From Pseudactinotalea suaedae (lineage in GTDB: Bacteria; Actinomycetota; Actinomycetes; Actinomycetales; Beutenbergiaceae), in NCBI RefSeq assembly GCF_009733815.1, contig NZ_WNXY01000005.1, forward strand, positions 124,001-188,000: a stretch of 64,000 bases of DNA, given 5' to 3'. This document shows positions 1-64,000 of this stretch, one piece after another. The stretch's first letter is position 1, and the number at the start of each line of letters is the position of its first letter. Below the pieces are notes generated by a model that made no database searches, was not told where the DNA came from, and saw only the letters and a program-made list of their open reading frames with translations. The position numbers and the translations under genes are program-made.

Positions 1-210
1 GCGACGGTCGTGGGCCCGGTGCCGTTGCCGACGGAGAAGAACGTGTTTTGCGTCATTCGTTCGCCGCACAAGTACAAGGACAGCCGCGATCACTTCGAGA
101 TGCGGACCCACAAGCGGCTGATCGACATCATCGACCCGACGCCGAAGGCCGTGGACTCGCTCATGCGTCTCGACCTGCCGGCTGACGTCAACATCGAGAT
201 CAAGCTGTAG
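1..210 (+). CDS. rpsJ: 30S ribosomal protein S10, C-terminal part
   Basis: The frame is open from base 1 and gives about 69 residues of S10, so the start lies outside the window. S10 sits in the 30S head and also binds NusB in antitermination. The visible part contains the conserved G-P-V-P-L-P-T loop segment and the H-F-E-M-R-T-H-K-R stretch typical of the family, and ends at TAG 208-210. rplC follows after 11 bases, the first step of the standard S10 operon order. The promoter and any operon leader are upstream and not visible. Confidence 0.97.
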
Positions 211-221
211 AGGTTCGTCTC

Positions 222-890
222 ATGACTTCAACTACCACGTCCGAGCGCGCCGTCAAGGCGCTGCTGGGCACCAAGCTCGGCATGACCCAGGTGTGGGACG
301 AGGCCGGTCGGCTTCGTCCCGTCACGGTGATCGAGGTCGGCAGCAACGTCGTCACCCAGGTCAAGTCCCCGGAGACCGACGGCTACAGCTCGGTCCAGCT
401 CGCCTACGGCCAGATCGACCCGCGCAAGCTCACGCAGCCGCTGCGCGCCCGGTTCGACGCCGCCGGCATCACCCCGCGTCGCCACCTCGCCGAGGTGCGC
501 ACCTCGGACGCCGCTGAGTACAGCGTCGGCCAGGAGCTGACCGCGGAGCTGTTCGAGGCCGGAGCGGTCGTCGACGTCGTCGGCACCACCAAGGGCAAGG
601 GCACCGCCGGTGTCATGAAGCGCCACGGCTTCCACGGTGTCGGCGCCTCCCACGGTGCGCACCGCAACCACCGCAAGCCCGGCTCGATCGGTGGCGCCTC
701 GACGCCGTCGCGCGTGTTCAAGGGTCTGCGGATGGCCGGCCGCATGGGCCACGACCGCCAGACCACCCAGAACCTCACGATCCACAGCGTCGACCTCGAG
801 AAGGGCTACCTCCTCGTCGTCGGCCCGGTGCCCGGCCCGCGTGGCGGCATCGTCGTGGTCAAGACCGCTTCCAAGGGGGCCCAGCGATGA
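222..890 (+). CDS. rplC: 50S ribosomal protein L3
   Basis: L3 binds near the 3' end of 23S rRNA and is one of the first proteins in 50S assembly. The 222-residue product opens with the family's L-G-x-K-L-G-M-T-Q signature at about residues 15-23. It carries the conserved central loop [10 protein letters not shown] at about 137-146, which reaches towards the peptidyl-transferase centre. Length is normal for actinobacteria. The stop overlaps the rplD start (ATGA), so the two are probably translationally coupled. Confidence 0.98.
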
Positions 891-1573
891 CCGCCGTCGA
901 CATCCTCGACGCCAAGGGCAGCAAGTCCGGCACCGTCGATCTGCCTGCTGAGATCTTCGACGTCCAGGCGAACGTCCCGCTGATCCACCAGGTCGTCGTC
1001 GCGCAGCTCGCTGCGGCGCGCCAGGGGACGCACAAGACCAAGAACCGCGGCGAGGTCCGCGGTGGTGGCAAGAAGCCCTACCGCCAGAAGGGCACCGGCC
1101 GCGCCCGTCAGGGCTCGACCCGTGCGCCGCAGTTCGCCGGCGGTGGCGTCGTCCACGGACCGGTCCCGCGCGACTACAGCCAGCGGACCCCCAAGAAGAT
1201 GAAGGCCGCTGCGCTCCGCGGCGCCCTGTCCGACCGCGCACGCGGCGGCAAGGTGCACGTCGTGGCCTCCTTCGTCCAGAACGAGGCTCCTTCGACGGCG
1301 GACGCACTCGCGACGCTCTCGGCACTGGCCACCTCGCGCCACGTGCTCGTCGTCGTCTCGCGAGGCGATGAGATCACCTGGAAGAGCCTGCGCAACGTCC
1401 CGAGCGTGCACCTGCTGCACCCGGACCAGCTCAACACCTACGACGTGCTCGTCTCCGACGACGTCGTGTTCACCTCGGACGCGCTCGAGACGTTCGTCGC
1501 GGGGCCGGCCACCGGCCGTTCCGTGACCGCGTCGGCCAGCTCCGCCGAGGTCGCCGAGGAGGACGCCAAGTGA
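887..1573 (+). CDS. rplD: 50S ribosomal protein L4
   Basis: L4 lines the polypeptide exit tunnel. In E. coli it also represses the S10 operon; whether it does so here cannot be judged because the leader is outside the window. The 228-residue protein has the conserved tunnel-loop region rich in G, K and R (about residues 45-85). The last 20 or so residues are a low-complexity A/S/E tail, a common actinobacterial variation. The start overlaps the rplC stop by 4 bases, and its own stop overlaps the rplW GTG start. Confidence 0.98.
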
Positions 1574-1869
1574 GCACCATCAAGCACCCGCACGACGTCA
1601 TCGTCGCGCCGGTCGTCTCCGAGAAGAGCTACAACCTCCTCGATGAGGGCAAGTACACCTTCCTGGTCGACCCCAGCGCCAACAAGACCGAGATCAAGCT
1701 CGCGATCGAGCAGATCTTCTCGGGCGTCAAGGTCGCGTCGGTGAACACGATCAACCGCAAGGGCAAGGCTCGTCGCACCCGCTTCGGCCTCGGCCGTCGT
1801 AAGGACACCAAGCGCGCCATCGTGACGCTGCGCGAGGGCACCATCGACATCTTCGGCGGAGCCGGCTGA
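1570..1869 (+). CDS. rplW: 50S ribosomal protein L23
   Basis: L23 sits at the exit of the peptide tunnel and is a docking site for trigger factor and SRP. The 99-residue product shows the family pattern: P-V-V-S-E-K-S-Y near the N-terminus, then the A-N-K-T-E-I-K-x-A-I-E segment and an R/K-rich loop. Translation starts at GTG 1570 inside the rplD stop (GTGA), again indicating coupling. Size is typical. Confidence 0.97.
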
Positions 1870-1902
1870 GCCGGGCTGCGCGAGAGGTAGAGGAACAGAT
1901 CA

Positions 1903-2733
<831 letters not shown>

Positions 2734-2747
2734 GGAGCAGCCCAGAC

Positions 2748-3029
2748 ATGCCTCGCAGCCTGAAGAAGGGCCCCTTCGTCGACGGCCACCTGCAGAAGAA
2801 GGTGGACGTTCAGAACGAGAAGGGCACCAAGACCGTCATCAAGACCTGGTCCCGCCGGTCGGTCATCACCCCCGACTTCCTGGGGCACACCTTTGCGGTG
2901 CACGACGGCCGCAAGCACGTCCCGGTGTTCGTCACCGAGGCGATGGTGGGCCACAAGCTGGGCGAGTTCGCCCCCACCCGCACCTTCCGCGGGCACGAGA
3001 AGGACGACCGGAAGGCGCGGCGCCGCTGA
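2748..3029 (+). CDS. rpsS: 30S ribosomal protein S19
   Basis: S19 forms a complex with S13 in the 30S head near the A site. The 93-residue sequence begins with the universal [10 protein letters not shown] motif and has the conserved H-x-G-R-K-H-V-P-V segment. The start is supported by AAGGAG about 10 bases upstream of ATG 2748. A 56-base gap without visible structure separates it from rplV. Confidence 0.98.
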
Positions 3030-3085
3030 CGCGGCTGCCGTACCGACCGATACGTAGACGTCGAACAGACAAGTAAGGACACACG

Positions 3086-3460
3086 ATGGAAGCCAAGGCG
3101 CAGGCGCGGTTCGTGCGTGTGACGCCCCAGAAGGCCCGGCGCGTGGTTGACACGATCCGGGGCAAGGGTGCGTCCGACGTGATCACGCAGCTGCGGTTCG
3201 CTCCGCAGGCGGCCGCTGAGCCGGTCCGCAAGCTGGTGGAGAGCGCGATCGCTAACGCACGCGTGAAGGCGGACCAGGCCTCGGAGCGGTTCGACGAGGG
3301 CGACCTCGTCATCGCTGAGGCGTTCGTCGACGAGGGGCCGACCCTCAAGCGGTTCCGTCCTCGTGCGCAGGGTCGTGCGAGCCAGATTCTCAAGCGCACC
3401 AGCCACATCACCGTGATCGTGGCCGATGCCAGTGGCAAGATCTCTGAAGGGGGTCGCTGA
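3086..3460 (+). CDS. rplV: 50S ribosomal protein L22
   Basis: L22 contacts all domains of 23S rRNA and, with L4, forms the exit-tunnel constriction; its beta-hairpin is a site of macrolide-resistance changes in other bacteria. The 124-residue product carries the conserved [10 protein letters not shown] start and the hairpin segment [15 protein letters not shown] at about residues 88-102. A clear TAAGGA ribosome-binding site precedes ATG 3086. rpsC follows after two bases. Confidence 0.98.
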
Positions 3461-3462
3461 CC

Positions 3463-4308
3463 ATGGGTCAGAAAGTCAACCCGCACGGTTACCGCCTCGG
3501 TATCACGACCGACCACCGCACGCGGTGGTTCGCCGACAGCACCAAGGTCGGGCAGCGATACCGCGACTACGTGAACGAGGACGTGCAGATCCGCAAGCTC
3601 ATGTCCACGGGCCTCGAGCGCGCGGGCATCGCGAAGGTCGAGATCGAGCGCACGCGTGACCGCGTCCGCATCGACCTGCACACCGCCCGCCCGGGCATCG
3701 TCATCGGGCGCCGCGGCGCCGAGGCCGACCGCCTGCGCGGTGAGCTGGAGAAGCTCACCGGCAAGCAGGTGCAGCTCAACATCCTCGAGGTCAAGAACCC
3801 TGAGGTCGACGCCCAGCTGGTCGCGCAGGGCATCGCCGAGCAGCTCGCCTCGCGCGTCTCGTTCCGTCGTGCGATGCGCAAGGGCATCCAGTCGGCTCAG
3901 CGCGCCGGTGCCAAGGGCATCAAGGTGCAGGTCGCCGGCCGCCTCGGTGGCGCGGAGATGAGCCGCCAGGAGTTCTACCGCGAGGGTCGGGTGCCGCTGC
4001 ACACGCTCCGCGCGAACATCGACTACGGCTTCTTCGAGGCCCGCACCACCTTCGGCCGCATCGGCGTGAAGGTCTGGGTCTACAAGGGCGACATGACCGA
4101 GCGCGAGTACGCGCAGCAGCAGGCGACTGCCGCTCCGCGTCAGCGCCGCAACGACCGTGGCGAGCGTGGCGGAGCCGGCGGTGCGCGCGGCCCTCGTCGC
4201 GAGGACGCCGCTCCCGCAGCTGCGCAGGAGTCCGCTCCGGCAGAGGACGTCGTCACGGCGTCCGCCCCGGCAGTGACCGCTGCCCCGACGTCAGAGACGG
4301 AGGCCTGA
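3463..4308 (+). CDS. rpsC: 30S ribosomal protein S3
   Basis: S3 lies at the mRNA entry channel and has helicase-like functions with S4 and S5. The N-terminal KH type II domain shows the [12 protein letters not shown] loop (about residues 72-83). The C-terminal S3 domain ends near residue 210. The remaining 70 or so residues are an A/P/R/E-rich, probably disordered extension, a common actinobacterial feature, which makes the protein 281 residues long. It is followed after 3 bases by rplP. Confidence 0.98.
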
Positions 4309-4311
4309 GCC

Positions 4312-4728
4312 ATGCTCATCCCCCGGCGGACCAAGCACCGCAAGCAGCACCACCCGAAGCGCACCGGTCAGGCATCGGGCGGCACCACGATCTCCTTCGG
4401 CGACTACGGCATCCAGGCCATCGAGCCCGCCTACGTCACCAACCGGCAGATCGAGGCCGCGCGTATCGCGATGACCCGTCACATCAAGCGTGGCGGAAAG
4501 GTCTGGATCAACATCTTCCCGGACCGCCCGCTCACCAAGAAGCCGGCTGAGACCCGCATGGGTTCCGGCAAGGGTTCACCCGAGTGGTGGATCGCCAACG
4601 TCAAGCCCGGCCGGGTCATGTTCGAGCTGGCCGGTGTCGATGAAGAGCTTGCTCGCGAGGCCATGCGCCGCGCGCAGCACAAGCTCCCGATGAAGACGCG
4701 GTTCGTGAGCCGCGAAGGTGGTGAGTGA
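4312..4728 (+). CDS. rplP: 50S ribosomal protein L16
   Basis: L16 organises the A-site tRNA region of the 50S subunit. The 138-residue protein starts [11 protein letters not shown] and has the conserved [20 protein letters not shown] core (about residues 69-88). Length and spacing are standard, with rpmC following after 3 bases in the usual rpsC-rplP-rpmC-rpsQ order. Confidence 0.98.
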
Positions 4729-4731
4729 GAG

Positions 4732-4974
4732 ATGGCGATCGGTTCCCAGGAGCTTGCTGTCTCCGAGCTCGACGGCATGACGTCGGAGCTGCTGATGGCG
4801 GAGCTCAAGAAGACCAAGAACGAGCTGTTCAACCTGCGTTTCTCCTCTGCCACCGGGCAGCTGGAGGACCACGGCCGGCTCAAGGCGGTGCGCCGCGACA
4901 TCGCGCGCATCTACACGATCCTGCGCGAGCGTGAGCTCGGCATCCGCACCGCGCCGACCGTGGACGCGAAGTGA
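4732..4974 (+). CDS. rpmC: 50S ribosomal protein L29
   Basis: L29 is a small helical protein at the tunnel exit next to L23, contributing to chaperone and SRP docking. The 80-residue product has the family features E-L-x-x-E-L-x-x-x-K-x-E-L-F-N-L-R-F and a basic helix ending R-R-D-I-A-R-I-Y-T. It has a somewhat longer N-terminus than the E. coli protein, as in many actinobacteria. Confidence 0.97.
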
Positions 4975-4985
4975 GCGAGGACAAC

Positions 4986-5285
4986 ATGGCAAGCAACACT
5001 GTTGAGAGCACCGACAGCGTGGCCACGGCCTCGCAGCGGCCCGACCGCAAGGTCCGCCGCGGCTACGTCGTGAGCGACAAGATGGACAAGACGGTCGTCG
5101 TCGAGGTGCAGGACCGCGTCAAGCACGCCCTGTACGGCAAGGTGCTGCGCCGCAACTCGCGCGTCAAGGCGCACGACGAGGCCAACGAGGTCGGCGTCGG
5201 TGACCTCGTCCTGATCCAGGAGACCCGCCCGCTGTCCGCGACCAAGCGGTGGCGCGTCGTGGAGATCCTCGAGAAGGCCAAGTAA
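4986..5285 (+). CDS. rpsQ: 30S ribosomal protein S17
   Basis: S17 is an OB-fold primary 16S rRNA-binding protein. The conserved core ([16 protein letters not shown]) begins about 20 residues in, after a low-complexity N-terminus. I chose ATG 4986 because GAGG (4977-4980) lies 5 bases upstream. An in-frame GTG at 4971 overlapping the rpmC stop would add five residues but has no clear ribosome-binding site. From ATG 4986 the product is 99 residues. Confidence 0.93.
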
Positions 5286-5324
5286 GCCCCGCGCGGGCCC
5301 ATAGACCAACACCGTTCGGCAAGG

Positions 5325-5342
5325 CTCGTGCGAGAGCACGAG
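5325..5342 (+). promoter_or_regulatory. Hairpin with GAGA tetraloop between rpsQ and rplN
   Basis: In the 82-base gap between S17 and L14 there is a perfect 7-bp stem CTCGTGC/GCACGAG closed by a GAGA (GNRA-type) loop. It lies 25 bases before the rplN start. In E. coli the S10 and spc operons are separated at this same gene junction, so the element could mark an operon boundary, a processing site or a protein-binding site. No T-run follows, so it does not look like a simple terminator. Confidence 0.5.
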
Positions 5343-5367
5343 AACCGGCACGACAAGGAGTGAAGAC

Positions 5368-5736
5368 ATGATTCAGCAGGAGTCGCGACTCAAGGTCGCC
5401 GACAACACGGGTGCCAAGGAGATTCTCTGCATCCGTGTGCTCGGCGGCTCTGGCCGTCGCTACGCCGGCATCGGCGACACGATTGTCGCCACCGTCAAGG
5501 ACGCAATCCCTGGCGGCAACGTCAAGAAGGGCGACGTCGTCAAGGCCGTCGTCGTGCGCACCAGCAAGGAGCGCCGCCGTCCCGACGGTTCCTACATCCG
5601 TTTCGACGAGAACGCAGCCGTCATCCTCAAGGCTGACGGCGAGCCGCGCGGCACGCGCATCTTCGGCCCCGTGGGCCGCGAGCTGCGCGACAAGCGGTTC
5701 ATGCGCATCGTCTCGCTGGCACCGGAGGTGCTCTGA
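5368..5736 (+). CDS. rplN: 50S ribosomal protein L14
   Basis: L14 binds 23S rRNA at the subunit interface and is the target of the silencing factor RsfS. The 122-residue product is full length, starting [18 protein letters not shown] and keeping the conserved I-R-F-D-E-N-A-A-V segment. A strong AAGGAG site precedes ATG 5368. It begins the spc-type part of the cluster. Confidence 0.98.
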
Positions 5737-5739
5737 GCC

Positions 5740-6078
5740 ATGGCCAAGATCAAGAAGGGCGACCTCGTCGTCGTCATCGCCGGCCGTGACAAGGGCCAGC
5801 AGGGCCGCGTCCTGGAGGTCCGCGAGGACAACCGTCTGGTCGTCGAGGGCGTGCAGCGCGTGAAGCGTCACACCAAGGTGGCGCAGAGCCAGCGCGGCAC
5901 CCGCACCGGCGGCATCGAGACCGTCGAGGCCCCGATCCACGTCAGCAACGTCATGCTCGTCGACGCCGAGACCAAGCGCGGTACCCGGGTCGGCTACCGC
6001 TCCGAGCAGGTCGAGCGCGACGGTCGCACTAAGACCCAGCGGGTCCGTGTGGCCCGGCGCTCCGGTAAGGACATCTGA
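5740..6078 (+). CDS. rplX: 50S ribosomal protein L24
   Basis: L24 is an assembly initiator of the 50S subunit located near the tunnel exit. The N-terminal KOW motif is clear ([17 protein letters not shown] at residues 3-19). The 112-residue length is normal for the group. The stop overlaps the rplE start by one base (TGATG). Confidence 0.97.
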
Positions 6079-6665
6079 TGACCACCACCGAGATCAACGA
6101 GACCGAGCGCGCGCCCAAGATCGCGCCGCGCCTGAAGTCGGTCTACCGCGAGACGATCGCTCCTGCCCTGCGGGAGGAGTTCGGTCACACCAACCCCCAC
6201 CAGGTCGCCGGCCTCGTCAAGGTCGTCGTCAACATGGGTGTCGGTGACGCGGCTCGGGACTCGAAGCTGATCGAGGGCGCGGTTCGTGACCTCACGCTGA
6301 TCAGCGGCCAAAAGCCCGTCGTCACCAAGGCGCGCAAGTCGATCGCGCAGTTCAAGCTCCGTGAGGGGCAGCCGATCGGCACGCACGTGACGCTGCGCGG
6401 CGACCACATGTGGGAGTTCCTGGACCGGCTGCTCAGCTTCGCGCTGCCCCGCATCCGTGACTTCCGCGGCCTGTCGCCCAAGCAGTTCGACGGCAACGGC
6501 AACTACACCTTCGGCCTCAACGAGCAGTCGATGTTCCACGAGATCGACCAGGACAGCATCGACCGGGTCCGCGGCATGGACATCACCGTCGTGACCACGG
6601 CCACCACCGACGACGAGGGCCGCTCGCTGCTCCGCCGTCTCGGCTTCCCCTTCAAGGAGAACTGA
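6078..6665 (+). CDS. rplE: 50S ribosomal protein L5
   Basis: L5 binds 5S rRNA and contacts P-site tRNA. The 195-residue protein has the conserved V-V-V-N-M-G-V-G-D segment, the [13 protein letters not shown] region and the T-F-G-L-N-E-Q element. Its N-terminus has a short charged extension ([10 protein letters not shown]) seen in other actinobacteria. It overlaps rplX by one base and is one base upstream of the S14 gene. Confidence 0.97.
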
Positions 6666-6666
6666 C

Positions 6667-6852
6667 ATGGCCAAGACCGCGCTGATCCAGAAGGCGAACC
6701 GCAAGCCCAAGTTCGGGGTGCGCGCCTACACCCGGTGCAACCGGTGCGGACGTCCGCACGCGGTGTACCGCAAGTTCGGCCTGTGCCGAGTGTGCCTGCG
6801 GGAGATGGCCCTTGCGGGCGAGCTCCCGGGCGTGACCAAGAGCAGCTGGTAA
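6667..6852 (+). CDS. rpsZ: 30S ribosomal protein S14, zinc-binding (type Z)
   Basis: This is the short 61-residue S14 of the 30S head. The zinc-ribbon cysteines are all present: C24-x2-C27 and C40-x2-C43. That makes it the zinc-dependent form; many actinobacteria keep a cysteine-free paralogue elsewhere for zinc starvation, which is not visible here. It lies one base after rplE. Confidence 0.97.
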
Positions 6853-6877
6853 ATCGACGTCGTAGGTCCGCGAAGGA

Positions 6878-6892
6878 CACCGCGATGCGGTG
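6878..6892 (+). promoter_or_regulatory. Small hairpin in the rpsZ-rpsH gap
   Basis: The 77-base gap before the S8 gene contains a 6-bp perfect stem CACCGC/GCGGTG with a GAT loop. S8 autoregulates the spc operon in E. coli through an mRNA hairpin, but that site is at the rplX-rplE junction. I see no sequence match to the S8 target here, so a regulatory role is only inferred from position. Confidence 0.35.
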
Positions 6893-6929
6893 CCGAGTGG
6901 AAACCCCGACGAGGAAGGGCTGAGGCCCG

Positions 6930-7328
6930 ATGACAATGACAGACCCGATCGCCGACATGTTGACGCGCTTGCGCAACGCGAACTCGGCGTACCACGAGAC
7001 GGTGTCGATGCCGTTCTCCAAGTTGAAGTCGCACATCGCGGAGATCCTCCAGGCGGAGGGCTACATCGCCTCCTGGACGGTCGCTGACGCCGAGGTGGGA
7101 AAGACGCTGACCCTGAACCTCAAGTTCGGGCCGAACCGTGAGCGCTCGCTCGCGGGGGTGCGGCGGATCTCCAAGCCCGGTCTGCGCGTGTACGCAAAGT
7201 CCACCAACCTGCCCAAGGTGCTCGGCGGCCTCGGCGTGGCGATCCTGTCCACGTCCTCCGGTCTGCTGACTGACCGGCAGGCGACCAAGAAGGGCGTGGG
7301 TGGGGAAGTCCTCGCCTACGTCTGGTAA
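6930..7328 (+). CDS. rpsH: 30S ribosomal protein S8
   Basis: S8 binds the central domain of 16S rRNA. The 132-residue product begins [18 protein letters not shown] and ends with the conserved G-L-L-T-D-R-Q-A[14 protein letters not shown]. Two ATGs six bases apart (6930 and 6936) are possible starts; GAGGAAGGGC upstream serves either. Confidence 0.97.
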
Positions 7329-7339
7329 GGGAGGCAGAT

Positions 7340-7879
7340 ATGTCGCGCATCGGCAAGATCCCGGTGACCGTGCCCTCCGGCGTGGACGTCACGATCGACG
7401 GCGCCGCCGTCACGGTCAAGGGCCCCAAGGGGACCCTGTCCCACACCATCCCCGCGCCCATCGTGGTCGACTTCGGAGACGAAGGCGCCCTGGTGGTGAC
7501 GCGTCCGAACGACGAGCGGGAGTCCCGCTCGCTCCACGGTCTGACCCGCACGCTGCTGGCGAACCTCGTCACCGGCGTGACCGAGGGCTACGTGAAGAAG
7601 CTCGAGATCGTCGGTACCGGTTACCGCGTCGTCTCCAAGGGTGACTCCCTGGAGTTCGCGCTCGGTTTCTCGCACCCGGTCGTCGTCGCCGCCCCCGAGG
7701 GCATCTCCTTCACCGTGGAGAGCCCCACCAAGTTCTCCGTGGCCGGCATCGACAAGCAGCAGGTCGGTGAGGTCGCCGCGAACATCAGGAAGATCCGCAA
7801 GCCCGAGCCCTACAAGGGCAAGGGCGTGCGGTACGCGGGCGAGCAGGTCCGCCGCAAGGTCGGAAAGGCTGGTAAGTAG
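7340..7879 (+). CDS. rplF: 50S ribosomal protein L6
   Basis: L6 lies near the sarcin-ricin loop and factor-binding site. The 179-residue protein contains two related beta-alpha repeats and ends with the conserved [13 protein letters not shown] segment. AGGGAGG upstream gives a strong ribosome-binding site. rplR follows after two bases. Confidence 0.98.
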
Positions 7880-7881
7880 CC

Positions 7882-8262
7882 ATGGCTGGTATCAAGGGCG
7901 TCCGTACCAACGGAGGACGTCGCACCGCGCGTGCGCGTCGACACCTGCGGCTGCGCAAGCGGATCACCGGCACGCCGGAGCGTCCCCGCTTGGTCGTCAA
8001 CCGCAGCTCGCGCCACATGGTCGCGCAGCTGGTGGACGACACCACCGGCACGACGGTCGCATCGGCCTCGACCCTGGAGGCCGACATCCGTTCGGTCGAG
8101 GGTGTCAAGACCGACAAGGCACGCCGCGTCGGCGAGCTGGTCGCGGAGCGGGCCGTCAAGGCCGGCGTGACCGCCGCTGTCTTCGACCGGGGCGGCAACG
8201 CCTACCACGGTCGTGTGGCTGCTGTGGCCGACGGTGCTCGCGAGAAGGGCCTCGCCCTGTGA
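7882..8262 (+). CDS. rplR: 50S ribosomal protein L18
   Basis: L18 binds 5S rRNA together with L5 and brings it to the 50S subunit. The 126-residue product has the conserved [12 protein letters not shown] segment and the C-terminal [12 protein letters not shown] motif. It starts two bases after rplF, within the same transcription unit. Confidence 0.98.
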
Positions 8263-8296
8263 GCATCTCGAAGAACGTCAACGAGCAAAGGAACGC

Positions 8297-8986
8297 ATGA
8301 TGGCTGCTCCGCAGCGTGGAGGCCGCACCGGCGGCCCGAGCACCGGCACCGCCGGCGGCGGCGACCGCAACGAGCGCTCCGGCGACCGCAACGACCGGCG
8401 CGGCGGGCGTGGCGGCGACCGTCGTCGTGACGAGGCTCCGGCGAGCAACTACGTCGAGCGCGTCGTGACGATCAACCGCGTGTCCAAGGTCGTCAAGGGT
8501 GGTCGACGCTTCAGCTTCACGGCGCTGGTCGTCGTCGGCGACGGCGACGGCACGGTCGGCGTGGGCTACGGCAAGGCCAAGGAGGTGCCCGCGGCGATCG
8601 CCAAGGGTGTCGAGGAGGCCAAGAAGAACTTCTTCAAGGTGCCCCGTATCCAGAACACGATCCCGCACCCCGTCCTGGGTGAGGCAGCGGCCGGCGTGGT
8701 GTTCCTGCGCCCCGCCAGCCCCGGTACCGGAGTTATCGCCGGTGGCCCGGTGCGCGCCGTCCTGGACTGCGCCGGGATCCACGACGTGCTGAGCAAGTCG
8801 CTCGGCTCGACCAACGCGATCAACATCGTCCACGCCACCGCTCAGGCGCTCCGCAACCTGGAGCAGCCGGAGGCGGTCGCCGCTCGTCGTGGTCTCGCGC
8901 TGGAGGACGTCGCTCCGGCGGCGCTGCTCCGGGCGCAGGCCGCCGGCCGGGCGGCCAAGGCTGAGAAGGAGGCTGTGGCGTCATGA
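8297..8986 (+). CDS. rpsE: 30S ribosomal protein S5
   Basis: S5 acts in translational fidelity and mRNA unwinding at the entry channel. The S5 N-domain (dsRNA-binding-like) is at about residues 54-120 with the [14 protein letters not shown] segment. The first 50 or so residues are a G/R/D-rich extension. The frame is open further upstream, but ATGATG at 8297-8302 preceded by AAAGGA is the clear start; earlier candidates lie inside rplR. The 229-residue product overlaps rpmD by 4 bases. Confidence 0.96.
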
Positions 8987-9168
8987 CCCAGCTCAAGGTG
9001 ACCCAGACGAAGTCGGGCATCGGCGGCAAGCAGAACCAGCGCGCCTCGCTGCGCTCGCTCGGTCTCAAGCGCGTCGGTCAGACTGTCGTGATCGAGGACC
9101 GTCCCGAGTTCCGTGGGATGGTCAACACGGTGGCGCACCTCGTCGCCGTCGAGGAAGTCGAGGACTGA
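8983..9168 (+). CDS. rpmD: 50S ribosomal protein L30
   Basis: L30 is a 61-residue 23S rRNA-binding protein. The conserved pattern Q[22 protein letters not shown] is intact. The ATG overlaps the rpsE stop (ATGA). rplO follows after one base, the usual rpsE-rpmD-rplO arrangement. Confidence 0.97.
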
Positions 9169-9169
9169 C

Positions 9170-9679
9170 ATGGCTACCAAGGACACGTCCGAGGAGACCA
9201 CCAAGAAGACCGCTGCGGCGCCGTCGGGTGGTGGGAGCTCTCTGAAGGTCCACCACCTGCGTCCTGCCCCCGGTGCCCACACCCGCAAGATCCGCGTGGG
9301 TCGCGGTGAGGGCGGCAAGCGGGGCAAGACCGCCGGTCGCGGTACCAAGGGCACGAAGGCTCGCTACCAGGTCCCCGCAGGTTTCGAGGGTGGTCAGACC
9401 CCCCTCCACATGCGGCTGCCGAAGCTGCGCGGGTTCAAGAACCCGTTCCGCGTCACGTTCCAGGTCGTGAACCTGGACAAGCTGAGCGAGCTCTACCCCG
9501 ATGGCGGCACCGTCAGCGTCGAGGACCTCGTGTCCAAGGGTGCTGTGCGCGCCGGCCACAAGGTCAAGGTGCTCGGCACGGGTGACGTCAGCGTCAAGCT
9601 CGACGTCACCGCCGATGCGTTCTCGGCCTCGGCGAAGGACAAGATCGTCGCCGCTGGTGGGACCACCTCCCAGATCTGA
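9170..9679 (+). CDS. rplO: 50S ribosomal protein L15
   Basis: L15 is a late-assembly 50S protein. The conserved H-x-L-R-P-A-P-G-A segment starts at about residue 25, followed by the G-R-G[15 protein letters not shown] basic region. ATG 9170, two bases after the rpmD stop codon begins its last codon's end, gives a 169-residue protein. A longer in-frame start at 9113 would lie inside rpmD and is unlikely. The N-terminal 24 residues are a charged extension. Confidence 0.96.
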
Positions 9680-9684
9680 GCCCG

Positions 9685-9718
9685 ACGGCGGGGCGGCCTC
9701 CTCGAGGCCCCCCGCCGT
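9685..9718 (+). terminator. Hairpin between rplO and secY, possible terminator or attenuator
   Basis: A long stem pairs 9685-9700 with 9704-9718: ACGGCGGGG/CCCCGCCGT continued by GGCCTC/GAGGCC, with one bulged C and a CTC loop. It is followed by TTCTC. It lies six bases after the L15 stop, so it can end or thin out transcription of the ribosomal genes before secY. A second small stem (GGGTCG/CGACCC, 9730-9745) follows. Confidence 0.6.
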
Positions 9719-9796
9719 TTCTCGGGTTAGGGTCGGTGCCGACCCCATCGCCACCCAGCCAAGTCCCGCTGCTGGGACCACGCCGCAGGAGGATCA

Positions 9797-11110
9797 TTGC
9801 TCGGCGCATTCGTTCGCGCGTTCCGCACCCCGGACCTGCGCCGCAAGCTTCTGTTCTCGTTGGCGATCATGGCGATCTTCCGCGCGGGCTCGTTCATCCC
9901 GACGCCCGGCGTCGACTACGGGAACGTGCAGCAGTGCGTCGACCCGATCGGTACCGGTGCGACGCAGGACGTCCTGAGCCTCGTCAACCTCTTCTCCGGC
10001 GGCTCGCTGCTCCAGCTGAGCGTGTTCGCGCTGGGCATCATGCCGTACATCACGGCGAGCATCATCGTGCAGCTGCTGCGGGTGGTCATTCCCCGTTTCG
10101 AGGCGCTGCACAAGGAGGGCCAGTCCGGCACGGCCGTGCTGACGCAGTACACGAGGTACCTGACGATCGGCCTCGCCATCCTGCAGGCCACCACGATCGT
10201 CACGGTGGCGCGCACGGGTCAGCTGTTCCCGGACTGTGCCGTGGCCACCGAGGTCATCCCGAACCAGTCGATCCCGACGCTGCTCCTCATGATCATGACG
10301 ATGACCGCGGGCACCGGTCTGATCATGTGGCTGGGTGAGCTCATCACCGAGCGTGGTGTCGGCAACGGCATGTCGCTGCTGATCTTCACCGCCATCGCGG
10401 CGAGCTTCCCGGGCGGCGTGCAGCAGATCGCGACGTCGAACAACGGCATCGGCAAGGTCATCCTGTTCCTGGCGATCTCGGCACTGGTGATCGTGCTGGT
10501 CGTCTTCGTGGAGCAGTCGCAGCGGCGCATCCCGGTGCAGTACGCCAAGCGGATGGTCGGGCGTCGCACCTACGGCGGCAGCTCCACCTACATCCCGATC
10601 AAGATCAACATGTCCGGCGTGATCCCGGTGATCTTCGCGTCCTCGCTGCTGGCGCTGCCGGCGCTGGCCGCGCAGTTCTCGGAGGACCAGACCACGGGCT
10701 GGGTGCAATGGATCGCGGTCAACCTGCTCGATCCGGGCGCCACGGTCTATCTGGCGGCGTACGGCATCCTGATCATCTTCTTCGCGTACTTCTACACCTC
10801 GATCACCTTCAACCCCGACGAGGTCGCGGACAACATGAAGCGCTACGGCGGCTTCATCCCCGGGATCCGGGCGGGGCGGCCGACGGCGGAGTACCTCCAG
10901 TTCGTGATCTCGCGGATCACCGCCGCCGGTGCGCTGTACCTGGCGTTCGTGGCGATGATCCCCTCGATCGCGTTCAAGTTCATGGAGGTCAACCAGGTGA
11001 TGGCCTTCGGTGGCGCCTCGGTGCTCATCGTGGTCAGCGTCGGCCTCGAGACGGTGAAGCAGATCGACAGCCAGCTCCAGCAGCGGCACTACGAAGGGTT
11101 CTTGCGATGA
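9797..11110 (+). CDS. secY: Preprotein translocase channel subunit SecY
   Basis: SecY forms the protein-conducting channel of the Sec translocon with SecE and SecG. The 437-residue product has the usual ten hydrophobic segments and the conserved N-terminus ([13 protein letters not shown]). The start is TTG 9797, chosen because AGGAGG lies 4 bases upstream and the N-terminus matches the family; no ATG is in a suitable place. Its stop overlaps the adk start (ATGA). Confidence 0.98.
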
Positions 11111-11685
11111 CGGCGTCGAGCGCCCGGCGGTTGGTCCTCATGGGGCCTCCCGGAGCAGGCAAGGGGACCCAGGCGTCGCGCCTGGCCGAGCACCTCGGCG
11201 TCCCGGCGATCTCCACGGGTGACATCTTCCGAGCCAACGTGGCCGAGCGGACCGAGCTGGGCCAGCAGGCGCAGCGGTACATGGACGCCGGCGAGTACGT
11301 GCCGGACGAGGTCACCAACGCGATGGTCGCCGACCGGCTGGCGGCCGATGACGCGACCGCCGGCTTCCTGCTCGACGGCTACCCGCGCACCGAGGCGCAG
11401 GTGGGGGAGCTGGACCGCATGCTCGAGGCCGCCGGCGTCTCGCTCGATGTCGTCGTCGAGCTCACCGCCGATGTCGACGAGCTGGTCAAGCGACTGCTGG
11501 GGCGCGCTGCCGAGCAGGGCCGCTCGGACGACACCGAGTCGGTGATCCGGCGCCGCCTCGAGGTCTACAGCGAGCAGACCGCCGCGCTGGTGGACGTCTA
11601 CGACGCCCGCGGCATCCTCGTCCGGGTCGACGGGCTGGGGTCGGTCGACGACGTCGCTGCGCGCCTCCTGGACGCCCTGAGCTGA
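11107..11685 (+). CDS. adk: Adenylate kinase
   Basis: Adk interconverts ATP + AMP and 2 ADP. The P-loop G-P-P-G-A-G-K-G-T is at residues 13-21, the AMP-binding D-G-Y-P-R-T-E motif is present, and the LID is short without zinc cysteines, so this is the short form (192 residues). The frame is open upstream inside secY, but the ATG overlapping the secY stop matches the family N-terminus. In many relatives map follows next; here the polysaccharide locus begins instead. Confidence 0.97.
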
Positions 11686-11710
11686 CCCGTCCCGCACCCT
11701 GTGCGCCTCT

Positions 11711-11732
11711 CGCCCCTCCGGGGTGAGGGGCG
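11711..11732 (+). terminator. Hairpin after adk
   Basis: An 8-bp perfect stem CGCCCCTC/GAGGGGCG with a six-base loop (CGGGGT) starts 26 bases after the adk stop. There is no clear T-run, so it may act with the next hairpin rather than alone. Confidence 0.45.
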
Positions 11733-11786
11733 CACGCTGCTTCTGGCCGCTCGGCTCCCACGGGGGTGAGAGGTGGGGGTGAGGGT

Positions 11787-11805
11787 GAGGGTGATGGTCA
11801 CCCTC
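11787..11805 (+). terminator. Hairpin with T-rich tail, likely terminator of secY-adk
   Basis: GAGGGTGA/TCACCCTC forms a perfect 8-bp stem with a TGG loop, followed by GGTCTTTCT. This is the best intrinsic-terminator candidate for the upstream operon. Its left arm overlaps a run of four G-tracts (11762-11791), so the two structures would compete. Confidence 0.55.
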
Positions 11806-11965
11806 GGTCTTTCTGCTATCCATCCTCCCGTCACCTGGGGCCACGACTCCTGGCGTTGAGCCGCGCTGCTTTGATCTTCCTAGTCGGGGGGTATGGCCGA
11901 GAGCCAGGCCCCATTCAGTCGGGAAGTTGGGCGTCGGGGATGTCGGTCAGTAACGAGGCGATGCA

Positions 11966-11981
11966 GCGGTCCATGGACCGC
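11966..11981. promoter_or_regulatory. 16-base palindrome upstream of the sugar transferase
   Basis: GCGGTCC-AT-GGACCGC is a perfect palindrome 26 bases before ATG 12008. It could be a dimeric repressor's operator or an RNA hairpin close to the ribosome-binding region. No known operator sequence is recognised. Confidence 0.4.
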
Positions 11982-12007
11982 GCTCTCGCAGCAGCAGGGA
12001 GCGTCGC

Positions 12008-13498
12008 ATGACTGTGACGCACCGAGTCGAAGGTCGCGAGCTGACCTACGAGGCGGAGGCAGTGCTGGGCGCGAGCCGCGCCGCAGCCGCCCCCGCACGC
12101 CGGGCACTGGCCGGCTGGCGCGGACAGCGCCTCGTCTACCGCTGGGCAGCCGCCGCGCTGGACCTGCTGCTCGTCACCGGCTTCACCACGGTGGTCATGA
12201 GCGGCGCCGAGAGCTCGCCGACCAGCGCGCTGCTCCCGCTCGTGATCGGGATCGTCTTCGTCCTGGCCGTCGGGCTGGGACACGGCTACGACAGCCGCCG
12301 CGCCGCATCCGGGCTCGACGAGCTCCGGGCGATCGGCTACGGCGCCGTCGCACTGACGGTCTCGGTCCTCGCGGTCGACTTCGTCGGTCTGGCCGAGCTG
12401 CGGGTGGTGCCGGCACTGCTCGGCCTGGTCGCAACCGCCGCATCGGTGACTCTGGTCAGGCTGGCGCAGCGCTCGGTCGCACGGAGCCTGCGGGCCCGTG
12501 GGTTGTTCCGCCGGCGCACCCTGGTGCTCGGCGGCAGCACGGAGCTCAGCTCGGTGCTGCGCGACCTGCGGGACAGCGGCCGGCATGGTCTCGACGTCGT
12601 GGGCGTGTGCCTGCCTGCTGACGACATGAGCACCGGTGACCGCGTGGGAGGCATGCGTGTCTGGGGCAGCGTCAAGGACGCGGCCGAGCTGATCGCCGAC
12701 AACGGGATCGACGCCGTGGTCATCTCCTCCAACGCCATGGACGTCGACGAGCTGCGCCGGTTCCGGTGGGCGATCGAGGCCTTCGAGACCGAGATCCTGG
12801 TCGCGCCGAACCTGAACGAGGTGCTGTCGGACCGGGTCTCGCTCCGTGCGGTCTCGGCCCTCCCGCTGCTCACGGTGACGAGCGGGCCCACCCGGCCGCA
12901 GCTGGTCGTCAAGAACGTGATGGATCGGACCCTCGCCTTCCTGATGCTCCTGGTCGCCGGTCCGATCATCGGTGTCGCCGCTGTGCTGGTGCGCGCCACG
13001 TCGCCGGGCAAGGCGATCTTCCGCCAGGTCCGGGTCGGCGTGGACGGTCGTCCGTTCACGATGCTCAAGCTCCGGTCGATGGTCGCCGATGCCGAGGTGC
13101 TCAAGGCAGACCTCGCGGACGAGGGCAACAAGGGTGACGGCGCGCAGTTCAAGATGGTTGCCGACCCGCGCATCACTCCGGTGGGTCGCGTGCTGCGCCG
13201 GTTCTCGATCGACGAGCTGCCTCAGCTGTGGAACGTGCTGCGGGGCGACATGTCGCTGGTCGGGCCGCGGCCGCCGCTGCCGAGCGAGGTCGCCACGTAC
13301 GACGCGATGGCGGTGCACCGGCTGCACGTGAAGCCGGGCGTCACCGGCCTCTGGCAGGTGAGCGGCCGCTCCGACCTCAGCTGGGAGGAGTCGGTCCGCC
13401 TCGACCTGCGGTACGTCGACAACTTCTCGCTGCTGCGGGACCTGCAGATCCTGTCGAGGACCGTTCGCGCGGTCTTCGGAGCCCGCGGAGCCTACTGA
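12008..13498 (+). CDS. Polyprenyl-phosphate sugar-1-phosphate transferase (initiating glycosyltransferase)
   Basis: Predicted to load the first sugar-1-phosphate onto undecaprenyl phosphate, starting the polysaccharide repeat unit. The 496-residue protein has about four N-terminal membrane segments (residues 35-160), a cytoplasmic Rossmann-like middle (R-R-R-T-L-V-L-G-G-S-T at about 170), then a fifth hydrophobic segment and the bacterial sugar-transferase catalytic domain from about residue 300. Diagnostic motifs are D-E-L-P-Q-L-W-N-V-L-R-G-D-M-S and V-G-P-R-P. The layout matches the WcaJ/EpsL-type family; the sugar cannot be read from sequence. It is the first gene of the locus. Confidence 0.93.
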   Translation: MTVTHRVEGRELTYEAEAVLGASRAAAAPARRALAGWRGQRLVYRWAAAALDLLLVTGFTTVVMSGAESSPTSALLPLVIGIVFVLAVGLGHGYDSRRAASGLDELRAIGYGAVALTVSVLAVDFVGLAELRVVPALLGLVATAASVTLVRLAQRSVARSLRARGLFRRRTLVLGGSTELSSVLRDLRDSGRHGLDVVGVCLPADDMSTGDRVGGMRVWGSVKDAAELIADNGIDAVVISSNAMDVDELRRFRWAIEAFETEILVAPNLNEVLSDRVSLRAVSALPLLTVTSGPTRPQLVVKNVMDRTLAFLMLLVAGPIIGVAAVLVRATSPGKAIFRQVRVGVDGRPFTMLKLRSMVADAEVLKADLADEGNKGDGAQFKMVADPRITPVGRVLRRFSIDELPQLWNVLRGDMSLVGPRPPLPSEVATYDAMAVHRLHVKPGVTGLWQVSGRSDLSWEESVRLDLRYVDNFSLLRDLQILSRTVRAVFGARGAY

Positions 13499-13525
13499 TG
13501 CGCAACCAGCTGCTCGCCCAGGGGA

Positions 13526-13564
13526 GGGGGCACGACGGCACCCCCCCGACGCCGTCGTGCCCCC
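13526..13564 (+). terminator. 14-bp hairpin between the sugar transferase and the cytidylyltransferase
   Basis: GGGGGCACGACGGC pairs perfectly with 13551-13564 around an 11-base loop. It is very stable but followed by GCCCGTGGGCG rather than T's. It may attenuate read-through, end the upstream message or protect its 3' end. Confidence 0.5.
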
Positions 13565-13622
13565 GCCCGTGGGCGAGCCGCTTGGATCACGCCCTTGCTC
13601 GACCGAATCTCGAAGGATCACC

Positions 13623-14048
13623 ATGACTGTCGGTTACGTCCCAGGCGGCTTCGACCTGTTCCACATCGGCCACCTCAACATCCTCCGTGCGGCACGCGAG
13701 CGCTGCGACCGCCTGATCGTGGGGGTGGCCACGGACGAGTCGCTGATGGCCATGAAGGGCCGGGCGCCGGTCATCCCCTTCGAGGAGCGTCTCGACATCG
13801 TCGCCAGCCTCCGGATCGTCGACCAGGCGGTCCCGGACCGGTCGCAGGACAAGCGAGCTGCTTACCGGGAGAACCCCTTCGACGTCATCTTCAAGGGCGA
13901 CGACTGGAAGGACACCGTGAAGGGTGTCCTGCTGGAGCAGGAGATGAGCGAGGTCGGCGCACGCGTCGTCTACTTCCCCTACACCGAGCGGACCTCGTCC
14001 AGCACGTTGCGTGCCTTCATGTACGCGACGCTGGGCGAATCCGCCTGA
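13623..14048 (+). CDS. TagD-like cytidylyltransferase
   Basis: A 141-residue nucleotidyltransferase of the glycerol-3-phosphate/phosphoethanolamine cytidylyltransferase type. The nucleotide-binding motif G-G-F-D-L-F-H-I-G-H-L (HxGH) is at residues 8-18; the second signature, in TagD R-T-x-x-I-S-S-T, appears as R-T-S-S-S-T-L-R near the end. ATG 13623 follows GAAGGA by five bases. It likely makes a CDP-activated alcohol, and the locus also encodes a CDP-alcohol phosphotransferase (22379-23122), which supports that reading. The exact alcohol (glycerol, ribitol or other) is not determined. Confidence 0.85.
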   Translation: MTVGYVPGGFDLFHIGHLNILRAARERCDRLIVGVATDESLMAMKGRAPVIPFEERLDIVASLRIVDQAVPDRSQDKRAAYRENPFDVIFKGDDWKDTVKGVLLEQEMSEVGARVVYFPYTERTSSSTLRAFMYATLGESA

Positions 14049-14059
14049 GTGAACGGCCC

Positions 14060-14075
14060 GGCCGCAGTCGCGGCC
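14060..14075 (+). terminator. Small GC hairpin after the cytidylyltransferase gene
   Basis: GGCCGC-AGTC-GCGGCC, a 6-bp perfect stem 12 bases after the stop. No T-run follows, and the 108-base gap leads directly to the next gene on the same strand, so it may be a weak terminator or only a 3' end structure. Confidence 0.3.
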
Positions 14076-14156
14076 ATCCGTGCGACGCCGAGCGACAACG
14101 GCGCGGACAACCCCTTCTTCACAGTCAAGGTGGACTGAAACTCGAATCGAGGCGTC

Positions 14157-17100
14157 ATGCGTAACCGAATCGTTGGCTTGCTGGGAGTCCTGGCAATGTC
14201 GCTTGGGCTGCTGGTGACGCTTCCTGCGACCCCCGCGTCTGCGCTGTCGCCAGACCTGCCGTTCAGTGCGGATGCCGAGGCGACGTGGCAGACCAACGGT
14301 GTCGTGTGGGGGATGGCTGAGTCGAACGGCCGCGTGGTCGTCGGCGGCTCGTTCACCCAGATCAGGCCCGGTGCCGGTCAGTCCGGCACGGCGCGGAACG
14401 TCGCCGGCGTGGCGATCCTCGACGCCGCCACCGGGACTCCCACGACCTGTCAGCTCCCGCTCACCTACAGCGCCGGCACTGCGATCGCCTACGCGGTCGC
14501 GGCGTCGCCGGATGGTGACACCGTCTTCGTCGGCGGGGTGTTCACAGGCATCGGTGGCGTGTCCCGGGCTCGACTCGCTGAGATCGACGTCGTCTCCTGC
14601 ACGGTGACAGCGTTCCGTGCGCCGTCGATCTCCTCGACCGTCCAGTCGATCGCCGTCGCGGACGACGCGGTCTACATCGGCGGGCGGTTCCAGACCATCG
14701 GCGGCCAGCAGCGTCGCAGCTTCGCCAAGCTCAACCGGGCCGGTGCGCTCCAGCCGTTCGTCGCCAACGCCTACGGCGCCACCCAGGACGCGTACTCGCA
14801 GACGGTCGTCCCGGACAAGAACGCGCAGGGCACCGCCATGGTGCTGTCCCCCGAGGGAGATCGCCTGGTCATCGGCGGCGACTTCTTCACCGTGAACGGC
14901 ACCGCGACGCACAGCTTCGCGGTCGTGGACACCGATGACGGCTCGCTCGTCCGGGGATGGCCCGCCAACACCGTCGGCAACACCTCCCGCACCAAGACGC
15001 TGGTCTCCGACGGCGTGCGCTTCTACGTCGGCAACGAGGGCTACAACGGGTTCGACGGCAGCATCGCCTACAACTGGAGCGACTACTCGCAGGCGTGGCG
15101 GGACAACTGCGCCGGCGCGACCCAGGCGATGCTCGTGCACGACGACGTGATCTTCAAGGCGCACCACTACCACGACTGCGGCGCGATGGGGATGTTCCCG
15201 GACGGTCGCCGCATCTATCTCACGGCTTCGCTCGCAGACGACCCGACGCAGTGGCAGCTCGGGTGGTTGCCCGAGCTGAACGACGGCATCGGGGAGCACC
15301 TCGGACCGCGTGCGCTCGAGGTGGCCACCGGGTCGAACGGTCAGGAGTACCTCTGGGTCTCCGGCGAGTTCACCCGCGTGAACGGTGCCAACCAGCAGAG
15401 CCTGACCAGGTTCAGCGGCAACGACACGGGCGCGCCTCCGACTCCGTCGGCAGCCGCACGCGTGGTCGAGGCCGGTTCGATCCAGGTCAACATCCTCTCG
15501 GTCTACGACCGGGATGACTCGGACATCACGTACGCCGTCTATCGCAACGGCGGCGCTGCCCCGATCTGGACCGGCGTGGGGAAGTCCCAGCACTGGTATC
15601 GCAACCAGCTCACCTTCGTCGACACGAACGTGACGCCTGGGACCACCTACAGCTATCGCGTTCGGGCGATCGATGCCGCCGGCAACCAGAGCGGCCTCTC
15701 GGGAACGGTCAGTGCGACCGCGTCTGCGACCGGGTCCGCGTACGCCGCCGCCGTGCTGGCTGACGATCCCCGGCTGTTCTACCGCTACGACGACGTCAAC
15801 AACAGCACCTGGGTCATCGACAGCTCCGGCGAGACCGTCGTCGGGTTGAACGGGATCGCGGAGAACGGGGTGAGCCGAACGGCCGCCGGCGCCATCGCGG
15901 GCGACCCGAGCCGCAGCGCCACGTTCAACGACACCCCGCCCGACGGCGGCTACAGCCAGTACATCTGGAACGACCTCATCGAGAACGGGCCTACCCAGTA
16001 CAGCATCGAGACCTGGTTCCGGACCACGTCGACGACCGGTGGCGCGCTCGTCAACTACGGGTCCTACCAGGGGAGGCCGCGCAGCGACAACGGTGATGAC
16101 CGGACCAGCAACACGGTCGATCGCGTGGTCTACATGGAGAGCACGACCGGCCGGCTCAGGTTCGGAGTCCGCTCCGGACCGGTTCAGACCCTCCGGACCG
16201 ACGCCGCCTACAACGACGGCCAGTGGCACCACGTCGTCGCGACCCAGGGGCCGGAGGGCATGCGACTGTACGTCGACGGTGCCGTCGTCGGTCAGAACGC
16301 CGTGACCGGCAACCAGACCTACCGGGGCACGTGGCACGTCGGTGGTGACAACATCGGCTCCTACCCCAACACCGGTTTCCAGGCGGCGCAGCGCTACTTC
16401 GACGGGCAGCTGGACGAGACCGCGGTCTACTACCACCCGCTCACGGCCGAGGACGTGAGCCAGCACTTCACCGCAGCAGCTCCCGACACGACGGCTCCGT
16501 CCGTGCCCGGTGTGCCGGAGGCGACGGTGGACGCGGATGATGTCGCGCTGTCGTGGTCAGCGTCCTCCGATGCGGTGGGCGTGACGGGGTACGCGGTGTA
16601 CCGCGGCACCACGGCGGACTTCACGGCGAACGCCTCGTCGCGGATCGCTCAGGTGACGGGGACCTCGTACACCGATGAGGCCCGTCCGGCGGGTACCTGG
16701 TTCTACAAGGTGACCGCGGTGGACGCTGCGGGCAACGTCAGCGGCGCCTCCGCTGCGGGCTCGGCCACGGTCGAGGCTCCTGCTCCGGACACGACGGCTC
16801 CGTCGGTGCCAGGTGTGCCAACCGCGTCGGTGGATGACGCTGATGTGGCGCTGTCCTGGTCTGCCTCCTCGGACGCGGTGGGCGTGACGGGGTACGCGGT
16901 GTACCGCGGCACCACGGCAGGGTTCACGGCGAACGCGTCGTCGCGGATCGCCGAGGTGACGGGGACCTCGTACACCGATGAGGCTCGCCCGGCGGGTACC
17001 TGGTTCTACAAGGTGACGGCGGTCGACGCCGCGGGCAACGTCAGCGGCGCCTCCGGTGCGGGTTCGGCCACGGTGGAGGCTCCGGCCGGTGAACCCGTGG

Positions 17101-18728
17101 TGCAGACCGTCGGGGCGAGCGCGGACACCATGGTCGCGGCCGTGAGTCCGGGGACCGTGTACGGCACCTCGACTCAGCTCTCGGCTCGCGGACAGACTGC
17201 CATCTGGTCGTTCCTGCGGTTCGAGCTGCCGGAGGCACCTGCGGGGTACGCGCTCTCTGGAGCGACCTTGCAGCTGGTCACCTCCACCGACCCGACGGCG
17301 ACATCGGCGGATGCACATCAGGTGCACCTCGTCGATCAGCCGTGGTCGGAGGCGACGAACTGGAACACGAGGCCGACCGGAGTCGCCTCCGGGGTGCTGG
17401 GTGTCCTGACCGGTGCGTCCGCGCTGAGCACCGCTTACACGGTGTCGTTGTCGACGGCCGAGCTGGCGTCCGCGGCGGGTGACTCGGTCACCCTCCGGCT
17501 GTCGAGCGCAACCGGCACGGACAACATCCGAGTCCTGTCACGCGAGACGGCTACCACCTCGCGTCGCCCGAGCCTCACCTTGACCTACAGCCCGCTCGGT
17601 GGTCCTGACGCCACCGCTCCGTCGGTACCTGCCGGTGTTGCGGCGTCGCTGAGCGGTGCGGACGTCTCGCTGTCGTGGTCGGCGTCCTCGGACGACGTCG
17701 GCGTCACGGGCTATGCGGTGTACCGGGGCACCACGGCGGGCTTCGCGGCCAACGCGTCCTCGCTCATCGGTGAGGTCACGGGTACGTCGTTCGTGGACGA
17801 GGCACGACCGGAGGGCACCTGGTACTACCGGGTGACGGCGGCCGATGCGGCGGGCAACGTCAGCGGAGCCTCGGGTGCGGCGTCGGTGACGGTCACCGCA
17901 CCGGAGACGCCGGACACGACGGCTCCGTCGGTGCCGGGTGGTGTCGTGGCCTCGGTCGACGGCGCGAACGTCGCGCTGACCTGGTCGGCCTCGACGGACG
18001 ACGTCGGCGTCACGGGGTACGCCGTCTACCGCGGCACGACGGCGGCGTTCACCGCCGACGCGTCGTCCCGGATCGGTCAGATCACGAGCACCTCCTACAA
18101 CGACCCCAGCCGTCCGGAGGGCACCTGGTACTACCGCGTGAGCGCCACGGATGCGGCAGGAAACGTCAGTGGAGCCTCAGCCGGGGTCGCGGCGGTCGTG
18201 GCCGGCCCGGTCGGCGAACCCGTGGTGCAGACGGTCGTCACCGATGCGGACACCATGGTCGCCGCGGTGAACCCCGCGAACGTCTACGGGTCATCGACGC
18301 AGATCTCCGCACGCAGCAACACGGCGATCTGGTCGTTCCTCAGGTTCCAGCTCCCGGCCGCCCCCGAGGGCTACGTGCTCTCGTCGGCGTCGTTGCGGCT
18401 GGTGACTTCGAGCGACCCGACTGCGACCTCCGGCGACGCCCACCAGGTGCACCTGGTCGATCAGCCGTGGTCGGAGGCGACGACCACGTGGGCCAACAGG
18501 CCGACCGAGGTGGCCTCGGGCGTGCTCGGTCAACTGACTGGGGCCTCGGCCCTGGTGACCGCGTACACGGTGTCGTTGTCCACGGCGGAGCTGGCAGCTC
18601 TCGCCGGTGGACCTGCCACGCTCCGGCTCTCCAGCGAGACCGGCACGGACAACGTCCGGCTGCTGGCGCGGGAGACCGGGAGCGCCGGGAGCCGACCCTC
18701 GCTGACGCTCACCTACGTGGAGGAGTGA
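14157..18728 (+). CDS. Giant secreted modular protein 1 (propeller-like, LamG, FnIII, DNRLRE)
   Basis: A 1523-residue exported protein with a Sec signal peptide (about residues 1-30, ending T-P-A-S-A-L). Modules in order: a repeat-rich, probably beta-propeller region (about 35-420) with repeated V-V-G-G-x-F-T-x-I phrases and an H-H-Y-H-D-C motif at 336-341; an FnIII-like segment (430-520); a LamG-type lectin fold (540-770, with W-H-H-V-V-A-T-Q-G and L-Y-V-D-G); two near-identical FnIII repeats (777-975); a DNRLRE-type module (977-1148); two more FnIII (1151-1350); and a final DNRLRE module (1352-1523). There is no sortase signal or C-terminal membrane segment. The paralogue at 27240 shares the plan. 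A surface or matrix role in the polysaccharide is inferred; no enzyme activity is shown. Confidence 0.85.
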   Translation: MRNRIVGLLGVLAMSLGLLVTLPATPASALSPDLPFSADAEATWQTNGVVWGMAESNGRVVVGGSFTQIRPGAGQSGTARNVAGVAILDAATGTPTTCQLPLTYSAGTAIAYAVAASPDGDTVFVGGVFTGIGGVSRARLAEIDVVSCTVTAFRAPSISSTVQSIAVADDAVYIGGRFQTIGGQQRRSFAKLNRAGALQPFVANAYGATQDAYSQTVVPDKNAQGTAMVLSPEGDRLVIGGDFFTVNGTATHSFAVVDTDDGSLVRGWPANTVGNTSRTKTLVSDGVRFYVGNEGYNGFDGSIAYNWSDYSQAWRDNCAGATQAMLVHDDVIFKAHHYHDCGAMGMFPDGRRIYLTASLADDPTQWQLGWLPELNDGIGEHLGPRALEVATGSNGQEYLWVSGEFTRVNGANQQSLTRFSGNDTGAPPTPSAAARVVEAGSIQVNILSVYDRDDSDITYAVYRNGGAAPIWTGVGKSQHWYRNQLTFVDTNVTPGTTYSYRVRAIDAAGNQSGLSGTVSATASATGSAYAAAVLADDPRLFYRYDDVNNSTWVIDSSGETVVGLNGIAENGVSRTAAGAIAGDPSRSATFNDTPPDGGYSQYIWNDLIENGPTQYSIETWFRTTSTTGGALVNYGSYQGRPRSDNGDDRTSNTVDRVVYMESTTGRLRFGVRSGPVQTLRTDAAYNDGQWHHVVATQGPEGMRLYVDGAVVGQNAVTGNQTYRGTWHVGGDNIGSYPNTGFQAAQRYFDGQLDETAVYYHPLTAEDVSQHFTAAAPDTTAPSVPGVPEATVDADDVALSWSASSDAVGVTGYAVYRGTTADFTANASSRIAQVTGTSYTDEARPAGTWFYKVTAVDAAGNVSGASAAGSATVEAPAPDTTAPSVPGVPTASVDDADVALSWSASSDAVGVTGYAVYRGTTAGFTANASSRIAEVTGTSYTDEARPAGTWFYKVTAVDAAGNVSGASGAGSATVEAPAGEPVVQTVGASADTMVAAVSPGTVYGTSTQLSARGQTAIWSFLRFELPEAPAGYALSGATLQLVTSTDPTATSADAHQVHLVDQPWSEATNWNTRPTGVASGVLGVLTGASALSTAYTVSLSTAELASAAGDSVTLRLSSATGTDNIRVLSRETATTSRRPSLTLTYSPLGGPDATAPSVPAGVAASLSGADVSLSWSASSDDVGVTGYAVYRGTTAGFAANASSLIGEVTGTSFVDEARPEGTWYYRVTAADAAGNVSGASGAASVTVTAPETPDTTAPSVPGGVVASVDGANVALTWSASTDDVGVTGYAVYRGTTAAFTADASSRIGQITSTSYNDPSRPEGTWYYRVSATDAAGNVSGASAGVAAVVAGPVGEPVVQTVVTDADTMVAAVNPANVYGSSTQISARSNTAIWSFLRFQLPAAPEGYVLSSASLRLVTSSDPTATSGDAHQVHLVDQPWSEATTTWANRPTEVASGVLGQLTGASALVTAYTVSLSTAELAALAGGPATLRLSSETGTDNVRLLARETGSAGSRPSLTLTYVEE
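16485..17090 (+). repeat. Tandem pair of near-identical 303-bp FnIII repeats
   Basis: The FnIII module beginning D-T-T-A-P-S-V-P-G-V-P at 16485 is repeated at 16788, exactly 303 bases (101 codons) later, with only scattered base changes. Two more diverged copies occur at about 17610 and 17910. The close match of the first pair suggests recent duplication or gene conversion. Confidence 0.8.
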
Positions 18729-18745
18729 TCCACCCGTGACGACGA

Positions 18746-18787
18746 CAGGGCGCTGGTCATGTGCGTGTGCACATGACCAGCGCCCTG
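18746..18787. terminator. 19-bp perfect hairpin between convergent genes
   Basis: CAGGGCGCTGGTCATGTGC (18746-18764) is perfectly complementary to 18769-18787 around a GTGT loop. It lies between the stop of giant protein 1 on + and the stop of the GH71-like gene on -, so it fits a bidirectional terminator. Its perfection over 19 bp is unusual. Confidence 0.75.
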
Positions 18788-18819
18788 CTCGCGTCCTCAG
18801 CGGCCTCGCCGTGCAGCCG

Positions 18820-21081
18820 TTACCAGCTGCTGGCCGCCCAGTACTGCAGGTCCTGCACGTAGGGCCGAGCGACGACCTCGTGGGGCGACACGAGGGCGGC
18901 CACCTCGGCGCCGCCACGGTCGACGGTCACCGAGGCGGTCCCGAGCTCGAGCGGGACCGTGTGGGCAGAGACACCAGCAGGTGCCTCGAACCGCGTCACG
19001 GTGCCTCCGACGGTCACCTCGACCGTCGCCGGCGCGGTGAGCCAGACGAGCGCTTCCACGGTGTCACGCGGGGCGGTGGAGGTCCCGCCGAGCGTGGGCG
19101 CGCCCATGAGGTTGTGCGAGAACGACGGCCGGGCGTCGACGAACTGCGTGCGGTGGGTCAGCACCACCTCATCGCTCGTGATGGCCGGCGGCGAACCCGT
19201 GTGGTACCACGACACGTAGTAGCGCATCAGGTCGAGGAACGCGGTGCCGTGCGCCATCGAGGGGGCTACCTGGGTCGACTCGCTGTAGTCGTTCCACGTC
19301 ACGATCTGCACGTAGTCGGCACCCTGCGTGATCGCCCGCTCCCACTGTGCTCGGACACCTGCGGTGTTCGAGGCCTCGGCCCAGCGCGCGTCCTTGTAGC
19401 GGATGTCCTGAACCGCTACCGGCTCCATCCACGTACGGTCGAGCGCAGCGGCGCGCGCGGCGTAGTCGGGGCGCGTCAGCGCACCGTGCTCGGTCCGGGT
19501 GCCCCAGTTGCTGAATCCGTCAGCGATCGGGGCGAACGAGCGCATGTTGGCGTCACTGGCGTCCAGGAAGAGGGCCTGGAAGGTGATCGGCAGGCCGTGC
19601 TTGCTCTCGAGCGAGGCGATGACCTGCTTCCACCAGCTCACCGGCTTGCCCTCGGCCTTGAAGGACGACAGGAGATACTCGCCGTCCTCCTCCTGGTAGG
19701 CGGAGTCGTACTCGTAGAGCTGGCTGAGCAGAGCCGCTACCGACTCCGGCGAACCGTCGGAGAAGGTTGCAGTGGCGTCCACCATGGGCACGACGTAGAA
19801 GTCTCCGACCTGGTCCGCTGCTTCCATCACCTGAAGAGCGGCGGTCCAGTTCCTGCCCGAGCTGCTCAGCAGGTCCAGGGTCCAGCCGTCGATGCCGGCC
19901 GACTGCGCCTGCTCGATCTCGGTGACGAAGTTCGCCACCTCCCAGTCACCCTTGGAAGCACCAGGAGACAGCGGGCGGTCCCGCAGCAGGCCACCCCACT
20001 CGGCGAACTTGCCGTTCTCACCGGAGGGGTCGAGGTAGTTGCGCGCGTAGTAGTCCGAGTCGGCAGGCTTGTTGTCCAACGAGAGCGGGTACGGCGTGAA
20101 GTAGTGCGCGAACACCAGGGGACCCCCGTCGGGACGGGGCGCCGGCTCCGGCTCGCTGGGGGCGCCAGGCGCGGGCGCAGGCTCCGGCTCCGGTTCGCCG
20201 GGGGTGACCGGCTCGGGGTCGGGCTGAGTGGGCGTCACAGGAGCCGGCTCGGGCTCGGTCGGAACCACCGGCTCCGGCTCGGGCTCAGGTGTCGGCGCGG
20301 GCACGGAGGGCGTGACGGGCGCTGGGGCCGCCGCCGGCGTGAGCGAGAGCTCCAGGCGCGGTGCATCGGCGCCGTGGCGCTCCAGCAGCAGCCTGATGTA
20401 GCGCTGCACGAACTCCAGACGAAGTCCGAACGTGCCGTCGGTCGAGATCGCCTCGACGTCGACCGGGATCCTCAGCTCTGCACCGGGTTGCGGTGCGGGG
20501 CTGGGCTCAGAGACGGCCGGCCCCGTGCGCTCGGGCTGATTCGATCGGGTGAGGGTCGAGGAGCTCCAGTCGGCGGAGGTCGGGTAGACGACGACGCCCG
20601 GCTGGGTGGCGGTCGTCGAGCGAACGCGCAGGACCAGGGTCGCGGAGGTGACGGCATGACCTTCGAGGGACTGACCGTCGAACTTCAGGTAGGTCCGGTC
20701 CTGACCGGCTGTGACGCTGAGGCCGTTGATCCGCTGGGGCGTGTCGGGTGCCCGGCTCGTCGTCCAGCCGGCATCGGCCGCTCTCAGGGTGGCGCTCGGG
20801 GCGTCCGCGGCGGCGGTCGTCGCGGTGACCGCGGTCCTGGCTGCGGGTGTGGAGGCCTGCGCAGCCGAGAAGGTCGACACGACGAGGGCTGCCACAAGAG
20901 TGCAGACCAGCGTGACGATCCTGCTGGGCAACGACCGGGAGAGGGCGGCGTACCGGGTGGTCGTCGCTCGGTGGGCTGGGGGCCTCGGGGGCGCAGGAGG
21001 GTGCGTCCGGATGGGGCTCACAAGGGGGCTCGCATTCTGTCGAGTTGATGCGTGCGCCGTCCCCGCGCGGCAATCCATCAT
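18820..21081 (-). CDS. Secreted GH71-like alpha-1,3-glucanase with DNRLRE-like N-terminus
   Basis: Up to 753 residues. A signal peptide ends near A-A-Q-A-S (about residue 75 from the first ATG). Next is a DNRLRE-like beta module (about 100-240) and a P/E/T-rich linker (about 250-320). The catalytic domain opens G-P-L-V-F-A-H-Y-F and includes G-I-D-G-W-T-L-D and T-W-N-D-Y-S-E-S, patterns of glycoside hydrolase family 71 (endo-alpha-1,3-glucanases). It may trim or release an alpha-linked glucan or modify the locus's own polymer. The start is uncertain: ATGATG at 21081, or GTG 21021, as neither has a good ribosome-binding site. It is on the same strand as the flippase operon but separated by 92 bases with its own putative promoter. 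Confidence 0.82.
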   Translation of the reverse strand: MMDCRAGTAHASTRQNASPLVSPIRTHPPAPPRPPAHRATTTRYAALSRSLPSRIVTLVCTLVAALVVSTFSAAQASTPAARTAVTATTAAADAPSATLRAADAGWTTSRAPDTPQRINGLSVTAGQDRTYLKFDGQSLEGHAVTSATLVLRVRSTTATQPGVVVYPTSADWSSSTLTRSNQPERTGPAVSEPSPAPQPGAELRIPVDVEAISTDGTFGLRLEFVQRYIRLLLERHGADAPRLELSLTPAAAPAPVTPSVPAPTPEPEPEPVVPTEPEPAPVTPTQPDPEPVTPGEPEPEPAPAPGAPSEPEPAPRPDGGPLVFAHYFTPYPLSLDNKPADSDYYARNYLDPSGENGKFAEWGGLLRDRPLSPGASKGDWEVANFVTEIEQAQSAGIDGWTLDLLSSSGRNWTAALQVMEAADQVGDFYVVPMVDATATFSDGSPESVAALLSQLYEYDSAYQEEDGEYLLSSFKAEGKPVSWWKQVIASLESKHGLPITFQALFLDASDANMRSFAPIADGFSNWGTRTEHGALTRPDYAARAAALDRTWMEPVAVQDIRYKDARWAEASNTAGVRAQWERAITQGADYVQIVTWNDYSESTQVAPSMAHGTAFLDLMRYYVSWYHTGSPPAITSDEVVLTHRTQFVDARPSFSHNLMGAPTLGGTSTAPRDTVEALVWLTAPATVEVTVGGTVTRFEAPAGVSAHTVPLELGTASVTVDRGGAEVAALVSPHEVVARPYVQDLQYWAASSW
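20125..20335 (-). repeat. Pro/Glu-rich linker repeat in the GH71-like gene
   Basis: A low-complexity coding repeat (units such as P-E-P-E-P and P-V-T-P) joins the N-terminal module to the catalytic domain. A similar P-E-P-D linker occurs in giant protein 2 (about 32065-32130). Such linkers are typical of secreted carbohydrate-active enzymes. Confidence 0.75.
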
Positions 21082-21091
21082 CTGTCGATGA

Positions 21092-21127
21092 AAGGCCGAC
21101 TATATAACGAATCAGTAACGTGTGGAA
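21092..21127 (-). promoter_or_regulatory. AT-rich putative promoter of the GH71-like gene
   Basis: An unusually AT-rich patch lies in the 92-base gap. On the minus strand it reads TATAGT (21104-21099), a near-consensus -10, with a poor -35 (TTCCAC, 21127-21122) 17 bases upstream. It would place the RNA start about ten bases before ATG 21081. Inferred from sequence only. Confidence 0.4.
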
Positions 21128-21173
21128 GCAGCGTTCGGCGATGTCTCATCCGCCGCCGATGGCGCACGCGCGC

Positions 21174-22379
21174 TCAGGGTTGCGCTCGCCGTGCGCGACG
21201 CTCCCACACGCCGCCGATCAGCACCGACAACGCGACTGCCGCGGCGAAACCCCATGCCGCTCCGGTTGTCGAGATCATGACCGCCAGCAGCAGCGGGAGC
21301 ACCAGTGTCAACGCGGCGAGCGTGCCTCGCATCGCCGTCGACGCCGTGTGGCGGGCGCGTGCGCGAAAGTGCGCGAGCAGCACGGTGTACGCGATCATCG
21401 CGACGCCTTGAACCGCGTACGGCCACCGCAGCTCCGCGGCTGCGGTCCAGGTCTCCCCGAGGACCAGGACACCCCAGGAGTCGGGAAGGAGCAGCACCGC
21501 TGCACCCCACCCGACGCCGAGCGCCCCGAGGATCAGGGTCGTCTCGCGCAGACGCGCCCGGTACCGCCGCGGCTCCTCGGCGCGGACCAGCTCGGGAACG
21601 ACGGCGATCCGGACGGCGTTGAACGCTGTGTTGAGCGGCGAGAAGAGCAGCGACGCCCCGCGGAGGGCGGCGACACCCGCCACACCGATCGGCCCGGTCA
21701 GCACGAACCACACGACGGTGTTGGAGAGGTTGAGGCTGGCGTACTCACCCGAGAACCGGATCGCGATGTCACGGTTCTGTGCCAGCCATCGGACGCCGTG
21801 TACGGGCCGAGCCACCAGGCGAGCTCGGATCAGGGCCACCGTTGCCGCGACCCCGCCGCCGAGGACCCAGACCGCCACCAGGAGCCACGCATCGGCGTCG
21901 GTGGTGACGAGCCACACCATGACGGGCACCGCAGCGAGGACCCAGACGACGTCCGAGACCAAGGCGTCCCCGGAGCGCTTGCGAGCGATCAGCACGTAGC
22001 GCGCGATGTCCTGCGCGAAGATGATCGGACCCGCGGCCAGGAGCGCGATCCACACGCGGACGTCCCCACCGGCGACGACACCACAGACGCCGAGCACCAG
22101 TGCCGCGAGAGCGCCGACGCTCACCGACACGCCCGCTGCCGCGTCGTCGACCCCGCGCGGCCGCGTCCCGACGCCCGAGAACCGCACCAGCAGCACCTCG
22201 CCCACGAGCGAGCGCTGGAAGCCGAGGAAGAACAGCAGGACCACGTATCCGAGGCTGAACCGCCCGAACTCCTCCGGCGTGGTCACGTTGGCGACGAGCG
22301 TGACCAGTGCGAAGTTGGAGAGGCTGGAGACGACCTGGTCGAGGATCGTGACGTAACGAGAGTGGGCGAAGCCCCGCAT
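21174..22379 (-). CDS. Polysaccharide flippase (Wzx-like)
   Basis: A 401-residue integral membrane protein with about 12 hydrophobic segments and the N-terminal pattern of oligosaccharide flippases (S-R-Y-V-T-I-L-D-Q-V-V-S-S-L-S-N-F). It probably flips lipid-linked repeat units to the outside. The frame is open 400 bases upstream, but ATG 22379 overlapping the preceding stop (TGATG) gives the proper family N-terminus; an adjacent GTG at 22382 is an alternative. It is the fourth gene of a tightly coupled minus-strand operon. Confidence 0.85.
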   Translation of the reverse strand: MRGFAHSRYVTILDQVVSSLSNFALVTLVANVTTPEEFGRFSLGYVVLLFFLGFQRSLVGEVLLVRFSGVGTRPRGVDDAAAGVSVSVGALAALVLGVCGVVAGGDVRVWIALLAAGPIIFAQDIARYVLIARKRSGDALVSDVVWVLAAVPVMVWLVTTDADAWLLVAVWVLGGGVAATVALIRARLVARPVHGVRWLAQNRDIAIRFSGEYASLNLSNTVVWFVLTGPIGVAGVAALRGASLLFSPLNTAFNAVRIAVVPELVRAEEPRRYRARLRETTLILGALGVGWGAAVLLLPDSWGVLVLGETWTAAAELRWPYAVQGVAMIAYTVLLAHFRARARHTASTAMRGTLAALTLVLPLLLAVMISTTGAAWGFAAAVALSVLIGGVWERRARRAQP

Positions 22380-23122
22380 CACGATGTCGCGGCGCGCGCG
22401 GCGGCGTCCTCGCGCCGCAGCGTGCGATACCACTTCGTCAGCAGCATGGTGGTGGTGCCGAGCTTGGCCAGCGTGGCCAGCGCGTAGACGACCACGAAGA
22501 CGCCCGTGAACGGCACGAGCAGATACATCCAGCAGATCACGCCGTAGTCGACGGGAAGCATCAGCGCGGACCGCAGCCGGGATCGGCCGGTGACCGTGGT
22601 GCTGGCCGCCGTCGTCGTCAGCTTCTCGAAGAGGCCGCCCGCGAAGAACGTCGCGGACGCCGCCACCACGAAGAGTGTGCAGAGCGCGAACGCGAGGGGC
22701 GGCTCCACCACATCGGTGCGCAGCAGGTACGCCAGTGTGGCGATGTGCAGCAGCACGATCCGGATGCCGTCGATCACGTGGTCGAGCCACTCACCCGAGG
22801 CTGAGCCGCCCCCGCGCAGCCGAGCCAGCTGGCCGTCAGCGGAGTCGAAGAAGAACCCGATGACGAGACCGAGACCCACCAGGAAGCCCCAGGCCGCGCC
22901 GTCGGCCCAGAGGAACAGCGCGAGGATGCCGGCGAACGTCAGCGCGGCGCCGATCATGGTGAGGTGGTTGGGCGTGGTCCCGCGGGGTGCGGCTGCCGCG
23001 ATGACGCGACCGACGGGGCGGTTCACCGCGAGCGTGTAGAGCGGGACCCCGGTCTTGCGCTTCTGCGCGTCTCTCAGGTGCCGGAAGCGATCTCCGAACG
23101 TGCCCAGCGCGGCGTCCGTCAT
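22379..23122 (-). CDS. CDP-alcohol phosphotransferase family protein
   Basis: A 247-residue membrane enzyme with the complete CDP-OH-P signature D-x2-D-G-x2-A-R-x8-G-x3-D-x3-D (D-S-A-D-G-Q-L-A-R ... G-E-W-L-D-H-V-I-D). The family transfers a phospho-alcohol from or to CDP-activated substrates in the membrane. Its place in the polysaccharide operon, with a TagD-like cytidylyltransferase in the same locus, suggests it decorates the polymer or its lipid carrier rather than making housekeeping phospholipid, but that is inference. It overlaps both neighbours (ATGA upstream, TGATG downstream). Confidence 0.88.
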   Translation of the reverse strand: MTDAALGTFGDRFRHLRDAQKRKTGVPLYTLAVNRPVGRVIAAAAPRGTTPNHLTMIGAALTFAGILALFLWADGAAWGFLVGLGLVIGFFFDSADGQLARLRGGGSASGEWLDHVIDGIRIVLLHIATLAYLLRTDVVEPPLAFALCTLFVVAASATFFAGGLFEKLTTTAASTTVTGRSRLRSALMLPVDYGVICWMYLLVPFTGVFVVVYALATLAKLGTTTMLLTKWYRTLRREDAAARAATS

Positions 23123-24273
23123 TCAGCCAGTCCTCCACTCTCGGTGCCGGGCCGGTCTCCGAGAGCCCTGCCGGAATAGTAGTGCTCCAGGAGATCGCCG
23201 ACGTGCCCCACTGAGAAGGCTGACTCGATGGCGCGACGTCCACGCCGACCGAGCGCTCGGCGCTCCTCGTCGTCGGCCAGCAGCGTCCCGAGCGTCGTGG
23301 CCAGGGCGGCACCGTCGTCGCCGCCGGGTGCTTCGGGGAAGGCGGCGACGGCGTCACCCAGACGGTCGGCGATGTGACAGGTCGCGGAGATGACGGTGGG
23401 CGTCCCGGTCGACAGGGACTCGAGCACCGACATGGGGAACGGTTCCTGAAGGCTCGGCAGGACGTAGAGGTCCGCGCGCGCGATGCGGTCACGACCCGTG
23501 CCGGGCGGCACCGATCCCTCGTAGCGCACGCGCTCGCCCAGGCCCCACGCGGTGATCAGGCGCGTGAGCTCGGGCAGGTCGCCCTCGTCCGGCCCGACCA
23601 CCACGAAGTCGGCGTCGACGCCCTCCGACAGCAGGCGGCGCGCCGCAGCCGCGAACAGGAGCACGCGCTTGCGTGGCTGCAGGCGCGCAAGGAAGAGCAC
23701 CTCCGGGCGGGCGCGATCCTCGCGGGGCGCCACCTCGGGGAGCGAGACACCGTTGGGCAGGTCGAGGATCCGCGTACGCGGCTCGACCGCGAGCAGACGT
23801 TCGCGGTCGACATCCGTCAACGAGAACGTGCCCGCGGCGGCGGCCAGCGTCGGGCGGACGACGAGATCGCTCACCCGCCCCTGCGGTCGCCGGTCGGGCT
23901 TGACCATGCCGTGCGGCTGCAGGAACAGGAGCGGCTTGTCGGCCCCGCGCAACGCGTACGCCACCGGCGTGGTGATGAGGTCACGCGCGAGATGCACGTG
24001 CACGACGTCGAAGTCCCCGCGGCGGCGGAGCAGCTGGCGCCGAAGGCCGGGCGCCACCAGGCCGCTGAATCCCATCGGCAGGAGCTGTCGCGTCTCGAAC
24101 AGGTGCACGTCGACGCCGGGCAGCTCCAGGGACACCTGTCCGTCCCACCCTGCGAAGACCTCGACCCGGTGGCCGCGGCGAGCCAGCTCCGTCGTCTGCT
24201 CCGAGAGCACGGCCACAGGTCCACCGAAGGCTCCGTCGGCGCTGATGTAGGTGAGGACGTGCGCGATCCTCAT
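23119..24273 (-). CDS. GT4-family glycosyltransferase
   Basis: A 384-residue GT-B fold retaining glycosyltransferase. The N-domain begins M-R-I-A-H-V-L-T-Y-I-S with a G-G-P-V-A-V loop; the C-domain has F-L-A-R-L-Q-P-R-K-R and the donor-binding segment L-P-S-L-Q-E-P-F-P-M-S-V-L-E-S-L (EX7E-like). ATG 24273 overlaps the stop of the acetyltransferase gene (ATGA). It probably adds one sugar of the repeat unit. Donor and linkage cannot be read from sequence. Confidence 0.9.
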   Translation of the reverse strand: MRIAHVLTYISADGAFGGPVAVLSEQTTELARRGHRVEVFAGWDGQVSLELPGVDVHLFETRQLLPMGFSGLVAPGLRRQLLRRRGDFDVVHVHLARDLITTPVAYALRGADKPLLFLQPHGMVKPDRRPQGRVSDLVVRPTLAAAAGTFSLTDVDRERLLAVEPRTRILDLPNGVSLPEVAPREDRARPEVLFLARLQPRKRVLLFAAAARRLLSEGVDADFVVVGPDEGDLPELTRLITAWGLGERVRYEGSVPPGTGRDRIARADLYVLPSLQEPFPMSVLESLSTGTPTVISATCHIADRLGDAVAAFPEAPGGDDGAALATTLGTLLADDEERRALGRRGRRAIESAFSVGHVGDLLEHYYSGRALGDRPGTESGGLAE

Positions 24274-24836
24274 TCGTCGTCGGTTTCGAATCGCTGGCCG
24301 ACGACGATCGCGGCCGGCGAGGAGACGATGGCGTTGGCCGGGATCTTGCCCCGCACGACCGTCAGGGGCGAGATCACGGCTGACCGGCCGATGTGCGCAC
24401 CACCCAGCACCACGCACCTCGACGTGAGCCACACGCCGTCCTCGATGACGATGGGGTTCGTCACCAGTGCCATGTCGGTCCGGAACGCGTGAGCACCCGT
24501 CGTGAGATACGTCTCCTGGGACACCGACACGTCGCTGCCGATCGTGATGCGGTCCCGGTTGTGGAACCAGACCCCGTCACCGATCCAGCACCGGTCACCG
24601 ATCTCGAGGTTCCAGGGAGACTTCACGCGCAGCCGTGGCCGCATGATGACGCCGCGACCGATCTTCGCCCCGTAGCGCCGCAACGCCCACACGCGCAGAC
24701 GCGAGCTGATCTGCAGGCGGTTGGACACCAGGAGCAGCTCGACCAGGGACCAGCTGAAGGTCACCCACGCCGGTCTCCGGAGCGGCTCGGGCGCGCCCGG
24801 TGCCTGGGAGAGATCGATGACCCGGATCGCTGGCAT
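24270..24836 (-). CDS. WcaF-like acetyltransferase (left-handed beta-helix)
   Basis: A 188-residue hexapeptide-repeat O-acetyltransferase resembling WcaF of colanic-acid synthesis. Hexapeptide turns run from about residue 60 (I-G-R-G-V-I, I-G-D-R-C-W-I-G-D-G) with the catalytic-type histidine in T-T-G-A-H. ATG 24836 is set by AAAGGAGC immediately upstream; the longer open frame lacks similarity. It likely acetylates the repeat unit and is the first gene of the five-gene minus operon, divergent from gmd. Confidence 0.87.
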   Translation of the reverse strand: MPAIRVIDLSQAPGAPEPLRRPAWVTFSWSLVELLLVSNRLQISSRLRVWALRRYGAKIGRGVIMRPRLRVKSPWNLEIGDRCWIGDGVWFHNRDRITIGSDVSVSQETYLTTGAHAFRTDMALVTNPIVIEDGVWLTSRCVVLGGAHIGRSAVISPLTVVRGKIPANAIVSSPAAIVVGQRFETDDE

Positions 24837-24844
24837 GCTCCTTT

Positions 24845-24859
24845 GTACCGTGGTGGTAC
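24845..24859. promoter_or_regulatory. GTACC/GGTAC inverted repeat abutting the wcaF-like ribosome-binding site
   Basis: GTACC-GTGGT-GGTAC lies directly before the AAAGGAG site of the minus-strand acetyltransferase gene, in the 214-base divergent region shared with gmd. It could be an operator or a small RNA hairpin limiting translation. Confidence 0.4.
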
Positions 24860-25050
24860 CTCGGACGCTAGCGGGCGCGCTCGGCCACCTGTTGGTCCGG
24901 TCTCCGAGCAGGACGGCCGGCCGGCGCGTGATTCGCAGGGAGGCCCGATAGGCTGCGCCCTGCAGGGACACAGGTTCTTCGTGCGTGCGGACTCGTAGGA
25001 GCGCGTGCTGCGCTGCGCCTGCGGTCAGGGGCACCCGAGAGGAATGACAC

Positions 25051-26079
25051 GTGAAGCGGGCTTTCATCACCGGTATCACCGGGCAGGACGGTTCTTATCT
25101 GGCGGAGCTGCTTCTCGGAAAGGGATACGAGGTCCATGGTCTGATCCGCCGAGCGTCGACCTTCAACACCTCGCGGATCGATCACCTGTACGTGGACCCG
25201 CACGAGCCCGAAGCGCGTCTGTACCTGCACTACGGCGACCTCAGCGACGGCGCCCGGCTGGCCACGCTCCTCGCCGAGATCAACCCTGACGAGGTGTACA
25301 ACCTCGCGGCGCAGTCGCACGTGCGTGTCTCCTTCGACGAGCCCGAGCACACGGCCGACACGACCGGTACCGGCACCATCCGCGTCCTCGAGGCCGTGCG
25401 TGCCTCGAAGATCGAGACGCGCTACTACCAGGCATCGTCGTCCGAGCTGTACGGTGCGACGCCGCCGCCGCAGAACGAGGAGACGGCCTTCTACCCGCGT
25501 TCGCCCTATGCGGCGGCCAAGCTCTACAGCTTCTGGATCACCAAGAACTACCGCGAGGCCTACGACCTCTTCGCGGTGAACGGGATCCTCTTCAACCACG
25601 AGTCGCCACGGCGCGGCGAGACGTTCGTGACGCGCAAGATCACGCGTGCGGTCGCCGCCATCAAGGCCGGACGACAGGACCACGTCTACATGGGCAACCT
25701 CGATGCCGTCCGCGACTGGGGCTACGCGGCCGAGTACGTCGAGGGCATGTGGCGCATGCTGCAGGCGGACACGCCCGACGACTACGTCCTCGCGACCGGC
25801 GTGGGCACCTCGGTGCGGGAGTTCCTCGTGACCGCCTTCGAGCACGCGGGGCTGAACTGGGAGGACCACGTCCGGTTCGACGAGCGCTACCTGCGGCCCA
25901 CCGAGGTTGACGCCCTGATCGGTGATCCCAGCAAGGCCGAGGCCGAGCTCGGGTGGAAGGCCAAGGTGCATCCGCTGGACCTGGCTCGCCTGATGGTCGA
26001 CGCCGACATCGAGGCGCTGCAGCACGCAGGCCAGCCGTGGATCGACCGGGTTCCGCTGGAGGGTTGGCCGCTTCGATGA
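25051..26079 (+). CDS. gmd: GDP-mannose 4,6-dehydratase
   Basis: Converts GDP-D-mannose to GDP-4-keto-6-deoxymannose, the first step to GDP-L-fucose. The 342-residue SDR enzyme has the NADP-binding [10 protein letters not shown] (residues 8-17), the S-S-S-E-L-Y-G segment and catalytic Y-A-A-A-K. The GTG start at 25051 follows GAGAGGA by about seven bases. fcl overlaps its stop by four bases. Confidence 0.96.
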
Positions 26080-27059
26080 CCGATGACCGCGACAAGGTCG
26101 AGTTCGCACCGGCTGCGCTCGACCGGACCGCACCCTTCTACGTCGCCGGGCACAGCGGCCTGGCCGGCAGCGCCGTGTGGCGAGCGCTCGAGGGCGCCGG
26201 CTTCACCCGGCTCGTCGGACGCCGATCCTCCGAGCTCGACCTGCGTGACCGCGACGCGGTGCTCACCTTCATGCGCGAGGCGAGGCCTCGCTACGTGGTG
26301 CTCGCGGCCGCCAAGGTCGGCGGGATCCTCGCGAACAGCACCTACCCGGTCGACTTCCTGAGCGAGAACCTTCGCATCCAGACGAACGTGATGGACGCCG
26401 CCCTGGAGGTCGGCGTCGAGCGTCTCGTCTTCCTCGGGTCGTCCTGCATCTATCCCAAGTTCGCCGAGCAGCCGATCCGGGAGGACAGCCTGCTCACCGG
26501 GCTCCTGGAGCCGACGAACGATGCGTACGCCATCGCGAAGATCGCGGGCATCATGCAGGTCCAGGCGGTCCGCCGGCAGTACGGGCTGCCGTGGATCTCG
26601 GCGATGCCGACGAACCTCTACGGCCCGAACGACAACTTCTCCCCGATGGGGTCGCACGTGCTCCCCGCGCTGATCCGCCGCTATGACGAGGCGGTGCGGA
26701 GCGGAGCCGAGACCGTGACGAACTGGGGGAGCGGCAACCCGCGTCGCGAGTTCATGCACGCCGACGATCTCGCCGCCGCGATCCTCCACCTGATGGAGCA
26801 CTACGACGGGCCCGAGCACGTCAACGTCGGGACGGGCTCGGACGTGACGATTCGCGAGATCGCGGAGGCCATCGCTGCGGCCGTCGGGTTCACGGGCGCG
26901 ACCGAGTGGGACACGAGCAAGCCGGACGGCACACCGCAGAAGCTTCTCGACGTCACCAAGCTCCGCCAGTCGGGCTGGGAGGCGACGATCGACCTGCCGG
27001 AAGGTCTCCGGCGCACCATCGACTGGTACCAGAGTCGAGGCGAAGCCGTCCGAGGCTGA
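26076..27059 (+). CDS. fcl: GDP-L-fucose synthase
   Basis: Performs the epimerisation and reduction that complete GDP-L-fucose. The 327-residue protein has the modified Rossmann motif G-H-S-G-L-A-G-S-A, the G-S-S-C-I-Y-P segment with the catalytic cysteine region, and Y-A-I-A-K. The start ATG 26076 overlaps the gmd stop; the longer frame lies inside gmd. The pair shows that the polymer, or another glycan, contains fucose or a derivative. Confidence 0.95.
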
Positions 27060-27097
27060 CTCCCTCGACACCACGGCTCACCCTGCGGCTGCCCGTT

Positions 27098-27116
27098 CTC
27101 ACCCCGTCGGGGTGAG
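27098..27116 (+). terminator. Hairpin after fcl
   Basis: CTCACCCC-GTC-GGGGTGAG, a perfect 8-bp stem 38 bases after the fcl stop. No T-run follows. It probably separates gmd-fcl from the giant gene downstream. Confidence 0.5.
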
Positions 27117-27171
27117 CGGCGCAACCGTAGTCACCCCCCAGATCGTCCGAGTGCTCGAAGCGCCAACAGTT

Positions 27172-27186
27172 GAATGGGCTCCATTC
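27172..27186. promoter_or_regulatory. GAATGG/CCATTC inverted repeat before giant gene 2
   Basis: GAATGG-GCT-CCATTC is a perfect 6-bp inverted repeat 53 bases upstream of the preferred start at 27240. A single CCATTC half-site also lies at 11911-11916 before the sugar transferase. A shared regulator is possible but unproven. Confidence 0.3.
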
Positions 27187-27239
27187 GGCCGGTCCGTCGG
27201 ACGCGGCTATGGGTGAGTAAAGGTCGGGGTGCAGTCGCG

Positions 27240-30200
27240 ATGGCTGAGTCGGTGCAGAGCAGCACAAGGGTTTCGGACCGTTCCACAGGGGCGGTCCTTC
27301 GTCGTCGGCTTCCGAGGGTGTTCGCCTCCGTCGCAGCCATGCTCGCGTTGGTCGTGAGCGGTATCACGCTCGGGCAGGCCGCACCGGCGGCGGCGCTGAC
27401 CCCGGGTGTGGCCTTCAGCGCCGACGACCTCCCGACGTGGCAGACGAACGGTGTGGTCCGAGCGCTCGCCGCGTCACACGGACAGGTCGTCGCGGTCGGC
27501 GAGTTCACCCAGATCCGGCCCGGCGCAGGTCAGAGCGGAACCGCCCGGAACGTCACCGGTCTCGCCATCTTCGACGCCGCCACCGGTCAGCCCTCGACGT
27601 GCCAGCTGCCGGCCACGCTGTCGGGCGGGACGGCCCGCCTCTACACGGCCGAGGCCTCGCCCGACGGTGAGACGGTGTTCGTGGGCGGCAACTTCAACAG
27701 CATCGGCGGGGTGGGGCGGACGCGCCTGGCGGAGATCGACCTCGAGACCTGCTCGGTGACGTCGTTCTCGGTCAGCGGCATCTCCTCGTTCGTGTACTCC
27801 CTCGAGGTCACCGACGACGCCGTGTACTTCGGCGGGATGTTCCAGAGCGTCTCCGGACAGGAACGTCGGAGCTTTGCGAAGGTGAGCCGCGCCGGGGTGC
27901 TCGATGCCGGCTGGGTCGCCAACGCGGTCGGCAACATGGAGGTACGCCCCGAGCCGGGCATCGAGTGCCGCACGACGGCGGATGCCAACTCGCGCGGCAC
28001 GGCGATCGAGGTCTCGCCGGACGGCACCCAGCTCGTGCTGGGCGGCCCGTTCTTCACCATCAACGGGACCAACACGCACAGCATCGCCGTCGTCGACGCG
28101 CTGACGGGTGCCGTGGTCCGCGGATACCCGAGCAACCCGAACAGCTGGGGTGCCGGGAGCAACGTCATCCACCCGTGCTCGTTCACCAAGGCGATCGAGT
28201 CCGACGGCTCGTACTTCTACATCGGCAACGAGGGCAGCGGTGGCGGCGTCTTCGACGGCACGGCTCGGTTCAGCTGGGTCACGCACGACCAGGACTGGCG
28301 AGACACGTGCCTCGGCGCGGTCCAGGCCCTCTTGGTCAAGAGCGGCTACCTCTACCAGGCCCACCACCACCACGACTGCTCGTCGACGGGCCAGTACCCC
28401 GACGGTCGGCGCATCTTCCTGAGCACTACGGCGGTCGACGACCCGATGCAGCAGCAGGTCGGCTGGTTCCCGACCCTCAACGACGGCACCGGCGAAGGCA
28501 TCGGTGGCCGTGCCCTGGTGACCGCGACGGTCAACGGCGTCGAGTACCTGTGGGTCGGCGGCGAGTTCACGCGGGTCAACGGCGCGGCCCAGCAGGGTCT
28601 GACGCGGTTCGACGGCAACGACACGGGGAGCCCGCCCACGCCGCAGGTCGTCGTGCAGGCGGTCACGAGCGGCGCGATCCAGATCACGACCAGGTCCGTG
28701 GTCGACCCGGACGACGGCCCGCTCACCTACATCCTCTACCGCAACAACGTCCAGATCGGCGAGCCTGTCGTGGCCACGTCGAACTGGTGGACCCGGCCGC
28801 AGGTGACCTTCGTCGACACGGACGTCACACCCGGGACCTCCTATCAGTACCGCGTGCGCGCCGTCGACGCGGCCGGCAACCAGAGCGCGCTGTCCGCCCT
28901 GCGCACCGGGGTGGCCACAGCTGCTGGATCCGCCTACGCGGCCGCCGTCATCGGCGACGATCCGACGCTGTACTGGCGTTACGACGACTCCGGCTCCTGG
29001 GTCATCGACAGCAGCGGTGCCGGCGGCGCCGGCAAGAACGGTCTCGCCCAGAACGGCGTGACCTACGGCGCGGGCGCCCTCCCGGGCGACGCGAGCAGCA
29101 GCGCCAGCTTCGACGGCACCGGCCAGTACGTGTGGAACGACCAGATCGCCTACGGTCCGAGCGCGTTCTCGATCGAGACCTGGTTCAAGACCCCGTCGAC
29201 CTCCGGTGGTGTCCTGGTCGGTTACGGCAACGGCCGACCGAGGACCGACAACGGCAACGACACGACCAGCTCGAACTACGACCGCCTCGTGTACATGGAC
29301 GCCACGGGCCGGGTCCGGTTCGGTGTCTACAGCGGCGGCGTCCAGAGCGTGCGCAGCGACGCGGCCTACAACGACGACCAGTGGCACCACCTCGTGGCCA
29401 CCCAGGGCACCTCGGGCATGCGGCTGTACATCGACGGCGTCGAGGTCGGCTCCAACGGCTTCACGGGCAACCAGCAGTACTTCGGCACCTGGCGCGTCGG
29501 CGGCGAGAACCTCAACGGCTGGCCGGACAACGGCGGCAACAGCGTGGCCTCGCGGTTCTACGACGGACTTCTCGACGAGACGGCGATCTACGAGCACCCG
29601 CTGACGCACGCCCAGGCCATCGCTCACTTCCGTGCCGGTGGTGGCGAGATCGACGTGAACGACGCCCCGGCGGACGCCTACGGGGCAGCCGTCTACGGCG
29701 ACAACCCCTCGATGTACTGGCGGCTCGACGAGCCGAGCGGCTCGACGGCGCTGGACGCTTCCCTCATCGGCGCCCGCGACGGCGTCGTCGGAGCCGGGGT
29801 CACCCGGGTCAGCGGTGGTGTGAGCGACAGCGGTGCCGTGCAGACGCCCGGCTCGAACTCCGGCGGCAGCGGTCTGGTCTCCACGGCGCAGGTCGGCGCA
29901 CCCGGGACGTACTCCCTGGAGCTCTGGATCAACACGACCACGACCACCGGTGGCAAGATCATCGGGTTCGAGAACAGTGCGACCGAGACCGGCAGCTCGT
30001 ACGACAAGCACGTCTACATGCTCAACGACGGGCGGCTGCGGTTCGGTGTCTACACCGGCAGCGCGCAGGTCATCACGTCGACGCAGCCGTTCAACGACGG
30101 CCAGTGGCACCACGTGGTCGCGACGCAGGGCAGCTCCGGCATGCGGCTCTACGTCGACGGCGACCTGGTCGCGCAGGGTTCGGTCACGAGCTCCGAGACC

Positions 30201-32945
30201 GGTGCCGGGTTCTGGAGGATCGGCGGCGGCAACCTGGGCAGCTGGCCCGATCAGCCGAGCAGCAGCTACTTCGCCGGACGTATCGACGAGGTCGCGGTCT
30301 ACCCGGTGGCGCTCACGCAGGAGCTGATCAGCAACCACTACGTGATCGCCCTCGACGACAGCACCGCGCCGACCGTCCCCGCGGGCCTGACGCACGTCGG
30401 CACCTCGACGGCCCAGCTCACCTGGACGGCGTCCACCGACGCCAACGGGGTGGCCGGGTACCGGGTGCACCGTGGCGACACGGCGGACTTCACCGCCTCG
30501 GCGGCGACCCTCGTGGGTGACATCACGGGTACGACGTGGACCGACCCCGACGAGCAGCCCGGAACTCGGTACTACCGGGTGACGGCGTACGACGCCGCCG
30601 GCAACGAGAGCGCCGCCAGCGCCGTGCTGCAGGTCACGCTCGACGACGTCACGGCGCCCTCGGTCCCGGCAGCGCTGTCGACGTCGGCAGCCGGCACCGA
30701 TGTCATGCTCACCTGGACCGCCAGCTCCGACAACGTGGGTGTGGACCACTACGTGCTCTACCGGGGTGACGCCGCGAACTTCGACGTCGCCGATGCCCTG
30801 GAGGTCGGACAGACCGGCGCAGCCGGCTACACCGAGAGCGGCGTGCCGGAAGGCACCTGGCACTACCGGGTCGTGGCTGTCGACGCAGCGGGCAACACCA
30901 GCGCTGCCAGCGCCTCGGCCGCGGTCGTCGTCGACATCGACACCGATGCACCGCAGCCTCCCGGGGATCTGGTCACGAGCGTCGCCTCGAGCGGTGTGGT
31001 GACGCTGTCCTGGACGGCGTCGACGGACGACATCGGCGTGGTCGGTTACCGCGTCTACCGAGGCGCGACCGCCGACTTCGTGGCCAACGCCTCCAGCCTC
31101 GTGGCCGACGGCGTCACAGCCCTGACCTGGGACGATGTCGACACGACGCTGGGGGAGCGCTTCTACCGCGTCGCTGCCTACGACGCGGCGACCAACCAGA
31201 GCGCTCCGAGCGCGGCGGTCTCGGCCACGGTGTCCGACGTCGCGGCACCCTCCACACCAGCCGGACTGGGCACCGTGGTGACCGGTTCCGACGTGCAGCT
31301 GGCCTGGACCGCCTCGACGGACAACATCGGGGTGGACCACTACCTGGTCTATCGGGGCCCCACGGCGGGCTTCCCCATCGCGGGCCTGACGCCGACCCAG
31401 GTGCTCACCACCGACCACACCGACACCGGGCTCGCAGACGGCACCTACCACTACCGTGTCGTGGCGGTGGACGCCGCCGGCAACGCCAGTGCCCCGTCGT
31501 CCTCGGCGGTCGCCGTCGTCGACACCTCGGAGCCGGAGGAGCCGGTGGAGCCCGTGACCCTCTCCGCTCCTGCGGTCGCGGACACGATGGTCGCCCAAGC
31601 CGCTCCGTCGACGCTGTACGGGACCAACACCCAGCTGTCGTCCCGCAGCCCTGCGAGCGGGTCCACGATCGAGTCGTACCTGAGGTTCGAGCTTCCCGCG
31701 GCGCCCGAGGGGCTGCAGCTCACGGGGGCCAGCATCCGGCTGACGACCTCCAACGACCCCACCGCGCACTCGACCGGTGCCCATCAGCTGTCCCTGCTGA
31801 CCGGGGAGTGGAGCGAAGCGACGACGAGGTGGAGCAACCGCCCGACGACGGGCTTCGGCGCTCAGGTCGGCGAGGTGACGGGTGCGGTCGCGCTGAACAC
31901 GACCTACGACACGCCGCTCGACGCCGACGTGCTCCGGCCGCTCTCCGGGACGACGGTGACGCTGGCGCTGACGAGCACCTCGACGGACAACCTCAGACTG
32001 GTGTCTCGTGAGGGAGCGGGCGCCGACCGGCGTCCTGTGCTGGTGCTCGACTACACGCCGGTCTCGGACCCCGAGCCCGACCCCGAGCCAGAGCCCGACC
32101 CCGACCCGGAGCCCGAGCCCGAGCCGGACACCACGGCACCGTCAGTCCCGACGTCGGTGACCGGATCAGCGACCGCGGCGGGCGTGGCCACGCTCGGGTG
32201 GTCGGCGTCGTCCGACGACGTGGGTGTGGTCGGGTACGCCGTCTACCGGGGGGCCACGTCGGACTTCGTCGCTGACAGCGCCAGCCAGGTCGGTTCGACG
32301 GCGACGCTGACGTTCTCCGAGACCGGCGTCCCCGCCGGCACCTGGTACTACCGGGTGGCGGCGATCGACGCGGCCGAGAACCTCGGTGCGGCCAGTGATG
32401 CTGTCGAGGTCGTGGTTCCGGCCCCCTCGGCCGAGCCCGTGACGGTCGTCGTGCCCACGGCGGCTGACGCAATGGTCGCCCAGGCCGCCAGCACCACGAG
32501 CTACGGCGCGGCGAACTATCTGTCGACCAGGACCGGTGGCACGACGGCACTGATGAGCTATCTGGCGTTCGAGATCCCGCAGGCTCCGGCGGGCGCGGTG
32601 CTCACCTCGGCCGAGCTGCGTCTTCGGACGACGTCTGCCTCGGGCTCGGACTCGGCGCAGCCCCACGACGTCGGGCTGATCACGGACAGCTGGACCGAGT
32701 CGAGCATCACGTGGGCGAGCCGACCGACCACCACTGGTCAGAGCGTCGGAACCTTGACGGGCTTCACGGGCATCAACGCGGCCTACTCGACCGCTCTCGA
32801 TGCGGCAGCCATCGGTGGCCACGGAGGTTCGACCGTGACGCTCGTCCTCAGTGCCACGGGGGCCGACAACCTGCGGCTGTGGTCGAAGGAGTCGACGACG
32901 AGCGCCTACCGCCCTGTGCTCGAGCTGACCTACAGCTTCGAGTGA
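27240..32945 (+). CDS. Giant secreted modular protein 2 (propeller-like, two LamG, FnIII, DNRLRE)
   Basis: About 1901 residues; paralogue of the protein at 14157. A signal peptide follows a basic n-region (cleavage near A-P-A-A-A). Order: propeller-like region (about 45-460) with H-H-H-H-D-C at 375-380; FnIII-like (470-560); two LamG modules (570-800 and 815-1035), where protein 1 has one; four FnIII (about 1038-1430); DNRLRE module (1436-1607); P-E-P-D linker; one FnIII (1630-1730); final DNRLRE module (1732-1901). The DNRLRE modules end D-N-L-R-L-V-S-R-E and D-N-L-R-L-W-S-K-E. ATG 27240 gives a sensible signal peptide; GTG 27213 and ATG 27174 are in-frame alternatives and none has a strong ribosome-binding site. 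Likely a secreted glycan-binding matrix protein. Confidence 0.83.
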   Translation: MAESVQSSTRVSDRSTGAVLRRRLPRVFASVAAMLALVVSGITLGQAAPAAALTPGVAFSADDLPTWQTNGVVRALAASHGQVVAVGEFTQIRPGAGQSGTARNVTGLAIFDAATGQPSTCQLPATLSGGTARLYTAEASPDGETVFVGGNFNSIGGVGRTRLAEIDLETCSVTSFSVSGISSFVYSLEVTDDAVYFGGMFQSVSGQERRSFAKVSRAGVLDAGWVANAVGNMEVRPEPGIECRTTADANSRGTAIEVSPDGTQLVLGGPFFTINGTNTHSIAVVDALTGAVVRGYPSNPNSWGAGSNVIHPCSFTKAIESDGSYFYIGNEGSGGGVFDGTARFSWVTHDQDWRDTCLGAVQALLVKSGYLYQAHHHHDCSSTGQYPDGRRIFLSTTAVDDPMQQQVGWFPTLNDGTGEGIGGRALVTATVNGVEYLWVGGEFTRVNGAAQQGLTRFDGNDTGSPPTPQVVVQAVTSGAIQITTRSVVDPDDGPLTYILYRNNVQIGEPVVATSNWWTRPQVTFVDTDVTPGTSYQYRVRAVDAAGNQSALSALRTGVATAAGSAYAAAVIGDDPTLYWRYDDSGSWVIDSSGAGGAGKNGLAQNGVTYGAGALPGDASSSASFDGTGQYVWNDQIAYGPSAFSIETWFKTPSTSGGVLVGYGNGRPRTDNGNDTTSSNYDRLVYMDATGRVRFGVYSGGVQSVRSDAAYNDDQWHHLVATQGTSGMRLYIDGVEVGSNGFTGNQQYFGTWRVGGENLNGWPDNGGNSVASRFYDGLLDETAIYEHPLTHAQAIAHFRAGGGEIDVNDAPADAYGAAVYGDNPSMYWRLDEPSGSTALDASLIGARDGVVGAGVTRVSGGVSDSGAVQTPGSNSGGSGLVSTAQVGAPGTYSLELWINTTTTTGGKIIGFENSATETGSSYDKHVYMLNDGRLRFGVYTGSAQVITSTQPFNDGQWHHVVATQGSSGMRLYVDGDLVAQGSVTSSETGAGFWRIGGGNLGSWPDQPSSSYFAGRIDEVAVYPVALTQELISNHYVIALDDSTAPTVPAGLTHVGTSTAQLTWTASTDANGVAGYRVHRGDTADFTASAATLVGDITGTTWTDPDEQPGTRYYRVTAYDAAGNESAASAVLQVTLDDVTAPSVPAALSTSAAGTDVMLTWTASSDNVGVDHYVLYRGDAANFDVADALEVGQTGAAGYTESGVPEGTWHYRVVAVDAAGNTSAASASAAVVVDIDTDAPQPPGDLVTSVASSGVVTLSWTASTDDIGVVGYRVYRGATADFVANASSLVADGVTALTWDDVDTTLGERFYRVAAYDAATNQSAPSAAVSATVSDVAAPSTPAGLGTVVTGSDVQLAWTASTDNIGVDHYLVYRGPTAGFPIAGLTPTQVLTTDHTDTGLADGTYHYRVVAVDAAGNASAPSSSAVAVVDTSEPEEPVEPVTLSAPAVADTMVAQAAPSTLYGTNTQLSSRSPASGSTIESYLRFELPAAPEGLQLTGASIRLTTSNDPTAHSTGAHQLSLLTGEWSEATTRWSNRPTTGFGAQVGEVTGAVALNTTYDTPLDADVLRPLSGTTVTLALTSTSTDNLRLVSREGAGADRRPVLVLDYTPVSDPEPDPEPEPDPDPEPEPEPDTTAPSVPTSVTGSATAAGVATLGWSASSDDVGVVGYAVYRGATSDFVADSASQVGSTATLTFSETGVPAGTWYYRVAAIDAAENLGAASDAVEVVVPAPSAEPVTVVVPTAADAMVAQAASTTSYGAANYLSTRTGGTTALMSYLAFEIPQAPAGAVLTSAELRLRTTSASGSDSAQPHDVGLITDSWTESSITWASRPTTTGQSVGTLTGFTGINAAYSTALDAAAIGGHGGSTVTLVLSATGADNLRLWSKESTTSAYRPVLELTYSFE

Positions 32946-32992
32946 GCAGGCTGCCCGCGGCCGGGCGGCTCTCGACTACGTATCGTCAGGTC

Positions 32993-34456
32993 ATGATCGA
33001 ACGCGAGCTCACACGCCGCGGCTTGCTCGCGGGAGGGTTCGGCGCGCTGCTGCTCGCGGGCTGCACGCCGACGTCGCAGACTCCGACGCCGACCGTCACC
33101 AGCGGTCCCCAGGAGAGCGAGGACGCGACACCCCGGGTCGCTCGTGTCACCGATCTGATCGGTCAGCCGTCGTTCGTCGTCGCTCACCGGGGGAGTGGTG
33201 ACAACTGGCCGGAGCACACGTTGACGGCCTACCAGAACGCCGTGGCAGCCGGGGCGGACGCCGTCGAGATCTCCGTCTGCGCCACGTCCGACGGCGTGCT
33301 GGTCTGCCATCACGACAAGTCGGCGAGACGTGTCCTCGGCGTGGACCAGCCGATAGCGGAGATGTCATGGGCACGCCTCCACGAGCTCACGGTCGATGCT
33401 CGTCCGTGGCTGGGTCCTGACACACCTCTCGAACCGGTCTCACGCCTCGACGACGTGCTCGCGGCGCTGGGCGAGGACGTGCTGGTGTTCATCGAGGACA
33501 AGCAAGGCACGAACACGCGTGCGCTGCTCGACCTCCTCGACACCCAGCCGCGCGCCACGGAGCGTTTCGTGTGGAAGCAGTGGGCGCAGGCCGCGCAGAT
33601 CGCGGTCGCCAAGGAGCGCGGCTACGTCGCCTGGGGGTACCTCGACGTGGAGCCGACGGATCGGTTGGACGAGCTCGCGTCCACCTTCGACATCCTCGGC
33701 GTCCCGGTGGCGATGCACGACGACGACATCGCCGAGGTGGTCGCCACCGGCGTCCCGGTGATGGCGTGGGAGGTGCATCTGCACGACGACGTGACACGCC
33801 TCGCCGAGCTGGGCGTCGCCGGTCTCATGTGCTCCAACGTCGAGTACCTCTTCGGAGACGGCCCGGCGAGCACGGACACGTTCGCCGGCGGGCGCCGCGC
33901 TGCGGGGGACCTGCCGGCGGACTACGACCGCATCGGCTGGGCATCCCAGCCCACGCTGGTCCCGGACCGTGCTGCGTTGCGGATCGAACGGGCCGGGTCG
34001 ACGAGCTACCTGATGGGCTCGCTCGCGACGCCCGCAGGCGTCACACGTGAGGTGGAGGTCACGATCCGGTGGCCGGAGGCCCTGCCCCCGACCGGGCGCG
34101 CCGGTCTCGTCCTGGCCCTGACCGGCGACGCCAACGGCGGCGACGGCGATCGCGGCCTCAGCAGCGGCTACGAGCTCTCGCTCGACGGCACGGGCCTGCT
34201 CGAGCTCCGCGCGCGTGATGCTGGACGCACCGCGGAGACGCTGGGGTCGGTCCACCTCGCCGTCCCGCGAGCCGGGGACCCGATCCCGCTCGCCGTCGAG
34301 GTCGACCAGCACCACATCCGCGTCAGGCAGAGCGGTGGCGCGCTCCTCCTCGAGGTGCCCGACGAGAGGTGGCGCGGCTCGTGGCTGCGGCTGTTCAAGG
34401 ACTACGAGACAGCCCAGGCGGTGGAGTTCTCCGCCGTGTCGGTGCTGCTCGACTGA
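32993..34456 (+). CDS. GDPD-family lipoprotein with C-terminal beta domain
   Basis: A 487-residue exported lipoprotein. The N-terminus has twin arginines (T-R-R-G-L-L-A-G-G) and a lipobox L-A-G-C with the lipidated cysteine at 24. A glycerophosphodiester phosphodiesterase TIM barrel covers about 50-300, with H-R-G-S-G-D-N-W-P-E-H-T and H-H-D. The usual E-x-D metal pair reads E-I-S, so one ligand appears changed. Residues 310-487 form a jelly-roll-like domain of unknown role. ATG 32993 is chosen because earlier codons lie inside the giant gene. It may cleave alcohol-phosphate groups from the polymer, given the CDP-alcohol genes in the locus. Confidence 0.83.
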   Translation: MIERELTRRGLLAGGFGALLLAGCTPTSQTPTPTVTSGPQESEDATPRVARVTDLIGQPSFVVAHRGSGDNWPEHTLTAYQNAVAAGADAVEISVCATSDGVLVCHHDKSARRVLGVDQPIAEMSWARLHELTVDARPWLGPDTPLEPVSRLDDVLAALGEDVLVFIEDKQGTNTRALLDLLDTQPRATERFVWKQWAQAAQIAVAKERGYVAWGYLDVEPTDRLDELASTFDILGVPVAMHDDDIAEVVATGVPVMAWEVHLHDDVTRLAELGVAGLMCSNVEYLFGDGPASTDTFAGGRRAAGDLPADYDRIGWASQPTLVPDRAALRIERAGSTSYLMGSLATPAGVTREVEVTIRWPEALPPTGRAGLVLALTGDANGGDGDRGLSSGYELSLDGTGLLELRARDAGRTAETLGSVHLAVPRAGDPIPLAVEVDQHHIRVRQSGGALLLEVPDERWRGSWLRLFKDYETAQAVEFSAVSVLLD

Positions 34457-34467
34457 CGCGAGTCCGG

Positions 34468-35691
34468 TCAGCGTGCGATCGCGCTGGTCAGCACGTCGTG
34501 GAAGGCGTCGAGCGCGGCGTCGATGCGGAGGTGGTCGTCCCGGAAGGTGCGCCCGGCCTCCCCGTGACGGCGGGCGCGCGACGGGTCGGCCGCGAGCGAC
34601 TCGGCGGCCTCGACCAGGGCGACCGGGTCGCCGGCGTCGACGCACGGTCCCGCGCCGGCGGAGGTCATCTCGTCGTGGGTGATGCTCGCAGGGCTGACCG
34701 CGGCGATCACCGGGAGCCCGGTGGCGAAGTAGGTGGTGAGCTTGCTCGGAACCGCCATCTCGGTGAGGTCGGGCAGCTCGTTCACGAGCAGGATGTCCGC
34801 CGAGGACAACGCGCTCTCGAACCGACCGTCCGGCAGAGGGTCGACGAACTGCAGCCGCGAGCTCGCGCCCATCGCCTCCAGCGCGGCGCGCTGGTTGCCG
34901 TCACCCATCAGCACGAACCGCAGCCGCGAGCCGCGCCGCTCCGCCTCGCGCGCGGCGTGCACGACGTTCTCGAGCCCCTGCTTCGCACCCATGTTCCCGG
35001 CGTGCAGGACCACGACGTCGTCATCGCTCCAGCCCAGCTCACGCCGCAACCGCTCGTCGCGTCCGTGACCGTCCATCGAGACGTGCGACCAGTTGCGCAC
35101 GACATCGATCGGTGACGTGATGCCCAGGTCGGCGAGCACCGTCCGGAACCGGTCGTGGATCACCACGACGCGCGCCGAGGTGTTGCCGAGTCCACGTTCC
35201 AGCGCCGCGATCAGGCGTACCCCGCGCGAGCCGCCACCCGTCTCCTTGACCCCCAAGGTGTAGATGTCCTGCACCCAGGTGACCGTGGGGATCCTCTGGA
35301 GTCGCGCACGCAGCGCGACGAGCCGTGACGAGAGCAGCGCCGGGCTCACCAGCACCACCACGTCCGGCCTGCTCCACCGGCTGAGCACGCTGCGCACGCC
35401 GAAGCTCACCTCGGAGAGTGCGCGATGAACGGCGCCGTGCCGGCGCGGGACGTAGTGAGCCAGGCGAGTGACGGCGACGCCGTCGATCTGCTCGTGCCGC
35501 CGCCACCCCCCGTACCCCTCGGCGATCCGCCAGGCAGGGTAGTGCGGATGTGTCGTCAGGACCCGAGCCCGCCAGCCACGGCCGACGAGGGCGCGCGCCA
35601 TGCCGGCGGTGTACGGCGCGATGCCGGTGGGTTCGGGGGCGTAGTTGATCCCGATGATCAGGACCTTGCCACCAGCCGCTCCAGGACGCAT
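34468..35691 (-). CDS. WcaI-like GT4 glycosyltransferase
   Basis: A 407-residue GT-B glycosyltransferase resembling WcaI of colanic-acid synthesis: the N-terminus G-I-N-Y-A-P-E-P-T-G-I-A-P-Y-T and the H-Y-P-A-W-R segment are characteristic. The C-domain has V-L-H-A-G-N-M-G-A-K-Q-G and V-P-S-K-L. WcaI is a predicted fucosyltransferase, which would suit the gmd-fcl pair, but the donor is not proven. ATG 35691 gives the family N-terminus. It lies 10 bases downstream of the polymerase-like gene on the same strand. Confidence 0.87.
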   Translation of the reverse strand: MRPGAAGGKVLIIGINYAPEPTGIAPYTAGMARALVGRGWRARVLTTHPHYPAWRIAEGYGGWRRHEQIDGVAVTRLAHYVPRRHGAVHRALSEVSFGVRSVLSRWSRPDVVVLVSPALLSSRLVALRARLQRIPTVTWVQDIYTLGVKETGGGSRGVRLIAALERGLGNTSARVVVIHDRFRTVLADLGITSPIDVVRNWSHVSMDGHGRDERLRRELGWSDDDVVVLHAGNMGAKQGLENVVHAAREAERRGSRLRFVLMGDGNQRAALEAMGASSRLQFVDPLPDGRFESALSSADILLVNELPDLTEMAVPSKLTTYFATGLPVIAAVSPASITHDEMTSAGAGPCVDAGDPVALVEAAESLAADPSRARRHGEAGRTFRDDHLRIDAALDAFHDVLTSAIAR

Positions 35692-35701
35692 GCGGGCCAA
35701 C

Positions 35702-37252
35702 CTATTGCACCGGGCTGCGCTCGTGCGGCCGCGGCATCTCCTCCTCCGTGCCGGCACCCGCGACGTCGTGGGCATCGCGCGCCGCATGTGCCCCCCGCAC
35801 GGCGAGGATGCACGCGATCGTCAGGGCGAGTGCGCCCGTCGCCTGCAGCAGCGAGCCGCGCAGCAGGATCGTCATGTACACGGGGAAGATCGCGCCGGCC
35901 AGCGCCCACACGCCGCCCTGCGCGAGAGCGGGGATGATCCGCGTGTCCATCGCCCGCAGCACCGCGCCCAGGATCAGGAAGACGATGACGACGGCGACGA
36001 CGCCGCCGTTCACCACCGCCTCCGCCCACATCGGGGCCGAGAGGTTGTCGAAGGAGTAGCCCCGGTACTCGGCGAGGAGCGAGCCGGTCCCGGTGGGCTT
36101 GCTCGGCCAGAGGGACCGGGGGACCCAGAACAGGACGCTCCCCAGGAGCTGGCGTCCCGGCACCACGAGACCGTCGATCCAGAACGACAACGAGTTGGAG
36201 ATCTGCCAGAAGGCGTCGTAGTCGGCGTTGCCGAGGTACTCGGCGAAGAACCCGGCGCGCGAGGCCGTGCCGTCGGCGCGACGGAACGCATCGGCGATCG
36301 GGAACACGAAGAGGAACCCGCCGATCACGGCGAGCATCGTCAACCGCGCCCGTCGGCGCGTGGCAACGGCACCGGCGAAGGCGGCGAGCGCGAACGCGAC
36401 CGTCCCGAACGTGTAGCGGGCGCTCGCGACCGGGTTGACGATCATCAGCAGCACGAACGCACCGAAGAGAGCAGCCAGGCCCGCACGGCGACGGTTGATC
36501 GCCGAGAAGGCGGTGCGCCTGATCTGGGCGAGAGCGCCGACGCTGACCAGCAGCGGGTAGATCCCGCTCGCGAAGATCACCTCGCGCATGGCCGGGTCCG
36601 GCCATGCCGCCTCCTTGGCGGCTGCCGACGCCTCGCGGCTGCCCAGCAACGCGGTCGCCCCGATCTTGGAGAGCACGTAGGCGCTCAGCACGAGCGCCAC
36701 GCCGAACATCGCGACCGACCTGAAGGTGCTGACCAGGCGGACCTCGGCAGACCTCACCCGGTGACCCACGTGCTCGCGCGCGATCCAGGCCAGCCGCCCC
36801 ACCTCGTAGCAGACGACCCCCAGCGCCACCACACCGGCGGTGATCATGTCGAAGCCGTTGTCCATGCCCGGGGTCGTCGTCGCGATCAGCCCGGACCGCA
36901 TCTGCGCCGTCGGTGCGATCCCCATGAAGATGTACACGAAGAGCCAGAAGAAGAAGTCGAACAGGCGAGGCGTCCCGCCCACCCAGAGCAGCGACAGCCG
37001 CAGCCCGGCCCAGATCATGATGACCAGGGTGACGATCCACGCCTCGCTGCGCCCGACGTCGACCACCTCGGAGACGAGCATGGCGGGCAGGGCCGCCGAG
37101 AGCACCAGGATCGAGAGGGTCCGGATGACGATCCGAGTCGCGCGACCGATCGCGGCGTTCTCCTGCGCCGAGCGGTCGACCGGCGTCGGCACGGAGGAGG
37201 ACGCGCTCTGCGCGCCGCCGTCCGGCGAGTCGTCCAGGTGAGTGCGCGTCAT
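35702..37252 (-). CDS. Multi-spanning membrane protein, probable polysaccharide polymerase (Wzy-like)
   Basis: A 516-residue protein with about 12 predicted membrane segments and a large loop near residues 310-400 containing conserved-looking W/P-rich stretches (V-P-R-S-L-W-P-S-K-P-T-G-T-G). Sequence alone is not diagnostic because Wzy proteins diverge strongly. The call rests on topology, on the W-P-x-K-P-x-G loop seen in O-antigen polymerase-type proteins, and on neighbours (flippase, Wzz, transferases). ATG 37252 has AAGG seven bases upstream; ATGATG at 37312 would add 20 residues. Confidence 0.7.
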   Translation of the reverse strand: MTRTHLDDSPDGGAQSASSSVPTPVDRSAQENAAIGRATRIVIRTLSILVLSAALPAMLVSEVVDVGRSEAWIVTLVIMIWAGLRLSLLWVGGTPRLFDFFFWLFVYIFMGIAPTAQMRSGLIATTTPGMDNGFDMITAGVVALGVVCYEVGRLAWIAREHVGHRVRSAEVRLVSTFRSVAMFGVALVLSAYVLSKIGATALLGSREASAAAKEAAWPDPAMREVIFASGIYPLLVSVGALAQIRRTAFSAINRRRAGLAALFGAFVLLMIVNPVASARYTFGTVAFALAAFAGAVATRRRARLTMLAVIGGFLFVFPIADAFRRADGTASRAGFFAEYLGNADYDAFWQISNSLSFWIDGLVVPGRQLLGSVLFWVPRSLWPSKPTGTGSLLAEYRGYSFDNLSAPMWAEAVVNGGVVAVVIVFLILGAVLRAMDTRIIPALAQGGVWALAGAIFPVYMTILLRGSLLQATGALALTIACILAVRGAHAARDAHDVAGAGTEEEMPRPHERSPVQ

Positions 37253-37380
37253 GAGCCTTGCCGGTGCGAGCAACAGGGGCGACCGGGTGCGATCGCCCTG
37301 CCGTATCATCACACGGGGGTGGGTTAGTGAACGCGACAGTTCTGGCCCCGGACGCGTGACTGAGGGGCGGTGAGGGGCGC
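37253..37380. promoter_or_regulatory. Divergent promoter region, polymerase/Wzz-kinase
   Basis: 128 bases between divergent genes. On + a TATCAT (37304-37309) could be a -10 for the kinase gene, without a clear -35. A short direct repeat TGAGGGGCG occurs twice just before the GTG start and supplies its ribosome-binding site. Confidence 0.35.
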
Positions 37381-38898
37381 GTGGACTCCAAGAGTGTGCT
37401 CAGGCTGGTGCGCTACCACTGGCTGGTCATCGTCGTCTGCGCGGTGCTGGGAACCGTCATCGGTGGAGCGCTGTCGGTGGTGGCCGAGCGTGAGTACACC
37501 GCGCGGTCCGAGGTGTTCGTGACCGTCACCGGCGGCACCACCACCGGCGAGGTCGCGCAGTCCACGAACTACTCCCAGCAGCAGGCACGCAACTTCAGCG
37601 CGGTCGCCACGCGGGAGATCGTGCTCGAGGACGTCATCGAGTCCCTCGACCTCGAGATGACGCTGTCCGAGCTCCGCCGCACCGTGACGACGTCGGTCCC
37701 GCTCAACACCACGGTGATCGCGATCTCGGTCACCGACGGGTCGGCGGAACGCGCCGCCGAGATCGCGAACGCCATCGCGACCCGACTGGCCGAGGTGGTC
37801 CCCGAGCTGACTCCGAATGTCGACGACACCTCGCCGGTCCGGCTGCAGATCATCGAAGCCGCCAGGCCGCCTGCGGCGCCGTCCGCGCCGGACACCAAGC
37901 TCTACGTGTTCATGGGGCTGCTCGCCGGGCTGGTGGTCGCAAGCATCGTCGTCGTGCTGCGCGGCATCATCCATGCGCGCGTCCGCACCCCCGAGCAGAT
38001 CACCGAGCTGATCGGCGCCACGGTGATCGGGTCGATCAGCAAGTCGCGCGCCGCCATCCAGCACCCGATGGCCCTGACGAGCGACACCCAGGTGCTGCGG
38101 GCCGAGGAGTACCGCCAGCTCCGCGCCAACCTGCGGTTCCTGCAGGTCGGGGAGGACCACAAGGTCTTCGTCGTCACCTCCTCGATCCCCTCCGAGGGCA
38201 AGAGCTCGACGGCGGCCAACCTCGCCGCTGCGCTCGCTGCGTCCGGGCAGTCGGTGTGCCTGATCGAGGCCGATCTGCGCCGTCCGTCGCTGGCTGACAT
38301 CCTCGACCTGCCCGAGGGCGTCGGCGTCACCTCCGTGCTCATGGGTGAGGTGACGCTGGACGAGGCTCTCCTCGACTGGGGCTCCGACGGCATGAAGGTG
38401 CTGCTCGCGGGCGACATCCCGCCCAACCCGAGCGAGCTCCTGGAGTCGGACGAGACCGTCGCGATGATCGAGAGCCTGAAGGCTCGTTTCGACACGGTCA
38501 TCGTCGACTCGCCGCCGCTGAATCCTGTCGCCGACGCTGCGGTGCTCGCGCGCAGGTTCGGTGGCGTCATCCTCGTCGTCGGGTCCCGGCGGGTCAGCAC
38601 CCAGGACCTGCGCCGCGCCGCCGAGCGGCTGGCCGCCGTCGGTGCCTCCGTGGAAGGTGCGGTCCTCAACCTCGCGTCCGAGCGCGAGGTCGGCACCTAC
38701 CGCTACGGGTACGCCTCGCACACCACGCAGGGGACGGTCCCGCGCCACGCCTCCCGCCGCTCGTCCTCCTCCTCCGACACGGGTGGTCGCGCCGCTCGCT
38801 CTGACACGAGGCTGGTCTCGTCGGTGCGCGACGGTGCCCACGCCGAGGCCGAGGTGTACGACCGGCAGGCGGACCACGTCGCGAACAAGAGGTCGTGA
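37381..38898 (+). CDS. Chain-length regulator/bacterial tyrosine kinase fusion (Wzz-BY-kinase)
   Basis: A 505-residue inner-membrane co-polymerase. A Wzz domain lies between two membrane segments (about residues 13-36 and 178-198). The cytoplasmic BY-kinase follows: Walker A S-x-P-S-E-G-K-S-S (about 266-275), Walker A' C-L-I-E-A-D-L-R-R-P (about 293-302), Walker B V-I-V-D-S-P-P (about 375-381). A short tyrosine cluster Y-R-Y-G-Y near 440 and a Ser/Arg-rich tail are the likely phosphorylation region. The fusion of activator and kinase is usual in actinobacteria and firmicute relatives. GTG 37381 follows GAGGGG. The phosphatase gene comes three bases later. Confidence 0.92.
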   Translation: MDSKSVLRLVRYHWLVIVVCAVLGTVIGGALSVVAEREYTARSEVFVTVTGGTTTGEVAQSTNYSQQQARNFSAVATREIVLEDVIESLDLEMTLSELRRTVTTSVPLNTTVIAISVTDGSAERAAEIANAIATRLAEVVPELTPNVDDTSPVRLQIIEAARPPAAPSAPDTKLYVFMGLLAGLVVASIVVVLRGIIHARVRTPEQITELIGATVIGSISKSRAAIQHPMALTSDTQVLRAEEYRQLRANLRFLQVGEDHKVFVVTSSIPSEGKSSTAANLAAALAASGQSVCLIEADLRRPSLADILDLPEGVGVTSVLMGEVTLDEALLDWGSDGMKVLLAGDIPPNPSELLESDETVAMIESLKARFDTVIVDSPPLNPVADAAVLARRFGGVILVVGSRRVSTQDLRRAAERLAAVGASVEGAVLNLASEREVGTYRYGYASHTTQGTVPRHASRRSSSSSDTGGRAARSDTRLVSSVRDGAHAEAEVYDRQADHVANKRS

Positions 38899-38901
38899 TC
38901 A

Positions 38902-39537
38902 TTGCTGCGCGATCCACAGGCCAACGGCACGACAGCTGATCGCGCGGCGCACGCGCGTCCGGGCTCCGATGCGGCGCGGCTGGACCACGTGCTGTTCGTC
39001 TGCACCGGGAACGTGTGCCGCTCGCCCTACATGGAGATGGTCGTCACCGCAGCGCTCGCGGCCGGCGGGACCTCGACCGTGCGTGTCGGGTCAGCCGGCA
39101 CCGCCGCCCTCGAGGGCCACGCGATGTCGGCCCCGATCCTCGCTGCGCTGAAGGCTCGCGGCATCGACGGCTCGGACTTCCGTGCCCGGCAGCTGACCGC
39201 GGGCATGCTGCAGCGCTCCGGCATCATCGTCACGGCCGCGCGCGAACACCGTCGCTGGGTCACGCGGCTCGACCCCTCGGCTGCCGCGCGCACCTTCACG
39301 CTGTTCCAGGTGTCACGCCTGATCGGAGCGGTCGACCGCGACGCGCTCGCCGAGGCGGACGGTCTCGACCACGTGGTCCGGCTGCTGAACGCTGCGCGAG
39401 GCGCAGGTGGAGCGGGGTCGTCGGGGGACGACATCGAGGACCCGTGGCAGCGGTCGGCGCGGATCTACCGCCGGGTGACACGACGGATCGACACGGCGAT
39501 CGAGCCGTTCGCGCAGGCACTGGTCGGGCAGCCCTGA
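38902..39537 (+). CDS. Low-molecular-weight protein tyrosine phosphatase
   Basis: A 211-residue phosphatase expected to reverse the BY-kinase upstream. The P-loop C-T-G-N-V-C-R-S has nucleophile C34 and R40 (C-x5-R), and the general-acid region reads D-I-E-D-P-W near residue 180. The TTG start at 38902 is supported by AGAGG nine bases upstream. The N-terminal 28 residues are non-conserved. Pairing with a Wzz-kinase is standard for capsule and exopolysaccharide loci. Confidence 0.9.
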   Translation: MLRDPQANGTTADRAAHARPGSDAARLDHVLFVCTGNVCRSPYMEMVVTAALAAGGTSTVRVGSAGTAALEGHAMSAPILAALKARGIDGSDFRARQLTAGMLQRSGIIVTAAREHRRWVTRLDPSAAARTFTLFQVSRLIGAVDRDALAEADGLDHVVRLLNAARGAGGAGSSGDDIEDPWQRSARIYRRVTRRIDTAIEPFAQALVGQP

Positions 39538-39688
39538 CCGTTCCTCGAGCGCGCTGCACGAGAGGAATGCACCATGACGCGCGCTCGGTGTGGATAACCG
39601 CCCCCCGAGGCCGGACGCAGGTCTATCATGCGTCGTTGGGACCTACCTGCCTGCGGCCATTCGCACCGGGGTGATTCGGGGGTGAAGG
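39538..39688 (+). promoter_or_regulatory. Promoter region of the tandem regulators
   Basis: 151 bases with a partial inverted repeat TTCCTC/GAGGAA (39540-39566) that may be a weak terminator, and a TATCAT (39624-39629) usable as a -10 for the first regulator, without a recognisable -35. A small frame here is not supported. Confidence 0.3.
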
Positions 39689-42151
39689 ATGGGCACAGCC
39701 GCTCCGCCGTCAGGCGAAGCAGCCGTTGCTGCGCCCCCGGGGCGGTCGCGCGCGACCGCCGAGGTGCCCGAGCACGTCCTCGCAGCGCTCCGCTCGCGCC
39801 GCCCGCTCGCGGTTCTGCGAGGTCCCCGCGGCTACGGGAAGACCGCGGCGATCCGGCGCTGGCTCGCAGAGCTTGACGACGGCGTGCCGGTCCTGTACCT
39901 GACCCTCACCGAGGACTCCAACGAGCTCGCCGGGTTCTGGCGCGAGTTCCGCGCCTTCCTCGACGCCCACGGTGTCCCGGTCGCAGACCGCGGTGACGAC
40001 CGCTGGTCGGTGGTCAGCACCCTCGTCGAGCACCCGGGCCGCCTGCTGCTGGTCATCGACGACTTCCACGAGGCCGGGCTCGACGACGGCGCGGCGAGCA
40101 TCGACGACGACCTCGTGGAGATCGTCCGCCAGAACGACCGGATCGACCTCGTCATCGGAACCCGCACCTACCGCACGCTCGAGACCACCGGGATGCTGTC
40201 GGTGGACGGTGTCGTGCTCGGACCGGACGCCCTCAAGATGAGCGGGCGCATGGTGCACGCGCTCGCGCAGCGCCTGGGGGTCGAGATGACCCTGGACGAG
40301 GCCGAGGAGATCGCGATCGACACCGGCGGCTGGCCCTCCGCCATCCGCGCCGGCCTCGTGCAGTCCGGCACCAGCGGGACCTTCGACGCCGGGCTGGTCG
40401 ACGACTACATCGTCAACCTCATCTCCGACCTGCGGTTCCCGAGCGTGCGGGCGTTCCTGCTGCGCACGGCGGTCCCGGAGCGTTTCACCTCCGACATGGC
40501 GGTGCTGATCGCGCCGTCGATGACGCTGCGGATCCTGCGGAACCTCCGCAACGCCGGCATGCTCGCCGAGAACCGCACCAGCGACGGGCGGATGTACTCC
40601 TACGCCCCTGCGGTGCGGGCAGCCCTGCTGCGGCTGGGGCGCGAGCTCGAGCCCGACACCGTGCGGGAGGTCCACCGCACCCTCATGGAGGTCGCCGCCG
40701 GGGCGCGCGACCTCGGCCGCGCGCTGATCCACGCGATCGAGGCGGCCGAGTACGACACGGCGCTGCAGATCATCGAGCGGGAGTGGTCCACGCTGCTGGC
40801 CTCGAGCCCTGTGGTCCTGGTGCAGGCGGCCAACCGCTTCCCGCCCGAGATCGCGGCCCGTGAGCCGCGGCTACGCATCGCGCTGAACGATCTGCACGCA
40901 GCTCCCAACGCCGACTCCTCGCCGTTCACCGTCGACGCCGGGTCAGCGTTCGCAGCCGAGCTGTCCGCGCACCTGAACGCGCCCGTCGGAGCGAGCTCGG
41001 AGGAATCGCTCGCGCTGCTGCAGTGGGGCATCACCTGCCTGCTGGTGGGCAACCTCGATGCTGCCAGCTACGCCTTCAACCGCGCCCGCACCCTGGGACT
41101 GGTGGGCGGCGGTCCCGACGAGACCGTCGAGCTCGCCGCGCTCGGTCTCGCGCTCAGCCACGCCTTCGAGGGCGAGCCGGAGCTCGCGATCCGCTGGCTC
41201 GACGATCCTGGTGTCCTCGACCGGCTGGGACAGATTCGCGAGGTCGACGGCCGTGACATCGTCGTCGTCGTCGCCCAGCTCGCGCGGGCGATCGCGCTCA
41301 CCGACATGGTGGATCCCGGCGCGCAGGCCGCCGTCGCCGATCTCACCGAGCCGGGGCACCGGGACGACCTGTGGGCAGCGACCGTGTTCGCCCGCGCTCA
41401 CTTCGCCGTCCTCAGCGGTGAGCGCTCAGAGATCTCCCGAATGTCTAACGAGGTCCGTGCCGCGATGCGGCACGTCTCGCGTGGCTCGCTCATCGAGGTC
41501 GTGCTGGCATCCGAGCTCGTCGAGCTGCTGATCGTCGACGACGCCGTGGACGTGGCCCAGCAGGTCGTCAACAGGTTCCCCGGCTCCGCCATCTCCTGGG
41601 CCGCCGAGGCCAAGGTCGCGCTCGCCGGCCGTCGCTATCCCGAGGCGATCGCCGCGGCCAACAAGGCCATCGCCATACCGCAACGGTCCTGGCGCACCAC
41701 GGTCGAGTGCCACGTCGTGCTCACCAGCGCACACCACGCCATGGGCGACGAGGGCGCGGCCCAGGAGGCGTTCCGCCACGCGGTCCGCATGGCGCAGGGG
41801 ATCGGGCAGCGCCGGCCTTTCCTGCTGATGCCGAAGTTCCTCTTCGACGGCTTCGCCGGTGACGACGAGAAGGTCGCGGCGCTCTGGCCCGGACCCCGCA
41901 CCCGCTCCGACGAGGCCGCCGCAGCACCCACCGCGAGCTCCCCGGGTGACCTGCCCACCCTCACGGCGCGTGAGATCCAGATCCTCCGAGCGCTCGAGTC
42001 CCACCCCGGCCCCGTGGGCATCGGGCAGGACCTGGGGCTCTCGGCCAACACGGTCAAGACCCACCTCCGCGCGATCTATCGCAAGCTGGGTGTGAGCAGC
42101 CGCGTCGAGGCGCTCGCCGCCATCGGTGCCGGCGGCGGGAGGTCGACGTGA
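39689..42151 (+). CDS. MalT-like ATPase regulator with LuxR HTH (1)
   Basis: An 820-residue STAND-type activator. The N-terminal ATPase has Walker A G-P-R-G-Y-G-K-T (about residues 46-53) and Walker B L-L-L-V-I-D-D-F-H. A long alpha-helical, TPR-like middle follows. The C-terminal LuxR/GerE HTH (about 755-815) contains L-T-A-R-E-I-Q-I-L and S-A-N-T-V-K-T-H-L-R-A-I-Y-R-K-L-G. Such proteins switch on transcription on binding an inducer and ATP. The locus's position at the end of the polysaccharide genes suggests it controls them. The stop overlaps the second regulator's GTG. Confidence 0.9.
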   Translation: MGTAAPPSGEAAVAAPPGRSRATAEVPEHVLAALRSRRPLAVLRGPRGYGKTAAIRRWLAELDDGVPVLYLTLTEDSNELAGFWREFRAFLDAHGVPVADRGDDRWSVVSTLVEHPGRLLLVIDDFHEAGLDDGAASIDDDLVEIVRQNDRIDLVIGTRTYRTLETTGMLSVDGVVLGPDALKMSGRMVHALAQRLGVEMTLDEAEEIAIDTGGWPSAIRAGLVQSGTSGTFDAGLVDDYIVNLISDLRFPSVRAFLLRTAVPERFTSDMAVLIAPSMTLRILRNLRNAGMLAENRTSDGRMYSYAPAVRAALLRLGRELEPDTVREVHRTLMEVAAGARDLGRALIHAIEAAEYDTALQIIEREWSTLLASSPVVLVQAANRFPPEIAAREPRLRIALNDLHAAPNADSSPFTVDAGSAFAAELSAHLNAPVGASSEESLALLQWGITCLLVGNLDAASYAFNRARTLGLVGGGPDETVELAALGLALSHAFEGEPELAIRWLDDPGVLDRLGQIREVDGRDIVVVVAQLARAIALTDMVDPGAQAAVADLTEPGHRDDLWAATVFARAHFAVLSGERSEISRMSNEVRAAMRHVSRGSLIEVVLASELVELLIVDDAVDVAQQVVNRFPGSAISWAAEAKVALAGRRYPEAIAAANKAIAIPQRSWRTTVECHVVLTSAHHAMGDEGAAQEAFRHAVRMAQGIGQRRPFLLMPKFLFDGFAGDDEKVAALWPGPRTRSDEAAAAPTASSPGDLPTLTAREIQILRALESHPGPVGIGQDLGLSANTVKTHLRAIYRKLGVSSRVEALAAIGAGGGRST

Positions 42152-44685
42152 GCAGCGGCGTCACGATGCTCCGGCCCGCGCACGCGGCGCGCCACCAGAG
42201 CGACCCCCGCACCCGTGGCCTTCCCCGCCTGCCGCGCGGATACGTGCCGCCTCGCGCCGTGCTGCGACTCGCCGCCGGGCCGTTGCCGCCGCTCACCGTC
42301 ATCCAGACCCCACGAGCGTTCGGCAAGACCGCTGCGGTGTCGTGGCTGCTGCGGGGCGACGAGGACCAGCGGCTCGACCTCGTCTGGGTCAACCTGCCGC
42401 ACCGCGTCGTCGAGCGGGACGAGTTCTGGGAGACCGTCACACGACGTCTGCGTGACGCCACCCTGGACGAGGACGACTGGGCGGCGCTGGACCGCTCGCT
42501 GGCTCGTCGCAAGCGCCGCCTCGTGCTCGTGGTCGACGACCTGGACCGGGTCCCGGACACCCTCGTCGACGCCGAGCTCGGCGCGATCGTCAGCCAGAAC
42601 GAGCAGATCCACGTGATCGCCCTGATGCGCCAGCCGCGGCCGATCCACCTCCACGCCGTGCAGCTCGACGGCGAGGTCCTGCACTGCGACGACCTGCGGC
42701 TTCTGACCGACGACACCGTGCAGATGGCCGAGAAGATCGGGGTGAGCCTCTCCCGGGAGGAGGCCGACCAACTGGGCGAGCTGCTCTGCGGATGGCCGGC
42801 GCTGCTGCGGCTGGTGATGGCCGAGCCGATACGGGTCCTCGACGGAGTGGTGCAGATCGACCAGGGCCTGGTCGACCGGTTCATCCGCATGCTGCTCGAG
42901 GACCTGCCCGACCCGGACTCGCGGCGTCTGCTGCAGGTACTCGCGGTGCCCGAGCGGCTGCCGACCGAGCTCGTGTACGACCTGGTGGGTCGCGCCAGCT
43001 GGGAGAAGATCGTCGGTTTCCTCACCGACCTCGGTCTGGGTGCCGAGAAGACCGGAGGGGAGAGCCGCAGCAACCCGATCCGCGTCGCCGCCGCCACGAT
43101 GCTCGCCGAGGACGAGCCCGAGGTGTTCACCGACATCAGCCGCCGTGCGGCCGAGTGGTTCAGCAGCCACGACGAACCGGCGATCGCGCTGCGCCACGCG
43201 GTCGCGGCGCAGGAGTGGGCACTGGTCGCCGACCTGATCGAGCACAACTGGGCCCTGCTGCTCGCCGAACGGCCCACGCTGATGCGCGACGCACTCGATG
43301 CGCTGCCCGCCGAGGTGATCGGCAACAGCGCGCACCTGATCGTCGCCCGCGACTACATCCTCAACATCGCCACCGAGGATCGCGCGCGCAGCGCCTACGT
43401 CTCAGGACTGCTGGTGCCGCACGGGGCCGCGCTCGCGCGCAGCAGACGCCGGCTCTCGCTGCGCGAGGTGCTGCGGCTGCACTCGACGGGGTTGTACGAC
43501 GTCACCCACTCGCTCGTCGAGAGCCGGGACCTGGCGTCGGCGATCACCGCGAGCGGCTGGTCCGACGACGTCGTCGCGGCCGTGCCACGGCTGCTGCTGG
43601 AGTGGGCGATCTCCCATCTGCTGGACTCACCCGGCGTCAGCGCGCCCTACGCCTTCGCCGAGGCCGCGGAGTGGGCCGACCAGGTGGGCGACGACGTGGT
43701 GCGGCGCGAGGCCGCCGCGGGCGCCGCGCTCAGCCACACCGCGATCGGCTACCCGGCTGCCGGGCGCGCCTGGCTCGACCTGCTGGACACGCTGCCCAAC
43801 CCGCCCGAGGCCGAGCTGGCGGCGACGATGGAGCCGCTGGCCCGTGCGCTCCTGGCGCACCAGGTGCGGGGTTCGACCGACTCCTGCCACATCCTCGAAG
43901 GGCTGCAGATCCCGCCGCCGCTCGCCGACCTCGAGGTGCTGCGCGTCGTGCTGCACGCGGACACCCTGCTGCGCAGCGGCCGCGCCAACGAGGGCATCCG
44001 GCTGCTGGAGTCCTATCGCGTCCAGCCGCCGACCTACGGTGCCACGAGCCTCGCCGAGAACTTCCTCGTCAGCACCCGCGTCGAGGCCTACCTGTCGACC
44101 AACCAGGTGGAGCGCGCCCGGCGGCTGCTGCTGGAGGTGGACCCCGAGGGCAAGCGTCACCGTGCGGCCTGGGCCCTGGTCTCGTTCCAGTCGGGGGAGT
44201 ACACCCAGGTGATCGACTCGGTCATCGGCGACGACCTGGTGCCGCGGCAGACCTTGACGCTCGCGCTGCTTCGTGCGTGCTCGGCGCTGCGGCTGCAGCA
44301 GCGTGCGGTCGCGCTCGACGCGTTCCAGACGGCGGTGAGCACGACCACGCAGACCAGCATGCTGCGGCCGTACCTCATGGTGCCGCGGGCGGATGTCCTG
44401 GAGCTCGCCGGCGACGACGTCGAGGTGCGCGAGCTGCTCGACCGGCTGGACGGCCGCGCCGGCCTGCTGCCCGAGCCCCAGGACGGCAGCGGGCTCTCGC
44501 CCCGCGAGATGCAGGTGCTCGAGGTCGTGGCCACGGGTGCGTCCTTCGCCGCCGTCGCCAGCCGGCTGTTCGTCTCGCCCAACACCGTCAAGTCCCAGAT
44601 GCGCGACATCTACCGGAAGCTCAACGTGCGCGGCCGCGACCACGCCGTGGAGCGGGCGCGCGAGCTCGGGCTGCTGCGTCGTTGA
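42148..44685 (+). CDS. MalT-like ATPase regulator with LuxR HTH (2)
   Basis: An 845-residue relative of the preceding gene, translationally coupled to it (GTGA). It has Walker A T-P-R-A-F-G-K-T, in which the first Gly is replaced by T, and Walker B L-V-L-V-V-D-D-L-D. The helical repeat region ends in a LuxR HTH (L-S-P-R-E-M-Q-V-L ... S-P-N-T-V-K-S-Q-M-R-D-I-Y-R-K-L-N). Two adjacent but diverged copies may form a hetero-oligomer or sense different signals; this is inference. Confidence 0.9.
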   Translation: MSSGVTMLRPAHAARHQSDPRTRGLPRLPRGYVPPRAVLRLAAGPLPPLTVIQTPRAFGKTAAVSWLLRGDEDQRLDLVWVNLPHRVVERDEFWETVTRRLRDATLDEDDWAALDRSLARRKRRLVLVVDDLDRVPDTLVDAELGAIVSQNEQIHVIALMRQPRPIHLHAVQLDGEVLHCDDLRLLTDDTVQMAEKIGVSLSREEADQLGELLCGWPALLRLVMAEPIRVLDGVVQIDQGLVDRFIRMLLEDLPDPDSRRLLQVLAVPERLPTELVYDLVGRASWEKIVGFLTDLGLGAEKTGGESRSNPIRVAAATMLAEDEPEVFTDISRRAAEWFSSHDEPAIALRHAVAAQEWALVADLIEHNWALLLAERPTLMRDALDALPAEVIGNSAHLIVARDYILNIATEDRARSAYVSGLLVPHGAALARSRRRLSLREVLRLHSTGLYDVTHSLVESRDLASAITASGWSDDVVAAVPRLLLEWAISHLLDSPGVSAPYAFAEAAEWADQVGDDVVRREAAAGAALSHTAIGYPAAGRAWLDLLDTLPNPPEAELAATMEPLARALLAHQVRGSTDSCHILEGLQIPPPLADLEVLRVVLHADTLLRSGRANEGIRLLESYRVQPPTYGATSLAENFLVSTRVEAYLSTNQVERARRLLLEVDPEGKRHRAAWALVSFQSGEYTQVIDSVIGDDLVPRQTLTLALLRACSALRLQQRAVALDAFQTAVSTTTQTSMLRPYLMVPRADVLELAGDDVEVRELLDRLDGRAGLLPEPQDGSGLSPREMQVLEVVATGASFAAVASRLFVSPNTVKSQMRDIYRKLNVRGRDHAVERARELGLLRR

Positions 44686-44728
44686 GGCCTGCTGTCGAGC
44701 GGACACCTCCAGCGCCAGAGGGGCCCGA

Positions 44729-44757
44729 TCGAAACACGCCCGTGGATGCCGTATGAT
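44729..44757 (+). promoter_or_regulatory. Sigma-70-type promoter of the infA operon
   Basis: -35 TCGAAA (44729-44734), a 17-base spacer and -10 TATGAT (44752-44757). It would give a leader of about 150 bases before infA. It means the ribosomal genes after the polysaccharide block need not depend on read-through from it. Confidence 0.6.
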
Positions 44758-44826
44758 TACCCGTTGGGTGTGGGCCGGTCCGTGCATGCGGACGTCTCGA
44801 ATGCCTACCGCCCGTGGTCGGTCTCT

Positions 44827-44849
44827 CTCACAGCGTTCGCGTACGTGAG
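44827..44849 (+). promoter_or_regulatory. infA leader hairpin with UUCG loop
   Basis: CTCAC/GTGAG encloses a GCG-TTCG-CGT inner stem. The 3' arm GTACGTGAG recurs exactly in the rplM leader (51301-51309), also as the arm of a hairpin at a similar distance from the start codon. Confidence 0.5.
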
Positions 44850-44914
44850 GTGCTGAGCCGCGTGGTGGTCGGAGAGCGCCCACAGCAATCAACCCCGTCA
44901 GGACTAGCGAGGAT

Positions 44915-45136
<222 letters not shown>

Positions 45137-45149
45137 CGAAGGCACAGTC

Positions 45150-45263
45150 ATGAAGGTCAAGCCGAGCGTCAAGAAGATCTGCGACAAGTGCAAGGTGATC
45201 CGCCGTAACGGCAGCGTCCGTGTGATCTGCGAGAACCTTCGCCACAAGCAGCGCCAGGGCTGA
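45150..45263 (+). CDS. rpmJ: 50S ribosomal protein L36
   Basis: A 37-residue protein, [11 protein letters not shown] ... K-Q-R-Q-G. The zinc-ribbon ligands C11, C14, C27 and H32 are all present, so this is the zinc-containing form. It starts 13 bases after infA, in its standard place. Confidence 0.96.
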
Positions 45264-45393
45264 CACCCCAGCCCGAGCACCACAGCGTCTCGTCAACGTC
45301 GAGCGATCGACGTCCACCCCCGGTCGGAGGCCGGGGCCCGGACATCACCGGGAGGACGAGGCGGAGGACCTCCGAAACTCACCAGGAGTGAAG
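45264..45393 (+). promoter_or_regulatory. Structured leader before rpsM
   Basis: 130 bases between L36 and S13 with at least three GC-rich stems: ACGTCGA-GCGA-TCGACGT (45296-45313, GNRA loop), CCCCGG/CCGGGG (45318-45336) and CCCGG/CCGGG (45337-45352). A CTCC (45370-45373) can pair with the GGAG ribosome-binding site. In E. coli the leader at this position is the S4-controlled alpha-operon site; whether the same logic applies here is open. Confidence 0.5.
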
Positions 45394-45768
45394 TTGGCAC
45401 GACTCGTCGGCGTCGATCTCCCCCGCGAAAAGCGGCTCGAGATCGCGCTCACCTACATCTACGGCGTCGGGCGCACCCGCGCCGCCGAGACGCTCACCGC
45501 GACCGGCCTCAGTGGCGACGTCCGGGTCAAGGACCTGAGCGACAACGACGTGGTCGCCCTGCGCGACTACCTCGAGGCCAGCTACAAGCTCGAGGGTGAC
45601 CTGCGCCGCGAGGTCGCCGCGGACATCCGCCGCAAGGTCGAGATCGGCTGCTACCAGGGTCTGCGTCACCGCCGCGGGCTCCCGGTCCGCGGTCAGCGCA
45701 CGAAGACCAACGCGCGTACGCGCAAGGGCCCGAAGCGCACCGTGGCCGGCAAGAAGAAGACCCGCTGA
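45394..45768 (+). CDS. rpsM: 30S ribosomal protein S13
   Basis: S13 joins the subunits (bridge B1) and contacts P-site tRNA. The 124-residue product begins [11 protein letters not shown] and ends with the conserved [13 protein letters not shown] and a Lys-rich tail. I chose TTG 45394 because AGGAG (45384-45388) is five bases before it and the N-terminus matches the family. The upstream in-frame GTG at 45388 overlaps that ribosome-binding site. Confidence 0.95.
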
Positions 45769-45806
45769 GCTCCCCTCGTCGGTAGCGAAGACCTAAGGAC
45801 CAACAC

Positions 45807-46214
45807 ATGCCTCCCAAGACTCGTCAGGCCGCGGGCGCTCGTAAGCCCCGCCGCAAGGAGAAGAAGAACGTCGCCGTGGGCCACGCCTACGTCAAGTCGA
45901 CGTTCAACAACACGATCGTCTCGATCACCGACCCCGCGGGCGCCGTCATCGCCTGGGCCTCCTCCGGCCAGGTCGGCTTCAAGGGCTCGCGCAAGTCGAC
46001 CCCGTTCGCCGCTCAGCTCGCCGCCGAGGCGGCCGCCCGCAAGGCGCAGGAGCACGGCATGAAGAAGGTCGACGTCTTCGTCAAGGGCCCCGGCTCCGGC
46101 CGCGAGACCGCGATCCGTTCGCTCCAGGCCACCGGCCTCGAAGTCGGCTCGATCTCCGACGTGACGCCCCAGGCTCACAACGGCTGCCGGCCGCCCAAGC
46201 GTCGCCGCGTCTGA
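45807..46214 (+). CDS. rpsK: 30S ribosomal protein S11
   Basis: S11 shapes the platform and mRNA exit path. The 135-residue product ends with the conserved [13 protein letters not shown] and has the [14 protein letters not shown] segment. CTAAGGA precedes ATG 45807. rpsD, which in many bacteria comes next, is absent; rpoA follows after a hairpin. Confidence 0.98.
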
Positions 46215-46238
46215 CCCACGCAGCTCATCTCGCAGTAC

Positions 46239-46266
46239 CCCCTCGTCCGGACCGATGGGCGAGGGG
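46239..46266 (+). terminator. Hairpin between rpsK and rpoA
   Basis: CCCCTCG/CGAGGGG with a 14-base loop, followed by TTCTTG. A weak terminator or attenuator that could lower read-through from ribosomal genes into rpoA. Confidence 0.5.
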
Positions 46267-46312
46267 TTCTTGCGGCGTCATATAGCGGATGCCGCGCGAA
46301 AGGACAATCACC

Positions 46313-47317
46313 GTGCTCATCGCACAGCGCCCCACCCTGACCGAGGAGTCGGTCGACGAGTTCCGCTCGCGGTTCATCATCGAGCCGCTCGAGCCCGGCT
46401 TCGGATACACCCTCGGCAACTCCCTGCGCCGGACCCTGCTGTCCTCGATCCCCGGTGCGGCTGTCACCTCGATCCGCATCGACAGCGTCCTGCACGAGTT
46501 CTCGACGATCTCCGGAGTCAAGGAGGACGTCACCGAGCTGATCCTCAACATCAAGAACATCGTCGTCTCCTCGGAGAACGACGAGCCGGTCGTCATGTAC
46601 CTGCGCAAGGCCGGTCCGGGCACCGTGACCGCGGGTGACATCACCCCGCCGGCCGGCGTCGAGATCCACAACCCGGATCTGCACATCGCGACGATCAACG
46701 GCAAGGGCAAGCTCGAGATCGAGCTGACCGTCGAGCGTGGCCGTGGCTACGTGTCCGCCGCGCAGAACAAGTCCTCGGACGCCGAGATCGGCCGCATCCC
46801 GATCGACTCGATCTACTCGCCGGTCCTCAAGGTCACCTACAAGGTCGAGGCCACCCGCGTCGAGCAGCGCACCGACTTCGACAGGCTGATCGTCGACGTC
46901 GAGACCAAGAAGTCGATCAGCCCCCGCGACTCGCTCGCCTCGGCCGGCAAGACGCTGGTGGAGCTGTTCGGTCTCGCCCGTGAGCTCAACTCCGAGGCCG
47001 AGGGCATCGAGATCGGCCCCTCGCCGACCGACGCCGCGCTCGCCGAGGACCTGGCGATGCCGATCGAGCAGCTCGACCTGACGATCCGCTCCTACAACTG
47101 CCTCAAGCGCGAGGGCATCCACACCGTGGGTGAGCTCGTGGCCCGCAGCGAGGCCGACCTGCTCGACATCCGCAACTTCGGTGCGAAGTCGATCACGGAG
47201 GTCAAGGAGAAGCTGGTGGGGCTCGGCCTGTCGCTCAAGGACAGCCCGGCCGACTTCGACCCGTCGCTCGTCGTGGGTGCCTACGACGACGGCGACGACT
47301 ACGACGACTACAACTGA
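46313..47317 (+). CDS. rpoA: RNA polymerase alpha subunit
   Basis: The alpha N-terminal domain dimerises and nucleates RNA polymerase; the C-terminal domain (from about residue 250: [17 protein letters not shown]) contacts UP elements and activators. GTG 46313 is chosen: AAAGGA lies 8 bases upstream and the product starts M-L-I-A-Q-R-P-T-L as in relatives. ATG 46289 would add eight residues without a ribosome-binding site. The 334-residue length is normal, with an acidic D/Y-rich tail. Confidence 0.96.
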
Positions 47318-47350
47318 CGCTCGCTGCGCAGCTGACGAACTGGAGCAACC

Positions 47351-48064
47351 ATGCCTACCCCCACCAAGGGTCCCCGCCTCGGCGGCGGCCCGGCCCACGA
47401 GCGGCTGATCCTCGGGAACCTCGCGCAGGCTCTCTTCGAGCACGGCAGCATCAAGACGACCGAGGCCAAGGCCAAGCGCCTGCGCCCGCTCGCTGAGCGT
47501 CTGATCACCAAGGCCAAGCGCGGCGACCTGTCCGCGCGCCGCCAGGTGCTCGCCGTGATCTCCCGCAAGGACGTCGTGCACACGCTGTTCGCCGAGATCG
47601 CCCCGGCGATGGCGGAGCGTCCGGGTGGCTACACCCGCATCACCAAGGTCGGTCCGCGCAAGGGCGACAACGCCCCCATGGCGGTCATCGAGCTCGTGAC
47701 CGAGACGTACAGCCCCAAGCAGGCGACCGTCAAGGAGGCCGAGGCTGCCGCCAAGCGTGCCGCCAAGGACGAGCCGGCGGACGCCGTCGTCGAGGACGAG
47801 GTCGTCGAGGACGAGACCGTCGAGGACGACGCCCCCGCGGAGCTCGCGGGCGCGGTGCGTACCGACGAGGCCGGTGCCGACGCACCCGACGACGAGCACC
47901 AGATCAAGGGCAACGAGGACTCGATGAAGTACCACGTGCCCGGCTCGCAGTGGTATGACGCCACGCAGGCCGAGGTCTGGTTCGCGACCGCCGAGGACGC
48001 CGAGGCCGCGGGCTTCGAGCCCGCCGGTGGCGCAGACGCGCAGGAGGTGTCCGAGGAGGACTGA
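47351..48064 (+). CDS. rplQ: 50S ribosomal protein L17 with C-terminal extension
   Basis: The first 120 or so residues are ordinary L17 ([12 protein letters not shown] ... [13 protein letters not shown]). An acidic E/D/A-rich linker follows, then a compact conserved-looking segment at about 185-228: [15 protein letters not shown] then W-Y-D-A-T and A-E-V-W-F[11 protein letters not shown]. That pattern resembles the small 'sunset' domain found at the ends of other actinobacterial proteins; its function is unknown to me. The total of 237 residues is about twice a minimal L17. It is the last gene of the operon. Confidence 0.95.
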
Positions 48065-48109
48065 GTCCACCTCGGCCGAGGCCGTGACACACCAACGTCA
48101 CGATCTCGT

Positions 48110-48152
48110 CGACGGGCCCGCCGCGGGGTAACCCCCTGCGGCGGGCCCGTCG
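48110..48152 (+). terminator. Strong terminator of the alpha operon
   Basis: A 15-bp perfect stem (CGACGGGCCCGCCGC with 48138-48152) encloses a further GGGG/CCCC pairing. It starts 45 bases after the rplQ stop and is the most stable hairpin in this part of the window, so it very likely ends the infA-rplQ transcript. Confidence 0.8.
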
Positions 48153-48186
48153 CTGTCTACGCTCCTCGTCCGTAGCATGGCGACCC

Positions 48187-48906
48187 ATGGCGTCGGTCGT
48201 GCTGGTTCACGGGATCAGGACGTCGAGCACGATGTGGCGGGTGCAGTCGCGTGCGCTCACCGCTGCGGGGGTCGAGCACGTCGCCGTGGATCTGCCGGGC
48301 CACGGGCGGCGCGAGGGCGAGCCGTTCACGCTGGCCGGTTGCCGCGAGGTCCTGGACGCCGCCGTCGGGTCGCTGCGGCCGCCCCACGTCGTCGTCGGGT
48401 TCTCGCTGGGCTCCTACGTCGCGATCGACTGGGCCGGCACGACGGCGGAGCCGCCGTCGGCCCTGGTGCTCGCCTCGGCGGGCACGCGGCCTCGAGGGGT
48501 GGGCCTCGCCGGCTACCTCGCGGTCGCGCGGGCGATCGGTCGCCTCCCGGACCGTGGCCTGGGACTGCACACCTTCCTCGCCCGGCGCGTGCTCGACGGC
48601 GAGACGGTCGCCGATCTGATGGCCGGCGGTGTGGCCCTCGACGCGATGGTGCCCACCCTGCGGGCGGTCGGAGGCCTGGACGTCCTCGAGACGCTGGCGC
48701 GGCTCGAGACGCCGATCTGGTTCGTCAACGGGACGCTGGACCACTTCCGCGCCGAGGAGCGGCTGCTGCTGCGGGCCGCGCGCCACGCCACGCTGCAGCT
48801 GATCCCGCGCGCCGGGCACCTGGTCGCGCTCGACCAGCCGGAGGCGTTCAACGACGTGCTGATGGACGTCATCGAGCACGTCGACCTGCGCCCGGCCGGG
48901 CCGTGA
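48187..48906 (+). CDS. Alpha/beta-fold hydrolase
   Basis: A 239-residue serine hydrolase of unknown substrate. The nucleophile elbow is G-F-S-L-G-S, the acid is probably the Asp in N-G-T-L-D-H, and the histidine is in R-A-G-H-L-V-A-L-D-Q-P. An oxyanion-type H-G-I follows the first strand. No signal peptide. It is convergent with the ROK kinase gene, three bases apart. No pathway can be assigned from the neighbours. Confidence 0.85.
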   Translation: MASVVLVHGIRTSSTMWRVQSRALTAAGVEHVAVDLPGHGRREGEPFTLAGCREVLDAAVGSLRPPHVVVGFSLGSYVAIDWAGTTAEPPSALVLASAGTRPRGVGLAGYLAVARAIGRLPDRGLGLHTFLARRVLDGETVADLMAGGVALDAMVPTLRAVGGLDVLETLARLETPIWFVNGTLDHFRAEERLLLRAARHATLQLIPRAGHLVALDQPEAFNDVLMDVIEHVDLRPAGP

Positions 48907-48909
48907 GGC

Positions 48910-49683
48910 TCAGCCGGCCTGCCCCGGCAGCGACCAGACCCGCACGCCGCCGACGATCCCTGCCGAGTTCGGGACGATGACGACGTCGTCGCCCAGCTTG
49001 TCCAGCACGGTCCCCACGATCCTGCGGGAGTTGCCGCCACCCACGTACAGCCGGTCCCACAGGTACATCGGGCGCATCATGTCGATCACGCGACGCACCC
49101 GGCGCGACCACATGGCGTCGCCGAGGCGCAACCGCTCGTGCTCGCCGATGTACTCGTCGTACGTCAGGCCCCAGCGCACCGGGCCCTGGCTGAGCTCGAC
49201 GTGGGGAGCCAGGCGGCCGCCGTCGTACAGGGCGTTGCCCAGCCCTGTGCCGAAGGTGAGCATCAGCTCCAGACCCGTCCCGGCGATGACCCCGGCGCCG
49301 TGCACCTCGGCGTCGTTGAGCACGCGAGCGGGCAGGCGCATCCGGTGCTCGAGCGCGCGGCGCATGTCGAACCCCGCCCAGGCGTCGACGAGCTCGGGCA
49401 GCACCCGGGTGCGCGGACCCGAGCGGGTCACGTAGTGCGGCGTCGCGACCACGACGCCGTGCCGGATCATCCCCGGCATGCCCACGGTGAGACGGCCGGA
49501 CTCGGGCAGCTGACCGGCGAGGTCGGCGATCACCTCGACCAGCCGGTCCGGGGGGAGCGGGTACGGGGTCACGGTCCGGACCGGCTGCGCCAGCATGGTG
49601 CCGGCGGCGTCCAGCACCGACGCCTTGATCCCGCCGCCACCGCAGTCGACGGCGAGGGTGGGAGGTGCGGAGGTCTCGGTCAC
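48910..49683 (-). CDS. ROK-family kinase, polyphosphate glucokinase-like
   Basis: A 257-residue sugar-kinase fold protein. The phosphate-1 motif reads D-C-G-G-G-G-I-K where most ROK kinases have D-x-G-G-T; the catalytic L-N-D-A and the G-T-G-L-G motif are kept. A C-terminal Y-V-G-G-G-N-S segment resembles polyphosphate glucokinases. The replaced Thr leaves substrate and activity uncertain. GTG 49683 is chosen as the start; the frame is open far upstream without similarity. Confidence 0.75.
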   Translation of the reverse strand: MTETSAPPTLAVDCGGGGIKASVLDAAGTMLAQPVRTVTPYPLPPDRLVEVIADLAGQLPESGRLTVGMPGMIRHGVVVATPHYVTRSGPRTRVLPELVDAWAGFDMRRALEHRMRLPARVLNDAEVHGAGVIAGTGLELMLTFGTGLGNALYDGGRLAPHVELSQGPVRWGLTYDEYIGEHERLRLGDAMWSRRVRRVIDMMRPMYLWDRLYVGGGNSRRIVGTVLDKLGDDVVIVPNSAGIVGGVRVWSLPGQAG

Positions 49684-49739
49684 CGGCTCAGCGTAGGCGC
49701 CGGGCTCGTGGGCCCCGCGCCGAGCAATACCCTGGCCGG

Positions 49740-50591
49740 GTGAGCGAGTCGGTCGTGCGGGTGCGCCTGGATCTTGCCTATGACGGCGCAGGCTTCGTCG
49801 GCTGGGCCGTGCAGCCGGGATTGCGCAGCGTGCAGGGCGAGATCGAGACGGCGCTCGCCACCGTGCTGCGTCTGGACGAGCGGGCGCCGCTGACTGTCGC
49901 CGGGCGCACCGACAGCGGTGTGCACGCGCGTGGGCAGGTCGCGCACGTGGACGTGCCGACCGCCGCGTTCGAGGCGGCGCCCGGCAGGAGCGAACGCACA
50001 CCCGAGGAGGCGCTGGAACGACGCCTGGGCGGCCTGCTGCCGGCCGACATCGTGATCCACCGGGCCAGCCGCGCGCCCGACGGCTTCGACGCCCGGTTCT
50101 CAGCGATCTGGCGCCGGTACAGCTACACGGTCGTCGACCCGGGCGGCCGGCGGGACCCCTGGCAGCGCGGGTCGCAGCTCTGGCACCCGCGGCCGCTCGA
50201 CGTGGCCGCGATGGACAGCGCAGCACGACGCCTGGTCGGCGAGCACGACTTCCTCGCCTACTGCAAGCCGCGCGAGGGTGCGACGACGATCCGCACGCTG
50301 CTCGACTTCGGCTGGCGCCGGCTGGACCGGACCGTGCAGGCCGAGGTCCGTGCCGACGCGTTCTGCCACTCGATGGTGCGGTCGCTGGTCGGAGCGTGCC
50401 TCGCCGTGGGGGAGGGGCGGTGGCAGGTCGACCGCCCCGAGGAGCTGCTGGCGCGGGCGCAGCGTGACAGCACCGTCACCGTGGTGCCGCCGCACGGGCT
50501 CGTGCTCGAGGAGGTCGCCTACCCGCCCGCGGACCGGCTCGCCGACCGGGCCACCGTCGCCCGGTCGATGCGCGCACCCACGGTCAGGTGA
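49740..50591 (+). CDS. truA: tRNA pseudouridine(38-40) synthase
   Basis: Makes pseudouridine 38-40 in tRNA anticodon arms. The catalytic motif G-R-T-D-S-G-V-H-A has the nucleophilic D58. 283 residues. GTG 49740 gives the family N-terminus (V-R-L-D-L-A-Y-D-G-A-G-F-V-G-W). truA commonly follows rplQ; here two genes intervene. Its 3' end overlaps the convergent DUF5709-like gene by 8 bases. Confidence 0.95.
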   Translation: MSESVVRVRLDLAYDGAGFVGWAVQPGLRSVQGEIETALATVLRLDERAPLTVAGRTDSGVHARGQVAHVDVPTAAFEAAPGRSERTPEEALERRLGGLLPADIVIHRASRAPDGFDARFSAIWRRYSYTVVDPGGRRDPWQRGSQLWHPRPLDVAAMDSAARRLVGEHDFLAYCKPREGATTIRTLLDFGWRRLDRTVQAEVRADAFCHSMVRSLVGACLAVGEGRWQVDRPEELLARAQRDSTVTVVPPHGLVLEEVAYPPADRLADRATVARSMRAPTVR

Positions 50592-51042
50592 GGTCGACGT
50601 CCGGCTCAGGCTCGGTGAAGACGTCGACGGACTCCTGGTCGTCGCTCTCGCGCAGCTCGGGCTGCAGGTGGACGGCGGCCTCCTCGGCGCTCGCTGCGCC
50701 GCCGGCGAAGCCCGCGTCGGTCGCGATGGCGTCGGTGCCGCGGCCCGCGTCGTCGATGTCCTCCAGCCGGCCCGCGCGGTCGACCTCGCGCTCGCCGGCG
50801 GCCTGACCCGGCTCCGACTCCCAGACCTCGGGCTCCTCGGCCCGCAGCTGCTGCGCGGTCTCGTCCTCCGGCTCCAGCCCGCCCATCTGGGCGATCGGGT
50901 CCCGGTCGGGAGGCGAGTACCCCTCGTCCAGCCCGTCGTCGAGACCGCGGTCGAGCAGGGTGTCCTCCTGCGGGAGCTGGTTGTGGTCTCCCTCCGATCC
51001 CATCGAGGGGTCGTGCGAGGTCGCAGGTGTGTTCTCACTCAT
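50584..51042 (-). CDS. DUF5709-like acidic protein
   Basis: A 152-residue, strongly acidic, probably disordered protein. The segment P-Q-E-D-T-L-L-D-R-G ... L-D-E-G-Y-S-P-P-D-R matches the DUF5709 family of actinobacteria, whose function is unknown. ATG 51042 begins M-S-E-N-T-P; a longer frame upstream runs through the rplM promoter region and is unlikely. Confidence 0.75.
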   Translation of the reverse strand: MSENTPATSHDPSMGSEGDHNQLPQEDTLLDRGLDDGLDEGYSPPDRDPIAQMGGLEPEDETAQQLRAEEPEVWESEPGQAAGEREVDRAGRLEDIDDAGRGTDAIATDAGFAGGAASAEEAAVHLQPELRESDDQESVDVFTEPEPDVDLT

Positions 51043-51136
51043 GCGACCAGTCTGCCGCACGGTGCTCGCGGTGGCGCCGGCAACGCCTGCCGAAAGCGGC
51101 GCGAGGGACCGTGCGCGAGCCCACATCAGGCTCGCT

Positions 51137-51165
51137 TTGACCGTAGTCCCGGCGGCAGGTACTGT
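51137..51165 (+). promoter_or_regulatory. rplM promoter
   Basis: -35 TTGACC, a 17-base spacer and -10 TACTGT. This would give a leader of about 195 bases before rplM. The 324-base gap 51043-51366 holds this promoter, an 8-bp hairpin at 51179-51197 (GCGTGCAC/GTGCATGC) near the RNA start, and the hairpin listed next; no gene is seen in it. Confidence 0.6.
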
Positions 51166-51282
51166 GGGACGTCGTTGTGCGTGCACATGGTGCATGCGGT
51201 GATCTAGCTCGAGTTCCCACACCGCTGCGTCCGTGTCCGCCCGCGAAAGACCACAGCTCCTTCCCCGGTCCGCGTGCGTCCG

Positions 51283-51309
51283 CTCACGATCACCTTCTCG
51301 GTACGTGAG
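51283..51309 (+). promoter_or_regulatory. rplM leader hairpin shared with infA
   Basis: CTCACG/CGTGAG with an inner ACC/GGT stem and TTCTC loop, ending 57 bases before GTG 51367. The right side GTACGTGAG is identical to the infA leader hairpin. It may be a control site common to the two operons. Confidence 0.5.
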
Positions 51310-51366
51310 TCCGGCGCGGGTGAGACCGGATGAGGGGAACTACATCAGATCGAAGGTTCACGACCC

Positions 51367-51810
51367 GTGCGTACGTTCACCCCCAAGGCCAGCGAGGCCG
51401 AGCGCCAGTGGTACGTCATCGACGCTACCGACGTCGTCCTCGGGCGTCTGGCGACCCAGGCAGCCACCCTGCTGCGTGGCAAGCACAAGCCGACCTTCGC
51501 ACCGCATGTCGACGGCGGTGATTTCGTCATCATCATCAACGCCGACAAGGTCGCCCTGACCGGCAGCAAGCGCGATGACAAGATCGCCTACAGCCACTCC
51601 GGCTACCCGGGCGGCCTCAAGGCGACGAGCTATGCCCAGCTGCTGGCGACCCGCCCCGACCGCGTCGTCGAGAAGGCGATCCGCGGCATGCTCCCCAAGA
51701 CGACCCTCGGGCGCGCTCAGCTGCGCAAGCTCAAGGTGTACACCGGCGCCGAGCACCCGCACAGCGCGCAGCAGCCCCAGACGTTCGAGATCACCCAGGT
51801 CGCGCAGTAA
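51367..51810 (+). CDS. rplM: 50S ribosomal protein L13
   Basis: An early-assembly 50S protein, 147 residues. Family landmarks include [17 protein letters not shown] and [13 protein letters not shown] start at 51367, with GAAGG about ten bases upstream. Forms the usual pair with rpsI. Confidence 0.98.
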
Positions 51811-51836
51811 GCGTGCCTGACACCAAGGAGTCCACC

Positions 51837-52331
51837 GTGGCGCAGACCACCATCGACACGACCACCGAGTCCGCCGAGGGCAGCGAGCTGACCTCCTACA
51901 CCTCGGAGTCCGCCGCACCCGAGGGCCGCGGCACCTCGCTCACCGCCCCCGGCGCCGCTCTCGGCCGCCGCAAGGAGGCCGTGGCGCGTGTGCGTCTCGT
52001 GCCCGGGACGGGCGAGTTCAAGGTCAACGGGCGTCCGCTCGAGACCTACTTCCCGAACAAGCTGCACCAGCAGCTCGTGAACGCGCCGTTCACGGTGCTC
52101 GAGCTGCAGGGTCGCTTCGACGTGATCGCGCGCATCAACGGTGGCGGCACCTCCGGCCAGGCCGGTGCGCTGCGTCTGGCGATCGCTCGCGCGCTCAACG
52201 TGATCGACACCGACAGCAACCGCGCCACGCTCAAGAAGGCCGGCTTCCTCACCCGTGACGCTCGCGTCACCGAGCGCAAGAAGGCCGGGCTCAAGAAGGC
52301 CCGCAAGGCTCCCCAGTACTCCAAGCGCTGA
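51837..52331 (+). CDS. rpsI: 30S ribosomal protein S9
   Basis: S9's C-terminal tail reaches P-site tRNA; the invariant S-K-R ending is present. I chose GTG 51837 because AAGGAG (51825-51830) is six bases upstream, giving M-A-Q-T-T-I-D. The in-frame GTG 51813 lies upstream of that site. The 164-residue protein has a 35-40-residue N-terminal extension rich in T, S and E before the conserved [10 protein letters not shown]. Confidence 0.95.
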
Positions 52332-52336
52332 TCGGC

Positions 52337-52361
52337 GCGGGGTCGGCTCTGCCGACCCCGC
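52337..52361 (+). terminator. Terminator after rpsI
   Basis: A perfect 11-bp stem GCGGGGTCGGC/GCCGACCCCGC with a TCT loop begins six bases after the stop. No T-run, as is common for actinobacterial hairpin terminators. Confidence 0.7.
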
Positions 52362-52443
52362 CATCCAGCGCCCGCCGAGGCCCTGGCGCTACCATGCGCC
52401 GGGGCCTTTGCTCTGTCTGCGTCGATGACGTCGAAAGGTGGCC

Positions 52444-53796
52444 ATGAGTCGACTGTTCGGGACCGATGGTGTCCGAGGCCTCGCCAACCGGGAGATCACC
52501 GCTGATCTCTCCCTCGCACTCGGGTCCGCCGCCGCGCGCGTGCTGGCCCAGCAGGGAAGCTTCGAGGGCCACCGGCCGCGCGCGATCGTCGGCCGAGATC
52601 CCCGGGTCTCCGGCCAGTTCCTCGCGGCCGCGATGGTGGCCGGCCTCGCCGCCGCCGGCGTCGACACCGAGGACCTGGGCGTGCTGCCCACCCCGGCGGT
52701 CGCCTACCTCACCGGCGCCGAGAACGCCGACCTGGCCGTGATGATCTCCGCGTCGCACAACCCGATGCAGGACAACGGCATCAAGTTCTTCGCCCGCGGC
52801 GGCCACAAGCTGGACGACGCCGTCGAGGACGCGATCGAGGTCGCGCTCGCCCAGGACTGGGAGCGCCCCACCCACGGTGGCGTGGGCCGCATCACCACCA
52901 ACCGGGGCTCCTCGGGCGAGCGCTACGTCGAGCACCTGCTCGGCACGCTCAAGCACGACCTCACGGGCCTGCGCATCGCCGTCGACTGCGCCAACGGTGC
53001 GGCGAGCGAGGTCGGCCCGGTCGCGCTGCGCGAGGCGGGCGCCGACGTCGTCGTCATCAACGCCTCACCGGACGGCCGCAACATCAACGAGAAGTGCGGC
53101 TCCACCCACCCCGAGCAGCTCCAGGCCGTCACGGTGGCCTCCGAGGCGCACCTCGGTGTCGCGTTCGACGGTGACGCCGACCGGTGCCTCGCGGTCGACA
53201 GCACCGGCGCCCTCGTGGACGGCGACCAGATCATGGGCGTCCTGGCCACCGCGCTCAAGGAGCGCGGCGACCTGGCGGGCGACACCCTGGTCGTCACCGT
53301 GATGAGCAACCTGGGGCTGCTGATCGCCATGCGCGAGGCCGGTATCGCGACCGTGCAGGCCGGCGTCGGCGACCGCTACGTGCTCGAGGCGATGCGCGCC
53401 GGAGGTTTCAGCCTCGGCGGCGAGCAGTCCGGTCACCTGATCATGGCCGATCACGCCACGACCGGGGACGGCGTGCTCACGGCGCTCCAGCTCGCCTCAC
53501 GTGTCGCCCAGACGGGACGGTCCCTGGCCGAGCTGGCCTCCGCCGTCGAGCGGTTGCCGCAGGTGCTGGTCAACGTGCCGGGCGTCGACAAGGCGCGGGT
53601 GGCCTCCGACGAGGTGCTCGGAGCCGCGATCCGCGCCGCCGAAGGGCGTCTCGGCGACACCGGTCGGGTGCTGCTGCGCCCCTCCGGCACCGAGCCGCTC
53701 GTGCGCGTCATGGTGGAGGCCGCCACCGCCGAGCAGGCCCAGCGCGAGGCCGATGAGCTGGCCACCACCGTGGCCGACCGGCTGGCCCTCGTCTGA
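52444..53796 (+). CDS. glmM: Phosphoglucosamine mutase
   Basis: Interconverts glucosamine-6-phosphate and glucosamine-1-phosphate for UDP-GlcNAc and peptidoglycan synthesis. The active-site phosphoserine motif S-A-S-H-N-P is at residues 102-107, the metal-binding D-G-D-A-D-R is intact, and the R-P-S-G-T-E-P phosphate loop is near the end. ATG 52444 has AAAGG five bases upstream; an upstream GTG (52438) overlaps that site. 450 residues. glmS lies 3.4 kb downstream. Confidence 0.97.
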
Positions 53797-53920
53797 TCCA
53801 GGACGCGGCGGAGGCGCCGTGTCCGCCTGGAGGATGACGTCCGGACCGACGAGACGGTCCTGACGGGGGAGGCGCCCGGGGGACAACCCCCACCATGATC
53901 AGGGAATACCAGATGGTGCG

Positions 53921-54706
53921 ATGACATCGGTCGCACCTAGCGTTGCACCTGAACGGGACACAGTGGTGGAGGGACTGGACAACATGCTCGAGGGAATCGC
54001 CGATGCCGCAGCCTCCGTGGCTGCCTGGATGGCGAGCCTCGGTGACGTTGTCCTCGCCGTCGCAGCCACGCCGTGGAGCCTCGTGCTCATGGTCGTGTTC
54101 ACGATCATCGACGGGTTCTTCCCGCCGATCCCGAGCGAGAGCGTGGTCATCACGCTCGCCAGCCTCTCGATGACCGGCGACGGTCCGCCGCTGTGGGCGA
54201 TCCTGCCGCTCGCCGCGGTCGGCGCCTTCGTCGGGGACGTGATCGCCTTCATGATCGGCACCAAGGTGCCGCTGCGGGATCTGCGCGTCTTCCGCGGCAA
54301 GCGCGGCGCCCGCACGCTGGCCTGGGCCGAGCGCACGCTGGAGCACCGCGGCGGTGCGTTCATCCTCGCGGCGCGCTACATCCCGATCGGCCGGGTCGTG
54401 GTCAACATGTCGGCAGGCGCCCTCGACTTCCCGCGCCGCCGGTTCATCCTGTTCGCCGGTATCGGCGCCGTGTGCTGGGCGATCTACTCGACGCTGCTCG
54501 GTGTCGGAGCGGGCGCCGTGCTCCACGACCAGCCGATGCTGGCCGTGGGTGTCGGCATCGTCCTCGGCATCGTGCTGGGCACCGTGATCGACATGGCGAT
54601 GCGCAAGCTGTTCGGCGCGCCCGCCGAGGCGCCGGCTCCGCCGACGGCACCCGTGGCGGCCGAGGGTTCCGAGGGCGAGCGCGCGTCGATCGTCGACGCG
54701 GCCTGA
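53921..54706 (+). CDS. DedA-family membrane protein
   Basis: A 261-residue protein with about five hydrophobic segments. DedA hallmarks: F-F-P-P-I-P-S-E-S near the start of the domain, and R-Y-I-P-I-G-R. These proteins are linked to envelope homeostasis and lipid-carrier recycling in other bacteria; the exact substrate here is unknown. The start could be ATG 53921, GTG 53966 or ATG 53984; the N-terminus is not conserved, so this is unresolved. The 124-base gap before it holds no clear element. Confidence 0.85.
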   Translation: MTSVAPSVAPERDTVVEGLDNMLEGIADAAASVAAWMASLGDVVLAVAATPWSLVLMVVFTIIDGFFPPIPSESVVITLASLSMTGDGPPLWAILPLAAVGAFVGDVIAFMIGTKVPLRDLRVFRGKRGARTLAWAERTLEHRGGAFILAARYIPIGRVVVNMSAGALDFPRRRFILFAGIGAVCWAIYSTLLGVGAGAVLHDQPMLAVGVGIVLGIVLGTVIDMAMRKLFGAPAEAPAPPTAPVAAEGSEGERASIVDAA

Positions 54707-54713
54707 TCGCCGC

Positions 54714-56180
54714 TCAGAGCACCTCGAGCGCCAGTCGCTCGAACCGGTACGGGTCGCGGCCCACCCAGCTCGTCTCGTCGTAGACCTTGGCCACCGGTGC
54801 GTCCGGCCGGTACTCCGGCCAGGGCACGACGGCGGAGCGGACGAACGCCGCGATGTCACCGCTCATCTCGCTCGCCAGGGCGAGCGGCGGGTGGTCGCCG
54901 GCGATCCGCTCGACACGGTCGCCGTCGAGCACAGCCCAGGCGAACGGCAGGTCGATGCAGTGACGCGCCGGGCCGTCAGCCGGGTGCCACCGGAAGTCCC
55001 ACACGGCCACCGGGGCACCGGCCCGCACGCGTGCCGCGGCGACCTGGAGCACACTCGTGCGGAAGACCCGGTCGGTCAGCGCCTGTCCGAGGAGCGCGGC
55101 GGCCGACTGCCCGGGGTACGCGCGCGGATAGGCGCGCGCGAGCGGCGCCGGCAGCCCGGCGGCTCCGAGCACCGGTGCCGGCGTGGTGCGCCCGAGCGCC
55201 TGCTCCAGCAGTGCGGTCGCGGGGTTGAACTCGTGGCTCGTCGCCCCGATGAGCATCGGCCGTGCGTCGGGCTCGGCGAGCGCGGCCAGCGGCTCGGGCA
55301 CGAGGTCGGTCCCGACGATCGGGCCGACCGGCGTCAGCGCTCCGCGGCGGCTCAGCGCCCGGTGCAGCTGGGTGAGGCTCGACCAGACCCCGCCGGCGTC
55401 GAGGCCGCGGTCGGCCGTGGCGAGCCGCTCCCGCGAGAGCGTGCGCCACCCGGCCAGGGTGTTCTCGATCCCCAGCTCGCGGGACAGGCGAGCGCCGAGC
55501 CGGGCGGCCTCGGCCGGTGTGATGTCGGGCAGCGGCGCGGAGTGCACCACGGCGGCGCGGAACAGCTCCCGCGCCCGGGGCGAGGACAGCAGCGACAGCA
55601 CCAGCCCGCCGCCGGCGCTCTGCCCGCCGATCGTCACCTGGGCCGGGTCGCCACCGACGCCGGCGATCTCCTCGGACACCCACCGCAGCGCAGCCAGGCA
55701 GTCCAGGACGCCACGGTTGTCCGGAGCCCCGGGGATGTGGCCGAAGCCCTCGAGCCCGAGCCGGTAGGTGATGCTGACGACCACGGCTCCGGACCGGGCG
55801 AGCTCGGCGCCGTCGAACCAGCCGCCGTTCGGGGTGCCGCTGACGTAGCCGCCGCCGTGGATCCAGACGTAGACGGGCAGCGGACCGGTGCGCTCGAGCG
55901 GCGCGGTGATGTTGAGGTTGAGGACCTCCTCGCCGGGCGTCGGGGGCTCCGGTATCGAGGAGGTGACCGACTCCGGGGGCAGCAGCGGCGTCGGACCGTA
56001 CTCGGTCGCAGCCCGGACGCCCTCCCAGCCCAGGTGCGGCTCCGGCTCCGCGAACCGCAGGTCGCCGATCGGGGCCGCCGCGTACGGGACGCCACGGAAC
56101 CGCACGAGTCCGGCCTCGGCGTCCACAGCGCCGCGCAGCACCCCCGACCGGGTGGTCAGCAGCTCGCGGTCGGTTGCCAT
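54714..56180 (-). CDS. Carboxylesterase type B
   Basis: A 488-residue carboxylesterase/p-nitrobenzyl-esterase family hydrolase. It has H-G-G-G-Y (oxyanion), the nucleophile motif G-G-Q-S-A-G-G, and N-R-G-V-L-D. No signal peptide, so cytoplasmic. It starts one base after the coaA stop on the same strand, so both are probably one transcript, although no functional link is obvious. Substrate unknown. Confidence 0.88.
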   Translation of the reverse strand: MATDRELLTTRSGVLRGAVDAEAGLVRFRGVPYAAAPIGDLRFAEPEPHLGWEGVRAATEYGPTPLLPPESVTSSIPEPPTPGEEVLNLNITAPLERTGPLPVYVWIHGGGYVSGTPNGGWFDGAELARSGAVVVSITYRLGLEGFGHIPGAPDNRGVLDCLAALRWVSEEIAGVGGDPAQVTIGGQSAGGGLVLSLLSSPRARELFRAAVVHSAPLPDITPAEAARLGARLSRELGIENTLAGWRTLSRERLATADRGLDAGGVWSSLTQLHRALSRRGALTPVGPIVGTDLVPEPLAALAEPDARPMLIGATSHEFNPATALLEQALGRTTPAPVLGAAGLPAPLARAYPRAYPGQSAAALLGQALTDRVFRTSVLQVAAARVRAGAPVAVWDFRWHPADGPARHCIDLPFAWAVLDGDRVERIAGDHPPLALASEMSGDIAAFVRSAVVPWPEYRPDAPVAKVYDETSWVGRDPYRFERLALEVL

Positions 56181-56181
56181 C

Positions 56182-57135
56182 TCAGATCCTCCGCAACCGC
56201 ACCCGACTGATCCGGTGCTCGGCGTCCTTGGTCAGCACGAGGGTGGCACGGCCGCGCGTCGGAAGCACGTTCTCGACCAGGTTGGGTTCGTTGATCGAGG
56301 ACCAGATCTCCAGCGCCCGGTCACGGGCCTGGGCGTCGGTGAGGTCGGCGTAGCGGTGGAAGTACGAGCGCGGGTCGGCGAACGCGGTCGAGCGCAGGTC
56401 CCCGAACCGCTCGACGTACCAGCGCCGGATGTCGGCGACGTCGGCGTCGATGTAGATCGAGAAGTCGAAGAAGTCGCTGACGGCGAGCGAGGCCTCACCG
56501 GCGGTGCTCACCCGCGCCGGCGCGAGCACGTTCAGACCCTCGACGATCAGCACGTCGGGGTTGCGGACCGTGACCCGCTCCTCCGGCACGATGTCGTAGG
56601 TCAGGTGGCTGTAGACCGGGGCCGACACCTCGGCGGCGCCACCCTTGACCTCCTCGAGGAACCGCAGCAGCGCGCGGCGGTCGTAGGACTCGGGGAAGCC
56701 CTTGCGCTCCATCAGCCCGCGGCGCTCCAGCTCGGCGTTCGGGTAGAGGAAGCCGTCGGTCGTGATCAGCTCCACCCGCGGGGTCTGCGGCCAGCGCCGC
56801 AGCATCTCGCGCAGCAACCGGGACGCCGTCGACTTGCCCACGGCCACCGACCCGGCGACCCCGATGACGAACGGCGTCGCGTGCGTCCACTGCCCGAGGA
56901 ACGTCGAGGTGGCGGTGCGCAGCTGCTGCGAGGCCTCGACGTAGAGCGTGAGCAACCGTGACAACGGCCGGTAGCCGGTGTCCACCTCGCGCAGGTCGAT
57001 CGGGTCACCCAGACCACGCAGGTTGTCGATGTCCGCCTGTGTCAGGGGCAGCGGTGTCGCCTCGGCGAGGCTGCTCCACTCGGTGCGGTCGAACTCGACG
57101 AACGGGGCGTCGTCGCCCGTCTCGACCTCTGTCAC
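56182..57135 (-). CDS. coaA: Pantothenate kinase, type I
   Basis: Phosphorylates pantothenate, the first and controlling step of CoA synthesis. Walker [13 protein letters not shown] is at about residues 96-107; the T-T-D-G-F-L-Y-P and R-K-G-F-P-E-S-Y-D segments are typical of the prokaryotic type I enzyme. GTG 57135 (317 residues) is used; GTG 57153 has a GGAG about nine bases upstream and would add six residues. Divergent from glmS. Confidence 0.93.
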
Positions 57136-57232
57136 GGGGACACACTCTGTCACTGAACCGTGCTCCGACGCACATCGGGACCCTGCGCTGCGATGCGAGG
57201 AAGGGGAGGGCGCCGCGGTTACCCTTGCCATC

Positions 57233-59092
57233 ATGTGCGGCATCGTGGGATACGTCGGCCCTGCCACGCCCAGCGGGCGTCCTGAGGAGGTCGTCCTCGA
57301 AGGTTTGCGACGGCTGGAGTACCGGGGGTACGACTCGGCGGGGGTCGCCATCGCCACCCCGGAAGGGCTGGCGAGCGCCAAGAAGGCGGGCAAGCTGACC
57401 AACCTGCTCGAGGAGCTCGACGCGCGTCGCATCCCCGAGGGCACCTCCGCCATCGGGCACACCCGGTGGGCCACGCACGGCGGCCCGACCGACGCCAACG
57501 CGCACCCGCACCTGGCCGGCGGCGGCAAGCTGGCGCTGATCCACAACGGCATCATCGAGAACTTCCACCAGCTCAAGCGGGAGCTGATCGAGCAGGGCGT
57601 GGTCTTCCTCTCGGAGACCGACACCGAGGTCGTCGCCCACCTGCTGGCTGCCGCGCACGCCGAGACCGGCGACATCACCGCTGCGATGCGCGCGACCGTC
57701 GCCCGCCTCGAGGGGGCGTTCACGCTGCTGGCGGTGCACGCCGACCAGCCCGGCACCGTGGTGGGCGCGCGCCGCAACAGCCCGCTCGTGATCGGGCTCG
57801 GCGACGGCGAGAACTTCCTCGGCTCCGACGTCTCGGCCTTCATCGCCTACACCCGTGAGGCGATGGAGATGGGCCAGGACCAGGTCGTCACCATCACGGC
57901 GGACAAGGTCGAGGTCACCGACGCCGAGGGCAACCCGGCGCAGGCCAAGACCTTCACCGTCGACTGGGACGCGAGCGCCGCCGTCAAGGGTGGCTTCTCC
58001 TCCTTCATGGAGAAGGAGATCCACGACCAGCCGCAGGCGGTCGCCGACACCCTGCTGGGCCGCGCTGCCGAGGACGGCCGGCTCGTGCTCGACGAGATGC
58101 GGATCTCGGAGTCGGTGCTGCGCAGCGTCGACAAGATCGTCGTGATCGCGTGCGGCACCGCCGCCTACGCGGGGCACGTGGCCAAGTACGCGATCGAGCA
58201 CTGGTGCCGGATCCCCACCGAGGTGGAGCTCGCGCACGAGTTCCGCTACCGCGACCCGGTCGTCAACGAGCGCACGCTCGTGGTCGCGATCAGCCAGTCC
58301 GGCGAGACCATGGACACGATCATGGCGGTCCGGCACGCCCGCGAGCAGGGTGCGAAGGTGCTGGCGATCGTCAACACCCACGGGTCCACGATCCCGCGCG
58401 AGTCCGACGCCGTGCTGTACACGCACGCCGGGCCGGAGGTGGCGGTCGCGTCGACCAAGGCGTTCCTCGCGCAGATCACCGCGTGCTACCTGCTCGGGCT
58501 CTACCTCGCCCAGCTGCGTGGCAACAAGTTCCCCGACGAGATCGCCGAGGACCTCGCCCAGCTGCGCGCCATGCCCGAGAAGGTGCAGCGGATGGTCGAC
58601 GCCGCCGAGCAGGTCCGCGAGGTGGCGCGGGAGATGAAGGACGTGCCCACGGTCCTGTTCCTGGGCCGGCACGTCGGGTTCCCGGTCGCGCTCGAGGGCG
58701 CGCTGAAGCTCAAGGAGCTCGCGTACATCCACGCCGAGGGCTTCGCGGCCGGCGAGCTCAAGCACGGACCGATCGCCCTGGTCGAGGAGGGGCAGCCGGT
58801 CTTCGTGATCGTGCCCTCGCCGCGTGGCCGCGACCAGCTGCACGGCAAGGTGATCTCGAACATCCAGGAGATCCGGGCGCGCGGTGCGCGCACCCTCGTG
58901 ATCGCCGAGGACGGCGACGACGGCGTCGAGCCGTTCGCCGACTACGTGTTCCGGGTCCCGCAGACCCCGACGCTGCTCGCTCCGCTCGTCACCGTGGTGC
59001 CGCTGCAGATCTTCGCGGCCGAGCTCGCCAGCGCCAAGGGGCTCGACGTCGACCAGCCGCGCAACCTGGCCAAGTCCGTCACGGTGGAGTGA
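57233..59092 (+). CDS. glmS: Glutamine-fructose-6-phosphate aminotransferase (isomerising)
   Basis: Makes glucosamine-6-phosphate from fructose-6-phosphate and glutamine. The start M-C-G-I-V-G-Y exposes the catalytic cysteine. The N-terminal glutaminase has T-R-W-A-T-H-G and H-N-G-I-I-E-N. Two SIS isomerase domains follow (from about 290 and 460), with I-A-C-G-T-A-A-Y and S-Q-S-G-E-T-M-D-T. It ends [11 protein letters not shown] as usual. 619 residues. No glmS ribozyme is visible upstream; the 97-base divergent gap is too short and lacks its features. Confidence 0.97.
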
Positions 59093-59105
59093 GGCGGTCC
59101 CGGCG

Positions 59106-59516
59106 ATGACCTCCGACGGCGGTGCGCCCCCAGCCGGGTTCCGGCCGGGTGCGTACGTGGTCGGGGTGGGCATCGACGTCGTGGACGTCACCCGCTTCAT
59201 GCTCGCGCTCGATCGGGCACCGCGGTTGCGCGAGCGGCTGTTCACCCCGCCCGAGCGGGACCTGCCCCCCAACTCGCTGGCCGCGCGGTTCGCGGCCAAG
59301 GAGGCCATCGCCAAGGCGCTGGGGTCGCCCGGCGGGATGCGGTGGCACGACTGCACCGTGCACCGCGTGCCCGGTGGCGCGCCGCGCGTGGAGATCGAGG
59401 GCACGGTGGCCGAGGTCGCCGAGCGGCTCGGCGTGACGCACTGGCACCTGTCGATCTCGCACGACGGCGGCATCGCCTCCGCGATCGCGGTCGCCAGCGG
59501 GGGTGGTGCCGCATGA
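59106..59516 (+). CDS. acpS: Holo-acyl-carrier-protein synthase
   Basis: Transfers the 4'-phosphopantetheine arm from CoA to ACP. The two metal-binding motifs are clear: G-I-D-V-V-D-V and F-A-A-K-E-A. 136 residues including a 17-residue non-conserved N-terminus. The stop overlaps nnr (ATGA). The placement near coaA links CoA and ACP supply. Confidence 0.93.
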
Positions 59517-61021
59517 TCCGCGGCTACCCCGCCGAGGCGATCCGGGCCGCCGAGGCACCGGCGCTCACAGCCGGTGAGCCGCTGATGCTGCGGGCCGCGG
59601 CGGCCGTGGCGCAGACCGTGCGGTCGCTGCTGCCGGACCCGAGCGCAGACACCGCGACGGACCCGGTGGTGCTGGTGCTGGTCGGCGGTGGCAACAACGG
59701 CGGTGACGGGCTGTTCGCGGCCGCGGACCTCGCGACGACGACCGAGGTGGTGGTCGCGCTCGTCAAGCCCGACGCGCACGACGCCGGCCTCGAGGCCGCC
59801 CGCGCGGCGGGGGTCGACATCCTCGACGTGAGCCGACCGGGAGCCGAGGGCTGGGAGGCACTGCTGGACGTCGCCGACCGTGCCGACGTCTGGGTCGATG
59901 CCCTGGCCGGCATCGGTGCGAGCGGTGCGCTGCGTGGGGCGGCGAGGGACGTCGTCGAGCGGCTGCGGCCGCTGGCCGACGCGGCACCGGTGCCGCCGAG
60001 AGTGGTCGCGGTCGACATCCCCAGCGGCGTCGACGCCGACACCGGCGCCGTGGCCGGCCCGGTGCTCGCCGCCGATCTCACGGTGACCTTCGGAGCCGCG
60101 AAGGCGGGGCTGCTGCTGCCACCGGGGGAGCGGCTCGCCGGTGAGGTGCAGGTGGTGACGCTGGGGCTGGAGGAGGCGATCGCCGCGCAGACGCCCGCGG
60201 TGGCCCGGTTGCTCGATGCCGATGTCACCGACCTCTGGCCGGTGCCCGGGGTCGCGGACCACAAGTACACGCGCGGCGTCGTCGGGGTGCTCGCGGGCTC
60301 GGAGGCCTACCCGGGCGCGGCGGTGCTGTGCGTCGGGGGTGCGCTGCGGACCGGCTGCGGCATGGTGCGTTACCTCGGACCGGCGCGAGCCGAGCAGCTG
60401 GTGCTGTCGCGGTGGCCGGAGGTCGTCACCGCGCCTGGCCGGGTGCAGGCATGGGTGGTCGGACCAGGCGTCGGGCCCGACGACGACCCCCGACGAGAGG
60501 AGATCACGGCGACGATCCAGGTGGCCGTGCGTGACGCCGTCGGGCTGGTCGTCGACGCCGGGGCGCTCGACCTGCTCCCCGCCGCCGAGGAGCTGAGCGA
60601 CGCGCGGGCGGTGCTGACGCCGCACGCCGGTGAGCTGGCGGCGTTGCTGGCCGGGCACGGCGAGGACGTCGAACGAGCCGACATCGAGACCGACCCGGGG
60701 CGCTGGGCCGCTCGGGCGGCCGAGCTGACCGGCGCGTGCGTGCTGCTCAAGGGTGCGACGACGGTCGTGGTCGCGCCCGACGGCGAGACCTACAGCCAGG
60801 CCGACGGAACCGGATGGATGGCCACCGCCGGGGCCGGCGACGTCCTCGCGGGCATCCTCGGCGCCCTGCTGGCCGGCCTCCCGGAGGTGCCGGTCGCGAA
60901 GGTGGCGGCACTGGCCGCCCTGGTCCACGGACGCGCGGGCCGCACCGCCAGCAACGGCGCCCCGATCACCGCCGGCGACATCGTCACCGCCCTCCCGGCC
61001 GCCCTCCGCCCCCTTCTCTGA
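59513..61021 (+). CDS. nnr: Bifunctional NAD(P)H-hydrate epimerase/dehydratase
   Basis: Repairs damaged NAD(P)H hydrates. The N-terminal epimerase domain (YjeF-N, residues 1-220) has [11 protein letters not shown]. The C-terminal ADP/ATP-dependent dehydratase (220-502) has [10 protein letters not shown] and the catalytic-site [14 protein letters not shown] 59513 overlaps the acpS stop. Its own stop abuts the repeat region. Confidence 0.94.
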
Positions 61022-61270
61022 TTTCAACGCACTTTCGACCAACACGGTTTCACCGCACTTTGTCGGGCTGACGTCTCGCCGTGCTTCGCGGGTGAGCGTC
61101 GTCGACGCGGGGTTCCGGTCGGCACAAGCACATCGGAGCAGCGGCGAACCGGCTCGGCCCAGAAGTGCGGTGAAACCGTGGATCGGTCGAAAGTGCGGTG
61201 AAAGCGAGGATCGGTCGAAAGTGCGGTGAAAGCGGGGGTAGGTCGAAAGTGCGGTGAAAGCGGGGGTGGG
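61022..61270. repeat. Intergenic 28-bp-periodic repeat with inverted copies
   Basis: Core AAGTGCGGTGAAA occurs at 61163, 61191, 61219 and 61247, exactly 28 bases apart, with GGTCG linkers. Inverted copies (TTTCACCGCACTT) lie at 61048-61060 and, with one change, at 61022-61034 directly after the nnr stop. About 100 bases without the motif separate the arms. The whole could fold into a large hairpin or bind a protein repeatedly. It is the only repeat of this kind noticed in the window. Confidence 0.9.
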
Positions 61271-61291
61271 GTGGGCTGGCAGGATGGGGCG

Positions 61292-62416
61292 GTGAGGTCT
61301 TTCCCGGCGCGGGCCACCGTCGACCTGGCGGCGATCCGCGCCAATGTCCAGCGGCTGCGTGAGTACGCCGGGGCCGCGGAGGTGATGTCGGTCGTCAAGG
61401 CCGACGCCTACGGGCACGGGCTGGTCCCGGTCGCCCGGGCGGCCCGGGAGGCCGGCGCGAGCTGGCTCGGCGTGGCCCAGCTCAGCGAGGCGCTCGCGCT
61501 GCGCGGCGCCGGGGACACCGGTCGGTTGCTCGCGTGGCTGTACGCGCCCGGCGCCGGGCTGGCCGACGTCGTCCGCGCCGACGTCGACCTCTCGGTCCCG
61601 GCGTCGTGGGCGCTCGCCGAGGTGCGCGCCGCCGCCGCCGAGGTGGGCAGGCCGGCGCGGGTCCACCTCAAGGTCGACACGGGCATGGGGCGGGGCGGGC
61701 AGTTCCTGCCCGAGTGGTCCGCGCTGCTGCACGAGGCCGTCGTGGCGCAGCAGGAGGGTCTGGTCGAGGTGGTCGGCGTCTGGTCGCACCTCGCCCGCGC
61801 CGACGAGGTCGACCACCCGAGCGTGCGCGCGCAGCGCGACGTCTTCGACGAGGCCGTCCGCCTCGCCGAGGCCGCCGGAGCCCACCTCGAGGTGCGCCAC
61901 CTCGCCAACTCCGCCGCCACCCTGACCGAGCCGGCGGTGCACTACGACCTGGTCCGTCCCGGACTCGCCACCTACGGGCTCTCCCCGCTGCCGGGCACCG
62001 AGCCCAGCCGCCTCGGCCTGCGCCCGGCGATGCGCCTGGAGGCCCGGCTCGCGCTCGTCAAGCGCGCGCCGGCAGGCCAGGGCGTCTCCTACGGGCACAC
62101 CTACACGACCCGCACCGACACCCAGCTCGCCGTCGTCCCGCTCGGCTACGGCGACGGCGTGCCACGCCACGCCAGCAACGCGGCCGAGGTCCAGGTCGGT
62201 GGCCACCGCTACCGCATCGCCGGCCGGGTCTGCATGGACCAGCTCGTCCTCGACATCGGCGAGGCGAGCGCGGTCGCCGGTGACCGCGTGGTCCTGTTCG
62301 GCCCCGGCGACGACGGCGAGCCCACCGCAGCCGAGTGGGCCGAAGCCGTCGGCACCATCAACTACGAGATCGTCACCCGGGTGGGCGCCCGGGTGCCGCG
62401 GGAGTACCTCGGATGA
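61292..62416 (+). CDS. alr: Alanine racemase
   Basis: PLP-dependent enzyme making D-alanine for peptidoglycan. The PLP lysine is in V-V-K-A-D-A-Y-G-H-G, and the catalytic tyrosine in G-V-S-Y-G-H-T-Y. GTG 61292 gives 374 residues starting M-R-S-F-P-A-R-A-T-V-D-L. An in-frame GTG at 61226 lies within the repeat array and would add 22 odd residues. tsaE overlaps its stop. Confidence 0.96.
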   Translation: MRSFPARATVDLAAIRANVQRLREYAGAAEVMSVVKADAYGHGLVPVARAAREAGASWLGVAQLSEALALRGAGDTGRLLAWLYAPGAGLADVVRADVDLSVPASWALAEVRAAAAEVGRPARVHLKVDTGMGRGGQFLPEWSALLHEAVVAQQEGLVEVVGVWSHLARADEVDHPSVRAQRDVFDEAVRLAEAAGAHLEVRHLANSAATLTEPAVHYDLVRPGLATYGLSPLPGTEPSRLGLRPAMRLEARLALVKRAPAGQGVSYGHTYTTRTDTQLAVVPLGYGDGVPRHASNAAEVQVGGHRYRIAGRVCMDQLVLDIGEASAVAGDRVVLFGPGDDGEPTAAEWAEAVGTINYEIVTRVGARVPREYLG

Positions 62417-62907
62417 GCATGGACGATCACAGTGCCCCGAACGTCGTGGACCTGCCGGACGCCGAGGCCACCCGGGCGCTGGGGGAGCGGCTCGCGGTCC
62501 TGCTGCAGCCCGGGGACCTCGTGGTGCTCGTGGGCGACCTCGGGGCGGGCAAGACGACGCTGACCCAGGGCATCGGCGCCGGCCTCGGCGTCCGCGGCCA
62601 GGTCGCCTCGCCCACCTTCATCATCGCGCGCGCCCACCCCTCGCTCGGCGAAGGCCCCGACCTGGTGCACGTCGACGCCTACCGCCTCGGATCCCTCGAG
62701 GAGGTGGACGCGCTCGACCTCGACTCCTCCCTCGAGGACTCGGTCACGGTCGTCGAGTGGGGCGAGGGCCTGGTCGAGCATCTCAGCGAGGACTGGCTGG
62801 AGGTCCGTCTCGAGCGGCCCCGCGGCGGGGAGGGCGCCGCCGACACCCGCACCGCGGCACTGCTCGGGCACGGGCCGCGGTGGGCCGGGATCGCGCTGCC
62901 CTCCTAG
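62413..62907 (+). CDS. tsaE: tRNA t6A-synthesis ATPase TsaE
   Basis: ATPase of the TsaBDE complex that makes N6-threonylcarbamoyladenosine in tRNA. Walker A G-D-L-G-A-G-K-T-T, then S-P-T-F-I-I and H-V-D-A-Y-R-L. 164 residues. ATG 62413 overlaps the alr stop (ATGA). tsaB follows after 9 bases. Confidence 0.95.
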   Translation: MSMDDHSAPNVVDLPDAEATRALGERLAVLLQPGDLVVLVGDLGAGKTTLTQGIGAGLGVRGQVASPTFIIARAHPSLGEGPDLVHVDAYRLGSLEEVDALDLDSSLEDSVTVVEWGEGLVEHLSEDWLEVRLERPRGGEGAADTRTAALLGHGPRWAGIALPS

Positions 62908-62916
62908 AGTGACCCC

Positions 62917-63591
62917 ATGCGTTGGTTGGCGATCGATACCTCGGGCGGCACCACCGTGGGCGTCGTCGAGGCGCCCGACGGCGGAGCCCTCGTCGAGCTG
63001 GCCTCCCACGTCAACCCCGACCCTCGTGGGCACGTCGAGGCGCTGACCCCGATGATCGGGCGCGCACTGGCGGACGCGGAGCTGACCCCCGGCGAGGTGG
63101 ACGCGGTCGTCGTCGGCACCGGGCCGGCCCCCTTCACGGGGCTGCGGGTCGGGATCGCGAGCGCCAGCGCGTTCGCCCGGGGGGTTGGCTGCGTGGTGCG
63201 CGGTGTGTCCTCGCTCGACGCCATCGCCTGGTCCACCCACGGGTCGGTCGTGGTCGCCACCGACGCCCGGCGGCGTGAGGTGTACTGGGCGGCCTACGCG
63301 GGCGGGCTCGGGCCGGCCGACCATGCCTGGCGGGTTCAGGAACCTGCTGTCGGACCGCCGTCGGACGTCCTCGACTGGGTGACCGCGAACCGCGGCCAGG
63401 TCATCGGACCTGCGACGGCGATCTACCCCGAGCTCGCGAGCGAGGGCAGCGCGGAGGCCACCGTGACCCCGATGGGGCTGGTCGGGGTGGCGTGCGCCAG
63501 CATGCGGGTCGGCACGCCCACGCCGCTGACGCCGTTGTACCTGCGCCGCCCGGACGTGCACGTCGGGGCCGGGCGCAAGCGCGCGACGTGA
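62917..63591 (+). CDS. tsaB: tRNA t6A-synthesis protein TsaB
   Basis: Non-catalytic partner and dimer platform of TsaD in t6A synthesis. It has an ASKHA-fold N-terminus (L-A-I-D-T-S-G-G-T-T) and the characteristic G-T-G-P-A-P-F-T-G-L-R-V-G-I segment. 224 residues. The stop overlaps the rimI start (GTGA). tsaD is probably just beyond the window. Confidence 0.95.
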   Translation: MRWLAIDTSGGTTVGVVEAPDGGALVELASHVNPDPRGHVEALTPMIGRALADAELTPGEVDAVVVGTGPAPFTGLRVGIASASAFARGVGCVVRGVSSLDAIAWSTHGSVVVATDARRREVYWAAYAGGLGPADHAWRVQEPAVGPPSDVLDWVTANRGQVIGPATAIYPELASEGSAEATVTPMGLVGVACASMRVGTPTPLTPLYLRRPDVHVGAGRKRAT

Positions 63592-64000
63592 GCGAGGCGG
63601 TGCTCCGGCCGTTGCGGCTCGAGGACGTGGACCGGGTCCTCGAGCTCGAGGTGACGCTGTTCGGGCTGGGTGCCTGGACCCGGGGCATGTACGAGAACGA
63701 GCTGAGCACGCCGGGCCGGACCTACGTCGCGGTCGAGGAGGACGGTGTGCTGGTGGGGTACGCCGGTGCGAACCTGGGGGAGGAGAGCCACGTCATGACG
63801 ATCGGCGTCGCTCCGCAGGCTCGCCGGCGCGGCTACGCCTCGAGGATGCTGTCCGAGCTCATGGCGACGGCCCGCCGCCACGGCGCGACCTCGATGCTTC
63901 TCGAGGTGCGCGCCGATGACGACGGGCCGCAGGGCCTGTACCGGAGGTTCGGCTTCGAGCAGATCGGTGTCCGACCGGGCTACTACCAGCTAGAGGGCGC
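63588..64000 (+). CDS. rimI: Ribosomal-protein-alanine N-acetyltransferase, partial
   Basis: A GNAT-family acetyltransferase cut by the window end; 137 residues are visible with no stop. The acetyl-CoA loop reads R-R-R-G-Y-A-S, preceded by M-T-I-G-V, and the C-terminal part has G-L-Y-R-R-F-G-F. RimI acetylates the N-terminus of S18. GTG 63588 overlaps tsaB. The tsaE-tsaB-rimI(-tsaD) order supports the name. Confidence 0.9.
   Translation, partial: MSEAVLRPLRLEDVDRVLELEVTLFGLGAWTRGMYENELSTPGRTYVAVEEDGVLVGYAGANLGEESHVMTIGVAPQARRRGYASRMLSELMATARRHGATSMLLEVRADDDGPQGLYRRFGFEQIGVRPGYYQLEG

Follow-up and report, generated by a model that had tools for sequence, protein, structure and literature searches.

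The nearest described parallels to the repeats reported here are the REP and REPIN sequences with their RAYT enzymes, in which short intergenic repeats occur in inverted pairs and are matched by type to an enzyme gene flanked by its own repeat. An account of P. fluorescens SBW25 describes three REPIN types, each of which also lies beside its own single-copy RAYT gene (PMC3116915), and another account lists, among the features of REPs, a terminal tag that reads GTAG or CGTC (PMC3733652). Free-standing homing endonucleases provide a second parallel, EDxHD being named as a homing-endonuclease class (PMC3943268). The repeats reported here share features with both of these groups, and they resemble MITEs and foldback (FB) elements in having inverted terminal repeats. 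In FB elements, which are eukaryotic, the inverted termini are themselves built of short tandem repeats and enclose a loop that varies.

The window, a 64,000-nucleotide stretch of a 4.54 Mb genome (G000), contains an intergenic array between nnr and alr, made up of four direct units that face two inverted units (Table 1). The initial annotation had described four direct copies at exact 28-base spacing and two inverted copies around a 100-base centre, beginning at the nnr stop and ending before alr; the direct spacing, the centre and the placement are all borne out, and both inverted copies are present, although one of these is imperfect and the pair is spaced by 26 bp and not 28. Tandem Repeats Finder (TRF) reports positions 61163-61265 as a repeat of period 28 with 3.7 copies and 93% matches, and the inverted repeats of the window lie between the arms, not inside a single unit.

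Table 1. Features of the nnr-alr array and its neighbours, as positions in the window.
Feature	Position	Strand	Remarks
nnr	59513..61021	+	neighbour, outside the element; named as in the initial annotation; probable start 59513 by reading, open frame from 59342; the stop, 61019-61021, is directly adjacent to the left arm
Left arm, two inverted units	61022..61061	-	first unit 61022-61035, with one mismatch; second unit 61048-61061, exact; spacing 26 bp
Loop	61062..61161	no strand	100 bp
Right arm, four direct units	61162..61265	+	28-bp period
Right-arm 14-mer cores	61162-61175, 61190-61203, 61218-61231, 61246-61259	+	spacing 28, 28, 28; first core has one mismatch to the 14-mer AAAGTGCGGTGAAA and an exact 13-mer, the other three are exact
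alr (alanine racemase)	61292..62416	+	downstream neighbour, outside the element; probable start GTG 61292

The array is one member of a dispersed family. The genome-wide count of the 13-mer AAGTGCGGTGAAA that the initial annotation proposed gives 60 exact copies in G000, grouped into 22 clusters (reversed-pattern control, 0), and the array is thus not the one-off slippage product, with no other genomic copies, that the annotation had named as the alternative. G000 has 42 copies of the 14-mer, Actinotalea caeni JCM 30447 has 80 and the third Actinotalea genome searched (G001) has one; the remaining 36 of the 39 genomes searched, G000 included, have none. The 28-bp spacing separates neighbouring units of this subfamily (subfamily 1) in 62 of 71 cases in G000 and in 103 of 112 in A. 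caeni. Linkers within an arm are more alike than those between arms in G000 (0.72 versus 0.51), so local tandem duplication does occur; but slippage without function, scarcely conceivable as the whole story, is refuted as a full explanation by the inverted arms and the dozens of dispersed copies.

The 9-mer AAGTGCGGT has five matches in the window, every one of them in the array (mean 0.28 and maximum 2 in 100 shuffles), and this 9-mer is identical to the core of the Haemophilus DNA uptake sequence. That sequence has more than 1000 dispersed copies, whereas the repeats here are few, clustered and phased, and belong to a distant high-GC organism of the genus Actinotalea; we therefore dropped an uptake sequence of the Pasteurellaceae type, and the shared 9-mer is probably a coincidence.

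Units are present on both strands at 17 of the 21 G000 loci and 23 of the 28 A. caeni loci fetched, and nearly all of these two-strand loci are ordered as in the window, with minus-strand units, a loop and then plus-strand units, such that the units point outward; the rule is broken at L093 and L151, and the other loci have one arm only. The shortest loops measure about 10 bp and the longest exceed 1 kb. Strong homology between the loops of different elements is restricted to those that code for a nuclease (described below), with a few short or weak matches elsewhere; BLAST matches the window's loop to none of the nuclease-coding loops and to none of the others compared. The conserved portion of the unit spans approximately 22-24 bp in the unit profile, which we infer to be a protein footprint. 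By reading, the innermost units of many A. caeni arms belong to a common type (..GGCAA-GAAGTGCGG or close to it), whereas their outer units belong to a second type (..TGTTGC-AAAGTGCGG), as though entire arms had been copied from site to site. We note also that L072 (G000:C15:223240-223412) is a mixed array, with a subfamily-3 unit 28 bp from a subfamily-1 unit within one arm.

Arrays often begin 0-20 bp downstream of a stop codon. In an automatic test that misses some gene 3′ ends, nnr's included, a 3′ end lies no more than 60 bp from one or both edges at 36 of 45 sites in G000 (both edges at 13) and 25 of 42 in A. caeni (both edges at 5), compared with 153 of 3000 random 150-bp intervals of G000, one of them at both edges; automatic 5′-end calls are noisy and were left out, and the gene caller mis-ends some open reading frames. 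The earlier suggestion of a protein-binding array controlling alr can be no more than half correct: the units do resemble protein sites, but dozens of loci near other genes carry them, and alr is therefore not the point.

The proximity to stop codons could also be explained if the arms pair in RNA as a bidirectional hairpin that stops transcription from convergent genes. The window strand folds well (-133 kcal/mol, z = -6.9), in keeping with the large RNA structure considered in the initial annotation, and at L110 in G001 a simple inverted pair reaches both stop codons. In G000, however, there is no covariation between the arms: the two arms share the same G/T variant at core position 9 in 13 of 32 units paired inner-to-inner and in 15 of 32 paired outer-to-outer, against a permuted mean of 0.54, in 11 G000 elements that exclude L078 and L097, where the paired arms seem to be separate elements (8.1 and 3.6 kb apart; 14 of 35 and 16 of 35 with the doubtful L078 included), and linkers between the arms of one G000 element are no more alike (0.51) than those of different elements (0.51). 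The arms of single A. caeni elements are slightly more alike than permuted ones (0.641 versus 0.610, fraction 0.04, n = 20 elements), a marginal excess to which L085, with its two nearly identical arms, contributes. Loops of over 1 kb also speak against a hairpin, as does the scarcity of elements: 400 kb of contig C13 contain 29 called convergent gaps of 400 bp or less but only two sites of subfamily 1 and one array of subfamily 3. We consider the hairpin unlikely and have rejected an RNA hairpin by design, while termination may be a side effect. No Rfam family matches at its gathering score, the only hit being MIR839, for which 37.4 bits were obtained and the gathering score is 200.

The fuller versions of the element are more informative. 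The locus L062, in the same genome and with the same unit as the window array, has a gene in its loop, and the loops of its A. caeni orthologue L103 and of a second A. caeni element, L145, encode homologous proteins. These have an N-terminal match to AbiEi_4 (1.7e-7 in L103, 1e-7 in L145, only 0.46 in L062) and a C-terminal match to DUF559, a curated family of unknown function (5.3e-9, 4.4e-6 and 8.2e-5 in the three proteins). A family search adds a second close copy from G000 (L244) and two copies from another genus (L231 and L232), and all six genes lie within inverted arrays; PADLOC AbiEi models match L062, L145 and L244. The four copies from Actinotalea score 426-554 bits, whereas the best score in G001, only 48 bits, amounts to no close nuclease. 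A profile of seven homologues matches 3hrl, an 'Endonuclease-Like Protein', in the PDB (E 4.7e-6) and, weakly, 3r3p, a 'Mobile intron protein' (E 0.1), and residues E196, D228, E239, D241 and H246 are invariant across the seven, which would presumably fit a restriction-like or EDxHD active site. The loop protein is a probable DNA-cutting enzyme of AbiEi-like plus DUF559 architecture. A single-sequence AlphaFold model was unusable (mean pLDDT 40). Horizontal carriage is unproven, since no homologues of the L244 protein were found on plasmids or phages. We also note TCCACA boxes, which we take to be DnaA-box-like, upstream of the nuclease genes (for example L062 2364-2526 and L244 1332-1494): they are present in seven of the seven first-set nucleases, with two boxes about 26-28 bp apart in six, and in 14 of a further 17 examined, six of which have two boxes, compared with 66 of 2000 random 240-mers.

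Each nuclease keeps company with its own repeat. The L244 arrays are built of a 28-bp unit, AATCGTGTTGAAACC (motif 3), those of L145 of a 29-bp unit, AAGTGGGTTGAAACC, and those of L231 and L232 of 41-43-bp units. Motif 3 has 71 matches in G000, the genome with L244, in arrays that are often directly past stop codons, but none in A. caeni and two in G001, both without a close L244 copy (control, 0). Motif 1 is abundant in G000 and A. caeni, the holders of L062 and L103, and allowing the motif-2 base raises the count from 133 to 176 (+43) in A. caeni, which alone of the three has the L145 nuclease, leaving G000 (128) and G001 (36) unchanged; the reversed motif-1/2 control gives 0-1 matches except in A. 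caeni, where its 23 matches are probably due to the motif resembling its own reverse. There are thus three repeat subfamilies in the three Actinotalea genomes, each with a nuclease gene flanked by its own arrays. In the other genus (g7) the match is looser than in Actinotalea, with 31 and 23 matches to the L231 unit in the two nuclease-bearing genomes (control, 0) and 0-11 in six genomes without a close nuclease (11 each in G020 and G021).

Alternatively, some other transposase might move the non-autonomous copies, the nuclease gene being cargo between the arms, and arms do surround unrelated genes, encoding a LacI-type regulator at L108, a glyoxalase-like protein at L100 and, by reading only, a carbohydrate-kinase-like protein at L063. 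This is hard to square with the four Actinotalea nucleases and the other-genus homologues all lying in arrays with matched units, or with a screen for the RAYT Y1 transposase family (Y1_Tnp, PF01797), which was negative in all three genomes of the genus and positive in 5 of 14 control genomes by the same search; we regard it as very unlikely. The parent of a MITE would be a transposase-coding element with the same terminal inverted repeats; the parent with matched arms seen here has a gene for a DUF559 protein and not for a recognised transposase.

Sites were also compared between genomes. Twelve orthologous sites, three of them recognised by one flank only, were found among the 45 G000 and 42 A. 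caeni sites fetched (A. caeni motif-2 loci being only partly fetched), and the subfamily is the same at seven and different at five; this rests on the dominant label together with reading of the arrays, as labels m1 and m2 cross-match and G000 GTTGAAACC units carry label m2. The nnr-alr site is one of the five, with subfamily 1 in G000, the nuclease-bearing subfamily 2 (L145) in A. caeni and a short apparent remnant in G001 (L166); no array was seen upstream of alr in the other-genus genomes read on the correct strand. Of two G000 sites of subfamily 3 that were examined, one is unoccupied in G001 as well as in A. caeni, and the second is empty in A. caeni and has a different insert in G001 (L333, about 1336-1500). 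The empty sites in relatives favour gain of these two arrays in G000, and support the earlier suggestion of a mobile-like intergenic repeat, as do the dispersed family and its gene-bearing versions. No target-site duplication is visible at the two sites compared, where flanks are only about 76-89% identical. The insert in G001 has terminal inverted repeats of its own, GTCTCCCAGCTCC..GGAGCTGGGAGAC.

These observations also bear on the proposal that the arrays are operators or chromosome-organising sites of a regulator, either the AbiEi/DUF559 protein or another, that are kept by function, with the nuclease gene as one regulated locus. A protein-site-like footprint at fixed phase and the 12 sites common to G000 and A. 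caeni would be expected of operators; placement mainly at gene 3′ ends, sites that are empty in relatives, differing subfamilies at 5 of the 12 common sites and the far lower copy number in G001 would not, and we consider the proposal quite unlikely.

We think it reasonably probable that the array between nnr and alr belongs, as a non-autonomous copy, to a selfish repeat system associated with a nuclease. The element would consist of two arrays of protein-binding-like units of about 22-24 bp, usually outward-pointing, around a loop, with fuller copies holding the AbiEi-like plus DUF559 nuclease gene and each nuclease subfamily having its own unit sequence and period. The N-terminal part of the nuclease would bind the units, and the enzyme would nick or cut there or close by; with a different copy as repair template, the arrays would then be spread, replaced and homogenised, and they may pile up harmlessly directly past stop codons, often between convergent genes. 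The sequences themselves show the dispersed family, the geometry of its arms, nuclease genes lying within arrays, the joint occurrence of unit and nuclease in three genomes, sites without arrays in relatives and shared sites with differing subfamilies; binding, cutting and a causal role of the nuclease in mobility we infer, and the nuclease could instead be a passenger. By analogy, we favour a logic like that of REPINs and RAYTs with a homing-like chemistry, that is, nuclease-driven spread and overwriting. Unlike RAYTs, the enzyme is unrelated to the Y1 HUH transposases, and the units stand in tandem with a phase of 28/29 (or 41-43) bp; those of Actinotalea are not palindromes. The restriction-enzyme-like domain recalls free-standing EDxHD/Vsr-like homing endonucleases, but the gene lies outside any intron or intein and is flanked by dispersed arrays, and many sites are gene-less. 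MITEs and FB elements differ in that no known transposase was identified here; nor was a target duplication seen at the two sites compared.

Homologues are not confined to these genera. Across the order, at least 30 of 396 genomes, in at least 19 of 109 genera, have a homologue at E<=1e-30 (lower bounds, with six candidates scored per genome). In other families the homologues often have inverted units that are their own. Of 55 nuclease loci, 41 were testable for inverted similarity of their flanks, five being duplicates and nine cut by contig ends, and 16 of the 41 exceed a score of 18.5, compared with none of 480 random intervals, drawn from six genomes of the family with G000 among them, and none of 24 alr loci; the remaining 25 do not, including L233 at 14.5. 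Seven of the 41 supplied the query alignment and were chosen after their flanks had been seen; without them 10 of 34 pass. The flanks of L263, L266 and L268, from other families, are palindromic on either side. In 400 kb scanned of G218, a hand-picked genome of another family, there are 21 matches to the L279 nuclease's unit, in four clusters (control, 0), two flanking the gene and the others about 15 kb and about 269 kb away, and the unit of a second nuclease lies only beside its gene.

More tentatively, and at slightly short of even odds in our judgement, there may be a widespread, undescribed class of selfish systems in the Actinobacteria, in which an AbiEi-DUF559 homing-type nuclease is paired with its own dispersed, phased arrays of recognition sites; the arrays would serve as ends, landing sites and non-autonomous offspring, and subfamilies of new specificity would invade and overwrite older sites, as at nnr-alr. 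We found no description of such a nuclease-repeat system, and nothing joining DUF559 with inverted repeats and transposition, in the open-access literature searched. If the proposal is correct, DUF559-type proteins gain a job, REP-like repeat populations have arisen twice, on the second occasion with an unrelated enzyme, enzymes and targets of diverging specificity become available as matched pairs, and there is a testable case for intergenic repeats overwriting one another at fixed sites.

Two more distant DUF559 relatives, L241 and L248, are also flanked by tandem arrays, of 22 bp and 31 bp respectively, with inverted similarity scores of 62 and 19.5.
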